Assembly: GCA_035577985.1 (NCBI GenBank) | Contig: DATJZY010000061.1 | Location: 1 to 64,000, forward strand | Source: Candidatus Eisenbacteria bacterium | GTDB lineage: Bacteria; Desulfobacterota; Binatia; DP-6 | Length of the DNA: 64,000 bases | Direction: 5' to 3' | Part shown: positions 1-64,000 of the stretch, one piece after another | Position numbering within the stretch: position 1 is the stretch's first letter | How the letters are laid out: the number at the start of each line of letters is the position of its first letter | Translations under genes and position numbers: made by a program | Notes under the pieces: model-generated | Told to the model about the DNA's origin: nothing | What the model saw: only the letters and a program-made list of their open reading frames with translations | Databases searched by the model: none

Positions 1-468
1 CCGCGCGCGCGCGAGCGCCAGCCACGGTCGGGCGGTCAGCTCGACCAGGAGCACGAACAGAAGCGCCACCGACAGGGCCGCCAGCACCTTGGCCGCGATC
101 GACGCGATCCACTGCGCACGCATCATGGGCGCTTCAGTCGCGGGCAGCAGCCGGTCCGCAGCCCACACGATGGGCAGGACCAGGAGAGAAGTGCCCACCG
201 GGTAGCGATTGTACGGCCGGCCATCCAGCAGGACGACGCCGTAGAAGGTGGGATCGATCGCGGTGCCGAACTCGGAGAGATCGAGGTCGCCGTCGTGGAG
301 GAGGCTCAAGCTCGTCGGCACGATCAGCAGCGGGTCGGACGCGTTGGAGAGCGCCGGCGCGCTCGCGAGCCGGTAGAGGGCGCCGGTCGACACGAAGAGC
401 ACGAGCGCGGCGAGCGCGACGCGCCACCGCGTGCGTGCTCGCCGATCGCTTCCCGTCTCGTCGGTCAC
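1..468 (-). CDS. Partial membrane protein, glycosyltransferase-39-like
   Basis: The reading frame opens with GTG at 468 and leaves the window at base 1, giving 156 N-terminal residues. Residues about 15-35 form a membrane segment and a second lies near residues 130-150. The stretch between them reads SLLHDGDLDLSEF and then RPYNRYPVGTSLLVLP. This resembles the first periplasmic loop of uncharacterised polytopic proteins of the GT-C (PMT/ArnT-like) fold, where the acidic pair and the 'YP.GTSLL' motif recur. I infer a lipid-linked sugar transferase or related membrane protein; the catalytic and C-terminal parts are not visible. It is divergent from the gene at 586. Confidence 0.6.
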   Translation of the reverse strand, partial: MTDETGSDRRARTRWRVALAALVLFVSTGALYRLASAPALSNASDPLLIVPTSLSLLHDGDLDLSEFGTAIDPTFYGVVLLDGRPYNRYPVGTSLLVLPIVWAADRLLPATEAPMMRAQWIASIAAKVLAALSVALLFVLLVELTARPWLALARAR

Positions 469-491
469 GGCGCCGTTGTATCGCGGGAGCC

Positions 492-516
492 GTCGCGACG
501 GGTCAAGCGTCGCGAC
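492..516. promoter_or_regulatory. Paired GTCGCGAC palindromes in divergent intergenic region
   Basis: Two copies of the 8-bp perfect palindrome GTCGCGAC lie at 492-499 and 509-516, with centres 17 bp apart. They sit in the only non-coding space between the divergent genes starting at 468 (minus) and 586 (plus). The arrangement would suit a dimeric repressor site, but GC-rich palindromes also arise by chance here, so this is a weak call. Confidence 0.22.
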
Positions 517-585
517 GCGGCTTGTCGAGGTATGGCAACGCGGATAGAAGACCACGGTCCGGATCCTGCTCGAAGCGAAGGGGTG

Positions 586-1344
586 ATGAGGCACGACGTC
601 TCGCGGCGCACGTTCCTGATCGACGCGTCGCGCGCGATGCTGGCGCTCTGCGGCGCCTCGTTGCTGGGTATCGACACGGCGCTGGGGGATCCCGGGTCCT
701 CGGGGATCGACGCGTGGCTCTCCCGCGTCCAGCGGTTGAGCGCCGGTGTGAAGCAGGGTGCGATCACGTCGCGCGTCTGGCGGCGGCGCCTCCAGCGCGT
801 CACGGGACGCGTGCCGCTGGCCGACGTCCTTCGGGCGACGCACTTCGACAGCGTCGTCAAGTCGGTCGATCTGTTCGAGGGTGACGAGCCGCAGGAGCAT
901 CTCTCGCTCGTCCCGTCTCCGGGGCTCGAGGGATTCGCCTTCTCCGCGATCGTCTCGCACATCCGGCAGGGCTACGCCGTCGTGCCGCACGGCCATCACA
1001 ACATGGTGAGCATGCATCTGATCCTCCAGGGCAGCGTTCACCTCCGGCAGTACGACCGCCTGCACGACGAGCCGATGCACCTCGTGCTCCGGCCCACGGT
1101 CGATCGCCTCTGCTCCCCCGGCGACACCTCGGCCATCTCCGCCGATCGTGGCAACGTGCACTGGTTTCGCGGCCTGACCGACTCCTTCGCGCTCATCATC
1201 GCCGCCTACGATCTCGACCCGATGGCGGAAGCAGCGGGGCGCGACTACGTCGATCCGCTGGCCGGCGAGGAACAACCCGGCGGGTCGATCCGGGTCCCGC
1301 GCGTCACGGAAGGGGAAGCGCGCCGGCGCTACCTCGCCTTCTGA
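586..1344 (+). CDS. Tat-exported cupin-like protein
   Basis: 252 residues. The N-terminus carries a twin-arginine motif (SRRTFLI, residues about 6-12) followed by a hydrophobic stretch, so export by Tat is likely, which often means a metal or cofactor is inserted before export. Around residues 130-160 the sequence HGHHNMVSMHLILQGSVHLRQYDR looks like the first metal-binding strand pair of a cupin barrel, with histidines placed as in cupin motif 1. The later GNVHWFRG segment supplies a possible second-motif histidine. The start ATG at 586 follows a purine-rich GAAGGGG stretch. It is 5 bp from the hydrolase at 1350, so they are probably co-transcribed. The substrate is unknown. Confidence 0.65.
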   Translation: MRHDVSRRTFLIDASRAMLALCGASLLGIDTALGDPGSSGIDAWLSRVQRLSAGVKQGAITSRVWRRRLQRVTGRVPLADVLRATHFDSVVKSVDLFEGDEPQEHLSLVPSPGLEGFAFSAIVSHIRQGYAVVPHGHHNMVSMHLILQGSVHLRQYDRLHDEPMHLVLRPTVDRLCSPGDTSAISADRGNVHWFRGLTDSFALIIAAYDLDPMAEAAGRDYVDPLAGEEQPGGSIRVPRVTEGEARRRYLAF

Positions 1345-1349
1345 CCGCC

Positions 1350-2261
1350 ATGACGACCCTCGACGATTGGCGCGCGGCGGGGAGGTGCTTCTCGCACGGT
1401 GGTCACGCGATCTTCCATCGTGTGACCGGCGACCCGGCCGCGCGTCCCGCCCTCGTGTGCATCCACGGCTTCCCGACTGCGTCGTGGGACTGGCATCTCG
1501 TCTGGGACGCCCTCTGCGAGCGCTTCGCGTGCGTCGTCGCCCTCGACATGCTGGGCTTCGGGTTCTCGGCGAAGCCCCATCCGCACGCGTACTCGATGGC
1601 CGAGCAGGCGGACGTCCACGAGGCGCTGCTCGCGCGACTCGGCATCCGTCGCGTGCACATCCTCGCGCACGACTACGGGGACACCGTGACCCAGGAGCTA
1701 CTGGCCCGACACGAGGAGCGCCGCGCGCGTGGTGACGATGCGCTGGTCGTCGAGTCGGCGTGTCTGCTGAACGGCGGCCTCTTTCCGGAGACACACCGCG
1801 CGACACGGGTGCAGAAGCTGCTCGCGGGCCCCCTCGGCGCGGCGCTCGCGCGCCTGTCGAGCGAGAGCTCGTTCGGACGCAATCTCGCCGGCGTCTTCGG
1901 CCCGCGAACGAAGCCCAGCGCGCAGGATCTGCACGACTTCTGGCGCCTCACGGCCGAGAACGACGGCGCGCGCATCGCCCACGAGCTCATCGGCTACATG
2001 GAGGAGCGGCGCCGGAATCGTGAACGCTGGGTCGGGGTGCTGCAGACGACGGGGGTTCCGCTGCGCGTGATCGACGGTCCCGAGGATCCCGTCTCCGGGG
2101 CGCACATGGTGGATCGCTATCGGGAGCTGGTCCCGAATCCCGACGTCGTCCTGTTGCCGGGGATCGGCCACTACCCGCAGGTCGAGGATCCGGCGGGGCT
2201 CACGCGGGCGTTCCTCGAGTTCCACGACCGGCTTGGAACGCCGGGCAGGACCGGCTCCTAG
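1350..2261 (+). CDS. Alpha/beta hydrolase, MEST/epoxide-hydrolase type
   Basis: 303 residues with a complete alpha/beta hydrolase fold. The oxyanion motif HGFPTASWDW lies at about 39-48. The nucleophile elbow AHDYGDT puts an aspartate, D108, at the nucleophile position. A lid segment spans about 140-220, an acid candidate sits in DGPEDPVS near 245, and the base is H274 in GIGHYP. An Asp nucleophile places it with haloalkane dehalogenases, epoxide hydrolases and the MEST/PEG1 family rather than serine esterases, and the HDYGD context is most like MEST. The substrate is not deducible. The stop codon abuts the stop of the convergent gene at 2262. Confidence 0.85.
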   Translation: MTTLDDWRAAGRCFSHGGHAIFHRVTGDPAARPALVCIHGFPTASWDWHLVWDALCERFACVVALDMLGFGFSAKPHPHAYSMAEQADVHEALLARLGIRRVHILAHDYGDTVTQELLARHEERRARGDDALVVESACLLNGGLFPETHRATRVQKLLAGPLGAALARLSSESSFGRNLAGVFGPRTKPSAQDLHDFWRLTAENDGARIAHELIGYMEERRRNRERWVGVLQTTGVPLRVIDGPEDPVSGAHMVDRYRELVPNPDVVLLPGIGHYPQVEDPAGLTRAFLEFHDRLGTPGRTGS

Positions 2262-2678
2262 TTAGCGGCCGCGATGACCGTGGTAGCCGGCCGGACGAGC
2301 GCCCGCGTAGCCACCGTATGGCCGATAGCCCGCCCGCGGGTAATAGGGCCGCCCGCCATAGTGCCCGCCGTAGTGCCCGCCGTAGTACCGCGGGTACGAC
2401 CGCCCATAGAAGTACGAGCCGTAGATGTAGGGTCCGCTGTAGCCGTATCCGTATCCGTAGTAGGGGGCCGGATAGTAGGCGGGACCGTAGTAGACCGGCG
2501 GCACGTAGGCGACAGGCGGCGGGTAGTACGCCGGAGCCGCATACGGGTAGGGGTTGCCGAAGAAGAACCCGAACCCCGGGAGCCCGATTGCCACGGAGAC
2601 GTTGTTGGCGTGGGCCGGAGCCGGCGCGGCCAGCACCACCGCCGCCAGCATCCCGATTCCAATGAGTGCGCTGCGCAT
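2262..2678 (-). CDS. Secreted Gly/Tyr-rich low-complexity protein
   Basis: 138 residues. A clear Sec signal peptide (residues 1-24, ending APAHA) precedes a mature chain made almost entirely of Tyr, Gly, Pro and Ala. It begins with a short hydrophobic patch (IGLPGFGFFFG) and continues as YYGP/YGYGYG runs and three GGHYGG-type units. The start at 2678 has a GGAGG ribosome site about 9 bases upstream. Such YG/PY-rich exported proteins are common in Gram-negatives with no established function; a surface or matrix role is inference. No catalytic motif is visible. Confidence 0.75.
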   Translation of the reverse strand: MRSALIGIGMLAAVVLAAPAPAHANNVSVAIGLPGFGFFFGNPYPYAAPAYYPPPVAYVPPVYYGPAYYPAPYYGYGYGYSGPYIYGSYFYGRSYPRYYGGHYGGHYGGRPYYPRAGYRPYGGYAGARPAGYHGHRGR

Positions 2679-2900
2679 CACCGATTCCTCCAGTGCCCCA
2701 AACACCACAGACGAGCAATAGGTTGCGCGCGAAATCTTCGGGGGACCCCCCGCGCGCGATCCGTGGCGAATGCTTCGGCGCCGGTCCGGGAGGGGGGAGG
2801 GCCTGGACGATCGGGCGTCGACGGGACATTCTGGGGCATGTCGGGCGGGCAAGGGGGGCTGTGCTTGCGACTTGGTGCAGACCCTGTCGTGCTGGAGCGG

Positions 2901-3968
2901 ATGGCAAAGCCCGCGATCGTGGCCGCCCTCCTGGTGATCGGCCTCGCGATCCCGGCAGCGGCGGCCAATCCGTGCAAGGTCGCGTGCAAAAGCACCAAGA
3001 AGACCTGCATCGCGGCCGCGAACGGGGCGTTCGCGACCGCCAGGACGACCTGCGCGGCCCTCCCGACACCGCCCGAGCGCAGCACCTGCATGAAGGCGGC
3101 TCGCACCGACAGGGCGGGGGCGAAGAAGTCGTGCAAGCAGGCGTTCAAGGCGTGCGCCGCCGCATGTGGCAGCGGGGGCGGCGGCGGGGGGTCGGGTAAC
3201 TGCAACGCGTCCGGCGCGAGCGACTGGCTCGCAGCCGTGAACCTCTACCGCAGCAACGCCGGGCTGCCGGCGGTCACCGAAGACCCGGCCCTCTCCGACG
3301 GCGACATGAAGCATGCGCAGTACACCGTGCGGAACGACGTGCTCGCCCACACCGAGGACCCGTCCAAACCGGCCTACACGCCCGAGGGCGCGACCGCGGC
3401 GAGCAAGAGCAACGTCGCCGCGTCGTCGACGGGCACGCTGTCCGAAACGGGACCGATCGACCTGTGGATGCGCGGCCCGTACCACGCCATCGGCATTCTC
3501 GATCCGCGCCTCGCGACGGTCGGCTTCGGTATCGCGCACGATTCCTCAGGCAACATCCAGAGCGCGGCTGCGCTCGACGTGCTCTCGGGACGCACCGGCC
3601 CCGACTCGACACCGTATCCGATCGTTTTCCCGGGCGACGGCTCGCAAGTGACGCTCGATCGCTACGACGGCACCGAGCTGCCGGACCCGCTGGCCGGCTG
3701 CGCCGGCTACAGCGCGCCGACGGGGCTTCCCCTCATCGTCCAGCTCCCCCACGGCGTGACGCCGACCGTGACGGCGTCGTCGTTCATGCGCGACGGCGCC
3801 GCCGTCGACCACTGCATCCTCCTCCCCAGCCCGGGCGACTCCCTCGACAATCGAAACGCGGTCGTCCTGATTCCGAAGGACGTCCTGCGGAAGGGCTCGG
3901 CCTACCAGGCGTCGCTCACGGCCGGCGGGCAGACGATCACCTGGTCGTTCACGCTCGCCTGCAAGTAG
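2901..3968 (+). CDS. Secreted CAP/SCP-domain protein with Cys-hairpin module
   Basis: 355 residues. The signal peptide covers residues 1-22. Residues 25-89 are a Lys/Ala-rich cysteine module with the mirror spacing C25-x3-C29-x6-C36 and C78-x6-C85-x3-C89, plus C51 and C63 between. A poly-Gly linker (about 90-99) leads to a bacterial CAP (SCP/PR1-like) domain at about 105-240: WLAAVNLYRSNAGLP, the histidine in DMKHAQY, and RGPYHAIGILDP. The C-terminal 110 residues resemble a beta-sandwich commonly found after CAP domains. CAP proteins bind lipids or act on cell surfaces; the role here is unknown. GGAG lies close upstream of the chosen ATG. An in-frame GTG at 2889 is an alternative start. Confidence 0.85.
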   Translation: MAKPAIVAALLVIGLAIPAAAANPCKVACKSTKKTCIAAANGAFATARTTCAALPTPPERSTCMKAARTDRAGAKKSCKQAFKACAAACGSGGGGGGSGNCNASGASDWLAAVNLYRSNAGLPAVTEDPALSDGDMKHAQYTVRNDVLAHTEDPSKPAYTPEGATAASKSNVAASSTGTLSETGPIDLWMRGPYHAIGILDPRLATVGFGIAHDSSGNIQSAAALDVLSGRTGPDSTPYPIVFPGDGSQVTLDRYDGTELPDPLAGCAGYSAPTGLPLIVQLPHGVTPTVTASSFMRDGAAVDHCILLPSPGDSLDNRNAVVLIPKDVLRKGSAYQASLTAGGQTITWSFTLACK

Positions 3969-3975
3969 ATCGGGA

Positions 3976-4422
3976 TCAGCGCAGGAGCTGCCCCGGGGCC
4001 GGCGCACCGACGACCCAGTCGCGCGGCCAGCCGGCGGGCGTGCCGCCGTACCAGTATCCGTCGATCTCCTTCCACTTCTCGTCGGACTTGGCGAGCTCCG
4101 GGTTCACCAGGATCGCGTGCTGGTAGCCCTGCTCGATGTAGCTGAGCAGCGAGGCCGGCATCCCGTTCGCGCGGAGATCCTTCTCTTGCTGGGTCGTCAG
4201 GCGATAGATCGTCCCCGACCCGTCGATCTTGCCGAAGATCACGCCGAGGGGCGTTCCCATCTGGAGGAGGTTGTTGAGCTGCGGGACGGTGAGGAACTGC
4301 GGCGTCGGGCCGCCGGCCGCCGTTTTCCCCGAGGGTCCAGCTGCGCATCCCGCGGCGAACGCCGTGACGGCGAGTAGCGCGATCAGGAGACGCCCAGTTC
4401 TCAGCGACGACGCGTGCGCCAT
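3976..4422 (-). CDS. Small lipoprotein, unknown function
   Basis: 148 residues. The signal sequence ends in a lipobox (FAAGC, Cys26). The mature part has a short Gly/Thr-rich spacer and then a compact domain (about 40-130) with FLTVPQLNNLLQMGTPLGVIFGKIDGSG and a segment that mentions residues YRLTTQQ; no catalytic motif is apparent. The C-terminus ends in a Trp/Gly-rich stretch. The start at 4422 is preceded by a G-rich AAGGGGGGAT site 2-8 bases away. It converges with the CAP gene, 7 bp between stops. I infer an outer-membrane or periplasmic lipoprotein processed by the Lnt proteins of this window. Confidence 0.72.
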   Translation of the reverse strand: MAHASSLRTGRLLIALLAVTAFAAGCAAGPSGKTAAGGPTPQFLTVPQLNNLLQMGTPLGVIFGKIDGSGTIYRLTTQQEKDLRANGMPASLLSYIEQGYQHAILVNPELAKSDEKWKEIDGYWYGGTPAGWPRDWVVGAPAPGQLLR

Positions 4423-4611
4423 GATCCCCCCTTTTGTGTGACCGATGCCGGGTCCATGTAGTCGACCGTATTCTTGCTGTCGAGGGGTCGGGTCGGCCGT
4501 TCGGCACGCCGCCCAGCCTTGACGGACCGAACGCGACCGTCCTAGACGTGCACGCCTCGTGGCCGGCGCGCAGATCACGTCCAGCGCTCGTGTCATCGGC
4601 CACTGGGCGGC

Positions 4612-5310
4612 ATGAGCGAGGTCGTCGCCGACGCCGGTGCCGCGGAGCTCGGTCGCATGGGGTGGCTGCGCGCGGCCGTGCTGGGAGCCGACGACGGCAT
4701 CGTCTCGACCGCATCGCTGCTCGTGGGCATGGCCGCTGCGGGCGCCTCGTCACGAGCGCTGCTGACGGCGGGATTCGCCGGGCTGGTTGCGGGCGCTGCG
4801 TCGATGGCGGCGGGGGAGTACGTCTCGGTCAGCTCGCAGCGCGACCTCGAGGACGCCTTGATCGCGCGCCAGCGCGAAGAGCTGCAGAACCATCCGCACG
4901 TGGAGCTCGTCGAGCTCGCGGCGACCATCCAGGATCACGGCGTCGACGCGACGCTGGCCCGCCGCGTCGCCGGCCAGCTGATCACCGCCGATCCCGTCGG
5001 GGCCGTCGCGCGCGTCCGCTACGGGCTCACCGAGACGAACCGGGCGAACCCGCTCCAGGCGGCGTTGGCATCGGCCGCGTCGTTCGCGGCGGGTGCGATC
5101 GTTCCGCTGGGCGCTGCCTTCGCGGACGACGGGTGGCGCATGACGCTCGTGGTCGGTCTCGCGATGCTCGCGCTCGTCGTCTGCGGCGCCCTCGGCGCGC
5201 AAGCGGGAGGGGCATCGCGCGTGCGTGCCGCGCTGCGCGTGGTCGTGGGCGGGGGGCTCGCGATGGCGATCTCGGCTGGCGCGGGCCGGCTCGTCGGCAT
5301 CTCGCTCTGA
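4612..5310 (+). CDS. VIT1/CCC1-family metal transporter
   Basis: 232 residues. It matches the VIT1/CCC1 family, which moves Fe2+ or Mn2+ by proton antiport. The hallmark N-terminal helix reads AAVLGADDGIVSTASLLVGMA (about 21-41). Helix 2 carries AAGEYVSVSSQRDLE, where the Gly-Glu-Tyr and Ser cluster line the transport path. The family's cytosolic Glu-rich metal-binding helix region is present but short (about 80-130), and three further membrane helices end the chain. The length is typical of bacterial VIT proteins. The ribosome site is weak. It stands alone between divergent and co-directional secreted-protein genes. Confidence 0.88.
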   Translation: MSEVVADAGAAELGRMGWLRAAVLGADDGIVSTASLLVGMAAAGASSRALLTAGFAGLVAGAASMAAGEYVSVSSQRDLEDALIARQREELQNHPHVELVELAATIQDHGVDATLARRVAGQLITADPVGAVARVRYGLTETNRANPLQAALASAASFAAGAIVPLGAAFADDGWRMTLVVGLAMLALVVCGALGAQAGGASRVRAALRVVVGGGLAMAISAGAGRLVGISL

Positions 5311-5418
5311 TCGACGAAGGTCGAGGATCCGACGCGCGGAGCGTAGGGATCTGCGGCGGCGTGAACGTCTTGCGTCATCGCGCGCGGTGGGTGGATAGTC
5401 CCCGCCGGGGTCTCCATC

Positions 5419-6966
5419 GTGAAGAGCCTGATCCTGGTCGCAGCCATCGTTCTCGCCGCGGTACCGGCGCGCGCCGTGGACCCGACGGTCGAGGTCAATT
5501 TCGACGACTCGTACTGCGCGGTCCGGCCTTATCCCTTCCAGCTGGAGGAGACGATCCCGGCGACGCTTCGATACCTCATCGACGTCGGCAACGGCCGCAA
5601 GGCGTACTACTACGGCTGCGCGCAGTGGGACGGGTTCCTCTTCGGTCCGGCAGGCTTCGAGCAGGGTTTCATCGGGTACGGCGGTGTCATCGGCTTCGGC
5701 GAGGTAGGGCCCGGCTACATTCGGGCGTATGGCGAGGCATTGGCCGGCATCTCGCCCCATGCCTATCGCCCGCCCGGGTTCATCATGGCCAACAACCCCT
5801 ACTATGCGACGGCCGCCCACATCGGAGGTGCGGCATTCGTCGACATGGTGACTCCGCCGCCGACCACTGCGGCTACCAACGCCGGCGACGCCTCGACGCT
5901 GAACTTCCGGCTCCGCCTCCGCTGCAACGAGACCTCCAACTACTTGACCCTCTACACCGACACGACCATCGCCGCGTTCTTCTTCACACCCGACGGATAC
6001 GCGCAGAACCCGAAGTTCGGCTACTTCGACTCGCAGGTGAACCACACGGACGTCGTGCACGGGACGCTCCACTATCCGTGCCCCTTCGACATCCCGAAGA
6101 CGGTCAACGTCAAGGTCGGCGAACCCATCGTGGTCCGGATGTCCATCGGCATCCTCGCCTCGGGCGGCGTCGTCTCGTACCTCTACGGTGGCGACTGGGA
6201 TCAGTGGTCGGATGCGCTCAACACGGCGACCATGGAGATCACCGACACCGATGGCCATGCGGTCACGGGTGCGAGCGGGCACGTCTACGAGGCGCTCACG
6301 CTGCCGACCTACACGACGACAAGCACGTCGACGTCGACGTCGACCACGCTTCCGCCCGGACCCGACACCTGTGGCGATGGCGAGGTCGACGCCGGCGAGG
6401 ACTGCGACTGTCCCGTGACGGACGACGAGATGTTGAAGGGCCTGGGCTGCACCGGGTCGTCCGTCATCCCGCCGCAGCAGCCGGCCTGCGTCCTCTGCCG
6501 CCAGTGTCACCTCCTGAACGTGCTCTGCGTCGACGCCTCGGTGACGACGACGAGCACGACCACGATCGCCGGCACGACGCTCGCGCCCGGCGCGACCACC
6601 ACGACCACGCTCGACCCGGGCGCGGCGTGCACGGGCCTCACCGGAATTCCCCGCGCCGCGTGTCTGCTCGAGACGGCACTCGCAGCGCCGCTCTGCGGCG
6701 CCGAGACGATCCCGCCGAAGGTGGACAAGCAGCTTCGCGGCAGGCTCGTCACGGCGAAGACGCTGTTCGGGAATGCGTCCGGGAAATCGGGCAAGGCGCT
6801 CACGAAGCTGATGAAGCGCGCGCGGCGCTCTCTCGATGCGAGCGCGGCGAAGGCGACGAAGGCGGCGGGCGCGAAGAGCCCGAAGAAGAAGATCTCGACC
6901 GCGTGCGCGGCGACGATCGGGTCGATCGTCGGGGACGTCAAGGCAGAATTGCCTCCTGCGTCGTGA
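5419..6966 (+). CDS. Secreted Thr-linker protein with Lys/Ala C-terminal module
   Basis: 515 residues starting at GTG 5419, with GGGG upstream. A signal peptide (ending ARA) is followed by an unfamiliar globular domain (about 25-290, rich in Tyr, Gly and Thr). Then come two threonine linkers, TTTSTSTSTSTTLPPG near 300 and a second TTT-rich run near 380-405, separated by a cysteine-rich CGDGEVDAGEDCDC segment like DUF4215-type repeats. The last 110 residues are helical, basic and Ala-rich (KLMKRARRSLDASAAKATKAA), beginning with three cysteines. The same linker-plus-basic-helix layout recurs in the protein at 54529. The function is unknown; an exported multi-module protein is clear. Confidence 0.75.
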   Translation: MKSLILVAAIVLAAVPARAVDPTVEVNFDDSYCAVRPYPFQLEETIPATLRYLIDVGNGRKAYYYGCAQWDGFLFGPAGFEQGFIGYGGVIGFGEVGPGYIRAYGEALAGISPHAYRPPGFIMANNPYYATAAHIGGAAFVDMVTPPPTTAATNAGDASTLNFRLRLRCNETSNYLTLYTDTTIAAFFFTPDGYAQNPKFGYFDSQVNHTDVVHGTLHYPCPFDIPKTVNVKVGEPIVVRMSIGILASGGVVSYLYGGDWDQWSDALNTATMEITDTDGHAVTGASGHVYEALTLPTYTTTSTSTSTSTTLPPGPDTCGDGEVDAGEDCDCPVTDDEMLKGLGCTGSSVIPPQQPACVLCRQCHLLNVLCVDASVTTTSTTTIAGTTLAPGATTTTTLDPGAACTGLTGIPRAACLLETALAAPLCGAETIPPKVDKQLRGRLVTAKTLFGNASGKSGKALTKLMKRARRSLDASAAKATKAAGAKSPKKKISTACAATIGSIVGDVKAELPPAS

Positions 6967-7013
6967 CGCACCGGTTGCCTACCACGGCTGCGCTTCGTTA
7001 GGAGTGGACGACC

Positions 7014-7796
7014 GTGGCACGCCTCGCTCGCGCGCTCGCCGCCGTCGTCCTCGTCTGGGCGCTCCTCGCCTACGTCGTCCTGCCGGCGCTCTGGGAGCAC
7101 CACGAGCACAATCCCGCCCTGGCCACGGCGCCCTACGTCACGCGGACGGGCGACGACATCCCCGGCGATCCCATCAACGTGGCGCTGATCGGCACGCAGA
7201 CCGAGCTGATCTCGGCCATGGGAGCGGCGGGGTGGCACCCCGCCGACCCGATCACGCTACGCTCGAGCGTCGGGATCATCGAGAGCGTGCTCCTCGATCG
7301 CCGCGATCCCGACGCGCCCGTCAGCAACCTCTATCTCTTCGGCCGGCGCCAGGACCTCGCCTTCGAGCTGCCCGTCGGCACGAGCGCCCGCGAGCGCCAT
7401 CACGTGCGTTTCTGGCGCGACGACGACATCAAGAGCGAGCGCCCGGTCTGGCTCGGCTCCGCGACCTTCGATCGTAGCGTCGGCCTCTCCCACCTGACGG
7501 GGCAGGTGACGCACCACATCGGCCCCGACATCGACGCGGAACGCGACGGTCTCCTCGCCGGGCTCGCCGCCGCGGGAAGGTTGGTCACGACCTACGAGGT
7601 CAGCGGCATCGGTCCCACGCTGAACGGACGCAACGGCGAGGGCGACCGCTACGTCACCGACGGCGAGATCGGGGTAGGGGTCCTGCGAGCCGTCGGCGAC
7701 GCGGCATCGGCGCCGCCCGAGCGCCTCCCGAGCCCGGCCGCGGTCCAGGTGAAGAACCGCCTATGGGCCTGGCTGCGGACGCTCTTCGCCCGCTGA
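7014..7796 (+). CDS. LssY C-terminal domain protein
   Basis: 260 residues. One membrane helix (about 7-27) precedes a domain that fits LssY_C: INVALIGTQTELISAMGAAGWHPAD, then LYLFGRRQDLAFELP, RHHVRFW and FDRSVGLSHLTGQVTHHIGPDIDAERD. In other bacteria this domain is fused to, or lies near, PAP2 phosphatases and DedA proteins; here it stands alone with its own membrane anchor. The biochemical role is not established. It starts at GTG 7014 with AGGAG 10 bases upstream. It converges with the peroxidase gene, 4 bp between stops. Confidence 0.82.
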   Translation: MARLARALAAVVLVWALLAYVVLPALWEHHEHNPALATAPYVTRTGDDIPGDPINVALIGTQTELISAMGAAGWHPADPITLRSSVGIIESVLLDRRDPDAPVSNLYLFGRRQDLAFELPVGTSARERHHVRFWRDDDIKSERPVWLGSATFDRSVGLSHLTGQVTHHIGPDIDAERDGLLAGLAAAGRLVTTYEVSGIGPTLNGRNGEGDRYVTDGEIGVGVLRAVGDAASAPPERLPSPAAVQVKNRLWAWLRTLFAR

Positions 7797-7800
7797 CGCG

Positions 7801-9294
7801 TCAGTCGCAGCCTTCGAACTCCTGGAGCGGACGACCGCTCGGGACCGACGCCGGGATCTGGCGGCAGAAGTCGTCGACGCGCTCGTCGAAGAGCGCGTCG
7901 CGCACGAAGTCGACGAGCTCGTGGACCTCGTCCTTCGTTAGGAGGAGCGTCCGCCGCAGGCGCGCATCGATGCCGGCCGCGAGCATCGGCTCGGTTGGCC
8001 CCAGGTGGAGATCGGAAGGCACGCTGTTGCGTGCCGGGTCGTAGCGGCGGAGCGAGGTCCTCACGTCGAGGTGATGGCGGATCGCCGCTTCCAGCGTGTG
8101 GAAGGCGCCGTTGTGGAAGAACGCGGGCGCCTTCCTCAGATTGCGCAGTGGCGCGGTACGGAACATGTAGCGCACGGCCGGATCGCCCTCGGTCTGCTCG
8201 AAGCCGAAGTCCTCGTTCTCGCCCGGGCCGTCGAAGATCGTGTCCCCGGTGCCGACGCCGAACACGGGCGCGAGCTGCGGTCCTCCGATCCGGTGCGCCT
8301 GGAAGTCGCTGAACATCTCGTTCGACGGTCCGGCGACGGCGTGGCACGCGACGCACTTGGCTTTGCCGAAGAAGAGGAGTGCGCCGCGCTTCTGCTTCGC
8401 CGTCATCGCGCCCGTCTCCCCTCGGGCGAAGCGATCGAGCGGTGCATCGGCGGCGGTGAGGCTCGTCTGGAACTCGGCGATCGCGCGGCGCCGCATGTCG
8501 ATCGTGATCGCACCGGGCGCGAGCGGTGCGCCGCCGCCGAACACGTCGCCGAACTTCTCGAGGTACGTGGGGATCGCGTTGAGACGCGCGTCGACGGCGG
8601 CCTGGATGGGGAAGTTGTGGAAGCCGGTCGCGTCAGGGGCGGGCAGGGTCTCGCCGAGACCGTCGTCGAACTGGAAGTGGCGCGGACCGAATGGTCCGGG
8701 ATTCGCGGCGATGCCGTGGAACCCAGCCATCTCGACCAGCTCGGTCGACGGGAGCGAGCCCTGCGCCGCGAGGAGCGTCGGGACGCCCGTGACGATTCCC
8801 TCCGGCGGTGGGAAGCGGAAGCCGAGCGACGGATCGAAGGGATCGCCGGAGAGGGCGACGAACCGCGGTGTCCACATGAGCGCCGGATAGAAGGCCGTGT
8901 TCGCGATCATCGGCGAGCGCCGCTGATTGCGCGGGCCCGTCCGATGCGGCCCCACGACGCCGTTGCTCTGGACGCCGATGGCCATGGGCTGCGAGTCGCC
9001 GAATCCGAAGGCGGGCGCGTGGCAGCCGGCGCACGAGTTGTCGTCGTGCAGGCCGAGGATCTTGTCGAAGAAGAGGAGCCGTCCCAGATCCGCCAGCTTC
9101 GGATCGATCGGCCGGCCGAGGCGCGTCTCGAGGCTTTCCTGGATGCGCCCCGTGAAGCCGGCACGCTCGAGAGTCGTGGCGAGCAAGCGGTCGAGGTCCA
9201 GATCGTCGATCGCACGTGCGCCGCTGGCGTGGCCCACCAGCGCGACGACGAGCGGCAGGAGCACGTATCGGATGAAGCGGAAACGACGTGACAT
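7801..9294 (-). CDS. Di-heme cytochrome c peroxidase, MauG/CcpA family
   Basis: 497 residues. The signal peptide ends near GARA. There are two covalent heme c sites, C88-x2-C91-H92 (CAGCH) and C314-x2-C317-H318 (CVACH), the normal layout of bacterial di-heme peroxidases and MauG-type enzymes. NTAFYPALMW and FRTAPLRNLRKAPAFFHNGAFHTLEAAIRHH are family segments around the active and low-potential hemes. At about 497 residues it is longer than CcpA (about 330), mainly because of an insertion at about 150-225 between the two heme domains. It acts in the periplasm on peroxide or as a protein-modifying oxidase; which one cannot be told. No partner cytochrome is adjacent. Confidence 0.9.
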   Translation of the reverse strand: MSRRFRFIRYVLLPLVVALVGHASGARAIDDLDLDRLLATTLERAGFTGRIQESLETRLGRPIDPKLADLGRLLFFDKILGLHDDNSCAGCHAPAFGFGDSQPMAIGVQSNGVVGPHRTGPRNQRRSPMIANTAFYPALMWTPRFVALSGDPFDPSLGFRFPPPEGIVTGVPTLLAAQGSLPSTELVEMAGFHGIAANPGPFGPRHFQFDDGLGETLPAPDATGFHNFPIQAAVDARLNAIPTYLEKFGDVFGGGAPLAPGAITIDMRRRAIAEFQTSLTAADAPLDRFARGETGAMTAKQKRGALLFFGKAKCVACHAVAGPSNEMFSDFQAHRIGGPQLAPVFGVGTGDTIFDGPGENEDFGFEQTEGDPAVRYMFRTAPLRNLRKAPAFFHNGAFHTLEAAIRHHLDVRTSLRRYDPARNSVPSDLHLGPTEPMLAAGIDARLRRTLLLTKDEVHELVDFVRDALFDERVDDFCRQIPASVPSGRPLQEFEGCD

Positions 9295-9401
9295 GGCTGG
9301 GGCGCGGCGGTCCGGGGGACCGTCGCACGGCTACCCACCGCCGTCAACGAAAATGTCGCCGAGGGCCGCGGAAGATTTCCCCGGCGAACAGCCCGTCGCC
9401 G

Positions 9402-9767
9402 CTACTGCGGACCTTTGCAGGTGCCGCGCTGCACGAGCTCGACGGTGTAGCGCTGCACGACGTCGCTCTGCCGCTCGTAGTCCTTGGCGCCGTACTTCTT
9501 GGCCGTCTCGCGCACGGTGCAGTCGCACAGGCGCCGGAACGCGTCGATCTGCGGCTCGAGCTGCTTGCGGAGCTCGGGCGTCATCTGGCGCTTCGGATCG
9601 ATGCCCTGGTCGCGCTTGGTGTTTTCCCACGCTCCGTCGACGAGCGCATCGGTGCAGGCGCCGACGGCGTCGCGGATCGTGTTCGGCGTCCAGCCGTCCT
9701 TGTAGGTGTCGGACGCGAGCGCCGCCGACGCCGCCGCGAGCAGAAGAAGGACAAGGGCGCGACGCAT
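9402..9767 (-). CDS. Small secreted protein with four cysteines
   Basis: 121 residues. A strong signal peptide (residues 1-18, ending ALAS) precedes a soluble, charged, mostly helical chain with cysteines in GACTDAL, RLCDCTV and GTCKGPQ. The even number and near-terminal spacing suggest disulfides in the periplasm. I recognise no family. It lies downstream of, and on the same strand as, nothing obviously related: the YjbR-like gene upstream is divergent, and the peroxidase gene lies 107 bp downstream. Confidence 0.68.
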   Translation of the reverse strand: MRRALVLLLLAAASAALASDTYKDGWTPNTIRDAVGACTDALVDGAWENTKRDQGIDPKRQMTPELRKQLEPQIDAFRRLCDCTVRETAKKYGAKDYERQSDVVQRYTVELVQRGTCKGPQ

Positions 9768-9827
9768 GTGCGGCGTCTATCACGCCGCTCGACGACGTTG
9801 CGAGGGGTGGTGTACGAGTGGGTCCGC

Positions 9828-10322
9828 ATGCCAACGCGTCCCCGAACTGCGAAGCGGAAGCGGTCGGCGCCGAAAGTCTCCCGCCACCCGAGAAAGCTGC
9901 CGAAGAGCAAGGCGGAGGCGGCTGCGATCGAGCGCCTGCGCGCGATCTGCCTCGCGCTGCCGGAGGCGACCGAGAAGATCGCATGGGGCGAGGCGACGTG
10001 GCGCGCGGGCAAGATCTTCGCGCAGATGGATACGCACCACCACGGCGCCGATCACGTCGCGGTGTGGCTGCCGGCGCGCCCCGGTGTGCAGGAGGGCCTC
10101 GTCGAGGAGGACCCGGAGCAGTTCTTCCGGCCGCCCTACGTGGGGCATCTCGGCTGGATCGGTATTCGCATCGATCGCAAGCCGGACTGGCGCATCATCG
10201 CGGGGCTGGTCGCCGACGCGTATCGCGAGGTGGCACCACCGCGCCTGGTTGCGCTGCTCGATGCGGATCGAAGCAAGCAGCCGCGTGGCTGGCGCGCCGG
10301 GTGGCTCGACGGCCGATCGTGA
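9828..10322 (+). CDS. MmcQ/YjbR-like protein
   Basis: 164 residues. After a basic N-terminal tail (residues 1-30) the sequence matches the MmcQ/YjbR fold: LRAICLALPEATEKIAWGEATWRAGKIFAQM, HVAVWLPARPGVQEGL and a C-terminal segment ending GHLGWIGIRIDRKPDWRIIAGLVADAYREVAP. These are small CyaY-like alpha/beta proteins proposed to bind DNA, with little direct evidence. The start ATG at 9828 is chosen because the family begins shortly after; in-frame GTG codons just upstream are possible. The gene end overlaps the next gene's possible GTG start (GTGA), implying coupling. Confidence 0.8.
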   Translation: MPTRPRTAKRKRSAPKVSRHPRKLPKSKAEAAAIERLRAICLALPEATEKIAWGEATWRAGKIFAQMDTHHHGADHVAVWLPARPGVQEGLVEEDPEQFFRPPYVGHLGWIGIRIDRKPDWRIIAGLVADAYREVAPPRLVALLDADRSKQPRGWRAGWLDGRS

Positions 10323-10333
10323 AGCGCCCCCGC

Positions 10334-11818
10334 ATGAAGACCCCGACCCTCGAGTGGTCGCGGCAGCGCGGCTCGCTGCTGTTGCTGCTGCTCGGGCTCG
10401 CGGCCATCGGTGCCGCCGTCGCGATCGTCCTCGGGCGGGCGCCGGGACCGCTCCCGTCGATCACGATCACGGCCGGATCGCTGGCGACGACGCGTGCCGC
10501 CATGGCGCGCACGCTCGTCGCCGCGCTCGCGGCGCGCGGGCTGCATGCGCGTCTCGTCGAGACGTCGACGGCCGTCGAGGCGCTCGAGAAGGTCGACGGG
10601 GGCATCATCGACTTCGCGCTGGTCGCCGACTTCAGCAGTACGACGGGTCTCGAACACGTCCGCGAGGTGGCGCCGCTGTACGTGGAGGCGCTCCACCTGC
10701 TCGTGAAGAGCGAGCTGGCCGACGCGGCGAGCCGGAGCCTCGCCGCCCTGCGCGGTCACACGGTGGACATCGGGCCCGTCGAGGCTGCGAACGCGAAGCT
10801 TTCTCTGGCCGTTCTCGCCTTCGCCGGCATCACCCCCACGGACGCCCCGGACGGGAAGGGGTACGTCGCCCGCCACCTCGACCGCGACGAACTGCTCGTG
10901 CTCGCCGAGCGCGGCGATCCCGCCGTGTTGCCCGACGCCGTCACGCATCTCGGAACCGTGCCGTCGAAGATCGCGATCGACCTCGTGCGCGACGGTGGAT
11001 ATCGACTGGTGGCACTGCCGTTCGCGGAGGCGTTCCGACTGAACTCGCTCATCGCCGACGATGGTGGCAAGGACGACCTCGGCGGCGTCCAGCGCCAGCA
11101 TCTCGTCGACACGGTGATTCCTGCCTTCATGTACGAGATCGATCCACCCATTCCCGCCGAGCCGCTGCACACCCTCGGTGCGCGGCTCCTCCTCACCGCG
11201 AACGACGCCGTATCGCCCGCCGTCGTCGAGCTCGTCCTCGACACGCTCTTCGGAACGCGGATCGCCCGCGTGGCGTACCCGCCGCTCGACCGCTCGGTGT
11301 TCGCAGTGGCGCCGCTTCTCGACCGCCACGCGGGGACGCTCGCGTACATCCGGCGCGACCAGCCGTTCGTCACCCAGGAGACCGTGAACAGCCTCAGCAA
11401 CTACGTGAGCGTCATCGGACCGCTGGCGGGTGGGACGCTCTTTTTCTGGCAATGGGTCCGGCAGCGCGCGCAGAGGTCGCGCGACCGCATGTTCGGGTCC
11501 TATCTCCTGCGGACGGCCGACATCGAACGCCGGGTGTCCTCGCTCGAGCTGGCGGCGACACTCGAGCTCGAGCCGCTCGCCGCCCTCCAGCGCGAGGTGC
11601 TCGAGCTGAAGGCCGACGCGCTCCAGCGCTTCGCCGCGGGCGACCTCGGCAGCCAGACCGCCCTCACCGATCTGCTCATGCCGCTGAACGCCGTCCGCGA
11701 CCACATCGGCGAGCTCATCCTGCACGTCCGCGAGAACCTCGAGCAACAGGCCGAAGCCGAGGGACGCTCGGCGACGGCTCTCTGGAAGGACGCGATCAAG
11801 CCGGACGAGCCGACCTGA
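10334..11818 (+). CDS. TAXI-type periplasmic binding protein with C-terminal anchor
   Basis: 494 residues. A membrane helix lies at about 15-35. Residues about 45-340 resemble the TAXI family of TRAP-transporter solute receptors: SITITAGSLATTRAAMARTLVAALAARG, GGIIDFALVADFSS, and PLYVEALHLLVKSEL. A second membrane helix (about 370-390, SVIGPLAGGTLFFWQWV) and a charged coiled-coil tail (about 395-480) follow. Classical TAXI receptors are soluble and paired with a DctQM permease; none is present here. It may instead be a membrane-anchored sensor. A GTG at 10319 overlapping the previous stop (GTGA) is an alternative start that would add five residues. Confidence 0.75.
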   Translation: MKTPTLEWSRQRGSLLLLLLGLAAIGAAVAIVLGRAPGPLPSITITAGSLATTRAAMARTLVAALAARGLHARLVETSTAVEALEKVDGGIIDFALVADFSSTTGLEHVREVAPLYVEALHLLVKSELADAASRSLAALRGHTVDIGPVEAANAKLSLAVLAFAGITPTDAPDGKGYVARHLDRDELLVLAERGDPAVLPDAVTHLGTVPSKIAIDLVRDGGYRLVALPFAEAFRLNSLIADDGGKDDLGGVQRQHLVDTVIPAFMYEIDPPIPAEPLHTLGARLLLTANDAVSPAVVELVLDTLFGTRIARVAYPPLDRSVFAVAPLLDRHAGTLAYIRRDQPFVTQETVNSLSNYVSVIGPLAGGTLFFWQWVRQRAQRSRDRMFGSYLLRTADIERRVSSLELAATLELEPLAALQREVLELKADALQRFAAGDLGSQTALTDLLMPLNAVRDHIGELILHVRENLEQQAEAEGRSATALWKDAIKPDEPT

Positions 11819-11824
11819 GGGGAT

Positions 11825-13204
11825 CTAGCTCACGCGCCGCTGCGCCGCGGGCTCGATCCGCGTGACGCGCATCGCGACGCCGCCGCGCGGTCGCAATGTG
11901 AGATGTGGCTCGGGCTCGACGATCGCGGCTGGATCGGCGAGCGTCAGCCGATAGCGCTGGAGCGTCATCGCGGCGATGAGCTGCGCTTCCATCAGCGCGA
12001 AGGCCTCGCCGATGCAGAGGCGCGGCCCGCCGCTGAACGGAAAGTACGCGAAGCGCGGCCGATTGCGCTCGACGCCAGGGCGGAAGCGCTCAGGGTCGTA
12101 TCGCTCGGGATCGGGCCAGAAGTCTGGATGGCGATGCGTGACCCACGGCGAGAGGTTCACGAGCGCGCCGGCCGGGATGTCGTAGCCGCCGATCTCGTCG
12201 GGGCCGATCGTCTGGCGGCCGATGCCCCACACGGGCGGGTAGAGACGCATCGCCTCCTCGACCACCATGCGCGCCATCGGAAGCCGCGGCAGATCCGCGA
12301 GCGTCGGCGCGCGATCGCCCAGCACGGAGAGCACCTCGGCGCGCGCCTGCTCGGCGATCTCGGGATGCCGGGCGAGGAGATACCAGGTCCAGGAGAGCGC
12401 GACGGCGGTCGTCTCGTGACCGGCGAGCAGGAACGTCATCACCTCGTCGCGGAGCTGGCGGCGGCTCATGGTCTCGCCGGTCTCCTCGTCGCGCGCCGCC
12501 ATCAGCATGCCGAGGAGATCGGCGCCCTGGTGCCGCGCGCGGCGTCGACCGTCGATGATGTCGTAGACGACGGCGTCGAGCGTGGCGATCGCGCGACGGA
12601 ACGCGCGATTGCGCGCCGACGGCCACCAGATGGGCGACACCACGTACGACATCGCCCGGTGCGCGGTGACTTCGAGAGCGACGGCCAGCGCGCGTCCCGC
12701 TTCGCGGGCCTCGCCCGAGAGGTCGCGTCCGAAGAGCGTCTCGCCCACGACGGTCAGCGTGAGCGCGTTCATCTCGGCGAGGATGTCGAGCGTCTCGCCG
12801 CGCCGAGCCGGCGTCACCCACCGTTCCAGGCGCTCGGCGGTGCAGCGCACCATGGTCGCGGCGAAGCCGGCGATGCGCTCGCGATGGAACGACGGCTGTG
12901 CGAGCCGCCGCTGGCGGCGCCAGAAGTCGCCCTCGCTCGTGAACAGCCCTTCGCCGATCAGCACCTTCACGCGGCCGATGACGGGCCCCTTCACGTAGTT
13001 CTGGTTGTTGTCCTGCAGGACGTGCTTCACCGCGTCGGGATGGTGCAGGAGGTAGATGCGGATGGGGCCCAGGCCGAGGCAGACGACGTCCCCGTACTCG
13101 CGCGCGAGCGCCGCGACGAAGGCGAGCGGGTCGCGGCGCATGACGCGCTCGGCGCCGAACGGCGTCCAGTACGACGGACCCGGCGGCCGGCGCTCGCTCC
13201 CCAT
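11825..13204 (-). CDS. Cytochrome P450
   Basis: 459 residues, normal for a bacterial P450. All landmarks are intact: I-helix AGHETT at 261-266, K-helix E317-x-x-R320, a PERF segment near 371-374, and the heme loop FSGGPRLCIG with the thiolate Cys397. The N-terminus has the QDNNQNYVKGP segment seen in CYP102/CYP4-like class proteins that use fatty or long-chain substrates, so a fatty-acid, alkane or terpenoid hydroxylase is plausible. No ferredoxin or reductase gene is adjacent. The start at 13204 gives a proper length; an upstream open frame of 50 more residues lacks family similarity. Confidence 0.93.
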   Translation of the reverse strand: MGSERRPPGPSYWTPFGAERVMRRDPLAFVAALAREYGDVVCLGLGPIRIYLLHHPDAVKHVLQDNNQNYVKGPVIGRVKVLIGEGLFTSEGDFWRRQRRLAQPSFHRERIAGFAATMVRCTAERLERWVTPARRGETLDILAEMNALTLTVVGETLFGRDLSGEAREAGRALAVALEVTAHRAMSYVVSPIWWPSARNRAFRRAIATLDAVVYDIIDGRRRARHQGADLLGMLMAARDEETGETMSRRQLRDEVMTFLLAGHETTAVALSWTWYLLARHPEIAEQARAEVLSVLGDRAPTLADLPRLPMARMVVEEAMRLYPPVWGIGRQTIGPDEIGGYDIPAGALVNLSPWVTHRHPDFWPDPERYDPERFRPGVERNRPRFAYFPFSGGPRLCIGEAFALMEAQLIAAMTLQRYRLTLADPAAIVEPEPHLTLRPRGGVAMRVTRIEPAAQRRVS

Positions 13205-13340
13205 CGCATCGAGTGTGTCAGCGGCCCGCTCGGCTCTCAAGCCGGGCGTCGTGCCCGAGGCATCGCGCCACCTGCATCGCGCTGAATCCGGCGTCCACGC
13301 GAGACGTCTCATCGACGGAGGGGAGAGAACGGAGACTGAA

Positions 13341-13766
13341 ATGTCGAGGCGCATCGGGACGGTCGTGGTCGCAACCCTCGTCGCCGCCTGGATGGGTCTC
13401 GTCGCACCAGGAGCGGCGGGCGCCGCTGCGTCCGCGGGTCGGAGCGACCGGCATCACCGCGGGTCGTTCGACGACGGCCTCTCGGACTCCGACCTCTTCG
13501 CGCGACTCGACGCCAACCGCAACGGCAGCGTCAGCTGGGCGGAGTGGCGGCAGTTCGACACGGCCCCCGAGGCGCGGGCGGACTTCGAAGCGCTCGACAC
13601 CGATCGTGACGAGCGGATCAATCGCGACGAATGGGCGTCGAACGTCGGTCGCACCCGCGTCGTCGTCCACCTGTTCACGTATCTCGACGCGCAGCGCGAG
13701 GAGCCCGCAGGGGCGAACGACGCCGACCGGACGCCGACGTCGGCGATCGTGTCGCTGACGTTCTGA
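13341..13766 (+). CDS. Secreted EF-hand calcium-binding protein
   Basis: 141 residues. The signal peptide ends near residue 30. There are two EF-hand loops with standard 12-residue geometry: D57-A-N-R-N-G-S-V-S-W-A-E68 and D86-T-D-R-D-E-R-I-N-R-D-E97. Both keep acidic residues at positions 1 and 12, although the sixth-position Gly is lost (Glu) in the second loop. The pairing and spacing (29 residues) suggest a single two-hand lobe in the periplasm. The C-terminal 40 residues are acidic and featureless. GGAG is 6-7 bases before the ATG. It is divergent from the P450 gene, 136 bp apart. Confidence 0.85.
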   Translation: MSRRIGTVVVATLVAAWMGLVAPGAAGAAASAGRSDRHHRGSFDDGLSDSDLFARLDANRNGSVSWAEWRQFDTAPEARADFEALDTDRDERINRDEWASNVGRTRVVVHLFTYLDAQREEPAGANDADRTPTSAIVSLTF

Positions 13767-13865
13767 TGCGCCGGTGAGCCAGCGTCGGCGCGCGCGGACG
13801 AAGAGCAGTGGTCGCGGCCGTGGTGCAACCCGCCCCTCCTGTGTTACCGAACGCGGCGGTCCGCC

Positions 13866-15191
13866 ATGTCGGAGCTCCGCATCGGACGCCCCACCGTCAC
13901 CGCCGGCGGTGCCGGGCCGAGGACGACGACCGATGTCACCCTCGGGCCGTCGTCCCATCGCCTCTGGTACGAAGCCTCGACCGGCCCGATCGCGAGCGGA
14001 TGCGAGCCGTTCGTCGCCGCGACGTTCGTGCCCGCACTCCGGGCCGCCACGAACGTGCGCCCCGCGCTGCCGATCTCGGGCCGCCTGCTGGCGAGCCTGC
14101 CGGACGTCGCGGACGTCCTGTGTGCGTGGGATCCCCTGTTCCGGCGCGTCGCGGTCGACGCCGAAGCCGCGCCCGTGGCGGCGACGGGCGACGATCGCGG
14201 CATCGGGTGCTTCTTCTCGTGCGGGGTCGATTCGTTCGACAGCGTACTGTCGCATCGCGACGAGATCACGGCGCTCGTCTTCGTGTACGCCTACGAGCCG
14301 CGGCTCCTCGATCCCGAGACCCGTGCGGCGCACATCCGGGTCGTCCGCAGCGCCGCCGCCGAGCTCGGGAAGCCCCTCATCGAGATCGACACCAACGTCT
14401 GGAGCTTCGCGGACTCCCACGTGTCGTTCCACCTGCACTACATCAGCTCGTTTCTCGCGAGCGTGGCGCTCCTGCTCGCGCCGCGGCTCCACAAGATCTA
14501 CATCCCGTCGACCTGGAGCTACACGTCGCTCTTTCCGTGGGGGTCGCACCCGCTGCTCGACCCGCTCTGGAGCAGCGACGACATCGAGATCGTCCACGAC
14601 GGCCTGGCGCGAATGCGGCCGCAGAAGGTGGCGCGCATTGCCGCGTCCGACACGGCGCTCCGCCACCTGCGCGTGTGCTACGCGAGCACCAAGCCCACCC
14701 TCAACTGCGGGCGCTGCGAGAAGTGCCTCCGCACCATGGCGGCGCTGCGCATGGCGGGCGCGCTCGGGCGGTGCACGACCTTCGACGTGCCGTTCGACGT
14801 CGACGCGCTTGCCGCGGTCTCCCCGGGGCCGGAGCTGCTGTACGCCTACCGCAACCTGCTGCGCCATCTGCACGCGACGGCCGACGACCCGCCGCTCGAG
14901 GCCGCGATCCGGCAGGTGATCGCCACGGGCGGCGAGGCGCCCGTCCTGGTCGAAGACCGCGCCCGCTACCTCGAGTATCAATGGAACCGCAACCGGGCCG
15001 CGCTCGCCGACGCGACCGCGCGGGCCGACGCCGCCGAAGCGCGCGCCGCCGAGCTCGAGCACCGCTTCGGCACGCTGCACCACCGCCTCGTCGAGCAGAT
15101 CGACGCAGGTCTCCGGCGCTGGCCGCGCCTGCGGGCCGCCGTGCGCCGCATGGCGCTCCTCTTCGCGTCGCGCACGAAGCGGATCCAGTAG
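13866..15191 (+). CDS. QueC-like PP-loop ATPase-fold protein with coiled-coil tail
   Basis: 441 residues. GCFFSCGVDSFDS (115-127) is a PP-loop (SGGxDS) with the second Gly-position residue changed to Cys119. C271-x9-C281-x2-C284-x2-C287 reproduces the zinc-binding cysteine pattern of QueC (7-cyano-7-deazaguanine synthase). The Cys-rich motif is followed by LRTMAALRMAG. These features place it in the adenine-nucleotide alpha-hydrolase-like family related to QueC, but the rest of the chain (STWSYTSLFPWGSHPLLD) is unlike housekeeping QueC. The tail from about 355 is a charged coiled coil. No queuosine or dpd/Qat genes are adjacent, so the acceptor substrate is unknown. Confidence 0.78.
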   Translation: MSELRIGRPTVTAGGAGPRTTTDVTLGPSSHRLWYEASTGPIASGCEPFVAATFVPALRAATNVRPALPISGRLLASLPDVADVLCAWDPLFRRVAVDAEAAPVAATGDDRGIGCFFSCGVDSFDSVLSHRDEITALVFVYAYEPRLLDPETRAAHIRVVRSAAAELGKPLIEIDTNVWSFADSHVSFHLHYISSFLASVALLLAPRLHKIYIPSTWSYTSLFPWGSHPLLDPLWSSDDIEIVHDGLARMRPQKVARIAASDTALRHLRVCYASTKPTLNCGRCEKCLRTMAALRMAGALGRCTTFDVPFDVDALAAVSPGPELLYAYRNLLRHLHATADDPPLEAAIRQVIATGGEAPVLVEDRARYLEYQWNRNRAALADATARADAAEARAAELEHRFGTLHHRLVEQIDAGLRRWPRLRAAVRRMALLFASRTKRIQ

Positions 15192-15394
15192 GGGTTCGCC
15201 GGCGCCCACGTGTGCCGTGTCGTGCGACGGCGCTGTGTCACTGTGTCAGCGTGCGTCGTGGCCCCTGCTGCGGCAGGTGCTCGCCCGCCCGCCAGGTCCC
15301 ACGGAACCCGCACGTTTCCGCGTGGGGCGCACCGGTACGCAGCTTGCTCCCCGTCCTCTGCGCTCCGCACGCGCGGCGCGATCAGGAGCCGACG

Positions 15395-16588
15395 ATGCGA
15401 AACCCACTCACCCACGCAGCCGCCATGCTGGCGATCGCCCTCGCCGTCGCCGGATCGTCACCGGCGAGCGCGGCCTACTGTGGGTGCGACAAACCGCCAC
15501 CGGCCGCGAACGTCGCGGTGCGCCCGGACTTCAGCTACCCGGGCGCGGAGATCATCCTCTTCTCCCAGAGCTTCGAGCTCGGGAGCCGGTACACCGTCAA
15601 CTTCTATCGGTTCCGCCGTCTGGGCGCGCTGCTGCGGCCGCGGCTCGACGCCAGCGCCTCCGCCACTGCCATCCGCGCCCGCGATCAGGGCGACTTCAAT
15701 CCCCTCAACCCGGCGAATCCGCTCCCGCTCCGCACGCAGCTCCGCGTGAAGCTCCCGAAGAGGCTCCACTACGGGCCGTCGCGGATCGAGGTCGTGGATC
15801 CGCGCCGCCCCGGCGCGCCCGTCCTCACGATCAGCCAGGACGAGTTCACGGTCATCGGCAAGCCGATCGTGCTCTCGGAGACGATGTCGGACGTGGACGT
15901 CCCGTACACGACGGCCATGAGCCACGACGGCCACATCTTCTTCGCGTTCGACGTGCATCAGGTCCGCAACGAGACGCTCGTCGACGTACGCATGACCGAG
16001 GTGCTGCTGCCCCTCTTCGCGAGCGGCGTGACCGGCTGGAACATCCAGGGCTTCAACGTCGGCTCGCTCCGTGACGTTCCGGACGAGGCGAAGTTCGGCT
16101 GGCGCCTGTTCGACGCCAACGACGAGGACGCGTCGAACACCGGGAACGCGAGCCGCATCCGCTACTGGCGTCACGAGTTCAACACCTGGGAGAACGCCCA
16201 CCACACCGGCGGCACGAAGGTGCAGGTCCCCGATGACGTCGACCACGACTACTGGCACGAGGACGGGACGCCGCACTTCGACCACGACCACATCGTGATC
16301 GCCGTCGACGTGAGCGAGCTCGATCCGGCACGCCTCCTGCGCGGCACGCGTCTCAACGCGATCCGCCTGCGCATCTCGACCATGCGCACGCCGAACCCGT
16401 ACGCCACCGACCCGAACCCGACGAGCGGGAACTCGGGACCGGGCAGCCCGAACTCCGGACCCGGCAGCTCGAACTCGGGGCCGGGCTCGCCGAACAGCGG
16501 ATCGCCCACCACGACCACGCCGACCGCCGGGACCGCAGACCGGTCGGACGGCGGGCTGATCCCGTCGATTCTCGATCCGATTCTCTGA
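15395..16588 (+). CDS. Secreted protein with Asn/Gly/Ser/Pro repeat tail
   Basis: 397 residues. A signal peptide (ending ASA) is followed by a CGC motif and a beta-rich body of about 330 residues that I cannot assign; DHDYWHEDGTPHFDHDHIVIAVD near 285-310 is rich in His and Asp and could bind metal. Residues about 350-375 are a run of NSGPGS/SPNSGPGS units, then a TTTT linker and a short C-terminal hydrophobic segment. AGGAG lies 10 bases before the ATG. It is 20 bp upstream of the kinase-lnt operon and in the same direction, so transcription may read through. Confidence 0.7.
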   Translation: MRNPLTHAAAMLAIALAVAGSSPASAAYCGCDKPPPAANVAVRPDFSYPGAEIILFSQSFELGSRYTVNFYRFRRLGALLRPRLDASASATAIRARDQGDFNPLNPANPLPLRTQLRVKLPKRLHYGPSRIEVVDPRRPGAPVLTISQDEFTVIGKPIVLSETMSDVDVPYTTAMSHDGHIFFAFDVHQVRNETLVDVRMTEVLLPLFASGVTGWNIQGFNVGSLRDVPDEAKFGWRLFDANDEDASNTGNASRIRYWRHEFNTWENAHHTGGTKVQVPDDVDHDYWHEDGTPHFDHDHIVIAVDVSELDPARLLRGTRLNAIRLRISTMRTPNPYATDPNPTSGNSGPGSPNSGPGSSNSGPGSPNSGSPTTTTPTAGTADRSDGGLIPSILDPIL

Positions 16589-16608
16589 AACCGGGGAGGG
16601 CAGGGGGG

Positions 16609-17715
16609 ATGGCCCGCAAGCGCAGCACCGCCGCCGCCGACGCACGCACCGTCCTGGTCGTCGACGACCAGCCCGATACGCTCGATTCGGTCCGCCTGCT
16701 CCTCGAGCGTGAAGGCCACCGCGTTCTCACCGCCGCGAGCGGGCCCGAGTCGCTCGAGCTCCTCGGCGTCGAGCGCGTCCACGTGGCGCTCGTCGACTAC
16801 CTGATGCCCCGCATGACGGGCGAGGAGCTGGTCGGCCACATCCGCGGGCTCGACCCGAGCATCCAGGTGATCCTGCAGACGGGCTACGCCGGCGAGAAGC
16901 CGCCGCGCGAGATGATGCGCCGGCTCGACATCCAGGGGTATCACGACAAGGCCGAGGGCCCCGAAAAGCTGCTCCTCTGGGTCGACGTCGCGATGAAGGC
17001 GCACGCGCAGCTGGAGAACGTGACGCGCGTCGAGCGCCTCAAGTCGGATCTTCTCACCAACGTCTCGCACGAGCTGCGCACCCCGCTCAACATCATGCTC
17101 GGCTACAGCGAGATGCTGATCGACGGAGCGTGCGGGCCGCAGACGCCGCAGTCGATCGAAGTGCTCGAGCGCATGCGCCGCAGCGCCGAGGCGCTGCGCG
17201 ACATCGTGAACGACTGCCTCGACATGTCGCGGCTCGCGGCGGGCGAGATCGCCGTCCAGCTCGGGCGCGTGAGCCTGGAGAGCCTGCGCGAGGACGTCGA
17301 GCGCGCGGCGACCGGCCTTCTGCAAGATCGTCCAGTGTCGCTGCGCTGGGAGCTCGCCGGCGTGCCGGCGGTCGTGGCCGAGCGGTCGAAGCTCCGCATC
17401 GTCCTCTTCAACCTGCTCGTCACTGCGGCCAAGGCCACGTGCAACGAGGTCGCGATCCTGGCCGAGGAGTGCGGCGATCGCGTGCTCGTAGCGGTACAGG
17501 ACGACGGTCCCGGCGCGGGCGAGCGGCCGCAGGACACCACCTTCGAGCCCTTCGTCCACGAGCCGACGACGGGCAAGGGTGGCTCGGGGCTCGGTCTCTC
17601 GATTGCGCGCGAGCTGGCGCTGCTCATGGGCGGCGACATCGAGGTCGCGAGCGCCCCGGGCGCCGGCCGCGTGTTCACCCTCAGCCTACAACGCGCGGCG
17701 CTCGCCGAGTCATGA
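16609..17715 (+). CDS. Receiver-histidine kinase hybrid, N-box altered
   Basis: 368 residues, soluble. The receiver domain (about 14-128) is complete: D19/D20, phospho-acceptor D63 in ALVDYLMP, T91 and K114. HisKA at about 140-205 has the H-box SHELRTPLN with H154. The ATPase domain has a good G1 (DDGPGAG, 298-304), F-box FEPF and G2 (GSGLGLSI, 325-332). Its N-box reads FNLLVTAAKAT, with Thr272 where the Mg-coordinating Asn normally stands. It has no DNA-binding output, so it is a signalling intermediate, likely partnered with the membrane kinase at 19205. The stop overlaps the lnt start (ATGA). Confidence 0.9.
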   Translation: MARKRSTAAADARTVLVVDDQPDTLDSVRLLLEREGHRVLTAASGPESLELLGVERVHVALVDYLMPRMTGEELVGHIRGLDPSIQVILQTGYAGEKPPREMMRRLDIQGYHDKAEGPEKLLLWVDVAMKAHAQLENVTRVERLKSDLLTNVSHELRTPLNIMLGYSEMLIDGACGPQTPQSIEVLERMRRSAEALRDIVNDCLDMSRLAAGEIAVQLGRVSLESLREDVERAATGLLQDRPVSLRWELAGVPAVVAERSKLRIVLFNLLVTAAKATCNEVAILAEECGDRVLVAVQDDGPGAGERPQDTTFEPFVHEPTTGKGGSGLGLSIARELALLMGGDIEVASAPGAGRVFTLSLQRAALAES

Positions 17716-19208
17716 TCGTCTTCGCCGCGGCGGTGCTGTCCGCGGTCCTCTACGCGGCAGCCGTTCCTCCCTGGTCGCTGGATGTCCTGGCGCCGGTGGC
17801 GCTCGTGCCTCTGCTGCTCGCGCTCCGCGGCCGGCGCATGCTCGCCGGGTTCGGCGTCGGACTCGTGTTCGGGCTCACCTTCGCGGCCGCAACGACCTGG
17901 TGGGTGCCCGGCATGCTCGAGCGGTTCTTTCTCCTTTCGGAGACGTCGGCGGTGCTGGGAGCGGGCGGCATCTACCTCGCGGTGGCTGGACTGCCGTTCG
18001 CGCTCTTCGGCTACGGCGCGACGCGACTCCTCGTCGAGGGACGCCGCCCGCTCGCCTACGCCGGCATCCCGGCGCTCTGGGTCGCGGTCGAGCTGGCTCG
18101 CGCCAACGCCTTTACGGGCCTACCGTGGGAGCTGCTCGGTCACGCGTTCTATCGCCGGCTCGCGCTGATCCAGGTCGCGGAGCTGACGGGCGTCTATGGT
18201 TTGTCGTTTCTGTGCGCATGGACGGCGCTCGCCACGGCCGACTTGCTGCGACCGCTCGGTGCCGGCCGGCGTCCGGCGATCACCGCGCTCACCGTCGCGG
18301 GGCTCCTGTGGCTCGGGCTCGCGGGCTACGGCGCGTGGCGTCTCGCGGCGTTCTCGACGCCGCACGGGACGTCGATGCCGGTGGCGCTCGTGCAGGCGAA
18401 CCGCGGCCCGGCGCGCCAGCCGTCGCGACTGCGGCGCACGGAGACGCTCGAGGCCTATCTGCGCCTGACGCGCAGCGGTCTCGCCGGACGCCGCCCCGAG
18501 CTGATCGTCTGGCCCGAGAACACTGCGAGCTTCTACCTCGACCGCGACGCGGAGCCGCTCGGCGCGCTGCGCTCGCTGTCCGACGAGACGGGTAGCGTCA
18601 TCCTCGTCGGCGGCCCTCGCCAGGACGATGCGGCGGGCACGATGCACAACGCGGCCTACGCGATCGGTCGCGACGGCGTCCTCGGCAGCTACGACAAGAT
18701 GCGCCTCGTGCCGTTCGCGGAGTACGCACCGGCGGGTCTCGATGCGCTCGCGGGTCCCACCGCGACGTTCGCGCCGGGGTTCGAAGCCATCCCGGTGCCC
18801 CACCCGCGGGGTCCGCTCGGCGTCCTCATCTGCTACGAAGTGCTCCACGCCGACGTGGCACGCGAGCTGGTCCGCCGCGGGGCGGAGCTCCTGGTCAACA
18901 TCTCGAACGACGCCTGGGCCGATCCGGACGGCGCCGCCGAGGCGACGCAGACCTTTTCGATGGCCGTCTTCCGCGCGGTCGAGACGCGGCGGTGGGTGCT
19001 GCGCGCCGCCACCACCGGGATCTCGGGGTTCATCGCGCCGACCGGTCTCGTCGGCCCCGTGCTCGGCGCCGGCGTGGCGGACGTCCTGCCCGCCGACGTC
19101 ACGCCGCTCTCCGGCGTCACGCCGTACGTCGTGGTCGGCGACCTCTTCGCCGAGGCGTGCGTGCTCGCGGCGCTGGTGGCCACACGCGCCGGACGGAGGC
19201 TCGCGTGA
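17712..19208 (+). CDS. lnt: Apolipoprotein N-acyltransferase, copy 1
   Basis: 498 residues. This is the inner-membrane enzyme that adds the third acyl chain to lipoproteins. Six or so membrane helices (1-215) precede the periplasmic nitrilase domain with the complete triad: E269 (WPEN), K329 (YDKMRLVPFAEY) and C374 (ICYEV). Helix motifs TGLPWELLGH and VAELTGVYGLSF are characteristic. It overlaps the kinase genes on both sides by 4 bases (ATGA and GTGA), so the three are translationally coupled, an uncommon setting for lnt. A second complete lnt lies at 21878-23374. Confidence 0.92.
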   Translation: MIVFAAAVLSAVLYAAAVPPWSLDVLAPVALVPLLLALRGRRMLAGFGVGLVFGLTFAAATTWWVPGMLERFFLLSETSAVLGAGGIYLAVAGLPFALFGYGATRLLVEGRRPLAYAGIPALWVAVELARANAFTGLPWELLGHAFYRRLALIQVAELTGVYGLSFLCAWTALATADLLRPLGAGRRPAITALTVAGLLWLGLAGYGAWRLAAFSTPHGTSMPVALVQANRGPARQPSRLRRTETLEAYLRLTRSGLAGRRPELIVWPENTASFYLDRDAEPLGALRSLSDETGSVILVGGPRQDDAAGTMHNAAYAIGRDGVLGSYDKMRLVPFAEYAPAGLDALAGPTATFAPGFEAIPVPHPRGPLGVLICYEVLHADVARELVRRGAELLVNISNDAWADPDGAAEATQTFSMAVFRAVETRRWVLRAATTGISGFIAPTGLVGPVLGAGVADVLPADVTPLSGVTPYVVVGDLFAEACVLAALVATRAGRRLA

Positions 19209-21826
19209 CGCGACCCGACCGGCAAAGCGGGCGCCGCCCGTGGCACTGGGCGGTAGCGATGACCCTCGGGCTCGCGATCCTCGCCATCGCCGCCGCCGTG
19301 TCGATCGACGCCGTCGGCTGGTGGGGTCGGACGTTCCCCGGCTTCCTCGTCCTGCCGAACCGGCTGGTGCCGGTGGCGTCGCTTCCCGGATGGCCCACGC
19401 AGACGTCCGAGGCGCTCTTCCTGGCCGAGGTCGTCGCCGTCGACGGGCGCGCCGTGTCGGCCAACGGCGAGGTCTACGCCGACGTGGCTGCGCGACCGGC
19501 GGGCTCGCCCGTCGCGTACACGTTCCGTCGCGACGGCCGGACGTGGACCAGCACGATCGAGTCGCTCCCGTTCAGCGGCGGCGACGTGCTGCTGCTCTTC
19601 GGCGCCTTCGTCCTGAACGGGCTCGTCTTCGGGTTGATCGGCATCGCCGTGTGGCTCCTGCGACCCGATCTGCCGGCGTCTCGCGGTCTGCTCGCATTCG
19701 GGCTCACGACGGCGACCTTCATGCTCTCGGCGGCGGGCGTCTACGGCTCGACGCCCGGCATCCTGCGCATCCACATGGCCGCGGAGGCGTTCTTCCCGGC
19801 CGCGCTCGCGCATCTGGCGTTCGTCTTCCCTGCTCGTCGCGGCCAGGCGTGGCGGAGCTGGGCAATCGGGCTCGGCTGGGTGGTGTCGGCGGCCCTCGCG
19901 GTCGCGTCGCAGCTCGTGCTCTTCGACCTCCCGCAATCGCTGCGGCTCGGGAACCTCTGCTACCTGTACATCGGCCTCGTGGGCGTCGTGTTCGCCGCCC
20001 GCATGGCCGTCGCCTACCGCCGCGGCTCCGCGCTCGAGCGCAACAAGATCCGGGTCGTGATCCTGGCCGCCCTGCCGGGGGTCGTGTTTCCGGCCGTGCT
20101 GGTCGCGCTCTCCGGCGTCACGCGCGGCGCCCTGCCGGTGAACGCGGCCGCGTTCACGACCTTCCTCTTCCCGCTCGGCCTCGGCTACGCGACGCTCCGC
20201 CACGACCTGTTCGAGATCGACGCGGTGGTGCGGCGCCTGGTCCACTACACGATCCTCACGGCCCTCACGACCCTCCTCTGCCTGTTCATCATCGCCCTCA
20301 CGACGGGCCTGCTGCGCGAGGCGGCGACGTCGCCGCTGCTTCCGCTCCACTTCGCGCTCGCCGTCGTGCTCCTGCTGATGCCGCTACGCGACCGCGTGCA
20401 GCGCGTGGTGGACCGCGTCTGTTTCCGGCCGACGTACAACGCGCGTCGCGTCCTGGAAGACACGAGCGCGGCGCTCGGCTCGGCGCTCGACGTCGAGGTG
20501 ATCGCCGCGGTCGTGCTCGCGCGCACCGACGACGCCTTGAACGTCGAAGCCGCCGCCCTCTACCTCGCCGCCACCGACGGGAGCTATCGCGTCGCCGGCG
20601 GGCAGGGCGCACCGTGGGGCGAGGCGGCACCGGTCGCCCCCGAGGCGCCGATCGTGCGGCAGCTCGCGTCCGGCACCGTCGTGACCTGGTATGCCGATCC
20701 GGACGCCGTCGGCGGCGCGATTCCGCTCGGGACGCACGGTGCCGAGATCGTCGTCCCGATGCTGTTCGGGGACCGGCTGATCGGCTTCCTCGCCCTCGGC
20801 CCGCGGCGCTCGGGGAAGTACTACACCGCCGACGACGCGCAGTTCCTGCGCATGCTCGCGAACCAGACCGCGCTCTCGATCCGGCACGCCGAGGCGTACC
20901 AGGCGCTGCACGCGCTGACGCTGACGCTGGAGCAGAAGGTGGTCGAGCGAACCGCGGAGCTGGGACAGGCGAACACCGAGCTGCACGACTCGCTCGCGCG
21001 TCTCGGCGACGCCTACCGCGAGCTCGAGCAGAGCCAGGAGAACCTCGTGCGGGCGGAGAAGATGGCGACCCTCGGCCGCCTCGCCGCCGGCGTCGCGCAC
21101 GAGGTCAGCACGCCGCTCGGCGCGACGCTGTCGAGCCTCAAGGTGGCGCGCGAGCTCATCGGCGAATATCGCGACGCGATCGGCGACACCTCGGTCACGC
21201 CGGCGGACCACCGCGAGATCGCGGGCGAGCTCGACGCCGTCGCGCAACGTGCGGAGCAATGGACGCAGAAGGCGGCGCAGTTCATCCTGGCCGTGAAGGC
21301 CCACACGCGCGGCTACGCCGCGGCCCCGACGTCGACGTTCGACGTCGGACAGGTGGTGCGCGACACCGAGGTTCTGCTGCGCCACGAGGTCCAGACCGCG
21401 GGCTGCGGCCTGCGCGTGTCGGGGGCGGCGAGCCTGCCACGCCTCCAGGGTGATCCGACCAAGCTCGGACAGGTGCTGACGAACCTCGTCAGCAACGGCG
21501 TCGACGCCTTCGAGGACGCGGGCCGGACGGGCGACATCGAGATCACGCTGGGCGTGGAAGCGAGCACGATCGTCGTCGCGGTGCGCGACCGTGGCTGTGG
21601 CATCGCACTCGAGCATCGCGCGCGCGTCTTCGAAGAGATGTTCACGACCAAGCCGCCCGGTCGCGGCACGGGTCTCGGGCTCGCCATCGTGCGCGACCTC
21701 GTGATGAACCACTTCGGCGGGACGGTCGAATTCGACTCCGTGCCCGGCGAGGGGACGACGTTCACGCTGCGCCTGCCGGCCGTGAGCGCCGAGGCGGACG
21801 CGGGCATCCGCCGCCCTGCGGCGTAG
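19205..21826 (+). CDS. Membrane sensor histidine kinase with PDZ-like and GAF regions
   Basis: 873 residues from GTG 19205 (overlapping the lnt stop). A first helix (about 18-38) precedes a periplasmic PDZ-like segment (VVAVDGRAV near 80). Seven or so helices span 120-400, in a 7TM-type arrangement ending AVVLLLMPLRDRVQRVVDRVCF. A GAF domain (about 420-580) and a coiled coil follow. HisKA has the H-box VAHEVSTPL with H632, and the ATPase has N764 (N-box NLVSNGVDA) and G2 GTGLGLAI near 820. All kinase residues are intact, unlike the hybrid at 16609. It probably senses an envelope or membrane state, given the coupling with lnt. Confidence 0.9.
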   Translation: MTRPDRQSGRRPWHWAVAMTLGLAILAIAAAVSIDAVGWWGRTFPGFLVLPNRLVPVASLPGWPTQTSEALFLAEVVAVDGRAVSANGEVYADVAARPAGSPVAYTFRRDGRTWTSTIESLPFSGGDVLLLFGAFVLNGLVFGLIGIAVWLLRPDLPASRGLLAFGLTTATFMLSAAGVYGSTPGILRIHMAAEAFFPAALAHLAFVFPARRGQAWRSWAIGLGWVVSAALAVASQLVLFDLPQSLRLGNLCYLYIGLVGVVFAARMAVAYRRGSALERNKIRVVILAALPGVVFPAVLVALSGVTRGALPVNAAAFTTFLFPLGLGYATLRHDLFEIDAVVRRLVHYTILTALTTLLCLFIIALTTGLLREAATSPLLPLHFALAVVLLLMPLRDRVQRVVDRVCFRPTYNARRVLEDTSAALGSALDVEVIAAVVLARTDDALNVEAAALYLAATDGSYRVAGGQGAPWGEAAPVAPEAPIVRQLASGTVVTWYADPDAVGGAIPLGTHGAEIVVPMLFGDRLIGFLALGPRRSGKYYTADDAQFLRMLANQTALSIRHAEAYQALHALTLTLEQKVVERTAELGQANTELHDSLARLGDAYRELEQSQENLVRAEKMATLGRLAAGVAHEVSTPLGATLSSLKVARELIGEYRDAIGDTSVTPADHREIAGELDAVAQRAEQWTQKAAQFILAVKAHTRGYAAAPTSTFDVGQVVRDTEVLLRHEVQTAGCGLRVSGAASLPRLQGDPTKLGQVLTNLVSNGVDAFEDAGRTGDIEITLGVEASTIVVAVRDRGCGIALEHRARVFEEMFTTKPPGRGTGLGLAIVRDLVMNHFGGTVEFDSVPGEGTTFTLRLPAVSAEADAGIRRPAA

Positions 21827-21877
21827 CGCGGCACCGGCGCCCCGATTGCGAGGGCCGCGACGGGCTGCCCACGCCGA

Positions 21878-23374
21878 TCACCTCCGCACGGCGAAAGCCA
21901 GCACGACGAACGCGAGCGAGACCCACCCGACCCAGTCACCCCAGCGCGCGTAGACCGTCTCGCCCTCGAGCACCCGCACGGTGCCGCGCAACGTCGCCCG
22001 CGCGAGGAGATCGGTCCGGGCCACCGTACGGCCGTTCGGATCGACGATCGCGCTGACGCCGCTGTTCGTCGCCCGCACGAGGAAGCGCCGGTGCTCGACG
22101 GCGCGCAGGCGCGCCAGCGCCAGGTGGATCCACGGCTCCTGCGAATCGCCGAACCACGCGTCGTTCGCGAGCGCCACCAGGACGTGCGGCCGTGACGTGC
22201 GGACCATCCGGCGGACGAAGTCCGGCCGCGCGACCTCGTAGCAGATCGGCGTCGCGAGCCGCCACGATCCCAGGTGGAGCGCGGGCGTGTCGGTCGATGC
22301 GTCGAACGCCTGCACGTGCGGGAAGAGGCGCGCGAGGCCGGGCACGAGCCCCGCCATCGGCACGTACTCCGCGAACGGGATCAAGAGGTTCTTGTCGTAG
22401 ACGTCGCGGATCATCCCGTCGGCGCCGACGAGCAGGGCCGAGTTGGTCGCGAGCCGCCGCCCGTCCTCCTCGCGAACCGAGCTGCCACCGAAGAGCAGCG
22501 GCACGGCGAGGTCCTGCAGCACGGGACGGCCCGACAGCGGCAGCGGCCGCCGCAGGCCGCGCACGTAGGCCGTCTCCGGCCACACGACGAGATCGACCGG
22601 ACCCGCCGCGAGCAGCTCGCGCGTGAGGATCACGTGGGCCTCGTGCGTGCGCACGCTCTGCGTGCGCTTCTCCATGACGCCGAGGTTCGGCTGGACGAGC
22701 CCGACGGTGAAGGCGGGTGCCGCGGCCGCCGCGCGCTCGACGTCGGCGGTGCGCACGACTCCATAGCCGAAAACGGCGAACGCGGTCGCGACGGCGGCGA
22801 GCCACGTGCCGAGCGGCCGGGACCGGCGCCCGCGCCACCAGGCCCAGGTCTCGAAGCACGCCACGTTCGCGCCGCCCGCGAGCGCCGTCAGGAGAAGCGG
22901 CCCCCCGAGGTCGGCGGTCTGGACGAAGAGCGGCACGGGCATCAGCGCGGTGCCCGCGTTCACCGGAAAGAGCGCCGGTTGCAGCCACTCGAGCACGACG
23001 AGCGACGGCACGCCGGCCGTCGCGACCGACCACCCGCGCCGGCGGATCGCGCGGAACGCGGCCGCGTAGACGGCGAAGCCGGCCGCGAACCAGAGGCCGT
23101 ACGCGAGCCAGAGCGCCGCGCCGGCCGTGCGGCTGCCTTCGAGGAAGGCGTCGACGAGGTACCATAGCCACGAGAAGCCGCCCGCGTACGCCGCGAGCCC
23201 GAAGACGAGGCCGAGGACGAGCGTGCGGCCGAGGCCCTCGTGCGCGACGGCGTCGAGCCCGCACCACAGCGGCACGAGGAAGACGAAGATACAGGGCCAG
23301 ACGCCCCAGCCGATGTAGCCGAGGAAGTAGAGAACGCCACCCGCGACGGCGGCGACGATCGGCGTGGCGCGCAT
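21878..23374 (-). CDS. lnt: Apolipoprotein N-acyltransferase, copy 2
   Basis: 498 residues, also a full Lnt: multiple N-terminal helices and the nitrilase triad E267 (WPET), K328 (YDKNLLIPFAEY) and C378 (ICYEV), with NDAWFGDSQEPWIH matching the family closely. Its active-site surroundings are more like the classical proteobacterial enzyme than copy 1. It is convergent with the sensor kinase (51 bp between stops) and lies 6 bp downstream of the ankyrin lipoprotein gene on the same strand. Either copy could be the housekeeping enzyme; this one looks more canonical. Duplicated Lnts could differ in substrate or acyl donor. Confidence 0.92.
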   Translation of the reverse strand: MRATPIVAAVAGGVLYFLGYIGWGVWPCIFVFLVPLWCGLDAVAHEGLGRTLVLGLVFGLAAYAGGFSWLWYLVDAFLEGSRTAGAALWLAYGLWFAAGFAVYAAAFRAIRRRGWSVATAGVPSLVVLEWLQPALFPVNAGTALMPVPLFVQTADLGGPLLLTALAGGANVACFETWAWWRGRRSRPLGTWLAAVATAFAVFGYGVVRTADVERAAAAAPAFTVGLVQPNLGVMEKRTQSVRTHEAHVILTRELLAAGPVDLVVWPETAYVRGLRRPLPLSGRPVLQDLAVPLLFGGSSVREEDGRRLATNSALLVGADGMIRDVYDKNLLIPFAEYVPMAGLVPGLARLFPHVQAFDASTDTPALHLGSWRLATPICYEVARPDFVRRMVRTSRPHVLVALANDAWFGDSQEPWIHLALARLRAVEHRRFLVRATNSGVSAIVDPNGRTVARTDLLARATLRGTVRVLEGETVYARWGDWVGWVSLAFVVLAFAVRR

Positions 23375-23380
23375 TCGGCG

Positions 23381-24133
23381 TCAGGGCGGCCCCGCGCGCA
23401 GACAGGGCTCGACGCCGGGCACGCTGCGCTCGCGCGCGGTACGGCCCTCCTGGTCGCGCAGCGTCGCGTCCGCGCCGTGCTCGAGGAGGAGCGTGGCCGT
23501 CGCCCCGAAGCCCTTCGCACACGCGACGATGAGCGGCGTGTCGCCGAACTGGTCGCGGACGTTCACGTCGGCCCCCGAGGCGAGGAGGAACGTCATCACG
23601 TCGGCGTGATCGCCGAGCACCGCATGGAAGAGGGGCGTGCGCTGCTGGCCGTCGCGGGCGTTCACGGCGGCGCCGCCCTCGACGAGGTAGCGGACCAGAT
23701 CCAGCCGCCCGCCCTCGGCCGCGAAGCCGAGCGCCGTGCGACCGCCGACGTCGGGGTCGTCGAGGGGGGCACCCTTCTCGTGGAGCCATTGTACGAGCGC
23801 GAGGTCGCCGGCGTCCTTGGTGGCGAGCAGGACGCACCCGCGCTGCAGGTCGTCCTTCGCCTGGACGCTGGCGCCGAGCTCGAGGGCGCGCTCCAGCGTC
23901 GGGCGATCGCCGCGGCGGACGGCGTCGAGCAGGCGCTGGTCGATCGTGAAGGGCTGGGCCTTCCGGGGCTCGTCCATGCCCAGCGGACGGTGTGGCGCCG
24001 CCGGCGCCTGTAATGTCGTGGGCGGCGTGCGCGCCGGCGGCGCCACCGGCTCTCCGCCGCACGCGCCGGCGAGCGTGAGCGCGAGCAGCGCACGCGAGAC
24101 GGACGCGGACGAGCGGATGCGCAATGATCTCAT
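23381..24133 (-). CDS. Ankyrin-repeat putative lipoprotein
   Basis: 250 residues. The signal sequence ends LTLAGACGG; the cysteine at residue 25 fits a lipobox only loosely (Ala at -3), so lipidation is probable but not certain. A Pro-rich spacer leads to about five ankyrin repeats (75-245), with consensus pieces such as GGRTALGFAAEGGRLDLVRYLVEGGAAVN and GDTPLIVACAKGF. Ankyrin stacks mediate protein binding; a periplasmic location is inferred. The gene is 6 bp upstream of lnt copy 2, so a lipoprotein and its acylating enzyme appear to be co-transcribed. Confidence 0.78.
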   Translation of the reverse strand: MRSLRIRSSASVSRALLALTLAGACGGEPVAPPARTPPTTLQAPAAPHRPLGMDEPRKAQPFTIDQRLLDAVRRGDRPTLERALELGASVQAKDDLQRGCVLLATKDAGDLALVQWLHEKGAPLDDPDVGGRTALGFAAEGGRLDLVRYLVEGGAAVNARDGQQRTPLFHAVLGDHADVMTFLLASGADVNVRDQFGDTPLIVACAKGFGATATLLLEHGADATLRDQEGRTARERSVPGVEPCLRAGPP

Positions 24134-24186
24134 GCCGGCCGCGACGGGGGCATCGCCCCCGTTTCGGCCGGCGGCGCGTCGACTGG

Positions 24187-25512
24187 TCAGGCGCCGGCGA
24201 GCGCGTCGTTGATGAGCGGGCCGACGATCTGCATGCCCGGATCCTCGTCGTTGTAGTAGTTCTCGGGCTCGACGATCCGGCGCTGCTGGTTGCTGTTGAT
24301 CCACCCGGCCAGGAACGTCTCGAACGGCGTGAAGCCGCTCGGGCACTTCCACGATTGCGTCCACGGCCACTCGAGCACCTCGTACCAGTACTTCTTGCGC
24401 ACGGTCGGGCACGCGTGACTGCCGATGAAGGTGATGATCGAGACGCAGTGGCTGTCGTTGATCGGACGCTCCCACGGCACGTGGTAGCTCCAATTGGAGT
24501 ACGCCTTGATCTGGTTGATGAGGTTCGTCTGGTCGGTGCGCCAGCGCGACAGCACCTGGGCCTTGGTGATGCCCGGGAAGAACCGCTCGTACGAGAAGCG
24601 CGAGAAGTTGTAGTCGCTCGAGTAGCCCGCGTACGCCATCTGGTCGCCCGGGAACTGCGTCGCCACGACGCCGTTGATGCTGCCGAAGTTGCTCTGGTTG
24701 AACGACGCCGGAAGCTGGTTGTAGAGCGACTGCAGGTTCCACGCGGTCTTGATGGTCTGGTGGAGCTGGTAGGAGCTGTAGCTCGAGTTCGGTGCCGGGA
24801 AGATCGGTCCGGAATCGTCGAGGAGATAGCCCTTGGTGGGATTGAGGGTTCGCCGCACCTGGTAGTAGCCCGCCGCGCTCGCGACGCCGCCGGCGCTGAA
24901 GCCGGTGACCAGGAGCTTGTTGATGGTCGGGAAGCGCGTGTGCAGGAAGTTCATCGCCGCCACCGTGTTGTTGTAGCCCACGTGGCGGAACACGATCGGC
25001 GGGTTCTGGCCCGTCGGATCGGTGTACGTGACGACGTTGTTGCCGACGTGCGTGTCGCCCGTGCAGTACGGCATGTAGACGACGTCCCAGCCGTTGGTGA
25101 CGATCGGGTTCTTCGGCCGGCCCGGGATGCCCGGATCGGCGCCGTTCACGATCGGCGAGACGTACTGCGGCTCGAACGACGTGATGTAGTCGGCCGGGAT
25201 GCCGTTCGGGTGCGCGGCCCCGAGGATGCCCGCCTGCCCGCTGCAGCTCGGGTAGTCCCAGCACGCTCCGCCGCCCTCGAACGAGATGACCATGTTGTTC
25301 GACGTCGGCGAGTCGTAGTACCAGAAGCGATACTGCGAGCCGTCGCTGCAGAACGTTCCCGGCAGCTCGACGCGCACCCAGGCGTAGGTGTTCCCGCCGT
25401 CGACCACGTCCTCGATGCCGATCGCCGCCGCGCCGCGCGGCAGCGTTGCCACGGCCAGGGCGATCGCCAGCAGCCCGGCCTTCCAACCTCGGACACCACG
25501 CCGATCGTTCAT
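24187..25512 (-). CDS. Secreted pectinacetylesterase-like hydrolase
   Basis: 441 residues. A signal peptide (ending AAA near residue 30) is followed by an alpha/beta hydrolase of the pectinacetylesterase/Notum family. Key pieces are SFEGGGACWD (77-86), the disulfide-type cysteines around CWDYPSCSG, the nucleophile elbow GFSAGG with Ser206, and DDSGP (Asp233 candidate) further on. The His of the triad likely lies in the CVSIITFIGSH region. These enzymes deacetylate pectin in plants or cleave other acyl esters in bacteria. The start at 25512 is favoured by a GAGGGGGTG ribosome site; an in-frame start at 25536 exists. The encoded enzyme is exported. Confidence 0.82.
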   Translation of the reverse strand: MNDRRGVRGWKAGLLAIALAVATLPRGAAAIGIEDVVDGGNTYAWVRVELPGTFCSDGSQYRFWYYDSPTSNNMVISFEGGGACWDYPSCSGQAGILGAAHPNGIPADYITSFEPQYVSPIVNGADPGIPGRPKNPIVTNGWDVVYMPYCTGDTHVGNNVVTYTDPTGQNPPIVFRHVGYNNTVAAMNFLHTRFPTINKLLVTGFSAGGVASAAGYYQVRRTLNPTKGYLLDDSGPIFPAPNSSYSSYQLHQTIKTAWNLQSLYNQLPASFNQSNFGSINGVVATQFPGDQMAYAGYSSDYNFSRFSYERFFPGITKAQVLSRWRTDQTNLINQIKAYSNWSYHVPWERPINDSHCVSIITFIGSHACPTVRKKYWYEVLEWPWTQSWKCPSGFTPFETFLAGWINSNQQRRIVEPENYYNDEDPGMQIVGPLINDALAGA

Positions 25513-25589
25513 TCGTCGCACCCCCTCGAGGCTCACGCCTCGCGCGATGAATCGGTTTCGGGCCCGCTATCACGATCGCGTGCCGCTGA

Positions 25590-26273
25590 TCAATGGAAAT
25601 CTGCCGGGGGATCGGGCGGCACGGGCTGCCCGAACGCCTTCTGTTGCTCGAGCCAGTCGCGCCGCGCCGCCTCGTGGGCCTCCCGGCGCTCGTGCGCCTC
25701 CACGATCTGGCGCGGAATCTCCTCCAGGCGCGCCAGGTGCATCTCGATGGCGAGCTTGAGCAGTGCCACGTCGCGCTGCGGCAAGCGCTCGCCGTAGTCG
25801 TTCAACAGGAGGGTCGCCAGCTCGACGTAGTCGGACGAGAGCTTGTAGCGGTGGGCGTAGTAGGCATCGACCTCTCCCGCGGTCGCGGTGTTCGAGAGGA
25901 CCTTCCCGTACTCGACGTTCCAGCGCTCGCGCTCGGCCTCGCGCGCCTCGAGGATGGCGGGATCCTTCGTGGGAACGGCCATTTTCCAGTAGATGTTGTC
26001 CGGCAGCTCGGCCTGTAGCGCGTTCAGGTCGACCGACGCCCACATGCGGGCCTGCGGATCGTCGAGCGGCGACGGCTCCTGCGGCTCGGCGGGTTCGTCC
26101 GGTCGCCGCGAAGGCGCATCGGCGCGGGCCGGGGGCTCCGCCGCCGCGGGCGCGTCGAATCGCGTGGGGCGCGTCGCCGTCCGCCCGCGAACGCGACTGC
26201 GAACCACGACGACGGCGATGAACGCCACCATCAACAGCGCCAGGCCGACGCCGAACCACGCCCGAGCGTGCAT
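25590..26273 (-). CDS. Single-pass membrane protein, unknown
   Basis: 227 residues. One N-terminal membrane helix (about 6-26), a Pro/Ala-rich spacer (about 30-75), then a soluble helical, highly charged region (80-227) ending in a Gln/Pro tail. No recognised domain. The charge pattern (EAREAERERW, HERREAHEAARRDW) suggests long amphipathic helices, perhaps coiled coil. It faces the same way as the amt operon but is separated from it by the strong terminator at 26338, so it is likely independently expressed. Confidence 0.65.
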   Translation of the reverse strand: MHARAWFGVGLALLMVAFIAVVVVRSRVRGRTATRPTRFDAPAAAEPPARADAPSRRPDEPAEPQEPSPLDDPQARMWASVDLNALQAELPDNIYWKMAVPTKDPAILEAREAERERWNVEYGKVLSNTATAGEVDAYYAHRYKLSSDYVELATLLLNDYGERLPQRDVALLKLAIEMHLARLEEIPRQIVEAHERREAHEAARRDWLEQQKAFGQPVPPDPPADFH

Positions 26274-26337
26274 GGCGCGGGCTGTACCGCACGGCGGTCG
26301 CGCGGTTCAAGCGCTGACGAGCGTCCGGAAAGCGAAC

Positions 26338-26363
26338 AGGCCGGCGGGAGTCCCCGCCGGCCT
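26338..26363 (-). terminator. Hairpin terminator after glnK-amt
   Basis: A perfect 11-bp stem (AGGCCGGCGGG pairing with CCCGCCGGCCT) and a 4-base loop lie 25 bases beyond the amt stop. The following minus-strand bases are only modestly T-rich, so termination may need Rho or be GC-stem driven. It separates the nitrogen operon from the gene at 25590-26273. Confidence 0.72.
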
Positions 26364-26388
26364 GCGTCTCGAATTTCGAAGCCGTCGG

Positions 26389-28062
26389 CTAGTGCGCCTG
26401 GCCCGGGTGGATCTGGAAGTCGGGGTAGCCGTGCGCGCCCATCTCTGGACCGTCGAGCCCCTCGAGCTCCGTCTCCGCGCTCACGCGAATCGGCGTGATC
26501 AAGTTGCTCACCTTGAACCAGACGTACGCCATGACGAAGCCGAACACGGCCAGCACGATGCAGTCGATGCTCTGCATGATGAACTGGGAGAAGTCGCCGT
26601 AGAGGAGCCCGCGCACCCCGTCCGAGCCGTACATCTTCACCATCTCCTCGCGCACGACACCGTTCCAACCCGCGCCGTACTCGCCGGTGGCGAAGATACC
26701 GACCGACAGCACACCCCAGAGGCCATTCGTGCCGTGTACGGAGATGGCGCCCACGACGTCGTCGACTCCGACCCTCTCGAAGAAAAACACACTGAAGACG
26801 ACCAGAAGGCCGGCGATGAATCCGATGATGGCCGCACCCACCGGATTGACGAACGCGCACGGGGCCGTGATGGCGACCAGCCCTGCGAGCATGCCGTTGC
26901 AGAGCATCGACGGGTCCGGCTTCAGGCCCTTGAAGCTCAACGCGACATGCGCGCCGATCGCAGCGGTGATGCTCGCGAGCAACGTGTTCACGACGATGAA
27001 GCTGATGCGAAGATCCGTGCCGGCGAGCGTCGATCCAGGGTTGAAGCCGAACCACCCGAACGCGAGGATGAACGTGCCGAGGACCACCATCGGGACGTTG
27101 TGGCCTGGAAGAGCGTGCGGCTTGCCCTTCGAGTCGTACTTGCCGATGCGCGGGCCTAGGACCATTCCGCCGGCGAGCCCTATGATTCCGCCCATCCCGT
27201 GCACTACCCCCGATCCCGCGAAGTCCACCGCGCCGTGCCCGAGCCCCCAGTTGATGCCGCCCTGAGCGAGCCACCCGCCGCCCCACAGCCAGTTCGCGTA
27301 GATGCAGTATGGCAGCGCAACCCAGAGGCCGTAGATCAAGAAGTTCTTCCACGCCCAGCGCTCCGCCATGACACCGGTGGGGATCGTGGCGGTCGTGTCC
27401 ATGAACACCATCATGAAGAAGAAGAGGACCATGACCGCCGTGTCGTTGACCGCGCTGGTGAGGAAGAAACCCTTCGTGCCGAAGAGACCGTACGTGAACA
27501 CGCTGTTCGTGCCGTCCCCGCCGAGCCCCACGCCGCTGTTCAACACCGACAGGCCGGGGCCGAGCGAGGGATACCACCCTGGCGGTACGGGGCCGTTCCA
27601 CCAGTTGCCCCAGCCGAGCGCGAAGCCGTAGGCCCAGAAGGCGATGCAACCGAGCGGGTAGATCATGAAGTTCATCGCCGAGGTGTGGGCTGCGTTCTTC
27701 GCGCGGCAGAGGCCCGTCTCGACGAACATGAAGCCGGCCTGCATGAACATGACGAGGAAGCCGGTGACCAGCGCCCAGACGTAGTTGATCGCGAAGAGGT
27801 TGTGCACGACGCGATCGTAGACGTCGCCGAGGGCGAGGCCGCTCGGCACGTCACCCTTGCCGTCGCCGGCAGGCGTCGCCCAGACACCTGATGCCGCCCC
27901 CGTCGGGTCGGGCCAGGTCGGCTTTTCGGCGTCGGCGTTCGTCGCCGTGAAGTACGCCGGCAGCGACGGGGCGTCCTCCGCCCGCGCCACGCTCGCCAGC
28001 GCCGGCGCGAGCACCGACGCGAGCAGCAACACTCCGCACGTTCGCTTTGCGAGTTCCATCAT
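26389..28062 (-). CDS. amt: Ammonium transporter
   Basis: 557 residues from ATG 28062. It is longer than E. coli AmtB (428) because of a cleavable signal, an acidic periplasmic leader (30-78) and an extra loop near 150-200. Conserved channel residues are present: D280 in DFAGSGVVH, the twin histidines H288 and H443 (SVHGTNGLWG), and the P.GVMAER gate region. It moves ammonia through the inner membrane and is controlled by PII binding. It is 38 bp downstream of glnK in one operon, with a G-rich ribosome site. The C-terminal tail keeps the family's cytosolic region (EGLDGPEMGAHGYPD). Confidence 0.96.
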   Translation of the reverse strand: MMELAKRTCGVLLLASVLAPALASVARAEDAPSLPAYFTATNADAEKPTWPDPTGAASGVWATPAGDGKGDVPSGLALGDVYDRVVHNLFAINYVWALVTGFLVMFMQAGFMFVETGLCRAKNAAHTSAMNFMIYPLGCIAFWAYGFALGWGNWWNGPVPPGWYPSLGPGLSVLNSGVGLGGDGTNSVFTYGLFGTKGFFLTSAVNDTAVMVLFFFMMVFMDTTATIPTGVMAERWAWKNFLIYGLWVALPYCIYANWLWGGGWLAQGGINWGLGHGAVDFAGSGVVHGMGGIIGLAGGMVLGPRIGKYDSKGKPHALPGHNVPMVVLGTFILAFGWFGFNPGSTLAGTDLRISFIVVNTLLASITAAIGAHVALSFKGLKPDPSMLCNGMLAGLVAITAPCAFVNPVGAAIIGFIAGLLVVFSVFFFERVGVDDVVGAISVHGTNGLWGVLSVGIFATGEYGAGWNGVVREEMVKMYGSDGVRGLLYGDFSQFIMQSIDCIVLAVFGFVMAYVWFKVSNLITPIRVSAETELEGLDGPEMGAHGYPDFQIHPGQAH

Positions 28063-28100
28063 GATGAAGACACCCCCTAGTCTCTGCACGTGAGCTGGAT

Positions 28101-28562
<462 letters not shown>

Positions 28563-28608
28563 TCACGCGCGGAGGGGTGCACAAGGAACGGGCGCCCGCG
28601 CCCATCCG

Positions 28609-28836
28609 CTAGGCACTCCGATCCCGGGCCAACCGGCTGGGCTGAGGCCGCGATCCGCTTGACCCGCTCGGCGCGTCGTCGGGGCGGCAGACGGCGCCGC
28701 GAAGCTTCTTCGTGTCGGCCAGGACTGAGTCTCCGGCCGCGACCGGGGTCGCGCGCAGGTTCCCGTCGAGCTTCCTTCGCGCCGCGAGGCCGGCGAGGTC
28801 GTGGGCGTACGCGATCAGCGCCCGGGTGCTCTGCAC
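28609..28836 (-). CDS. Possible small protein, weak candidate
   Basis: A 75-codon frame from GTG 28836. The first 50 residues (LIAYAHDLAGLAARRKLDGN, ADTKKLRGAVCRPDD) have ordinary protein composition, while the last 20 are Ser/Pro/Arg-rich as in GC-shadow frames. There is no clear ribosome site and no family match that I can name. The same frame stays open upstream through the non-coding region, so it may be chance. Listed only because the gap is otherwise empty. Confidence 0.2.
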   Translation of the reverse strand: MQSTRALIAYAHDLAGLAARRKLDGNLRATPVAAGDSVLADTKKLRGAVCRPDDAPSGSSGSRPQPSRLARDRSA

Positions 28837-28969
28837 AAGACGTCGGCGTGTCTTGCGCAGATCGGAGGTTGCACGGAACGCGCCCGCCCCGTCGTGGTCG
28901 CTCAGCTCGACGGCGAGCGTTCGCTCATTTGGGCGAGCGTCGCGACGGCTTCTCCTGGCGAGAGCGGCC

Positions 28970-30895
28970 TCAACGGAGGTCGTAGTCGCCCGGCCCCGGC
29001 GTGCGGGTCCAGGCCCAGTAGTCGACGAGCCGCCAGGGCGAGGTCGTCAGCACGCGGCCACGGGCGTTCTTGTACCAGCTCCCGGTGCCTGCGTGGGACC
29101 ACACCATCGTGTCGTGGCGTGCGTCGAAACGCGCGGCGTACGCGTCGTGGACGTCGCGCCGGCACTCCATGGCCGAGAACCCTCCGCGCAGCAGCGTCGC
29201 CAGGCAGCCGATCACGTAACGGACCTGGCACTCGGAGTGGAAGATGATGCTGCCGGCGTGCGCGAGATTGGTTCCGGGTCCGTACAGACAGAAGAGATTC
29301 GGGAAGTCCGGGACGGTGATGCCGAGGTAGGCGCGCGGCTCGTCGCCCCATACCTCGCGCAGCGTGGCACCGCTGCGCCCGGCGATCTCCATCGGCCACA
29401 GGAATCGGTTCGCGTGGAAGCCGGTCGCGTAGATGATCGCGTCGACGACGTGCTCCGCGCCGTCCGCGCAGCGCACGCCGCGGGACGTGATCTCCGCGAT
29501 CGGCTCTACGACGAGGTCGACGTTGTCGCGCTTCAGCGTCGCGAGCCAGGTTCCGTCGTCCTGCAGCATGCGCTTCACGAACGGCGGGTAGCGCGGCACG
29601 ACCTTGGCGAGCAGCTCCGGGTCGTCGCCGATCTGCTCGGCCATGTACTGCGTGAAGAACTCGCGCATGGCGTCGTTCATGGCGTTGACCGACCGCTCGG
29701 GGTGCGGCCACTCGGGGTCGACGACGAGCGACGGCATCAAACCGTCCGAGCCGGGCCAGAAGAGCAGGAAGCGATACCAGCGCGCATAGTACGGCACGTG
29801 CCGCAGGAGCCACTTCTTCGCATCGCCGATCTTCGCGTGGTAGCGCGGGTTCGGCACCATCCACGGCGGCGAGCGCTGGAAGACGATGAGGCGGCGCGCC
29901 GTCTTGGCGATCTCGGGCGCGAGCTGGAAGGCGCTCGCGCCCGTGCCGATCACCGCGACGCGCTTGCCGGCGAGGTCGTGCTGGTGCTGCCACTCGGCCG
30001 AATGGAACGCGGGACCGGCGAACGACTCGCGTCCGGGAATGTCGGGGAGGCGAGGGCGGTTGAGGGCCCCGACGGCGCTGACGATCGCGTTGGCGAGGAG
30101 CGTCTCCTCCCGGCCCCGGGATCGGATCCGCAGCTCCCACCGGGCCTCGGCGTCGTTCCAGCGCGCCGCGAGGACCTCGGTGCCGAAGCGGATGCGCGCC
30201 CGCACACCGTAGCGATCGGCGCACCGCTCGAAGTAGTCGCGCAGCTCGTTTCGCTGCGAGAAGAACTCCGGCCAGTCGTGGTTCGGCTCGAACGAGTAGC
30301 AATAGAAGTGGTTGGCGACGTCGACGCGGCACCCCGGATAGCTGTTCTCGAGCCAGGTGCCGCCGACTCCCTCGTTCTTCTCCAGCACGACGTATGGGAT
30401 CCGGGCCTGCTCGAGCCGGATCGCGGCCAGCAGGCCCGACATGCCGGCGCCGATGACGACGACGCGCAAGCGCTCACGGCGCTCCGCCGGCACACCGTCC
30501 CAAGCGACGCCGCGGGCGTCGGCGCCATCGAGCGCCATCTCCTCCAGGAACATCGGGACGTACTCGTCGGGAACCTCTTCGCCGACCATGAAGCTCATCA
30601 TGCTGCGAATGGTCGCCGGTGACGGAGGTGGCGGCAGCGTGCCGCCGCGATCGCGATGGGCGCGCAGCGCCGCGAGCGCCATCGACCGCACGGCGGCCCG
30701 GTCGGCGTCGGACAGCCCCCCGTCGACGTCGCCCGGCATCGTGCGTTGCGGCCGGATCGGTCCGTCCAGGATCGACGCGTCGCCGGTCAGGTGGACGATC
30801 GACATGAGCAGCGTCGGTACGCTCGCGTGCTCGAGCGCGGCGGCGAGGAACGCGTCGTCCTCGGTGATGGGGGCATCGGCGAGCGGTCGATTCAT
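28970..30895 (-). CDS. Baeyer-Villiger-type flavin monooxygenase (HapE-like)
   Basis: 641 residues. The FAD-binding motif GAGMSG (149-154) is followed by GVGGTWLENSYPGCRVDV. The type I Baeyer-Villiger fingerprint F-x-G-x3-H-x3-W is present as FAGPAFHSAEW (292-302), and the NADPH motif GTGASA is at 317-322. The long N-terminal extension (1-140) is typical of 4-hydroxyacetophenone monooxygenase and related enzymes. These convert ketones to esters using NADPH and O2. In this window it would fit ketone steps in breakdown of aromatic, alicyclic or steroid-like compounds, but no esterase is adjacent, so the substrate is open. Confidence 0.9.
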   Translation of the reverse strand: MNRPLADAPITEDDAFLAAALEHASVPTLLMSIVHLTGDASILDGPIRPQRTMPGDVDGGLSDADRAAVRSMALAALRAHRDRGGTLPPPPSPATIRSMMSFMVGEEVPDEYVPMFLEEMALDGADARGVAWDGVPAERRERLRVVVIGAGMSGLLAAIRLEQARIPYVVLEKNEGVGGTWLENSYPGCRVDVANHFYCYSFEPNHDWPEFFSQRNELRDYFERCADRYGVRARIRFGTEVLAARWNDAEARWELRIRSRGREETLLANAIVSAVGALNRPRLPDIPGRESFAGPAFHSAEWQHQHDLAGKRVAVIGTGASAFQLAPEIAKTARRLIVFQRSPPWMVPNPRYHAKIGDAKKWLLRHVPYYARWYRFLLFWPGSDGLMPSLVVDPEWPHPERSVNAMNDAMREFFTQYMAEQIGDDPELLAKVVPRYPPFVKRMLQDDGTWLATLKRDNVDLVVEPIAEITSRGVRCADGAEHVVDAIIYATGFHANRFLWPMEIAGRSGATLREVWGDEPRAYLGITVPDFPNLFCLYGPGTNLAHAGSIIFHSECQVRYVIGCLATLLRGGFSAMECRRDVHDAYAARFDARHDTMVWSHAGTGSWYKNARGRVLTTSPWRLVDYWAWTRTPGPGDYDLR

Positions 30896-31061
30896 CCCAG
30901 GCGCGCCAGGGGCCTACCAAATCCGGCGGGAGAGAGGGAACGGGTGCCGCCCCGCAAGGGGTGTGCGCGTGACGGACCGACGCTTTTGCGACGGTCGGCC
31001 CTGCTTTCGCAAGCGTCGGAGCACACTTTTGATCGGCAAGTCCCTTGCAAGGCACGCCGCC

Positions 31062-33242
31062 ATGCCTCGCAGCGGCCGTGCCGCCCGCATCGCGACCCTC
31101 GCGCTCGCCCTGGGGCTCTGGCTCCCGGGCGTGGTGTCCGCCGCGTCGACGTGTCTGCACGACTGCCGGGCCGATGCGAAGACCTGCCGGGCGGAGGAGC
31201 TGGGCGACGTGCGCGCGTGCGGGAAGCGCGCCCGCGAATGCCGGAAGGCCTGCCGCGTCCGCTTGAAGCGCGGCTTCGCGAACGCGACCGCCTCGGTGTG
31301 CGGCAACGGGATCGTCGAGGCCGGCGAGACGTGCGACGGCGGCGTCTGCTGCAGCTCGACCTGCCAGCTGATGCCGGTGGGGACGGTCTGCGGCGACAAG
31401 ACCGGCAACGACTGCACGCTGCCCGACACCTGCAACGCGACGGGCGTTTGCGCGCCGAACGACATGGCTGCGGGCACGATCGCGCCGACCTTCTGCGCCG
31501 ACAACAACCCGTGCACCGCCGACCAGTGCAACGGAACCGGCGGGTGCCAGCATCCGCTCCTGCCGTCCGGAACGCTCTGCGGCAGCATCGTCGGCAACGA
31601 CTGCACGTTGCCCGACCGCTGCAACGCGACCGGCCAGTGCCTCACCAACGACATGGTCGCCGGCACGGTCGCTCCGACGCTCTGCAACGACGGCAACCCC
31701 TGCACGCGCGACCTCTGCAACGGCACCGGCGGATGCCAGAACCCGTTCTCGGCGCCCGGCACGCTGTGCGGCGACATGCGCTCGGACGACTGCAACGGGC
31801 CCGACCAATGCAGCGGCACGGGGACCTGCCTCGCCAACAACACCCCGCAGGGAACGATCGCGCCGACCCTGTGCGGGGACGCCAACCCCTGCACGGCCGA
31901 CCAGTGCAACGGCGCCGGCGGCTGCCAGCATCCGCTGCAGCCCGTCGGCTTCTTCTGCGGCAGCACGGTCGGCAACGACTGCACGCTGCCCGACACCTGC
32001 AACAGCACGGGCGCGTGCCTGGCGAACAACATGCCGGCGGGCATGATCGCGCCGACGCTGTGCTACGACGGCAACGGTTGCACGCGCGACGTGTGCGACG
32101 GCAGCGGCGGCTGCATGCATCCGCCGGAGCCCACGACCATGCGGTGCGACGACGGCGACGCCTGCGGGCCCGACACCTGCAACGGCGCGGGCGGCTGCTC
32201 CGAGACCGTCACCACGTGCGGCGACGGCATCGCGAACTGCGGCGAGCAGTGCGATCGCAACGACCACGGGACGTGCGGTGCCACCTCCGGCTGCACGGCG
32301 AGCTGCACCTGCTGCCCGAATCTCACCCTGACGATGGTCTCGATGAGCGGCTCGTGCGGCCGCATCAACAACGACCAGAGCGGTACCGGTCGTGACCTGC
32401 GTCCCTTCGCGCTCACCGATGCGTTCCTGCACTGCAACACGATGTACCTGGGCGGCGGATCGTCGCGCGCCGATCTGATCCCGCTGCCGGCCGGCGTGTC
32501 GTCCGTCTTCCACGTGACGAGCTGCGGCACGCAGACCGCCATGCCACTCGGTGCGTCGACGGCGGCCGAGACCGGCGACGTGGGTCGCTGTACCGCGCCC
32601 GGCTGCAGCTTCGGCGCGCCGGTGCCGATGCAGAACACGCTGCGCTCGAACCTGAACGGCTGCTACGTGACGACGATCGCACCGTCGCCGGCGGTGTCCG
32701 GCACCCTCAACGCGACCACCGGTGCGCTCGACGTGACCCTGCCGCTTCGCGTCGCCGTGTACCTGAACGGCGACCTCGACTCCGGCACCCCCGGCGTCCA
32801 GGAATGCCCGATCTGCTCGAGCGGCGTGTGCCGAGGCGGCCCCAACAACGGCCACTCGTGCACGGTCGACAGCTCGACCGGGACGTCGGTCGACTGCCCG
32901 CCGCCCGGAACGCCGGCGGCCACGCTCAGCGTGACGCTCACGCACCAGACGACGAGCACCTCCACGGTGGCCGACTCGCGCGGCGCGTTCTGCCTGCCGT
33001 CGCCGGCCCAGGGTCTGCTGGGGCAAGCGACGCGCGGCGCCTTCCGCGGCCGCACGGGGACCGCCCGCTACATCGAGGTCCGTGGCTCGACCTTCGGCGA
33101 TCTGCGCGACGGCCAGCCGCACACTGGCATCGCCGGCGGGACCGCCTGCGTGTCCGGAACGGGCAACTCGACGGTGGACTCGGGCATGAACCTGCCCGGG
33201 CCCGCGGGGCTGTCGATGGGCCTGCAGGCGCAGCTCCGGTGA
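31062..33242 (+). CDS. Large secreted Cys-rich repeat protein
   Basis: 726 residues. Signal peptide 1-28. Next comes the mirror cysteine module C31-x3-C35-x6-C42, ten residues, C53-x6-C60-x3-C64, shared with the CAP protein at 2901. A CGNGIVEAGETCD unit (about 80-92) is DUF4215-like. Then four tandem 63-residue cysteine repeats (about 117-368), each with pieces like NDCTLPDTCNATG and APTLC.D.NPCT.D.CNG.GGC, and a degenerate fifth. A second CGDG unit follows, and the C-terminal 300 residues are beta-rich with few cysteines. It is probably a surface or extracellular protein stabilised by many disulfides; the function is unknown. AAGG is 9 bases before the ATG. Confidence 0.83.
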   Translation: MPRSGRAARIATLALALGLWLPGVVSAASTCLHDCRADAKTCRAEELGDVRACGKRARECRKACRVRLKRGFANATASVCGNGIVEAGETCDGGVCCSSTCQLMPVGTVCGDKTGNDCTLPDTCNATGVCAPNDMAAGTIAPTFCADNNPCTADQCNGTGGCQHPLLPSGTLCGSIVGNDCTLPDRCNATGQCLTNDMVAGTVAPTLCNDGNPCTRDLCNGTGGCQNPFSAPGTLCGDMRSDDCNGPDQCSGTGTCLANNTPQGTIAPTLCGDANPCTADQCNGAGGCQHPLQPVGFFCGSTVGNDCTLPDTCNSTGACLANNMPAGMIAPTLCYDGNGCTRDVCDGSGGCMHPPEPTTMRCDDGDACGPDTCNGAGGCSETVTTCGDGIANCGEQCDRNDHGTCGATSGCTASCTCCPNLTLTMVSMSGSCGRINNDQSGTGRDLRPFALTDAFLHCNTMYLGGGSSRADLIPLPAGVSSVFHVTSCGTQTAMPLGASTAAETGDVGRCTAPGCSFGAPVPMQNTLRSNLNGCYVTTIAPSPAVSGTLNATTGALDVTLPLRVAVYLNGDLDSGTPGVQECPICSSGVCRGGPNNGHSCTVDSSTGTSVDCPPPGTPAATLSVTLTHQTTSTSTVADSRGAFCLPSPAQGLLGQATRGAFRGRTGTARYIEVRGSTFGDLRDGQPHTGIAGGTACVSGTGNSTVDSGMNLPGPAGLSMGLQAQLR
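31411..32166 (+). repeat. Four exact-period 189-bp tandem coding repeats
   Basis: The phase marker ACTGCAC/ACTGCAA recurs at 31411, 31600, 31789 and 31978, exactly 189 bp apart, so each unit encodes 63 residues. A fifth copy near 32160 is shortened. Units differ at many positions but keep cysteines and spacing, as in an old duplication under selection for fold. Confidence 0.85.
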
Positions 33243-33295
33243 CGTCGCTCGCCGCGTTGAGCTGAACGCCGCGGGCCGGCACACTCCGCGTCGTC

Positions 33296-34597
33296 GTGGA
33301 CCTGCGACGCACGATCGACGACGGCCCCATGAGCCCGTTCCAGATCGCGGCCATCGCGATCTGCCTGGTCGTCAACATGCTCGACGGGTTCGACGTGCTC
33401 GCGATCGCGTTCACGGCGCCCGCGATCGCACGCGACTGGTCGGTTCCGGACGATGCGCTGGGGCTCCTCTTCAGCGCGGGCCTGGCCGGCATGATGGCCG
33501 GCTCCCTCTTCATCGCCCCGTTCGCCGACCGCATCGGCCGGCGGCCCGTGATCGTCGTCTGCCTGGTCGTCCTCAGCGCGGGCATGTGCGCGTCGGCCGC
33601 CGCCGCCGACGTCAGGCAGCTCGCCGCGATGCGCGCGCTCACGGGCCTCGGCATCGGCGGCGCGCTCGCGAGCCTCAACACGATCGTCGCCGAATACTCC
33701 CCGCTGCGCTGGCGCGACTTCGCGGTGAGCCTCCTGCAGACCGGCTACCCGATCGGGGCCACCATCGGCGGATCGATCGCGGTGGGCCTCCTCGCGTCGT
33801 ATGGCTGGCGGGCCGTATTCGTCGCAGGCGGGCTCGCGTCGACGATGCTCGTCCCGGTCGTGCTGTGGCGGTTGCCCGAGTCGTTCGACTACCTCGTCAC
33901 CCGCCGTCCCGACGGCGCGCTCGAGCGCACCAACGCGCTGCTCGCTCGAATGGGCCGCCCCGCGCTCGACGCGCTGCCGGCCGCGGACGCGCGCACGACG
34001 CCGTCGTTGCGCGCGCAGGTGGAAGAGCTGTTCTCGCCGGAGCACCGCACGACGACGATCCTGCTCTGGGTGGCGTTCTTCATGGTGATGGCGAGCTTCT
34101 ACTTCGCGCTCACCTGGACGCCGCAGATCCTGGTCGCCTCCGGCCTGTCGGTCGGGCGCGGCGTGTCGGGAGGCGTCCTCATGAACGTCGGCGGCATCGT
34201 CGGCGCCGGGCTCCTCGGCTGGGCGTCGGCGCAGCTCGGCTTGCGCCGCCTCGTCTCGATCTACATGGCCGCGTGCACGGTCGCGTTCGTGCTGTTCGCC
34301 GCGCTCGCGGGGAGCCTGCCGGCGCGGCTCGCCGCCGCCGCGATGATCGGATTCTTCATCTTCGGGTCGATGGTCGGGCTCTACGCCATGGCGCCGCGGC
34401 TCTACGCGCCGCAGGTTCGGACCACGGCGATCGGCTGGGCGATCGGGATCGGTCGCGGCGGCGCCGTGCTGGGTCCGTACGTGGCCGGGCTGCTGCTCGC
34501 GAGCGGCTGGGAGCGATCCGCGTGCTACGTCCTGTTCGCGGTGCCGCCGCTCCTCTCCCTGGCCGCGGTACGATCGCTGCCCGCCTGGCGGACGTGA
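33296..34597 (+). CDS. MFS transporter, aromatic acid:H+ symporter type
   Basis: 433 residues, 12 predicted membrane helices. The first helix carries the AAHS-family acidic motif LDGFDVLAIAF (D30 and D33), as in PcaK, BenK and MhpT, which import aromatic acids with protons. The loop after helix 2 has the MFS motif A variant APFADRIGRRP. The conserved pre-helix-6 WR.VF segment and a charged central loop (about 205-250) are present. It starts at GTG 33296. It is a plausible uptake route for aromatic acids feeding ring-cleaving pathways, none of which is visible in this window. Confidence 0.88.
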   Translation: MDLRRTIDDGPMSPFQIAAIAICLVVNMLDGFDVLAIAFTAPAIARDWSVPDDALGLLFSAGLAGMMAGSLFIAPFADRIGRRPVIVVCLVVLSAGMCASAAAADVRQLAAMRALTGLGIGGALASLNTIVAEYSPLRWRDFAVSLLQTGYPIGATIGGSIAVGLLASYGWRAVFVAGGLASTMLVPVVLWRLPESFDYLVTRRPDGALERTNALLARMGRPALDALPAADARTTPSLRAQVEELFSPEHRTTTILLWVAFFMVMASFYFALTWTPQILVASGLSVGRGVSGGVLMNVGGIVGAGLLGWASAQLGLRRLVSIYMAACTVAFVLFAALAGSLPARLAAAAMIGFFIFGSMVGLYAMAPRLYAPQVRTTAIGWAIGIGRGGAVLGPYVAGLLLASGWERSACYVLFAVPPLLSLAAVRSLPAWRT

Positions 34598-34689
34598 TAT
34601 CGCGGTCGCGGTCAAATTCCCGACACCGAGTACCTTGGCACCGCATGCGCCGGACCTGGCCCGGGGTTTGCCCATTCCGCCCGCGACGC

Positions 34690-35220
34690 ATGAACGCCAC
34701 GGTGCAGCCGCTCGCGGAGGGTCTCCACCAGCTGAGGCTCGAGGGTCGCAGCGCAAACCCGCACTGGGTCCTGTCGCCGTTCTCGGGGCTCTCCCGCGAA
34801 GGGGTTTCGATCGTCGCGGGACGCGCGACGCGCGGCGACCAGCGTCACTGGCGTGCCGAGTTCGATCTCGATTTTGCCGGCACGGAGACGCCGCCGGCGC
34901 GCCTCGACTACGAGTCCATGACCCGGCAGCCCGTGGAGGCCACGGTGGCCGAGGCGCCGCAGCTCTCCCGCTGGGTGATCGCGCGCACGAGCGACGGCAG
35001 CCTCGAGCTCACCGTCGAAGGTTCCGACCAGATCGGCTTCCTGGGTCGCCTGCTGGCCAAGCTCTCCGGCGTCGGGCTCTTTCCGGTGGCGATCGAGATC
35101 AACACGGTCGCCGGCCGGATCCGGGATCGCTTCGTGCTGCGTGGCATCGGCGGCGCGTCGCCGAGCGCGACCGTCGAGCGCGTGCTCGCGACGATCCTCG
35201 ATCGAGCGCTCCCGGCCTGA
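34690..35220 (+). CDS. C-terminal ACT-domain protein
   Basis: 176 residues. Residues about 104-155 form a recognisable ACT domain: LELTVEGSDQIGFLGRLLAKLSGVGLFPVAIEINTVAGRIRDRFVLRG, most like the tandem ACT modules of GlnD and other regulators. The N-terminal 100 residues (beta-rich, with HWVLSPFSGLSREGVS and WRAEFDLDF) are not familiar. ACT domains bind amino acids to control enzymes; with no catalytic domain attached this may be a free sensor subunit. The ATG at 34690 is preferred, though another in-frame ATG at 34645 would add 15 Arg-rich residues; neither has a good ribosome site. Confidence 0.75.
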   Translation: MNATVQPLAEGLHQLRLEGRSANPHWVLSPFSGLSREGVSIVAGRATRGDQRHWRAEFDLDFAGTETPPARLDYESMTRQPVEATVAEAPQLSRWVIARTSDGSLELTVEGSDQIGFLGRLLAKLSGVGLFPVAIEINTVAGRIRDRFVLRGIGGASPSATVERVLATILDRALPA

Positions 35221-35226
35221 GCGTAC

Positions 35227-36666
35227 TCACAGCGGGGCCAGCGCCCCCGGAAGGCGCGCGAGCCGCCGCAGGGCGCTGCGCGCCGCGAAGTAGCCGCACA
35301 TGCCGTGGACGCCGCCGCCGGGCGGCGTCGAGGCCGAGCAGATGAAGACGCGCGGGTTCGGCGTCGAGTACGGGTCGAGCCGCGCCACCGGGCGCGTGAA
35401 GAACTGCGCCAGGTCGGCGACGCCTCCCGTGATCGCGCCGCCGACGTAGTTGGGGTTGTCGCGCTCGAGATCCGCGGTGCGCAGGACGTGGCGCGCGAGG
35501 ATGCGATCGCGGAAGCCGGGTGCGAAGCGCTCGACCTGCCGCTCGACGACCGGGGTCAGATCCGCGGTGGATCCGGGCGGCACGTGACAGTAGGCGTACC
35601 CCGTGTGCTGGCCTGACGGAGCGCGCGAGGCGTCGAACTGGCTCTGCTGGACGACCAGGACGAAGGGCCGCTCCGGATGCTCGCCGCGCCACACGGCGGC
35701 CTCGGCGGCGGCGATCTCGCCGAGCGTGCCGCCGAGGTGCACCGTCGACGCGTCGAGGCAGCGCGGGTCCCGCCAGGGGATGGGGCCGTCGAGCGCCCAG
35801 TCGAGCTTGAAGACGCCCGGGCCATAGCGGTAGCGCCGCAGGCGCGCCACGTACGACGCCGGCAGGATCGGCTCGCACACGTCCGCCACCTGCGAAGGGC
35901 TCGTGTCGAAGAGGACGGCGCGCGCGGGTGGCAGATCGGCGCGCGATCGCACGCAGCGTCCGGTCTCTATCCGGCCGCCGAGCGCACGGAAGTACGACGC
36001 GAGCGCGGCGGCGATCGCCTGCGAGCCGCCGGCGGCGACCGGCCAGTCCTCGACGTGCCCGGTCAGCGCGAAGATCGTGCCGACCGCCGCGGTGAGCGGT
36101 CGCTCGAGCGGCAGGATCGAATGCGCCGCGCACCCGGCGAGCAGGGCGCGGGCCCGCTCGCCCCGGAAGCGGGCGCGGAACGCCGAGGTCGCGGGCAGCA
36201 GGCCCGGGAGCCCGAAGCGGGCGAGCCGGAGCGGATGTTGCGGGACGCGCAGCGGCGCGAGAAGATCGGCGAGCAGCTCGTGCGGCGCGCGCAGGAACGG
36301 CGCGAAGAACGTCTCGTAGGCGCGGGCGTCGGAGCCGAGGTCGCTCGCGGTCTCGCCGAGCGATCGCCGCAGCAGCACGGCCGGCTCGCCGTCGAGCGGA
36401 TGCGCGACGGACGCGGGCGGATGGATCCACCGGAGGCCGTGCTCGGCGAGCGGCACGCCGCGGAACCACGGTGACAGCACCGCCATCGGATGACACCCGG
36501 AGCACACGTCGTGCGCGAACCCCGGCAGCGTCAGCGCCGCGGTCCGGGTGCCGCCACCGATCTCGTCGCGCGCCTCGAGGATCCGGACGGAGGCTCCCGC
36601 TCGCGCGAGCTCGATCGCGGCGGCGAACCCGTTCGGGCCCGAGCCGACGATGACGGCGTCGTCCAC
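35227..36666 (-). CDS. CrtI/PYROXD2-like FAD oxidoreductase
   Basis: 479 residues. The N-terminal Rossmann motif VIVGSGPNGFAAAIELARAGASVRILEARDEIGGGTRT identifies an FAD-binding carotenoid-desaturase-like amine-oxidase-fold enzyme. The PGFAHDVCSGCHPMAVLSPWF stretch resembles human PYROXD2 and bacterial homologues of unknown substrate. The C-terminus has the FAD-closing motif SASTPPGGGVHGMCG. It starts at GTG 36666, five bases after the DUF3556 stop, with a GGGGAGAG site. It may desaturate or oxidise a lipid or isoprenoid; no carotenoid synthase is present nearby. Confidence 0.85.
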   Translation of the reverse strand: MDDAVIVGSGPNGFAAAIELARAGASVRILEARDEIGGGTRTAALTLPGFAHDVCSGCHPMAVLSPWFRGVPLAEHGLRWIHPPASVAHPLDGEPAVLLRRSLGETASDLGSDARAYETFFAPFLRAPHELLADLLAPLRVPQHPLRLARFGLPGLLPATSAFRARFRGERARALLAGCAAHSILPLERPLTAAVGTIFALTGHVEDWPVAAGGSQAIAAALASYFRALGGRIETGRCVRSRADLPPARAVLFDTSPSQVADVCEPILPASYVARLRRYRYGPGVFKLDWALDGPIPWRDPRCLDASTVHLGGTLGEIAAAEAAVWRGEHPERPFVLVVQQSQFDASRAPSGQHTGYAYCHVPPGSTADLTPVVERQVERFAPGFRDRILARHVLRTADLERDNPNYVGGAITGGVADLAQFFTRPVARLDPYSTPNPRVFICSASTPPGGGVHGMCGYFAARSALRRLARLPGALAPL

Positions 36667-36671
36667 GGAGG

Positions 36672-38339
36672 TCAGCTCTCCCCGTAGTCCCAGGGCTTGC
36701 GCGTGGCGAGGTCCGACAGCTCCGCGTCGCCCTCCTCGAGGATGCCCCGCTTCGCGTCCACGATCCGCCAGTGCAGCGTCGAGCCGAGGATCGGCTGCGC
36801 CTCGACGCAGATGACGCGCAGGTCGCCGTCCTCGAAGCCGCACTGCGCCTGCACGGCGGCGACGAGGCGCTGGTCGGCGAGATGCCCCTCACCGAAGTTC
36901 CAGCCGACGACCGACGCCGCGACGACCTCGCCGTCGACGTAGGTGTAGTCGCGGAAGGGGCGTCCGCCGATCGCCTTCGGCAGCAGCATGCCGAGGATGC
37001 GGCCCTGCAGGTGCAGGGTGCGGAAGGCGAGCAGCGCGGAATCGGCGAGCACGGCCTGGTCGGCGCCGAGGAAGCGCTCCTGCTGCTCGCGCAGCAACGG
37101 CGCGGCGCGCTTGAGCCCCTGGAGTTTCTTGTAGCCGTGGTTGCGGAACAGCCACGCGTTCCACGCCCAGTTGCCGGCGTAGTAGCGCATCGACACCAGG
37201 AACGAGACGCGCGACGGCGCGAGGTTGCCGACCAGCGGCAGCACCAGCAGCGCGACCACGAGGTAGAGCGCGAGCGGCCCCGATCCGACCGAGAAGAGGC
37301 TCACCTCCGGGTGACCGACGAACAGGAAGAAGGCGGCGTAGATGCTGAGGACGTTCCACTCGAACACGGCCGCGATGGGCAGATTGCTGAGGATGAACCC
37401 GTGCAGCAGGAGCGCGAAGCCGATCCCGAGGTAGAGGAGCGGCCCCGCGTGCGTGACGAAGACGAGCGTCAGCGGCGTCGCGAACTCGAGGAACGTGCCC
37501 GCGTGCGCCATCGCCTTGGCGAGCCGCGATGGCCGGAGGTCGTCGGGGTACGAGACGAACAGGCGCCGGCGCAGCGCGCCGCTCTTCAGGAGCGGGTTGT
37601 TCGCGGTCATGATCGGGACGACGTACCCGAATGCCACCGTGAGCTTGGAGACGCCCGCCCAGAACCAGATCGCGAGCTGCACCCACTTGCACGCGGCGAT
37701 CCAGGTGCCCGCGGCGAGGAAGCACACGATCATCGCGAAGTGGTGCTCGACGCGCGCGGCGAGGAAGATCGTCTTGTCGCCGAGGCCGCACAGCGGCAGC
37801 AGCACGACGATCGGAAGGAGGTGCGCGGCGGTGACCTCCGGCTGCACGAGCGAGCGGGCGAGCGCGGCGACGAGGGCGGCATAGAGGACCACGTCGAGCC
37901 CGGTGCGGGTCGTCCCGCCGAAGACGGGCAGATTCGGAAACGGCGCGAGCTTGGTCGTGCCGGGGCGCAGGAAGTGCAGCCATGCCGTGAACGGTGGCCA
38001 GATGCGGAGCCCGAGCGGCCCGCTCATGCAGCCGAAGCCCATCACCTCGACGAGGCTCGCCCAGAGGAACGCCTTCTGGAACGCGGTCGGTTCGAAGATC
38101 CACGTCGTGAAGCCGGACACGGTGCCGAGCCCCGGCGTGAAGCGGCAGAAGAACATCCACCCAGCGACGAAGAGCGCGAGCTTCACCGCGTGGAAGACGT
38201 AGACCGGCGGCGGATACCCGAGGCCCGTGAGCACGTAGGCGTTGGTGGCGATGCGGACGCGTTCGGTGAAGTCCTTCCGTTCCCATTCGGCGGGATCGAG
38301 CGGCGCGCCGGCCTCGGGGGCGCTCGCGACCTCGGGCAT
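36672..38339 (-). CDS. DUF3556 transmembrane protein
   Basis: 555 residues with about ten membrane helices. The start (DPAEWERKDFTERVRIATNAYVLTGLGYPPPVYVFHAVKLALFV) matches the DUF3556 membrane family seen mainly in actinobacteria, and the HTTxxx loop-rich middle (ARVEHHFAMIVCFLAAGTWIAACKWVQ) fits as well. The last 180 residues are soluble (RIVDAKRGILEEGDAELSDLATRKPWDYGES). The function is not established. The ATG overlaps the stop of the PPOX gene by 1 base (ATGA) and the FAD oxidoreductase follows 5 bp later, so the three proteins are likely made together. A membrane-associated redox or lipid step is inference. Confidence 0.82.
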   Translation of the reverse strand: MPEVASAPEAGAPLDPAEWERKDFTERVRIATNAYVLTGLGYPPPVYVFHAVKLALFVAGWMFFCRFTPGLGTVSGFTTWIFEPTAFQKAFLWASLVEVMGFGCMSGPLGLRIWPPFTAWLHFLRPGTTKLAPFPNLPVFGGTTRTGLDVVLYAALVAALARSLVQPEVTAAHLLPIVVLLPLCGLGDKTIFLAARVEHHFAMIVCFLAAGTWIAACKWVQLAIWFWAGVSKLTVAFGYVVPIMTANNPLLKSGALRRRLFVSYPDDLRPSRLAKAMAHAGTFLEFATPLTLVFVTHAGPLLYLGIGFALLLHGFILSNLPIAAVFEWNVLSIYAAFFLFVGHPEVSLFSVGSGPLALYLVVALLVLPLVGNLAPSRVSFLVSMRYYAGNWAWNAWLFRNHGYKKLQGLKRAAPLLREQQERFLGADQAVLADSALLAFRTLHLQGRILGMLLPKAIGGRPFRDYTYVDGEVVAASVVGWNFGEGHLADQRLVAAVQAQCGFEDGDLRVICVEAQPILGSTLHWRIVDAKRGILEEGDAELSDLATRKPWDYGES

Positions 38340-38782
38340 CAGCCCGCGCCTCCGAACTTCCGGAAGTCGGCGCTCCACCAGCGCTCCGGCCGAAGGCGGA
38401 CGAGGACCTCGCTCGTGGTGCCGTCCGGATACACCGACGCGAGGTACGCCTCGCCCATCTTCGGGCCGAGGTAGCGCAGCGCCATCTCGCGCGTATCGCG
38501 CTCGAAATCGACGACGTCGATGGTGGTCGGCCCCTCGACGCTCACGTAGAGATATGGCGGCCTCTCGGTCTGCACGCAGAGGCTCGCCCGGCCGGCGCGC
38601 CTCACAAGCCGCTCCTTTCGGGAGTCGCATCCGGTCGCGAAGCGCACCTCGCCGCCCGGCGCGTAGCGATACCACACGGGGACCGTGAGCGGGCCGCGGC
38701 CCTCTTCGGCGATGCTGACGATGGCCACGTGCGTCCCGGCGAGGAACGCCTCGCGCTCGGCGCGGCTCATGGCAAGCGACAT
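38339..38782 (-). CDS. PPOX-fold flavin/F420-type oxidoreductase
   Basis: 147 residues. This is a split-barrel (pyridoxamine-phosphate-oxidase-like) protein: FLAGTHVAIVSIAEEGRGPLTVPVWYRYAPGGEVRFATG, followed by KERLVRRAGRASLCVQTERPPYLYVSVEG. The set of Arg/Lys residues fits binding of FMN or F420. The short length and TERPPYLYV are typical of the small PPOX family with unknown substrates. GGGAGGG is just upstream. It is the first gene of the coupled operon with DUF3556 and the CrtI-like enzyme. Confidence 0.85.
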   Translation of the reverse strand: MSLAMSRAEREAFLAGTHVAIVSIAEEGRGPLTVPVWYRYAPGGEVRFATGCDSRKERLVRRAGRASLCVQTERPPYLYVSVEGPTTIDVVDFERDTREMALRYLGPKMGEAYLASVYPDGTTSEVLVRLRPERWWSADFRKFGGAG

Positions 38783-38957
38783 CGGAGACCCTCCCTGTGG
38801 CCGGCACATATAGCCGAGCGTCGCGCCGCGAAGAACCGGCCGTCGGCCCCGCGTCCAGCGCGACGGACACGACGTCCACCACGCTGGACGGTCCCGCGAG
38901 CCGTTGCTGGCCCGGTCGGGCAACGTCCGTGGCACACCCGTTGCTCGGCGAGCCCGC

Positions 38958-39770
38958 ATGGCCACGACCACGTTTCGAGGGCAGGCGAAGAGGCTGGCGA
39001 AGGGCGACTTCGAGGCCGCGGCGGCGCGCCTGTTCTGCGACGTGGCGGCCGTCCGCTCCGTCGCCGAGGTCGAGTCCGGCGGGCGCTCGGGGTTCCTTCC
39101 CGACAAGCGACCGAAGATCCTCTTCGAGTCGCGGCTGTTCCACGAGCTGACGCGCGGCATCTACGACGCGAACGCGGACATCTCGACCCCGACCTGGGTG
39201 CGCAACTACAAAGGTGGCGGCGGGGAGTACACGCGGCTCGCCAAGGCCATCCGCCTCGACCGCACGGCCGCGTTGAAGGCGACCAGCTGGGGCATGTTCC
39301 AGATCCTCGGCACGAACCATCGGGCATGCGGCTTCCTCGACGTCGAGTCGTACGTCGACGCGCAGCTCGTCTCGGAGGGCGCGCACCTGCAGGCGTTCGT
39401 CGGCTTCGTGGTCACGAACAAGCTCGACGACGAGCTACGCGACCGGCGCTGGGCGGATTTCGCGCGCGGCTACAACGGACCCGGCTACCGGCAGAACCAC
39501 TACGACGAGAAGATCGCGGCCGCGTACGCCAAGTACACCGCCGGCTGGATGGCCCCCTCGACCGAGGATCTGCAGCGTGCCCTCAACCGCAACGGCGCCT
39601 CGCTCGTCGTCGACGGCGTCACCGGTCCGGCGACGCGGGAGGCGATCCGCGACTTCCAGCGCCGCCACGGTCTCGCCGTCGACGGGCTCGCCGGACCCAA
39701 GACCCTCGCGGCGCTCGGGCTGTCGGAGACACACGACGCCGTCGAGGTCTCGCGGGTCGTGAACGCATGA
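38958..39770 (+). CDS. N-acetylmuramidase with peptidoglycan-binding domain
   Basis: 270 residues. The N-terminal lytic domain (about 20-195) is of the DUF3380/N-acetylmuramidase family: AVRSVAEVES with catalytic-candidate E39, KRPKILFESRLFHELT, SWGMFQILG and YNGPGY. A PG_binding_1 domain (202-253) follows with the pair VVDGVTGPAT and AVDGLAGPKT. This is the architecture of phage endolysins that cleave the glycan backbone. No signal peptide is present and no other phage genes are nearby, so it may be a domesticated lysin or released by other means. Confidence 0.88.
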   Translation: MATTTFRGQAKRLAKGDFEAAAARLFCDVAAVRSVAEVESGGRSGFLPDKRPKILFESRLFHELTRGIYDANADISTPTWVRNYKGGGGEYTRLAKAIRLDRTAALKATSWGMFQILGTNHRACGFLDVESYVDAQLVSEGAHLQAFVGFVVTNKLDDELRDRRWADFARGYNGPGYRQNHYDEKIAAAYAKYTAGWMAPSTEDLQRALNRNGASLVVDGVTGPATREAIRDFQRRHGLAVDGLAGPKTLAALGLSETHDAVEVSRVVNA

Positions 39771-39870
39771 ACCTCTGCCCAGTGGCCCCCTGACCCGCGC
39801 GGTGCTCTTGACGGGCGCTGCAGCCTGGCCGTAAAGCCGGGCCGGCAGCGAGGCAGGGAGAACCGCGCGC

Positions 39871-41958
39871 GTGGCGTCCGACATCCCAGGCATCGATCCG
39901 CGCGGAACGTCGGGTCCGCGCCGCGTCATGGTCGGGACGGATCGCTCGGAGGCCGCCGAGCGGGCGGTCCGGTGGGCGGCCGACTTCGCCCAGCGCTACG
40001 GCGCCGCGCTGCACGTGGTCCAGGTGATCGTGCCGCATCATCCCGCCGACACCGACCCGGGAGCGGCCGAGCGCACGCAGGCCGTCGCCGACGACCTCGT
40101 CCGTCACGCGCGGCGGATTGCCGGCGATCGCGGGCGCGGTCGGGTGGTCGTCGACGAGGATCCGGCGATGGCGATCGTGCGTGCGGCCGCCGAGGACGCG
40201 ATCGACGTCCTCGTGGTCGGCAATGCCGGGATGGTGGGGCGCAAGGAGTTCCTGCTCGGGAACGTGCCCAACCGGATCAGCCACAACGCCCGCTGCACGG
40301 TGATCATCGTCAACAGCTTTGCGTCGGGCGAGACCGCGCCGGCGCTGGCGACCATGCCGCTGGCGCCCGACGCAGAGCCGCAGCCGCATCTCGTCGCCCG
40401 GGGCGCGACCATCGCGGCGGTGTTCGCCAAGCACGGGTTGCGCGAGCTGTTCGGGCGTCCGGACGAGGAGGGCACCCTCGGGCGGCGCCGGCAGGCGAAG
40501 CGCCTGCGCACCGCGCTCGCGGAGCTCGGCCCCACCTTCGCAAAGCTCGGGCAGATCCTCTCGACGCGACCCGACCTGCTGCCGCCCGAGTTCGTCGACG
40601 AGCTCGCCCAGCTCCAGGATCACGTCCCGCCGCTCACCGAAGAGCAGGTGGTCCGCGTGATGGAGCAGGACCTCGGCGTGCCATGGGAAGACGTATTCGA
40701 GACGATCGAACCGAAGCCCCTCGCCGCGGGGACGATCGCCCAGGTGCACCGGGCGTCGCTCGCGAGCGGCGAGAAGGTGGTGGTGAAAGTCCAGCGTCCC
40801 GACGCGAAGGACCTGATCGAGCAGGATCTCGCGCTGCTCCAGGTCTTCGCGAACGCCGTCGGCACGCGGCAGGGAGTGCTCGACCTGCGCGTCGTCTTCG
40901 AGCACCTGTCGACGTCGCTCCATCGCGAGCTCGACTTCAAGCTGGAAGCGCGGAATGGGGAGCGGCTGCGCGCCGCCATCGCGGACTTCCCGCGCCTCGC
41001 CGTCCCGCGCATCCACGCCGACCTGTCGACGACGCGGCTCCTGGTGATGGGGGACGTCGGCGGCGCACCCGCGACGGCGGTTCCGTCCGGTCCGCTCCGC
41101 AAGGAGACGGCGAGGCAGCTCCTCGAGTCCTTCTACAAGCAGATCCTCGTCGACGGCTTCTTCCACGCCGACCCCCACCCCGGAAATCTCATGTGGCAAC
41201 CCTCGGAGGAGCGACTCTACTTCCTCGACCTCGGCATGGTCGGCGAGGTCGACGCGGACATGCGGGAGCTGATGATGCTCCTCCTGCTGGCGCTCTGGCA
41301 GGGCGATGCCGCGTTCATCACGGATCTCAGCGTCATGCTCTCCGGCGTCGCCGGCCGCGGCGACCTCGACGCCGACGCGTTCACGCGCGAGATCCGGGCG
41401 CTGGTCGAGACGTGTCGCGGCGCGTCCCTCAAGGACATCCGGTTGGGGCCGCTGCTCCAGGGCATGGCGGAGGTCTCGTTCCGCCACGGCGTGCCGCTGC
41501 CCGCGTCGCTCACGCTCACGGCGAAGACCCTGGCGCAGATGCAGATGGTCGCGGCGCAGCTCGATCCCGACGCCGATCCGTTCGAGGTCGCGGGGCGTTA
41601 CCTCATGCGATCGATGCTGCAGGGGATGGGCGCGACGACCGATCCCAAGGCCCTCTTCTACCAGGCCCAGAAGCTCCGCGTCCGCGCGCTCCGCCTCTTC
41701 GATGCGCTGGAACGCCTGGCGGGCGTGCGTCCCGGCCAGCGACTCGAGGTGGCCTTCCGCTCGGAGTCCCTCGAAGCGACCGTGCGGCGCATCGGGCGGC
41801 GTCTCGCCCTGGTCGTCGCGGCGGGCTTCGCGCTCCTCGCGAGTGGGCTCACGGCGACCGCGGAGCGCAGCCCCGCGTGGATTCCCGTCGCGTTCGGCGT
41901 CGCGGCCGGTGTCCTGCTGGCGGCGCTCGTCGTGGATCTCACCAGGAGGACCGGATGA
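39871..41958 (+). CDS. UspA-UbiB (ABC1 kinase-like) fusion
   Basis: 695 residues. Residues 16-148 form a universal-stress domain with the ATP motif G117-x2-G120-x9-G130-N. Residues about 190-560 are UbiB/ADCK-family: the KxGQ motif (KLGQ, 225-228), the Ala-rich loop LAAGTIAQ (285-291), K306, HADPHPGN (432-439) and a DLG in place of DFG (453-455). Two membrane helices close the chain (about 640-690). UbiB proteins support ubiquinone or isoprenoid metabolism and hydrolyse ATP. Fusion to a UspA domain is uncommon. It starts at GTG 39871, after a GGGAG site. The stop overlaps the next gene (ATGA). Confidence 0.88.
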   Translation: MASDIPGIDPRGTSGPRRVMVGTDRSEAAERAVRWAADFAQRYGAALHVVQVIVPHHPADTDPGAAERTQAVADDLVRHARRIAGDRGRGRVVVDEDPAMAIVRAAAEDAIDVLVVGNAGMVGRKEFLLGNVPNRISHNARCTVIIVNSFASGETAPALATMPLAPDAEPQPHLVARGATIAAVFAKHGLRELFGRPDEEGTLGRRRQAKRLRTALAELGPTFAKLGQILSTRPDLLPPEFVDELAQLQDHVPPLTEEQVVRVMEQDLGVPWEDVFETIEPKPLAAGTIAQVHRASLASGEKVVVKVQRPDAKDLIEQDLALLQVFANAVGTRQGVLDLRVVFEHLSTSLHRELDFKLEARNGERLRAAIADFPRLAVPRIHADLSTTRLLVMGDVGGAPATAVPSGPLRKETARQLLESFYKQILVDGFFHADPHPGNLMWQPSEERLYFLDLGMVGEVDADMRELMMLLLLALWQGDAAFITDLSVMLSGVAGRGDLDADAFTREIRALVETCRGASLKDIRLGPLLQGMAEVSFRHGVPLPASLTLTAKTLAQMQMVAAQLDPDADPFEVAGRYLMRSMLQGMGATTDPKALFYQAQKLRVRALRLFDALERLAGVRPGQRLEVAFRSESLEATVRRIGRRLALVVAAGFALLASGLTATAERSPAWIPVAFGVAAGVLLAALVVDLTRRTG

Positions 41959-43745
41959 CCAGGGTGATCGTCGTCGGGGGAGGCGTGGGCGGGCTCACCG
42001 TGGCGCACGAGCTCGCCGAGCGCGGCTTCGAGGTGCACGTCTACGACGCGCGCGAGGCCTGGGGCGGCAAGGCACGCTCGCAGCCGGTCGCCGGCACGGG
42101 AACGCACGGTCGGCGCGACCTTCCGGGCGAGCACGGCTTCCGGTTCTATCCGCGCTTCTACCGCCACGTGATCGACACCATGGCGCGCACGCCGATCCCA
42201 GGCGCTGCCGGGCGCACCGTCGACAGCCGGCTGCGTCCGTGTGCCGAGGCGGCGGTCGCCATGGTCGACGACGACACGTTGTCGCGGTTTCGTCGCCGCA
42301 GCGTCGCGCGACCCTACGAGCTGCTGGAAGCGCTGCAGCTCTTCTTTCAGGACTTCGCCTTCGACACCCCCGACGTCGGGATGTTCGGCCTGAAGCTGAT
42401 GCAATTCGCGACCTCGTGCGACGAGAGGCGGCTCGGCCAGTACGAGCAGATGTCGTGGTGGGACTACCTCGAGGGCGAGCGGTACTCCGACCGGTTCCGA
42501 AGCCTCTTGAAGGCGGGCCCGCGCCTGCTGGTCGCGATGGACAGCAAGCAGGGCAACGCGCGCGTGAACGGGACCATCACGATCCAGCTCGTGCTCGACT
42601 TCGCGAGCGGCGGCGCCGACAACGACCGCACCATGGGCGGGCCCACGACCGAGATGTGGATCGACCCGTGGACGGCGCACCTGCGCAGCCTCGGCGTCCA
42701 GTTCCATCCGGGCGAAACGTGCACCGGGCTCGGCGTCGCGGATGGGCGGATCGCCGGCGCCCGCTTCGCGAGCGGCGCCGTCGCGACGGGCGATCATTAC
42801 GTGCTCGCCGTTCCGATCGAGGCGGCGCACGCGCTCATGTCGGCCGACCTCGCTGCCCTCGACCCCCAGTGCGAACGCCTGCGAACGGCCGACGTCGACC
42901 GGCTCGTCTCGTGGATGGTGGGGATGCAGTTCTACCTCTACGAGGACGTGCCGCTCGTGCGCGGCCACGTCGCCTTCCCGAATTCGCGCTGGTCGCTCAC
43001 CGCCATCTCGCAGCCGCAGTTCTGGCGGGAGACGGTGGGGCTCTTCCGGCGCCACTACGGCGACGGCGAGGTCGGCGGGCTCCTGTCGGTCGACATCTCC
43101 GACTGGGGGACGGAGGGCATGTTCGTGGGCAAGACGGCGCGGGAGTGCACACCGGACGAGATCAAGACCGAGGTGTGGGGCCAGCTGAAGGCGGCACTCA
43201 ACGGCCGCGGCCCGGATCAGCAGTTGCTGACCGACGATCTCCTGCACTCCTGGCACCTGGACTCGGATCTCGACTATTCGAACGGGGTGCCGCCGAGGAA
43301 TTCGTCGCGCCTTCTGATCCATCCGCCCGGCGCGTGGGCGCTGCGTCCGGAGGCGGCGAGCGCGGTCCCGAACCTCTGCTTCGCGTCGGATTACGTGCGC
43401 ACGCACACCGACCTCGCCTCGATGGAGGGTGCGTGCGAAGCCGGCCGGCGCGCTGCGAATGCCATCCTGGATCGCGCGGCATCGACGGCGTCGCGCGCCG
43501 GCGTCTGGCCGCTCGAGGAGCCGCGCGAGTTCGACGAGTGGAAGCGTCTCGACGCCCGGCTCTACGCCGAAGGGAAACCGCACTGCTTCGAGGCGGCCGG
43601 CCTGCGGCGCGCGTTCGACGCCGCCGACCTCTTCCGCCGCTTCACCGCGTCGACCGGGATCGCGCGCCTGGAGGACTTCCTCGGCGAGTTCAAGCTGACG
43701 CACGTCGTCGACGGCCTGCTGTCGCGGCTGGGGATCGGGAAGTAG
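41955..43745 (+). CDS. FAD-dependent desaturase/hydroxysqualene-type oxidoreductase
   Basis: 596 residues. The FAD motif VVGGGVGGLTVAHELAERGFEVHVYDAREAWGGKARS starts at residue 5, typical of phytoene desaturase, HpnE and amine-oxidase-like proteins. PGEHGFRFYPRFYRHVIDTMART and the C-terminal SDYVRTHTDLASMEGACEAGRRAANAIL (FAD closure) are conserved pieces of the family, the latter close to plant-type 15-cis-phytoene desaturases. The ATG overlaps the UspA-UbiB stop and AGGAGG is 8 bases upstream, so expression is tightly coupled. An isoprenoid or quinone-linked substrate is suggested but not shown. Confidence 0.88.
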   Translation: MTRVIVVGGGVGGLTVAHELAERGFEVHVYDAREAWGGKARSQPVAGTGTHGRRDLPGEHGFRFYPRFYRHVIDTMARTPIPGAAGRTVDSRLRPCAEAAVAMVDDDTLSRFRRRSVARPYELLEALQLFFQDFAFDTPDVGMFGLKLMQFATSCDERRLGQYEQMSWWDYLEGERYSDRFRSLLKAGPRLLVAMDSKQGNARVNGTITIQLVLDFASGGADNDRTMGGPTTEMWIDPWTAHLRSLGVQFHPGETCTGLGVADGRIAGARFASGAVATGDHYVLAVPIEAAHALMSADLAALDPQCERLRTADVDRLVSWMVGMQFYLYEDVPLVRGHVAFPNSRWSLTAISQPQFWRETVGLFRRHYGDGEVGGLLSVDISDWGTEGMFVGKTARECTPDEIKTEVWGQLKAALNGRGPDQQLLTDDLLHSWHLDSDLDYSNGVPPRNSSRLLIHPPGAWALRPEAASAVPNLCFASDYVRTHTDLASMEGACEAGRRAANAILDRAASTASRAGVWPLEEPREFDEWKRLDARLYAEGKPHCFEAAGLRRAFDAADLFRRFTASTGIARLEDFLGEFKLTHVVDGLLSRLGIGK

Positions 43746-43829
43746 GCCGGCTCTGGCGACGATCCGCGGCCTGGGCTAGGACTCGTGGGTCCGCCTCGGC
43801 CACGAACCGCTCTCGCGAAGGAGATTCCC

Positions 43830-45260
43830 ATGAAGGACTGTCGCCAATTCTACATCGACGGCAAGTGGGTCGCGCCCACCAAGCCGCACGACGCCCAGGT
43901 GGTGAACCCGGCCACCGAGGAGCCCATTGCCACCATCTCGCTCGGCTCGGAGGCCGACGTCGACAAGGCCGTCACGGCCGCCCGGCGCGCGTTCGAGACC
44001 TACTCCGAGACGAGCGTCCAGGAGCGGCTCGAGCTCCTGCAGCGCATCATCGCCGTCTACCAGTCGAAGTACGACGAGATGGTCGAGACGATCTCGCAGG
44101 AGATGGGCGCCCCGCTGTGGCTGTCGCGTGCCGCACAGGCCGCGGCCGGCATGGGGCACTTCTTCGAGATGACGAAGGTGCTCTCCACCTTCCAGTTCGA
44201 GGAGCAGAAGGGTTCGACGCTGATGCGGAAGGAGCCGATCGGCGTCTGCGGTCTCATCACGCCGTGGAACTGGCCGGTGAACCAGATCGCGTGCAAGGTG
44301 GCCCCGGCCCTCGCGGCCGGCTGCACGATGGTGCTGAAGCCGAGCGAGATCGCGCCGCTCTCGGGTTACCTGTTCGCGCAGATCCTGGACGAGGCCGGCG
44401 TGCCCGCCGGCGTCTTCAACCTGGTGAACGGCGACGGCCCGACCGTCGGCCACGCCATCGCGTCGCACCCCGGCGTCGACATGGTGTCGTTCACCGGCTC
44501 GACGCGCGCGGGCGTGGCGGTCGCGACGGCGGCCGCGCCGACCGTGAAGCGCGTGACGCAGGAGCTCGGCGGCAAGTCCGCCAACATCATCCTCGACGAC
44601 GCGGACATCGCGGCGGTGGTCGCGGCAGGCGTGCAGAGCTGCGTGCTGAACACGGGCCAGTCCTGCAACGCCCCGACGCGCATGCTGGTGCCGCGGGCGA
44701 AGATGGCCGCGGCGGTGGCGGCGGCCAAGGCCGCGGCCGAAGCGGTCAAGGTGGGCGATCCCTTCACCGAGGGAACCACCATCGGTCCGATCGCGAACAA
44801 GACCCAGTTCGCGAAGGTCCAGACGCTCATCAAGAAGGGCATCCAGGAGGGCGCGCAGCTCGTCGCCGGCGGGCCCGACCGGCCGGAAGGTCTCAGCAAG
44901 GGCTACTTCGTCCGGCCCACCGTGTTCGCCAACGTCCGCAACGACATGACGATCGCGCGCGAGGAGATCTTCGGACCGGTCCTGTCGATCATCCCGTACG
45001 ACAGCGAGGACGAGGCTGTGCGCATCGCGAACGACACGCCGTACGGTCTCTCGGGCTACGTTCAGTCGGGCGACGTCGAGCGCGCGCGGCGCGTCGCCAA
45101 GCGCCTGCGCTCCGGCAACGTGCATGTGAACGGCGCGCAGCCGGACTTCGGCGCCGCGTTCGGCGGCTACAAGCAGTCCGGTAACGGCCGCGAATGGGGC
45201 GAGGCCGGGCTGCAGGAGTTCCTCGAGCTGAAGTCGGTCTTCGGCTACGCCGCCGGCTGA
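43830..45260 (+). CDS. Aldehyde dehydrogenase
   Basis: 476 residues, complete. Catalytic Cys279 in NTGQSCN, general-base E245 in QELGGKS, oxyanion N147 in PWNWP and the NAD-binding FTGSTRAG are all in place. It belongs to the broad ALDH superfamily, perhaps nearest to DhaS/AldA-like enzymes that oxidise aliphatic or aromatic aldehydes. A clear AAGGAG lies 8 bases before the ATG, and the frame's N-terminal extension to 43785 has no support. It could serve oxidation of alcohol/aldehyde products of the P450s, which is inference. Confidence 0.94.
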   Translation: MKDCRQFYIDGKWVAPTKPHDAQVVNPATEEPIATISLGSEADVDKAVTAARRAFETYSETSVQERLELLQRIIAVYQSKYDEMVETISQEMGAPLWLSRAAQAAAGMGHFFEMTKVLSTFQFEEQKGSTLMRKEPIGVCGLITPWNWPVNQIACKVAPALAAGCTMVLKPSEIAPLSGYLFAQILDEAGVPAGVFNLVNGDGPTVGHAIASHPGVDMVSFTGSTRAGVAVATAAAPTVKRVTQELGGKSANIILDDADIAAVVAAGVQSCVLNTGQSCNAPTRMLVPRAKMAAAVAAAKAAAEAVKVGDPFTEGTTIGPIANKTQFAKVQTLIKKGIQEGAQLVAGGPDRPEGLSKGYFVRPTVFANVRNDMTIAREEIFGPVLSIIPYDSEDEAVRIANDTPYGLSGYVQSGDVERARRVAKRLRSGNVHVNGAQPDFGAAFGGYKQSGNGREWGEAGLQEFLELKSVFGYAAG

Positions 45261-45262
45261 TC

Positions 45263-45808
45263 GTGCGCGCGGGGGGGAGCGCCAGACGATGGTCGCGCCT
45301 GGCGCTCCTCGCCGGTCTCACGATCGCGTGCGGCCGCGATCCGCGTCCCGACGTCGTCCTCGTCATCCTCGACACCGTCCGCGCGGATCACCTGTCGCCC
45401 TACGGCTACGACCGCGAGACCTCGCCGCGCCTGGCGGAGCTCGCGCGCGACGCCGTCGTCTACCGCAACGCGATCGCACCCGGCACCTGGACCGCGCCGA
45501 GCCACGCCTCGCTGTTCACGGGTCTCATGCCCGCGGCGCACGGCGTGCACCACGGCAAGACGGCGGCGGGGCAGGGCGTCTACGCGCTCGATCCGGAAGC
45601 ACCGACGCTGACGTCGCGCCTGCGCGAGGCGGGGTATCGCACGGCGGCCTTCGTCGGGAACGAGGGCTTCCTCGACCCCGCCTTCGGCTTCGCGCGCGAC
45701 TTCGATCGCGTCCCGGCGCCGTCGCCGCGTTACCAGGGGCCGCTCGTCTTTCCCGAGGCGGAGCAGCGGCTCGCCGAGCGGCTGCGCGCGCTCGGCTACG
45801 CGCGCTAG
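45263..45808 (+). CDS. Internally shortened sulfatase-like protein
   Basis: 181 residues. A signal/lipobox-like start (LTIACGRD) precedes the N-terminal core of the sulfatase/alkaline-phosphatase superfamily: PDVVLVILDTVRADHLSPYGYDRETSP (metal Asp residues) and TAPSHASLFTG, the catalytic loop. In this subgroup Thr replaces the formylglycine Cys/Ser. At about residue 155 the chain jumps to EQRLAERLRALGYAR, the usual C-terminal end of full-length (about 450) family members, so about 270 residues are missing in the middle. It is 2 bp after the ALDH. It is either a real deletion derivative or an assembly collapse. Confidence 0.65.
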   Translation: MRAGGSARRWSRLALLAGLTIACGRDPRPDVVLVILDTVRADHLSPYGYDRETSPRLAELARDAVVYRNAIAPGTWTAPSHASLFTGLMPAAHGVHHGKTAAGQGVYALDPEAPTLTSRLREAGYRTAAFVGNEGFLDPAFGFARDFDRVPAPSPRYQGPLVFPEAEQRLAERLRALGYAR

Positions 45809-45815
45809 CGCCGCC

Positions 45816-47300
45816 TCAGAAGAGCTCCTCGAACCACTTCTGCCGATCGCTGCCGCTGCAGGTGGCCTGATGCACGTCGCCGCCGCTGCCCGTGCTCTCG
45901 AGGCTCACGCACTTGCCGCTCTCGTCGTTCGTGATGACCCAGGGATCGGTCGGCCAGAAGCGATCGCGCGTGAAGGTCTGGTTCTTGCCGCCGTGGCAGG
46001 GGAACTGCTGGAGGTCCTTGCCGTTTGCGTGACTGCCGCCCGGGACGTCGACGCAGAGCGCGCTGCGCTCGTTGATGAGCATCTCGCGGCCCGTGCGCGG
46101 GTGGCGGTAGAAGTACCAGCGCTGCCGCGTGCTGCCCGTGCAGCCGCGGATCTCGATCTTGGCGCCCGACGACCGGCTGCCGTTGTCGACGGCCATGCAC
46201 TTGTCGGCGAGCTTGTTGCGGAGCTTCGACTTCAGCGTGAACAGGCCCTCGTGGTTCGTGATGAGCATCGTCACTCCGGCGATGTCGCCCGTCGACAGCG
46301 CGGTGCGCTGCGCGGTGAACGTCGAGCCGTCGAGCTTGGTCATGACGGCCTCGCCATCGTCCGAGAAGTCGAACGAGCTGTAGAGCATGATCGAGTTGAA
46401 ATCGAAGCCGTTCCGATCGACGCCGTCCCAGCCGTACTTCTCGAAGTTGTGCTCGTCGTCCTCGGCGACGTGCGAGAGGTGCACGTCGATGTGGTCGTCG
46501 CGATCGTTGCGCGTCTGCTCGTGGAAGAGGCCGGCCGCGTGGCCGATCTCGTGGATGACGTTGCCGCGGCTGCAGGCGCCGTCGTCGAGACGGATGTTCT
46601 GCTTGCCGCCCTGCTTGCCGACCTTCGAGTCGCACACGTTGCTCTTCGGGATGAAGCGCACGTAGTCGCTCTCGCCGTCGCGCGCACGCAGGCGCACGAT
46701 GGTGTGGGTGTTCCAGTGATCGATGGCCGAGTTGATCCGGTCCTTCATGACGCTCGAGAAGTCGTCCGAAATCTCGAACGGGATCACGTTGTTCGACCAG
46801 CCGAACGATCCCCCGTGCTGCGTCCCGCTCCGCACGCCGAAGCGGCTGCGCAGCGCGTGGTCCTTGGCGATCACCTCCTCGACGGTGCCGAGCTGGATGT
46901 CGCCCTCGACGATCGCGACGCCGTCGACGACCTCGTAGGTCACCTCGCGCTGGCGGTCGCCCAGCTCCACGAGCGCAGTGCCGATCGTGCCACGCGGTCG
47001 CTTGAGCACCTCGGTGCCCGAACCGCCGCCGTCGTCGCAGCCGGTCTTTGCGAGCGAGGAGCCGTAGGTCGCGAGCGCCTTCGCCTCGCACGCCGCGAAG
47101 GTGTCGGGATCGCGCAGGCGGTCGGTTCGCCGCACGCACGCCTCGCGCGCCGCTCTGAGCTTCAGCTCGATTGCGGTCTCCTGCGCATCCGACGTGCACG
47201 CGCCGTGCGACGGCGTCGCAATCGCCAGCGCGCTCGCGAGGGCCGCTCCGAGCAGCAGGCACTCGTAGTACGGGATCACATAGGTCGTCGCCCTGGTCAT
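45816..47300 (-). CDS. Secreted astacin metalloprotease with ricin-B lectin tail
   Basis: 494 residues. Signal peptide 1-33, then a four-cysteine helical N-terminal segment and a propeptide-like stretch to about 160. The catalytic domain has H250-E251-x2-H254-x2-G257-x2-H260 (HEIGHAAGLFHEQTR) and the Met-turn SIMLYSSF with M305 and Y307, hallmarks of astacins (M12A). A C-terminal ricin-type beta-trefoil (about 355-494) shows Q-x-W repeats (RQRWYFY, RQKWFEE) and likely binds carbohydrate. AGGAGG is upstream. The protein would cut proteins at sugar-coated surfaces. Astacins are patchy in bacteria. Confidence 0.92.
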   Translation of the reverse strand: MTRATTYVIPYYECLLLGAALASALAIATPSHGACTSDAQETAIELKLRAAREACVRRTDRLRDPDTFAACEAKALATYGSSLAKTGCDDGGGSGTEVLKRPRGTIGTALVELGDRQREVTYEVVDGVAIVEGDIQLGTVEEVIAKDHALRSRFGVRSGTQHGGSFGWSNNVIPFEISDDFSSVMKDRINSAIDHWNTHTIVRLRARDGESDYVRFIPKSNVCDSKVGKQGGKQNIRLDDGACSRGNVIHEIGHAAGLFHEQTRNDRDDHIDVHLSHVAEDDEHNFEKYGWDGVDRNGFDFNSIMLYSSFDFSDDGEAVMTKLDGSTFTAQRTALSTGDIAGVTMLITNHEGLFTLKSKLRNKLADKCMAVDNGSRSSGAKIEIRGCTGSTRQRWYFYRHPRTGREMLINERSALCVDVPGGSHANGKDLQQFPCHGGKNQTFTRDRFWPTDPWVITNDESGKCVSLESTGSGGDVHQATCSGSDRQKWFEELF

Positions 47301-47377
47301 GGTGGTCCTCCTGTCGTCGGAGCGCGGGGCTCCCGACGGCGACTACGCGCGACCAGGGGCGGCGGATGCAGCGGTCG

Positions 47378-48589
47378 TCAGACGACTTGGGCGCCGCGCG
47401 TTACGAGCAGCTGGTCGAGCCCGCGGAACGGGCCGCGCTGGTGCCAGCGCAGGACGGCGCCGGGGGCGAGCCCGAGGCCCGGCCATCGCCGCGTCACCGC
47501 GGCGAGCATGGCTCCGGCCTCGGCGCGTGCGAGCGATGCGCCCAGGCAGTAGTGTGCGCCGAATGCGAAGGACAGGGCGGGCTGCCCGCCTCGACCCGGG
47601 CGGAACTCGTTCGGTCGCTCGAAGGTGCCCGGGTCGCGGTTCGCCGCCGACAGGAAGACGAGCAGCGGCTCCCATGCACCAATGTCGACGCCCCCGATCG
47701 TGACGGGCTCGAGCGCGATGCGGACGACGAACAACGTCGGGGTCTCGTAGCGCAGGAACTCCTCGACGACGTCGGGCACGCTCCAGCGGCCGGCGACGAC
47801 GTGCGCGAAGCGCGTTCTTTCGGAGAGGAGCACCGACATGCCGTTGGTGAAGAGATCGCGCGTCGTGCGATGGCCGGCCGAGTACAGCGTCGCCGCCAGG
47901 GAGAGCAGCTCGCGGCGATCGAGGCGCTGCCCATCCTCTTCGGCGGCGAGGAGCGCCGAGATGAGGTCGGCGCCCGGCCGGCGACGCCGTTCGTCGAGGA
48001 GCGCGGCCAGGTAGGCATGGAAGTCCTCGGCCGCGGCGATGGCGCGCTCACGGTCGGCGGGGGCGACCTGCAGGCCGAGAAGCGGCGCGACGGCGTCGCT
48101 CCAGGCGGTCAGCTTGTCGCGGTCGGTGGCGGGCACCCCCAGCAGCTCCGAGATGACGAGCGACGGGAGCTGGTGCGCGAAGGCGTGCAGCAGATCGAGA
48201 CGTTCGCGGTCGGCGAGGGCGTCGAGCAGGCGCTCGGCCGTAGCCGCGATCCACGGGACCAGATCGGTGATGCGCCGGGGCGTGAACGCCTTCGAGACGA
48301 GGCTCCGTACGCGCTGGTGATCCGACGGCTCGAGGAAGTTGAGCCGCCGGCTCATCTCGTCGCGCGCCGCCCCTGGCGGAAGCCCGTCCATGTAGCGCTG
48401 GCCGATCGGCCCCGAGCCGCAGGCGCGATGCGAGAGGACCTCGAGCGCGGGGTCGTACCCGGTGACGGCCCAGAACCCGCTCTCGAGGCGGCAGACGGGA
48501 CCGCTCTCGCGCAGGCGCTCGAGGAGCGGGTACGGGTCCTGGGCCTCGGCGAGCGCGCTCGGATCGAAGGCGACCGACACGCGCGCCAT
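47378..48589 (-). CDS. Cytochrome P450, CYP107-like
   Basis: 403 residues, soluble. ExxR is E277-F-L-R280, and the heme loop FAFGAHYCLG carries the thiolate Cys348. The I-helix reads YSAGHRTTRDL (238-243), where the acidic residue usually preceding the Thr pair (AGHETT/AGxDTT) is Arg241. The overall layout fits CYP107-like bacterial monooxygenases. The Arg substitution could alter oxygen activation. It has a different subfamily from the P450 at 11825. No redox partner lies nearby. It is divergent from the SDR gene. Confidence 0.92.
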   Translation of the reverse strand: MARVSVAFDPSALAEAQDPYPLLERLRESGPVCRLESGFWAVTGYDPALEVLSHRACGSGPIGQRYMDGLPPGAARDEMSRRLNFLEPSDHQRVRSLVSKAFTPRRITDLVPWIAATAERLLDALADRERLDLLHAFAHQLPSLVISELLGVPATDRDKLTAWSDAVAPLLGLQVAPADRERAIAAAEDFHAYLAALLDERRRRPGADLISALLAAEEDGQRLDRRELLSLAATLYSAGHRTTRDLFTNGMSVLLSERTRFAHVVAGRWSVPDVVEEFLRYETPTLFVVRIALEPVTIGGVDIGAWEPLLVFLSAANRDPGTFERPNEFRPGRGGQPALSFAFGAHYCLGASLARAEAGAMLAAVTRRWPGLGLAPGAVLRWHQRGPFRGLDQLLVTRGAQVV

Positions 48590-48661
48590 ATAGGCGGGCG
48601 ACGGTCGCGATGCCACCTTCACACCTTGCGTCGCGCGCGGTTCCGGGACTAGTCCCGCGGC

Positions 48662-49453
48662 ATGGACATCACCGGTACCAAGGCGCTCGTCACCGGCGCG
48701 AACGGCGGGCTCGGCCAGGCCATCGCTCGCGCGCTGCGCGCCGCCGGCGCGGACGTCGTCCTGAGCGGACGGCGCGCCGACGCCCTGCGGCCGCTCGCCA
48801 CGGCGATCGGCGCGCGGGTCGTGGTCGCCGACCTCGTCGACCGCGCGAGCGTCGTGCGGTGCATGGAGGAGGCCGGACCGATCGACGTGCTGGTCGCGAA
48901 CGCCGGGCTGCCGGCGAGCGGGCCACTCCTCGGCTTCGATCCCGAGGAGATCGACCGCGCGCTCGACGTGAACCTGCGCGCGCCGATCATGATGGCGCGC
49001 CACGCCGCGGCGGGAATGCGCGCGCGGGGCCGCGGGCAGATCGTGTTCATCTCGTCGATCTCGGGCAAGGTCGCCGGACCCGGGACGAGCATCTACTCGG
49101 CGACCAAGTTCGGTCTGCGGGGATTCTCACTCGGCTTGCGCGAGGACCTCCACGGCACCGGCGTCGGGGTCACGACCATCTTCCCCGGGTTCATCCGCGA
49201 CGCCGGGATGTTCGCGGACACCAAGGTCGTGCTGCCGCGCGGCGCCGGCACGCGCACGCCCGACGACGTCGCGCACGCCGTGCTGCGCGCGATCCGCGCC
49301 GATCCGGCGGAGATCACCGTCGCCGCCATCGAGCAGTCCTTCGGCGCGCTGCTCGCCGGCGTCAGCCAGCCGCTGGTGGCGTCGCTCCAGCGGATGCTCG
49401 GTGGAGAGAAGGTCGCGAAGGAGATCGCCGCCGCGCAGGCGCACAAACGCTAG
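48662..49453 (+). CDS. Short-chain dehydrogenase/reductase
   Basis: 263 residues, classical SDR. The coenzyme motif is TGANGGLG (11-18), the structural NAG is N80-A-G, and the catalytic residues are Ser near 132 (FISSISG), Y145 and K149 (YSATK). The coenzyme loop SGRRADALRP carries two Arg after the second strand, favouring NADP(H). It is divergent from the P450 gene (72 bp between starts), which could indicate a shared pathway, but the substrate is not predictable. Confidence 0.92.
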   Translation: MDITGTKALVTGANGGLGQAIARALRAAGADVVLSGRRADALRPLATAIGARVVVADLVDRASVVRCMEEAGPIDVLVANAGLPASGPLLGFDPEEIDRALDVNLRAPIMMARHAAAGMRARGRGQIVFISSISGKVAGPGTSIYSATKFGLRGFSLGLREDLHGTGVGVTTIFPGFIRDAGMFADTKVVLPRGAGTRTPDDVAHAVLRAIRADPAEITVAAIEQSFGALLAGVSQPLVASLQRMLGGEKVAKEIAAAQAHKR

Positions 49454-49476
49454 CGCGGCGGCGTCTGCGGTCTGCT

Positions 49477-49845
49477 CTAGCCGATGAAGAACGCGTTCAG
49501 CTTGTTGCCGTCGAGGTCGCGGAAGTATCCGGCGTAGAACCCGGGTCCGCGCGGTCCCGGTGCGCCCTCGTCCTTGCCGCCGAGAGCGAGCGCCTTCTTG
49601 TGGATCGCGTCGACCTGCGCTTTGCTGCTCGCGGCGAGCGCGACCATCACGCCGTTGCCCACCGTGGCGGGTTTTCCGTCGAAGGGTTTGATGATGGCGA
49701 CCATGGGAGTATTGGGCGCCGTCGCCCAGGCGATGAAGGTCTCCATCTCCATGGCGCGCTTCGCGCCCAGCTCGGCGAGGAGTGCATCGTAGAACCTCGC
49801 AGCACGTGCGAGGTCGTTCGTTCCGACGGTCGTGTAACCGATCAT
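49477..49845 (-). CDS. VOC/glyoxalase-fold protein
   Basis: 122 residues. Two beta-alpha-beta-beta-beta halves of the vicinal-oxygen-chelate fold: MIGYTTVGTNDLARAARFYDALLAELGA and GFYAGYFRDLDGNKLNAFFIG. The first half has Thr/Gly where many family members have a metal His, while the second keeps RDLDGN without an obvious Glu metal ligand, so metal binding may be weak or the protein may be a resistance/binding type rather than glyoxalase I. GGAGG is upstream. Confidence 0.85.
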   Translation of the reverse strand: MIGYTTVGTNDLARAARFYDALLAELGAKRAMEMETFIAWATAPNTPMVAIIKPFDGKPATVGNGVMVALAASSKAQVDAIHKKALALGGKDEGAPGPRGPGFYAGYFRDLDGNKLNAFFIG

Positions 49846-50025
49846 GGGTCCTCCGGGTTGTGGGATGGTGGGCTTCGTCGCTCGCGATAGATGCGGCCAC
49901 CTGCCGACGCAAGGGCCCGCCCCCTCCGTGTGGAGGATCTGGATCGACGCAGCGTTTTCTTCTATGGCCGCTTCTGTGCTGGATCGACTCGCGACGAGCG
50001 AGCGAAGCCGATGAGGACCTGTCGC

Positions 50026-51519
50026 ATGAGAACTCCTGGTTGGCAGCGTCTGGTAGCGCGAACCGTACTCGTGACCTTCACGACCTGTCTCGTCGCGTGT
50101 GGGGGTGGACAGGCCGAGGCGCCGGCAACCACCACGACGCTGGCACAGGCGCCCACCACGATCCCGCCGCCTCCGACGACGCTCCCCGCGCCGCCGCCTC
50201 CCCCTCCCCCAGCGCCGCCACCGACGTTGCCGGCGCAGGCGCCGGAGAAGCTCGGCAAGCAGGAGCTGCGCGACCTCGTCGCCCCGGTCGCCCTATACCC
50301 GGACGTGGTGCTCGCATCGTTGCTCCCGGCGACCACGAATCCCAACCAAGTGCACGAGGCGGCCCAGTGGGTGGGCCAGGCGCAGACCGTCGACAACGTT
50401 CCCGAGGACCGCGGCTGGGACGGCAGCGTCGTCGGACTGCTGCAGTTCCCCGACGTCGTTCGCTGGCTCGACAACAATCCGGCGTGGACCGACCAGATGG
50501 GTCAGGCCGTGACGTACCAGCAGGCGGACGTGCTGAATGCGATCCAGGACTATCGCCGCGAGGTGCAGAACGTCGGCAACCTGAAGTCGAACCAGTACCA
50601 GAGCGTCCGCACCGTCGGCGACGACATCCGGATCGAGCCGGCGCAGCCCACGGTCGTCTACGTGCCGTCGTACGATCCCGCGCTCGCCGTCCAGCCGCAG
50701 CCCGTTCAGCCGGCGTACGGCGTCAATCCGTGGATCGCGTTCGGCGGCGGCGTGCTCGTAGGCGCGCTCGGGGCGTGGGCGCTCTATTCGATCTTCGACG
50801 ACGACGATCACGACCACTACTACTACGGTGGGCGCGGCATCCGGCGGTACAACAACTACTACTACAACCGCGGCCGGCGCCCCGGCACCGTCGACTGGCA
50901 GCCGCGGCCGTATCCCTACCGCGGGCGCCCGCAGGGCTGGCAGCACACGCAGCGCCTGCAGTACTCCCAGCAGCCCGGTCGCAAAGGCGGAGCGCTGCGT
51001 CCGCCGATGAACGCGCCGGGCACGCAGGCGCCGCGGCCCGCGGAGGTGCGGCGCGAGATGCGCCAGGAGCGGCAGCAGCAGCAGTTGGAGAACCGGCAGC
51101 AGCGGCAGCAACAGAAGCTCGAGAACCAGCAGCAGCGCCGCGAGCAGAAGCAGGAGAACCGGCAGCAGCGCCAGACGCAGCAACAGGAACGCCGGCAGCA
51201 GCAACAGCAACACCAGCAGGAGCAACAGCAGCGACGGCAGGAGCAGCGCCAGCAGCAGCAGGACCAGCGCCAGCAACGCCAGCAGCAGCAACAACAGTGG
51301 CGCCAGGAGCAGCGCCAGCAACAGCAGCAGCTCCAACAGCAGCGGCAGGAGCGCCGGCAAGAGCAACACCAGCAGGAGCAGCAGCAGCGCCAGCAACGCC
51401 AGCAGATGCAGCAGGAGCAGCGCCAGGAGCGCCAGCAGCAGGGGGGCGGCGGTGGTCAGGGTGGTGGCGGTCAGGGGCAGCAGCAGAACAAGAAGAAGAA
51501 GCAGCAGCAGCAGAACTGA
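50026..51519 (+). CDS. DUF3300 lipoprotein with long Gln-rich tail
   Basis: 497 residues. Lipobox LVAC (Cys25). A Thr/Pro-rich linker (30-72) leads to a DUF3300 domain (about 75-220: LRDLVAPVALYPDVVLASLLPATT, WTDQMGQAVTYQQADVLNAIQDYR, VVYVPSYDP). A hydrophobic helix (about 235-255) and a Tyr/Asp-rich stretch precede a 150-residue Gln/Arg tail (about 342-497) that is more than half Gln. DUF3300 proteins are uncharacterised envelope proteins. The ATG at 50026 is preferred (AGGA at good distance), with an in-frame ATG at 50011 as an alternative. The next gene is 14 bp downstream. Confidence 0.85.
   Translation: MRTPGWQRLVARTVLVTFTTCLVACGGGQAEAPATTTTLAQAPTTIPPPPTTLPAPPPPPPPAPPPTLPAQAPEKLGKQELRDLVAPVALYPDVVLASLLPATTNPNQVHEAAQWVGQAQTVDNVPEDRGWDGSVVGLLQFPDVVRWLDNNPAWTDQMGQAVTYQQADVLNAIQDYRREVQNVGNLKSNQYQSVRTVGDDIRIEPAQPTVVYVPSYDPALAVQPQPVQPAYGVNPWIAFGGGVLVGALGAWALYSIFDDDDHDHYYYGGRGIRRYNNYYYNRGRRPGTVDWQPRPYPYRGRPQGWQHTQRLQYSQQPGRKGGALRPPMNAPGTQAPRPAEVRREMRQERQQQQLENRQQRQQQKLENQQQRREQKQENRQQRQTQQQERRQQQQQHQQEQQQRRQEQRQQQQDQRQQRQQQQQQWRQEQRQQQQQLQQQRQERRQEQHQQEQQQRQQRQQMQQEQRQERQQQGGGGGQGGGGQGQQQNKKKKQQQQN
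51049..51516 (+). repeat. CAG-rich low-complexity coding tract
   Basis: About 470 bp dominated by CAG/CAA/CGC/GAG codons encode QQQRQE-type runs of the DUF3300 protein. The tract is imperfect, with Arg and Glu interruptions at irregular spacing, so it is not a fixed-period satellite. Such tracts are prone to length change by slippage, so length may vary between strains. Confidence 0.8.
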
Positions 51520-51533
51520 GGGGAGGACGGTTC

Positions 51534-51803
51534 ATGACTCCGCGATCGATCACGACGTCGTTCATCGCCGCGCTCGCCTGTTCCCTGGTGGTTGCGTGCG
51601 AGCCGGCGTACCAGCCGGCTCCCTACGTGCCGCCGCCCCCGAGGGCGCTCACCGTCACGGCGCAACGCAAGCAGAGCCAGGCGCAGCAGGACCGCGACAC
51701 CGCGTCGTGCCAGTCGATGGCGTCCGCCCAGGCGACGTCGAGCGACACCTGGGCGCAGATCTTCACCGCCTGCATGGGCGGGCGCGGCTACTTGGTGCAG
51801 TGA
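51534..51803 (+). CDS. Small lipoprotein downstream of DUF3300 gene
   Basis: 89 residues. The signal ends SLVVAC, with the lipobox cysteine near residue 22; the mature part is a Pro/Tyr-rich spacer (EPAYQPAPYVPPPP) and then a short helical region with a Cys pair (DTASCQSMASAQAT and FTACMGGRG). GGAGG lies 7 bases before the ATG and the gene is 14 bp after the DUF3300 stop, so the two are probably one operon and may form an envelope complex. No known family. Confidence 0.75.
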   Translation: MTPRSITTSFIAALACSLVVACEPAYQPAPYVPPPPRALTVTAQRKQSQAQQDRDTASCQSMASAQATSSDTWAQIFTACMGGRGYLVQ

Positions 51804-51806
51804 TCG

Positions 51807-53180
51807 CTAGCGGCCGAGCACGAAGCTGATCACGCCGCCCGGCCCCGCGGGCCCGAACAGCGTGAAGCCGTAGCCCCACAGGACACGGCCGTTCACGATC
51901 GACGGGCCGCATCCGGTCCGCGCCGGAGCGGTGTACGTCCACAGCCGCGCGCCGGTGCGCGTGTCGAGTGCCGCCATCGTCGCGGCGTCGGTGCCGACGA
52001 ACGCCACGCCGCGCGCGGCGCCGACCGGCGCGAAGATCTTGCCGGGAAAATCCTCCGCCTCCCAGAGGACGGCACCCGTGGCCGGATCGAGAGCGAACAC
52101 CTTGGCGACGTTGGTGGGCGCGTTCGTCGCCGGATTACCGACGTTCGAGACGACGACGAGCTTGCCGTCGACGAGGGCTCCCGAGCCGATCTCGCCGCCG
52201 AAGACGCTGCCGGGCGTCAGCACCGTCTCCCAGGCGATCTCCCCGGTGTCGCGGTCGAGCGCGTGATACACGCCGGCCTTGTCGCCCGCGCCGACCAGCG
52301 ACCGTCCCTTGGTGCGCCACAGGTTCGGCGACGCGCCGACGTCGGCGTCCTTGCCCTGGGGATTACCCGCGCTGAAGACGTCCGGGCGGGTGAACTGTCG
52401 CGACCACGTGAGCTTGCCGGTCTTGTAGTCGATCGCGAGGATCGAATCGGCGAGCGGCGCCGTCGGCTCGGCATAGGTGTTGCCGCTGCCCACGTAGAGA
52501 AGGCCGCGCCTGCGATCGACGGCGGGCGTCGACCAGACCCCGACTCCGGCTCCGGCCGTCGGATCGGCGGGCGTCGTGTACAGGCGCCACATCTCGGCGC
52601 CCGTCTCGGCAACGTACGCCCCGATCGAGCCGCGGAAGGTGTACTCCGCCTTCGGGATCGTGACTTCGAAGCTGGCGACGCCCTGGAAGACGAGCCCGTC
52701 GACGACCACCGGTGATGCGTTGATCTGTGCGAACGGATGCTCGTTCGTCACCACCTTCCACTCGACGGCACCGGTCGCACGGTCGAGACGGTAGAGAGTC
52801 GCGCCGCTCGAGGCGTAGACGGCTGCGCCGTCGATCGCCGGCGCGCCGACGATGAACCCGCCGATCTGGGTGTGCCAGATCTCGCGTCCCGTCGCGGCGT
52901 CGGCTGCCCACACGGTGCCCTTCCAGTCACCGAAGTAGGCGGTACGCCCGGAGACGGTGGGCGTTCCCGACACGCCGACGAGCCCGTCCTTCGACCAGCT
53001 CGGCGTGAGGCGCGTGACCGTCTTGCGAGTGATCCGCTTCTCGCGCGCCGCGAAGCGCGTGTTCGACAGATCGTGGCCGTACACGGCCCAGTCCTTGGGC
53101 TTCGTCCCCGGAGCCGCTGCGCTGGGCGCCGCCATCACGCACGCGGCCACGAGCAGAACGGTGATCAGACGCGTCCGCAT
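51807..53180 (-). CDS. Secreted PQQ-type beta-propeller protein
   Basis: 457 residues. A signal peptide is followed by a beta-propeller of the PQQ-dehydrogenase repeat type (repeated A..G...W strands: TGREIWHTQIGG, TGAVEWKVV, TGKLTWSRQF, TGEIAWETVL, TGAVLWEAED, TGARLWTYTA). WAVYGHDLSNTRF at the N-terminus is the entry motif seen in polyvinyl-alcohol dehydrogenase-like proteins. No heme c motif is present, so it is either a PQQ enzyme with a separate electron acceptor or a BamB-like scaffold. Whether PQQ ligands remain was not checked residue by residue. Confidence 0.85.
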   Translation of the reverse strand: MRTRLITVLLVAACVMAAPSAAAPGTKPKDWAVYGHDLSNTRFAAREKRITRKTVTRLTPSWSKDGLVGVSGTPTVSGRTAYFGDWKGTVWAADAATGREIWHTQIGGFIVGAPAIDGAAVYASSGATLYRLDRATGAVEWKVVTNEHPFAQINASPVVVDGLVFQGVASFEVTIPKAEYTFRGSIGAYVAETGAEMWRLYTTPADPTAGAGVGVWSTPAVDRRRGLLYVGSGNTYAEPTAPLADSILAIDYKTGKLTWSRQFTRPDVFSAGNPQGKDADVGASPNLWRTKGRSLVGAGDKAGVYHALDRDTGEIAWETVLTPGSVFGGEIGSGALVDGKLVVVSNVGNPATNAPTNVAKVFALDPATGAVLWEAEDFPGKIFAPVGAARGVAFVGTDAATMAALDTRTGARLWTYTAPARTGCGPSIVNGRVLWGYGFTLFGPAGPGGVISFVLGR

Positions 53181-53223
53181 CGCGTCACTAGAGCAGAGGG
53201 CGCGCGGCGCCGTCCAGAGCGCT

Positions 53224-54465
53224 CTAGCGGCACGTCGTGGTCACGAGGAGGCCGAGATCGATCGCGTTCGCCATCGCCGCATAGCCGGCGGCGCTCGGGT
53301 GGAGGTGATCGCCGCTGTCGAACTCCGGTGCCAGGCGGTCGGGGTCCGTCGGATCGCGCAGCACGGCGTGGAAGTCGACCATGGCGTCGGCGGCGCCGCC
53401 GGTCCGGATCCAGTCGTTGATCTCGTTGCGCGCCGCGATCGCGCCGGGCGTGCCGTGCAAGGCGAGCGCGAAGCCCTTGCACGGCGGCAGCGTGCCCAGG
53501 ATCACGCGGAGCCCGGCGCTACGCATGCGATCGATCACCGTGCGCAGGCCGTCGATCACCTGCGCGGCGCCGGGCGGCGGCGGGACCCCGATGTCGTTCG
53601 TGCCTTCCATGAGGAGCACGACGCTCGCCCCGGCTTGATCGAGCACGTCGCGGTCGAGACGATCGAGCAGCTTCGGTCCGAACGTGGGTGCCGCCGCGTC
53701 GCGCAACACCTGGTTCCCGCTGATGCCCTCGATCTGCACGCCGAGTCGCGTTCCGGCCGCCGCGAGGCGACGCGCCAGGACGTCGGGGTAGCGGAGGTTC
53801 TGGTCGGTCGGGCTTCGGAGCCCGTCCGTGATCGAATCGCCGAGCGCGACGAGCGCGCCCACGCGGCGCGGCGCACGCACCTCGACGTCGGTGAGGAACG
53901 GCCAGATCGCGAGCGTCTTGGTGAAGGCCGTGCCCACCTCGGCAGTCGTGTGGTCGCCGCCGCCCACGGGCGAGACGTACGACGTCTGGAGGGCCGTCGC
54001 GTGCTGGGTCGACGGTGCGCTCGCCCCCTGCACGTGGAGGCTCACGGCGAGGTCCTGGAACGCCTCGAACCGCAGCCGCACGGGGTCGCTCGTCACCTCG
54101 GTACCGGGTGCAATCGTGACCGATCGCTTGCGGCCGAAGCGCAACCTCCGTCGCGTCTGCGGCACGAGCTCCGCCCCGGAGGCGCGCCGCGCGATGGTGC
54201 CGCCGCCGAAGGTGACGGATTGCGATCCGAAGCGGTTCGAGAGCCGCACGCGCACACGCGTGCCGCCGAGCGTCGGGTTCACGACTAGGCGCAGCGTCTG
54301 GTCCATGAACGAGGGACCGAGCGCGTCCGACGGGCTCGTCGCCCACACGCCGACCCAATGCGCGCCGCGGCACGCGGCGCCGTGGACTCGGGAGGCGCCG
54401 CCGACGACGAGCGTCGTCGCGAGCGCGATGGCGTTCAGAGCACGTCGTGGACGCAAGCCGGACAT
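53224..54465 (-). CDS. Secreted SGNH/GDSL hydrolase
   Basis: 413 residues. Signal peptide, then a beta-sandwich-like domain (about 35-195) and the SGNH catalytic domain. Block I GDSITDG has nucleophile S211, the block II glycine lies in EGISGN, block III is GTNDIG with N290, and block V DHLHP carries D386 and H389. The layout with an N-terminal sandwich before GDSIT matches lipase/acylhydrolase families active on polysaccharide esters or lipids. GGGGGAACG precedes the ATG. It sits between two exported-protein genes on the same strand. Confidence 0.88.
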   Translation of the reverse strand: MSGLRPRRALNAIALATTLVVGGASRVHGAACRGAHWVGVWATSPSDALGPSFMDQTLRLVVNPTLGGTRVRVRLSNRFGSQSVTFGGGTIARRASGAELVPQTRRRLRFGRKRSVTIAPGTEVTSDPVRLRFEAFQDLAVSLHVQGASAPSTQHATALQTSYVSPVGGGDHTTAEVGTAFTKTLAIWPFLTDVEVRAPRRVGALVALGDSITDGLRSPTDQNLRYPDVLARRLAAAGTRLGVQIEGISGNQVLRDAAAPTFGPKLLDRLDRDVLDQAGASVVLLMEGTNDIGVPPPPGAAQVIDGLRTVIDRMRSAGLRVILGTLPPCKGFALALHGTPGAIAARNEINDWIRTGGAADAMVDFHAVLRDPTDPDRLAPEFDSGDHLHPSAAGYAAMANAIDLGLLVTTTCR

Positions 54466-54528
54466 CGTTCCCCCCGGGCGGTGTTCACGGTTCCTTCACC
54501 GCCGCACGGGGACGCGTCAAGGTCTAGC

Positions 54529-55809
54529 TCACAGCGACCCGCGGAGGGTATCGAGCTCGGAGCGGATGAGGGCCGATGCGCTTCGCAGGGTGTCGCGCGT
54601 CGCCTGCGGAATGATCTTGCGCGCGCTCCGCGACGCGAGCTTGTGCTCGAACGATCCGAGGGTCTTCGCGGTCTTCTTGGCCTGGGTCTTTGCCACCTTG
54701 CCGGCGCCGGCGGACGCCGCCTTCTGCGCCTGCTTCTTCGCCTTGGCGAGTGCATTCGCCAGGCCGTTCTTCAGGCGGCCGAGATCGCTCGCGCTCTGCA
54801 CGTCGGCGGCGAGCTCGTCGATCAGGCAGAGGATCGACTCGAAGGTCGGCGCCTGGGGACATCCGGTCGGGAGCGTCGTGGTCGTCGGGGGCGCGGTCGT
54901 CGTCGTGGTCGAGATCGCGGGCACGTCGGCCGGGGCGCCCGTGCCGAAGCGCGTCGTCGTGACGTAGTCGACGTGCTCGCCCGGGCCGAGCGAGAACTGG
55001 TTCGCGAGCGCGATGCCCGCGTCGTAGTCGTGACCGGCGTCGACGAACTCGTCGGCGTCGGCGCCGTCGTCGAACACGACGTCGCCGAGCGACATGTCGG
55101 CCGCGATGCGGGCGGGGAACGCAGGCCAGACGTTCACCTCGTAGCGGCCGCTGGTCGGGATCGTTCCGCCGGTGGCGGTGATGCCAACGAAGTTGACGCT
55201 CGTCGCTGGATCGGATGCCGTGTCGGTCTCGAAGACGTACTCGGTCGGGCCGGCGAAGATGTGGCCGCCGCCGTCTGGCGTGCCGTTCGCGAACTTGAGG
55301 TCGCCTTCGTAGTAGCGAACGAGATCGAAGCTGACGGTGCCGGGACCCGGGTTCGTGATCGTGTAGGTCTGGATCAACACGCTGCCGGAGCGCACGCTCA
55401 TGTCGATGGCGTCGACGAGCTGCTGCTCGAGGGTGAACTGGAGGCCCGCGTACGTGAAGCTGCTGCTCGCCGTCGTGGCGGTGCTGGCGGAGAACCCGGG
55501 ATCGGTGAGGTGGCCCGACTCTCCCGTCGTTCCGACGAGGCCACTGGTGAGGAACTTGCTCATGCCGGACATCCGGAAATAGACGGCCGACTCCCAGCTC
55601 GTCGAGCTGGGTCCCGTCGCTCCGAGCGGATCGAAGACGGCGTCGTTGGTGCCCGTGCCGGCCACCTCGTAGCCGAAGGACCCGAACCCGTCGACGCCGA
55701 CGCTCACCTGTCCGTCACCGGGCGCGGTCGCCAGCGTGAGCGCGGGCGCGGGTCGGGCGGCGAGAAGAAGGGCCGCGAGCGTGAGCGCGATCGTCGGGGC
55801 GTGCCGCAT
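54529..55809 (-). CDS. Secreted protein with TTT linker and basic helical C-terminus
   Basis: 426 residues. A signal peptide is followed by a beta-rich body of about 275 residues (VSVGVDGFGSFGYEVAGTG, WPAFPARIAADMSLGDVVFDDGADADEF) that I do not recognise, although its motifs recall bacterial exported 'DUF-like' proteins with YVFETDT strands. A Thr-rich linker (ISTTTTTAPPTTTTLPTG) near 300 leads to a 110-residue Lys/Ala helix module (KKQAQKAASAGAGKVAKTQAKK) with two cysteines at its start. The linker-plus-module architecture matches the protein at 5419. The function is unknown. Confidence 0.74.
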   Translation of the reverse strand: MRHAPTIALTLAALLLAARPAPALTLATAPGDGQVSVGVDGFGSFGYEVAGTGTNDAVFDPLGATGPSSTSWESAVYFRMSGMSKFLTSGLVGTTGESGHLTDPGFSASTATTASSSFTYAGLQFTLEQQLVDAIDMSVRSGSVLIQTYTITNPGPGTVSFDLVRYYEGDLKFANGTPDGGGHIFAGPTEYVFETDTASDPATSVNFVGITATGGTIPTSGRYEVNVWPAFPARIAADMSLGDVVFDDGADADEFVDAGHDYDAGIALANQFSLGPGEHVDYVTTTRFGTGAPADVPAISTTTTTAPPTTTTLPTGCPQAPTFESILCLIDELAADVQSASDLGRLKNGLANALAKAKKQAQKAASAGAGKVAKTQAKKTAKTLGSFEHKLASRSARKIIPQATRDTLRSASALIRSELDTLRGSL

Positions 55810-55916
55810 GCGACGACTGATACGGCCGCCCGGATCGCACCGTCAAGGCGTTTCCGCTCGGGTTCCGTGAGCACACGCTGCGGGCTATGGTCCGGCGCTC
55901 ACGAGAGGAGGAGCCC

Positions 55917-56426
55917 ATGACCCACGACGATGCGATCCGCCTGTTCGCCAAGACCTTGAAGAACGTCGAGCAGTGGATGGACAAGGCCACTGCATTCGCC
56001 AAGGCCAGGTCCTTCGACGTCGACGTCCTCGCGAACGCGCGGCTCGCGCCCGACGCGTTCTCGTTCGCGCGCCAGATCCAGGCGGGGTGCGATCAGGCGA
56101 AGTACGCCGCCGCGTACCTGGGCGGCAAGGAGGCGCCGTCCCACCCCGACACCGAGCAGACCTTCGCCGAGCTGCGCGAGCGGATCCGGAAGTGCGTTGC
56201 GTTCCTCGACACCGTCCAGGCGAAGGACCTCGCCGGCGCGGGGGATCGGAAGGTGGCGCCGCCGTGGCTCGGCGGGAAGTGGCTCCGCGGCGACGACTAC
56301 CTCATGCACGTCGCGGTGCCGAACTTCTTCTTCCACGCCACCATGGCCTACGCGATCCTGCGCCACAACGGCGTCGAGCTCGGCAAGATGGACTACGTCG
56401 GCTCGCTCCCGGCGCGCGACGGCTGA
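55917..56426 (+). CDS. DUF1993 family protein
   Basis: 169 residues. It matches DUF1993 along its length, with LFAKTLKNVEQWMDKA at the start, FARQIQAGCDQAKYAAAYLGG in the middle and GDDYLMHVAVPNFFFHATMAYAILRHNGVELGKMDYVG at the end; the His residues near H147 and H154 are characteristic. The fold is a DinB-like four-helix bundle. GGAGGAG is 5 bases before the ATG. Its 3' end overlaps the convergent gene at 56393 by 34 bases. Confidence 0.88.
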   Translation: MTHDDAIRLFAKTLKNVEQWMDKATAFAKARSFDVDVLANARLAPDAFSFARQIQAGCDQAKYAAAYLGGKEAPSHPDTEQTFAELRERIRKCVAFLDTVQAKDLAGAGDRKVAPPWLGGKWLRGDDYLMHVAVPNFFFHATMAYAILRHNGVELGKMDYVGSLPARDG

Positions 56427-56902
56427 GCCTCCGGTCCGCCGACGCGCACGAGGCGCGCGGTGAACGCGGGGCCGTATCGCCACACGAGGTGATCACCCTC
56501 GCGTCGCCGCGTGACCTCGATGCCCGGCATGCCGACAGGACGCAGCACGTGGACGCCGTCCTCGAACGTGGCGGCGACTTGGATGCGCATGCCGCCGCGC
56601 GCGGCCGAGACGTCGTTGACGCCGTGCTCGGGGGTGCCATCGCAGCGCATGTCGTGGATGACGCCGGCGGCGGTCACGACCACACGGTTGCCGCACTGCT
56701 CGATCCGCTCCACGTGCCGATACACGGGGTGATCGGCCGGCGCGGGCTCGCCGTTCACGTCGACGGCGACGACCTTCCAGAGGCCACGGAGGTCGGGCGC
56801 GCCGTCCGCGAGCGGCTCGTCGCATCCGGCGAGGATCGGGGGCGGAAACTCCGTCCACCCGCCGGGGGGCGTGTACGCGACCGCGATGTCGTCCGCGCGC
56901 AT
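56393..56902 (-). CDS. Conserved-looking protein, unknown
   Basis: 169 residues, cytosolic. A compact beta-rich domain with DLRGLWKVVAVDVNGEPAP, RVVVTAAGVIHDMRCDGTPEHGVNDVSAA and DHLVWRYGPAFTARLVRV looks like a lipocalin-type barrel for binding small molecules, but I cannot name a family. It lies 12 bp downstream of the acyl-CoA dehydrogenase and in the same direction, so co-expression is likely. The last 12 codons overlap the DUF1993 gene on the other strand. Confidence 0.72.
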   Translation of the reverse strand: MRADDIAVAYTPPGGWTEFPPPILAGCDEPLADGAPDLRGLWKVVAVDVNGEPAPADHPVYRHVERIEQCGNRVVVTAAGVIHDMRCDGTPEHGVNDVSAARGGMRIQVAATFEDGVHVLRPVGMPGIEVTRRREGDHLVWRYGPAFTARLVRVGGPEAQPSRAGSEPT

Positions 56903-56914
56903 CAGCCGACCCCG

Positions 56915-58144
56915 TCAGAGGGGCAGATCCCCCGTCGCCCGTCGCGTGCTGCCGTCGCGCGTGTAGGCGGCGATGGTTCGCTGGGCGATGCGCATCTGGT
57001 GCACCTCGTCGGCGCCGTCGGCGAACCGCGCCCAACGTGCGTGCTGGTACATGTGCGCGAGCGGAGTGTCGGTCGAGTACCCCAGCGCGCCGTGCACCTG
57101 GATCGACCGGTCGATGATCCGCCCGAGCGCGTTCGCCACGAAGTGCTTCGCCATCGACACCTCGGAGACGAAGTCGAGCTTCTTGTCGATCCGGTAGGCG
57201 GCGTGCAGCACCATGAGCTTCGCCTGATAGAGGTCCATCGTCGAGTCGGCGATCATCCACTGGATGCCCTGCTTCTCGGCCAGGAGCGATCCGTGGGCGA
57301 AGCGCTTGAGCGAGCGGTCGACCATCATGTCGAGCGCCGTCTCCGCCTGCGCGATCCAGCGCATGCAGTGCGCGAGACGTGCCGGGCCCAGGCGATACTG
57401 GCCGAGGCGATGCCCCTGGCCGCGGCCGCCGAGCATGTTGCGGGCCGGCACGCGGAGATTCTCAATGCGGATCTCGGAGTGTCCGGTCGCGCCGTGCATG
57501 GTCTCGACCTCGCGCACGCGGTCCCATCCCTCGGACGGGATGTCGACGATGAACCCCGTGTTGGCCGCCTGCGGCGTTTCGGGATCGTCCTCGGTGCGCG
57601 CGATCAGGATCGCGAAGCTCGCGCGTCGCGCGTTGGAGATGAACCACTTGTGCCCGTTGATGACCCAGTCGTCGCCGTCCAGGCGCGCGCGCGTCTGGAT
57701 GAGCGTCGGGTCGGAGCCCGCGACCTCGGGCTCGGTCATGGCGAAGCAGCTCATCACCGTGCCGTCGCAGAGCGGGCGGAGGTACTTCTCCTTCTGCTCG
57801 TCGGTCGCCCAGTGGAGCAGCGTGTGCATGTTCCCTTCGTCGGGCGCCTGGCAGTTCAGCACCCACGGGCCGTACGACGCCTTCGCCGCCTCGGCCTGGA
57901 CCATCGCCAGCTCGACGTGCCCGAGCCCCATCCCGCCGTACTCGTGCGGCATGTGCGGCAGCCACAGGCCGGCGGCGTGCGCCTCCTTGCGCATGCCGAT
58001 GAGGATGCGGAGGTAGTCGGCGCGCTCGATCTTGTCGGGGGTCGAGAGCTTCGCCTCGCCGGGCTTCACCACCTTCTCGATGAAGTCGCGGACGCGCAGG
58101 CGGATCTGCTCGAGCTCGGGTGTCAGCGTGAAGTCGATTGCCAT
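56915..58144 (-). CDS. Acyl-CoA dehydrogenase, ACAD11-like
   Basis: 409 residues. Typical acyl-CoA dehydrogenase: the FAD-binding loop CFAMTEPEVAGSDPTLIQT, WFISNARRASFAILIAR, and the C-terminal QVHGALGYSTDTPLAHMYQHARWARFADGADEVH, which closes the FAD site. The DGADEVHQ motif is like the ACAD10/11 group. It catalyses alpha,beta-dehydrogenation of an acyl-CoA, chain length unknown. The ATG at 58144 is chosen; a TTG at 58153 in frame is possible. It is flanked by the hypothetical gene 12 bp downstream and the GH43-like gene 58 bp upstream. Confidence 0.93.
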   Translation of the reverse strand: MAIDFTLTPELEQIRLRVRDFIEKVVKPGEAKLSTPDKIERADYLRILIGMRKEAHAAGLWLPHMPHEYGGMGLGHVELAMVQAEAAKASYGPWVLNCQAPDEGNMHTLLHWATDEQKEKYLRPLCDGTVMSCFAMTEPEVAGSDPTLIQTRARLDGDDWVINGHKWFISNARRASFAILIARTEDDPETPQAANTGFIVDIPSEGWDRVREVETMHGATGHSEIRIENLRVPARNMLGGRGQGHRLGQYRLGPARLAHCMRWIAQAETALDMMVDRSLKRFAHGSLLAEKQGIQWMIADSTMDLYQAKLMVLHAAYRIDKKLDFVSEVSMAKHFVANALGRIIDRSIQVHGALGYSTDTPLAHMYQHARWARFADGADEVHQMRIAQRTIAAYTRDGSTRRATGDLPL

Positions 58145-58202
58145 GGGAATCAATTGACCAGAACCCGAAGGCGTCGAGCAAGCCCGGAGGAACCGCGGCC
58201 GC

Positions 58203-59189
58203 TCACGCGTTCGAGACGACGAACCCGATCGCCTCGCGCCCCTGGGTCATCGGGGCGCGATCGCGGGCGTTGAAGTAGAGGTACCAGCGGCCGGCGGCTT
58301 CATCGCGCCGGACGTCGCACGCGTAGACGAAGCGCGCGCGCCAGCCGTGCGTCGGCGCGACGATGGGGGTTTCGTGCGCGTAGCGCCAGCCGAGGCCATC
58401 GGCCGACGTCAGGATCGAGATTGCCGAGCTGCTCGCGCCGGACGCGCCCGACGCGATCGTGTTCTGGAGGCCGACGAACCCGTCGGCGAACCGGAGCACC
58501 TTCATGGCCCCGGCGCCGAGGTTGCAGCGCGGATCGTCGCCACGTGGCGAGAGCAGCGGCGTGGGATGCGGCAACCATGGGCCGGCGAGGCTGCCGGCGC
58601 GTGCGACGCCGATGTGGAGCGGCTCGTCGAATCCGCAGTCGGGAACGCGCACCAGGGACGCGCTGTAGTAGAGCGCCCAGCCGTCACCGTCGCGCAGGAC
58701 ACACGGATTGCCGACCGCCTCGCCGAGACCGGTCGCTCGATGCCAGGGGAGCGTGGGACGCAGCACGACGGTCGGACGGCTCCAGCGCACGAGGTCGTCC
58801 GAGCTGCGCTGTTCGATCCTGGAGCGCCAACCGACCCCGGGGACCCAGAGGAATGGCAGACGGAACGGCGGGTAGCGTTCGTAGAAGAGATGATACGCGC
58901 GCCCGTCGCGCAGCAGGAAGGGCCGCATCGCGTGGCGAACGACGAGGCGCGGGCGCGACCACCGGATGCCGTCGCTCGACGTGAAGGCATGCAGACCCCA
59001 GATGGAATGCGCGAGCAGGTGCCAGCGTCCGTCCGGGGTGTCCTGCGGCAGCAGGAACGTCGGGTCGGCGATGATCGGCGACGCGAACGGCGGACGAATC
59101 ACGGGATCCTCGCGCGTCGCGGACCACGAGAGCCGTACGAAGTCGTCGACCGTCACCAGTTGTTCGCCGCCGGATGATTTCACTACCAC
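58203..59189 (-). CDS. GH43/GH32-like five-bladed propeller protein
   Basis: 328 residues. DPVIRPPFASPIIADPTFLL near residue 28-47 matches the blade containing the catalytic Asp of five-bladed beta-propeller glycosidases (GH43/GH62/GH32 clan). RSSDDLVRWSRP, TSADGLGWRYA and ACDVRRDEAAGRWYLYFNARD are further blades. No signal peptide is evident, and whether the other catalytic acids are retained is unclear, so it could be a glycosidase or a non-catalytic propeller. The start is uncertain: GTG 59189 is taken, but GTG at residue 12 would also fit. Confidence 0.74.
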   Translation of the reverse strand: MVVKSSGGEQLVTVDDFVRLSWSATREDPVIRPPFASPIIADPTFLLPQDTPDGRWHLLAHSIWGLHAFTSSDGIRWSRPRLVVRHAMRPFLLRDGRAYHLFYERYPPFRLPFLWVPGVGWRSRIEQRSSDDLVRWSRPTVVLRPTLPWHRATGLGEAVGNPCVLRDGDGWALYYSASLVRVPDCGFDEPLHIGVARAGSLAGPWLPHPTPLLSPRGDDPRCNLGAGAMKVLRFADGFVGLQNTIASGASGASSSAISILTSADGLGWRYAHETPIVAPTHGWRARFVYACDVRRDEAAGRWYLYFNARDRAPMTQGREAIGFVVSNA

Positions 59190-59256
59190 CGGCGAGCGTC
59201 GAAGGCACCGGTGCGCCTCCCGTCTGGGCTAGCCTCATGGTGCCCAGAAAAATGTC

Positions 59257-59286
59257 TTGACGCATGCGTTTCACGGACAGTAGCTT
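59257..59286 (+). promoter_or_regulatory. Weak sigma-70-like promoter candidate
   Basis: TTGACG, 18 bases, TAGCTT lies 40-70 bases before the beta-helix gene at 59326, in a locally AT-richer stretch. The -35 is good, the -10 poor, so this is only a candidate. Confidence 0.25.
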
Positions 59287-59325
59287 CCGCACGCAGAACC
59301 GACTCTCAGCAGGAGGTGAGACGTC

Positions 59326-60456
59326 ATGGGCGGTCGCGTATTCGTCGGGATCCTGTTGCTGCTCGCTTCGATCGTCGCCCGCAAGGCGGCGGCCGCTACG
59401 ACCTGCGGCTTCGACGTCGTCGCCCGGACGATGCTCCTGCAGGCCGATTGCACGACCGACGCCACGATCGGCGTTCCGGACGGATTCACCCTCGACGGCC
59501 GCGGTCATACGATCACGGCCCTCGATCCGCCGGTCGATCACTATCGCGGCGCGATCCTGCAGAACGCCGCCGGGGCGACCCGTGTGAACGTCCGCAACGT
59601 CGTCCTCACCGCTTCGGGGATCGCGGACGTCTGCGACACCGGCGACGACAAGCTGCGGGGCATCGCACTGCTCGATTGCGGCGGGATGGTCTCCAACGTG
59701 CGCATCGTCGGTCTGAAGCAGACGTCCCCGACGGCGTGCAGCGAGGGGAGCGGCATCATCGTCAACACGGCGCCGTTCGACGGCACGCATCCGGCGACGA
59801 AGGTCGTGAAGATCTCGAACGTGCGCGTGAGCGACTTCCAGTTTGTCGGCCTGCAGGCGCAGGGCGACGTCTCGGTGCGTATCGAGGCCAATACGGTGGA
59901 GGGAACGAACGAGCCCGGCATCCCAGCGGCGGGCCAGTTCGGCATGCTCCTCGGTCGCGGTGCGATCACTACGGTGCGCGGCAACGTCGTCCGGCAGGAC
60001 GCGAGCACCACGAACCTGAACACCCTCGGGATCTTCGCCTTCGAGGTGAACGACAACGTCATCGACCAGAACCGCATCGAGGGAGCGCCCGCGGGCGTGT
60101 TCGTGGAGTCGTATTGTCAGAACACGCCCTCGGCGAACCGCAACCGCATCTCCGCGAACACGATCCGGGTGACGAACGAGGGCATCATCCTGGTCGCGCG
60201 CGACGCCATCGGCATCAGCACGTGCGACGCGCACGTCGATCAGAATCTCGTAGCCCAGAATACGATCAAGGCCATCCCCGGCGGCGGCACGGCTCCCGAC
60301 GGCGTCTTCGTCGGTGCGCAAGACTTCGGCGGGCCGTTCGTGCCCACGGCGGACGCGAACACGATCAAGCGGAACACGATCACGGGGTTCGGCGTCGGGA
60401 TCTTCCAGAACGGCGACACCAACACCGTCATCCAGGGCAACGTGGTCCAGCCCTAA
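59326..60456 (+). CDS. Secreted right-handed beta-helix protein
   Basis: 376 residues. Signal peptide 1-23. The mature chain has the repeated N-x-V/I turns of a parallel beta-helix (KISNVRVSDFQFVGLQAQGD, TTVRGNVVRQD, NVIDQNRIEGAPAGVFVES, RNRISANTIRVTNEGIILVARDA, DANTIKRNTITGFGVGIFQNGD), like pectate-lyase-type and NosD/CASH folds. Six or more coils are recognisable. These proteins bind or cleave polysaccharides, or serve as surface scaffolds; no catalytic residues can be assigned. GGAGG lies 11-15 bases before the ATG. Confidence 0.85.
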   Translation: MGGRVFVGILLLLASIVARKAAAATTCGFDVVARTMLLQADCTTDATIGVPDGFTLDGRGHTITALDPPVDHYRGAILQNAAGATRVNVRNVVLTASGIADVCDTGDDKLRGIALLDCGGMVSNVRIVGLKQTSPTACSEGSGIIVNTAPFDGTHPATKVVKISNVRVSDFQFVGLQAQGDVSVRIEANTVEGTNEPGIPAAGQFGMLLGRGAITTVRGNVVRQDASTTNLNTLGIFAFEVNDNVIDQNRIEGAPAGVFVESYCQNTPSANRNRISANTIRVTNEGIILVARDAIGISTCDAHVDQNLVAQNTIKAIPGGGTAPDGVFVGAQDFGGPFVPTADANTIKRNTITGFGVGIFQNGDTNTVIQGNVVQP

Positions 60457-60477
60457 CGCCGCTCGCTTCGACGCAGT

Positions 60478-60501
60478 GCCGGCGACGCCCTGAGCGCCGG
60501 C
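60478..60501 (+). terminator. Possible hairpin terminator, weak
   Basis: GCCGGCG and CGCCGGC pair as a 7-bp stem around a 10-base loop, 22 bases after the beta-helix gene stop. There is no T-run after it, so it may not terminate on its own. Confidence 0.3.
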
Positions 60502-60874
60502 GGTCCCCGCGTCAGGTGATTCCACGCCGAACGGCGGCGTGAAGACCGTGGACACGCTGGCGCCCCCGGCGAACGCGGCGGTCGCCACCTCGAGCATGAG
60601 AACCGGGACGGTCGCGGTAGCGACCATCGCGGTTCTCGAGCCAACGGACGAGGCGCTTGCTCCCTGTGCGGCTAGCTGTCCACCGCTCATGGTTCCGCTG
60701 CATGACCCACGACGATCGTGCCGCTTCGCGCGCTTCGCAGAACTGTCGCGTGCGCCGAGCGTCACGGACTCCCGGGGAGCAGGGTGGATCCACGGTATGA
60801 TGCGGAACTTCCTACTTCCCAGGACGCAATCGGACGACAACTGTCATGCCACATCTATATTGGCCTATTTCGTC

Positions 60875-60904
60875 TTGACAGGCGTCATGCTCGCGGGGTA
60901 CGCA
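60875..60904 (+). promoter_or_regulatory. Candidate promoter of MopE-repeat gene
   Basis: A perfect -35 hexamer TTGACA (60875-60880) is followed after 18 bases by TACGCA, a poor -10, about 50 bases before the ATG at 60952, within an AT-richer patch. The match is partial. Confidence 0.3.
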
Positions 60905-60951
60905 GCGCTAATCTGCGAGACGGACGGACCTTTTCCCGAGGAGGAAGTCAC

Positions 60952-64000
<3,049 letters not shown>

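Follow-up and report, generated by a model that had tools for sequence, protein, structure and literature searches.

The N-terminal modules of two exported proteins encoded in the window (the whole stretch of 64,000 nucleotides analysed here) are most probably exported antiparallel alpha-hairpins, each stapled by nested disulfides arranged as a ladder, a reading to which we assign a probability of roughly 0.7. One module precedes a CAP domain and founds an unnamed family that is largely limited to one bacterial class; for this family the nested-disulfide hairpin is well supported. The other opens the protein encoded from position 31062 and is, plausibly, a hairpin of the same kind.

Two cysteine modules of the window

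The two genes and their parts were delimited as follows.

31062..33242, + strand: gene for an exported protein with an N-terminal six-cysteine module, a disintegrin-like/DUF4215-like cysteine stretch and five Dicty_CTDC repeats (ORF, Pfam)
31062..31142, + strand: signal peptide of this protein, MPRSGRAARIATLALALGLWLPGVVSA, without a lipobox (own reading of the sequence; cleavage site approximate)
31152..31253, + strand: three-rung mirror module 3-6-10-6-3 with the proposed pairs C31-C64, C35-C60 and C42-C53 (spacing, single-sequence AlphaFold2 model)
2901..3968, + strand: gene for an exported CAP protein with an N-terminal eight-cysteine module (ORF; PF00188, E 7.5e-10)
2901..2963, + strand: signal peptide of the CAP protein, MAKPAIVAALLVIGLAIPAAA (sequence read directly; cleavage site approximate)
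2973..3167, + strand: four-rung mirror module 3-6-14-(11)-14-6-3 with the proposed pairs C25-C89, C29-C85, C36-C78 and C51-C63 (spacing, profile, AlphaFold2)
3168..3203, + strand: Gly-rich linker GSGGGGGGSGNC from the hairpin to the CAP domain (sequence read directly)
3228..3554, + strand: CAP domain (PF00188 match)

The protein encoded at 31062-33242 (+) begins with MPRSGRAARIATLALALGLWLPGVVSAAST-CLHDCRADAKTCRAEELGDVRACGKRARECRKAC. Its first cysteines lie at residues 31, 35, 42, 53, 60 and 64 (window positions 31152-31253), and the spacing 3-6-10-6-3 given in the original prediction was confirmed at these residues. Further downstream, PF00526 (Dicty_CTDC) matched five stretches (E 1.9e-10, 40.8 bits against a cut-off of 27), and a match to PF00200 was below its cut-off (E 0.0065). 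The cysteines of the CAP protein, at residues 25, 29, 36, 51, 63, 78, 85 and 89, form a complete eight-cysteine palindrome, and its CAP domain scored 40.1 bits against PF00188 (cut-off 21.1). This module had been described as a three-rung version with the same arms around a plain longer centre. The arms (25/29/36 and 78/85/89) were borne out, but the centre holds the additional mirror pair C51/C63; the module has four rungs, and members of its family have three to six. Likewise, the description of the helices as Lys/Arg-rich is true of both window modules (net charges +7 and +11) but not of the family (mean +1.8, SD 5.2). Over either N-terminal module Pfam gave no match and NCBIfam nothing above cut-off, which agrees with the view that the module was undescribed. 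Two further window ORFs, 30474-33284 (-) and 28712-30622 (+), are very long and antisense to other long ORFs, as high-G+C DNA leads one to expect, and were judged by eye to be spurious.

The frequency of the spacing was determined in the genome of the window, using a sample of 1.94 Mb taken in stretches, with crude signal-peptide and gene calls. The pattern C-x3-C-x6-C-x(8,45)-C-x6-C-x3-C within the first 120 mature residues was found in two proteins with a called signal peptide, the matches of the window being its two proteins described above. Residue shuffling gave 0.01 on average and at most 1 in 200 runs, and the non-exported ORFs of the 1.94 Mb gave none. The predicted enrichment behind signal peptides was thus observed. 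CX3C was also the commonest first cysteine spacing in cysteine-rich exported N-termini of this genome (9 of 46, versus a shuffled mean of 2.66, the shuffled maximum in 200 runs being likewise 9), and about 15 further exported proteins open with related CX3C modules in which the second arm is different. A search at the DNA level (TGY-N9-TGY-N18-TGY) gave 530 matches in the genome, fewer than the reversed control, and was uninformative.

Other cysteine modules were also encountered behind signal peptides. A second class, CX3CX6C ... C(K/R)RxxLRxCRxxGxxxC, lies outside the mirror rule described below and precedes an FG-GAP protein, a repeat-rich protein and others (L129 (-) near 2291, L105 (-) near 17565, L046 near 16321 and L065 (-) near 10304). 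Three long exported cysteine-rich helical proteins of the same genome contain C-x10-C-x3-C (L121:10214-10720, L029:4507-4950 and L122:6507-7358); these probably consist of several related hairpins in tandem, barely detected by the profile.

AlphaFold2 predicted a helix-turn-helix fold for both modules of the window, in keeping with the structure that had been anticipated. In the CAP module, modelled with one relative in the alignment, two helices (4-32 and 37-70 of the fragment) were joined by one turn with a pLDDT of 88.5 (core about 96), and the single-sequence model of the 31062 module consisted of helices 2-20 and 25-53 joined by one turn (pLDDT 80.4). In the 31062 fragment, each of the proposed pairs (6-39, 10-35 and 17-28) has its midpoint at 22.5, which coincides with the centre of the predicted turn (21-24). 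The pairs of the CAP module share a midpoint at residue 37 of their fragment, whose predicted turn (33-36) has its centre two to three residues earlier; helix 2 would therefore overhang there. With Foldseek, neither model had a match at E<=0.001. VIA-align gave Z values of up to 8.2, which are inside the range of common helical arrangements; the nearest geometries, to be taken as leads only, were the anopheline anti-platelet protein, saposin A and vanabin2.

Cysteine positions and distribution of the module family

Single-sequence searches with the CAP module returned relatives at E 2.9e-19 to 5e-12 in genomes of the same taxonomic family and at 1.2e-7 in another family, a likeness that is significant beyond the cysteines; across the class the matches were weaker. 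These relatives have ten cysteines in the perfect palindrome 3-6-10-3-(loop)-3-10-6-3. A profile of twelve modules detected the module family in 35 of 148 genomes of the class, including all seven of the taxonomic family, and a wider profile gave the same 35; the CAP module itself scored E 6.4e-18 against a family profile in which its own sequence is included. Outside the class, one weak match was obtained in the phylum sample. The only case seen beyond the class is that of L174 and L187: one of them comes from another class of the same phylum, and both have the same three-rung {0,11,26} hairpin with a DUF3108-like domain. A search with three CAP modules returned one locus (L256, Deltaproteobacteria bacterium isolate DP_23), in which the module sequence is identical to that of L154. 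The family had no significant sequence match in Pfam, NCBIfam or PDB, PADLOC and a plasmid search gave nothing, and no paper on such a bacterial domain was found in the open-access literature searched.

The cysteines of the family, numbered inward from the outer end of each helix, occupy positions 0, 4, 11, 15, 22 and 26, so that every 11 residues provide two of them. The usual set is 0, 4, 11, 22, 26. The CAP type lacks 22, its mirrored set {0,4,11,26} behind the signal peptide following the position rule, and other groups lack 11, lack 26 or lack both 4 and 22; in some, 15 is added. Exact mirrors were found in 81 of 101 domains (mean 40 and maximum 52 in 5000 permutations) and in 56 of the 73 domains below 55% identity (24.9 when permuted, maximum 37), the related sequences in these counts and in the parity count below not being independent. 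Non-mirror (parallel) pairing fitted 8 domains only. The 20 imperfect mirrors among the 101 domains arise in some cases from repeat arrays aligned out of register. Over all domains, between-arm correlations were highest on the mirror diagonal (0.44-0.89), while within-arm correlations did not exceed 0.41. When state changes were placed on the branches of a tree, 22 of 54 (41%) were joint with, and in the same direction as, a change at the mirror partner, as compared with 14 of 270 (5%) for non-partners; the tree, built from short sequences without the cysteine columns, corrects partly for kinship.

Complete domains contained 6, 8, 9, 10 or 12 cysteines in 3, 9, 5, 51 and 3 cases, respectively. 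The cysteine number of the whole protein was even in 43 of 51 proteins; the corresponding nominal binomial p, 7e-7, is too favourable because the sequences are related. Gain and loss in mirror pairs, together with even cysteine numbers, are what nested disulfides would predict and would be hard to obtain from metal-thiolate clusters. An idealised antiparallel helix pair could accommodate all six rungs simultaneously with C-beta atoms 3.6-4.0 A apart; in the same geometry test, 40 random mirrored position sets all performed less well. Mirror coupling, cysteine parity, geometry and the AlphaFold2 models therefore all support the antiparallel helices with nested disulfides that had been suggested for the modules. 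Spacing, mirror coupling, even cysteine numbers, the position behind the signal peptide, domain shuffling and geometric feasibility can be read from the sequences themselves; the helix-turn-helix fold of the window modules is predicted.

Domain architecture, proposed role and alternatives

In all 63 family proteins the first module starts 16-46 residues past the assigned start, a figure that leans toward signal-peptide placement because starts were sought upstream of the module. The module occurs alone, in arrays or N-terminal to unrelated domains. Behind it were found a CAP domain (the window protein and L155), a GH10 xylanase (L178 by Pfam; L162 and L245 by evident likeness to L178), a RoxC/MbnH-like di-haem cytochrome (L181), Lcl_C (L235) and the DUF3108-like domain (L187; L174 by likeness). 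In other members, Thr-rich linkers or further hairpins follow, the longest arrays reaching 450-540 residues. These architectures bear out the proposed placement right behind signal peptides and before unrelated domains. A C-terminal tail, GS[APG][SG]xAF[LIV]..(LLD), is common to stand-alone ladder proteins (L156, L157, L161, L163, L167, L171, L172, L199, L201-L204, L208, L209 and L229) and to one Thr-linker protein of the genome of the window (L027, ORF from 11299); it has the appearance of a tag for sorting or processing.

In the proposed structure the first cysteine would be paired with the last, the second with the second-last, and so onward. Since two rungs per 11 residues correspond to three helical turns, the cysteines of each helix would form a single stripe on the side turned toward the partner. 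The disulfide ladder would stand in for a hydrophobic core (8 of 62 residues in the module are hydrophobic), and the cysteines would be oxidised after export, aided by a VKOR homologue present in the genome (E 1.1e-18). Because the module precedes unrelated domains, is poor in hydrophobic residues and occurs with different numbers of rungs, its role may be that of a rigid and protease-resistant spacer or recognition module, keeping the C-terminal domain (CAP, xylanase, cytochrome or repeat) extracellular. Stand-alone and array members would then be structural or binding proteins. This role is the least certain part of the whole reading and is rated somewhat less likely than not; the mobile cap or anchor originally suggested is likewise conjectural.

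The relation of the 31062 module to the family can be read in two ways. Its cysteine set, {0,4,11} on both helices behind a signal peptide, fits the mirror position rule, and a three-rung hairpin of the family's design, reached by descent or by convergence, is plausible. The exact spacing 3-6-10-6-3 occurs in this protein alone among all fetched sequence, its nearest parallel being the three-rung 3-6-14-6-3 form, which lies directly behind signal peptides in about ten family proteins of other genomes. This form would provide a ready intermediate for descent, and the arms CLHDCRADAKTC / CGKRARECRKAC of the 31062 module resemble the family arms CRASCKDAVKTC / CKEAREECRESC. Nevertheless, the chance that the module is an independent, convergent hairpin, and that the arm spacing it has in common with the CAP protein reflects helix geometry only, falls not far short of even. 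Positions 0/4/11 could, according to the geometry test, be used by any such ladder, and the genome holds further CX3C-type exported modules with other spacings. A single-sequence search with the 31062 module in its own genome and in 98 genomes yielded no orthologue, the weak matches being without the cysteine pattern. The module and the CAP-module family agree in cysteine pattern and predicted fold, so that homology is a candidate reading only; the score of 14.1 bits against the outer-arm family profile was equalled by 29 of 500 shuffles (6%) in which the cysteines were kept fixed.

Two other readings, one of the cysteines and one of the hairpins, are both considered unlikely. If the cysteines were reduced thiolates that hold Cu(I) or another metal, in the manner of copper storage proteins, the hairpins would dimerise to four-helix bundles with a thiolate core. 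A weak Foldseek match to a periplasmic cuprous-ion protein (7vw1) points in this direction, as does the occurrence of CX3C and CX6CX3C in a DUF326/Csp-like exported protein of the same genome (L028:4324-4771), but the strict gain and loss of mirror pairs and the even cysteine numbers fit disulfides and not multi-thiolate clusters. Met and His are, moreover, scarce (1.4 per domain), the proteins are exported in an organism with VKOR, and none of ten family proteins scanned matched DUF326 or a Csp family at E<=1. The hairpins might instead be secreted bioactive miniproteins with inhibitory, antimicrobial or channel-blocking activity, like plant alpha-hairpinins or scorpion kappa-KTx, delivered by the fused domains. 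Alpha-hairpinins likewise are helix-loop-helix proteins with nested CX3C disulfides (PMC7191063), stand-alone and tandem members exist, both window modules are cationic, and there was a weak profile contact with kappa-KTx 5.1 (E 0.5); the mean charge of the family is, however, near zero. Significant similarity to toxin families was absent, many modules are joined to large enzymes by short linkers, and no cleavage signature was seen. Neither of these two readings is thus given more than a small share of the probability, and the exported, disulfide-laddered hairpin is preferred.

Taken more broadly, it is fairly probable that the modules represent a class-wide, unnamed export domain, built on an 11-residue code of two cysteines with rungs gained or lost as mirror pairs, reused before enzymes, CAP and repeat proteins, and with a connectivity that may be read from the sequence. 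Curated libraries are without this domain, and the mirrored cysteine rule 0, 4, 11, 15, 22, 26 would yield the pairing without a structure. Such a two-helix scaffold with up to six disulfides and almost no hydrophobic core may be of interest to designers of stable miniproteins. It also gives a name to a common exported module in a class whose secreted proteins seem little known.

Comparison with known systems

Copper storage proteins (Csp; DUF326, PF03860) are exported helical proteins that carry CX3C and CX6CX3C along their helices and form four-helix bundles with Cu(I) thiolates. They differ from the module family in having no mirror-pair rule. The protein L028:4324-4771 (-) mentioned above, which is not a family member, is exported, contains C-x6-C-x3-C and other cysteine pairs and matches DUF326 weakly; it is a candidate Csp. 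The twin CX3C proteins (small Tim) and twin CX9C proteins (CHCH) are helical hairpins with two nested disulfides that are oxidised after import into the mitochondrial intermembrane space. In contrast to the modules they have two rungs and are mitochondrial, and no sequence match to them was obtained here.

Vanabins are V(IV)-binding, bow-shaped ascidian proteins with 18 conserved cysteines and nine disulfides (PMC9486056). Vanabin 1vfi resembles the modules as a small cysteine-rich helical protein with many disulfides, but the structural match was weak (Z 5.5, rmsd 5.4, inside the range of common helical arrangements), and complete domains of the module family contain at most 12 cysteines. The closest small full-length match of the CAP model was the anopheline anti-platelet protein (a chain of 4okv; 65 residues, rmsd 1.7-1.8, TM 0.83 by target). 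This is a mosquito protein with 9-11% identity and a Foldseek E of 9.4, values that give no evidence of kinship to the CAP module.

The plant alpha-hairpinins have the form XnC1X3C2XnC3X3C4Xn with the nested pairs C1-C4 and C2-C3 (PMC7191063). They are secreted antiparallel helix-loop-helix proteins with CX3C in each helix and nested pairs, a plan that the modules would share; for both window modules AlphaFold2 predicted two helices and one turn. They differ in having exactly four cysteines, two rungs and about 40 residues. The window modules contain six and eight cysteines, and the module family, with 6-12 cysteines and the 11-residue rule, is bacterial, mostly about 62-70 residues in length and fused to enzymes. 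The alpha-hairpinins and the small Tim proteins are relatives of the modules by design, not by descent. The domain is best regarded as a variant of the stapled alpha-hairpins.
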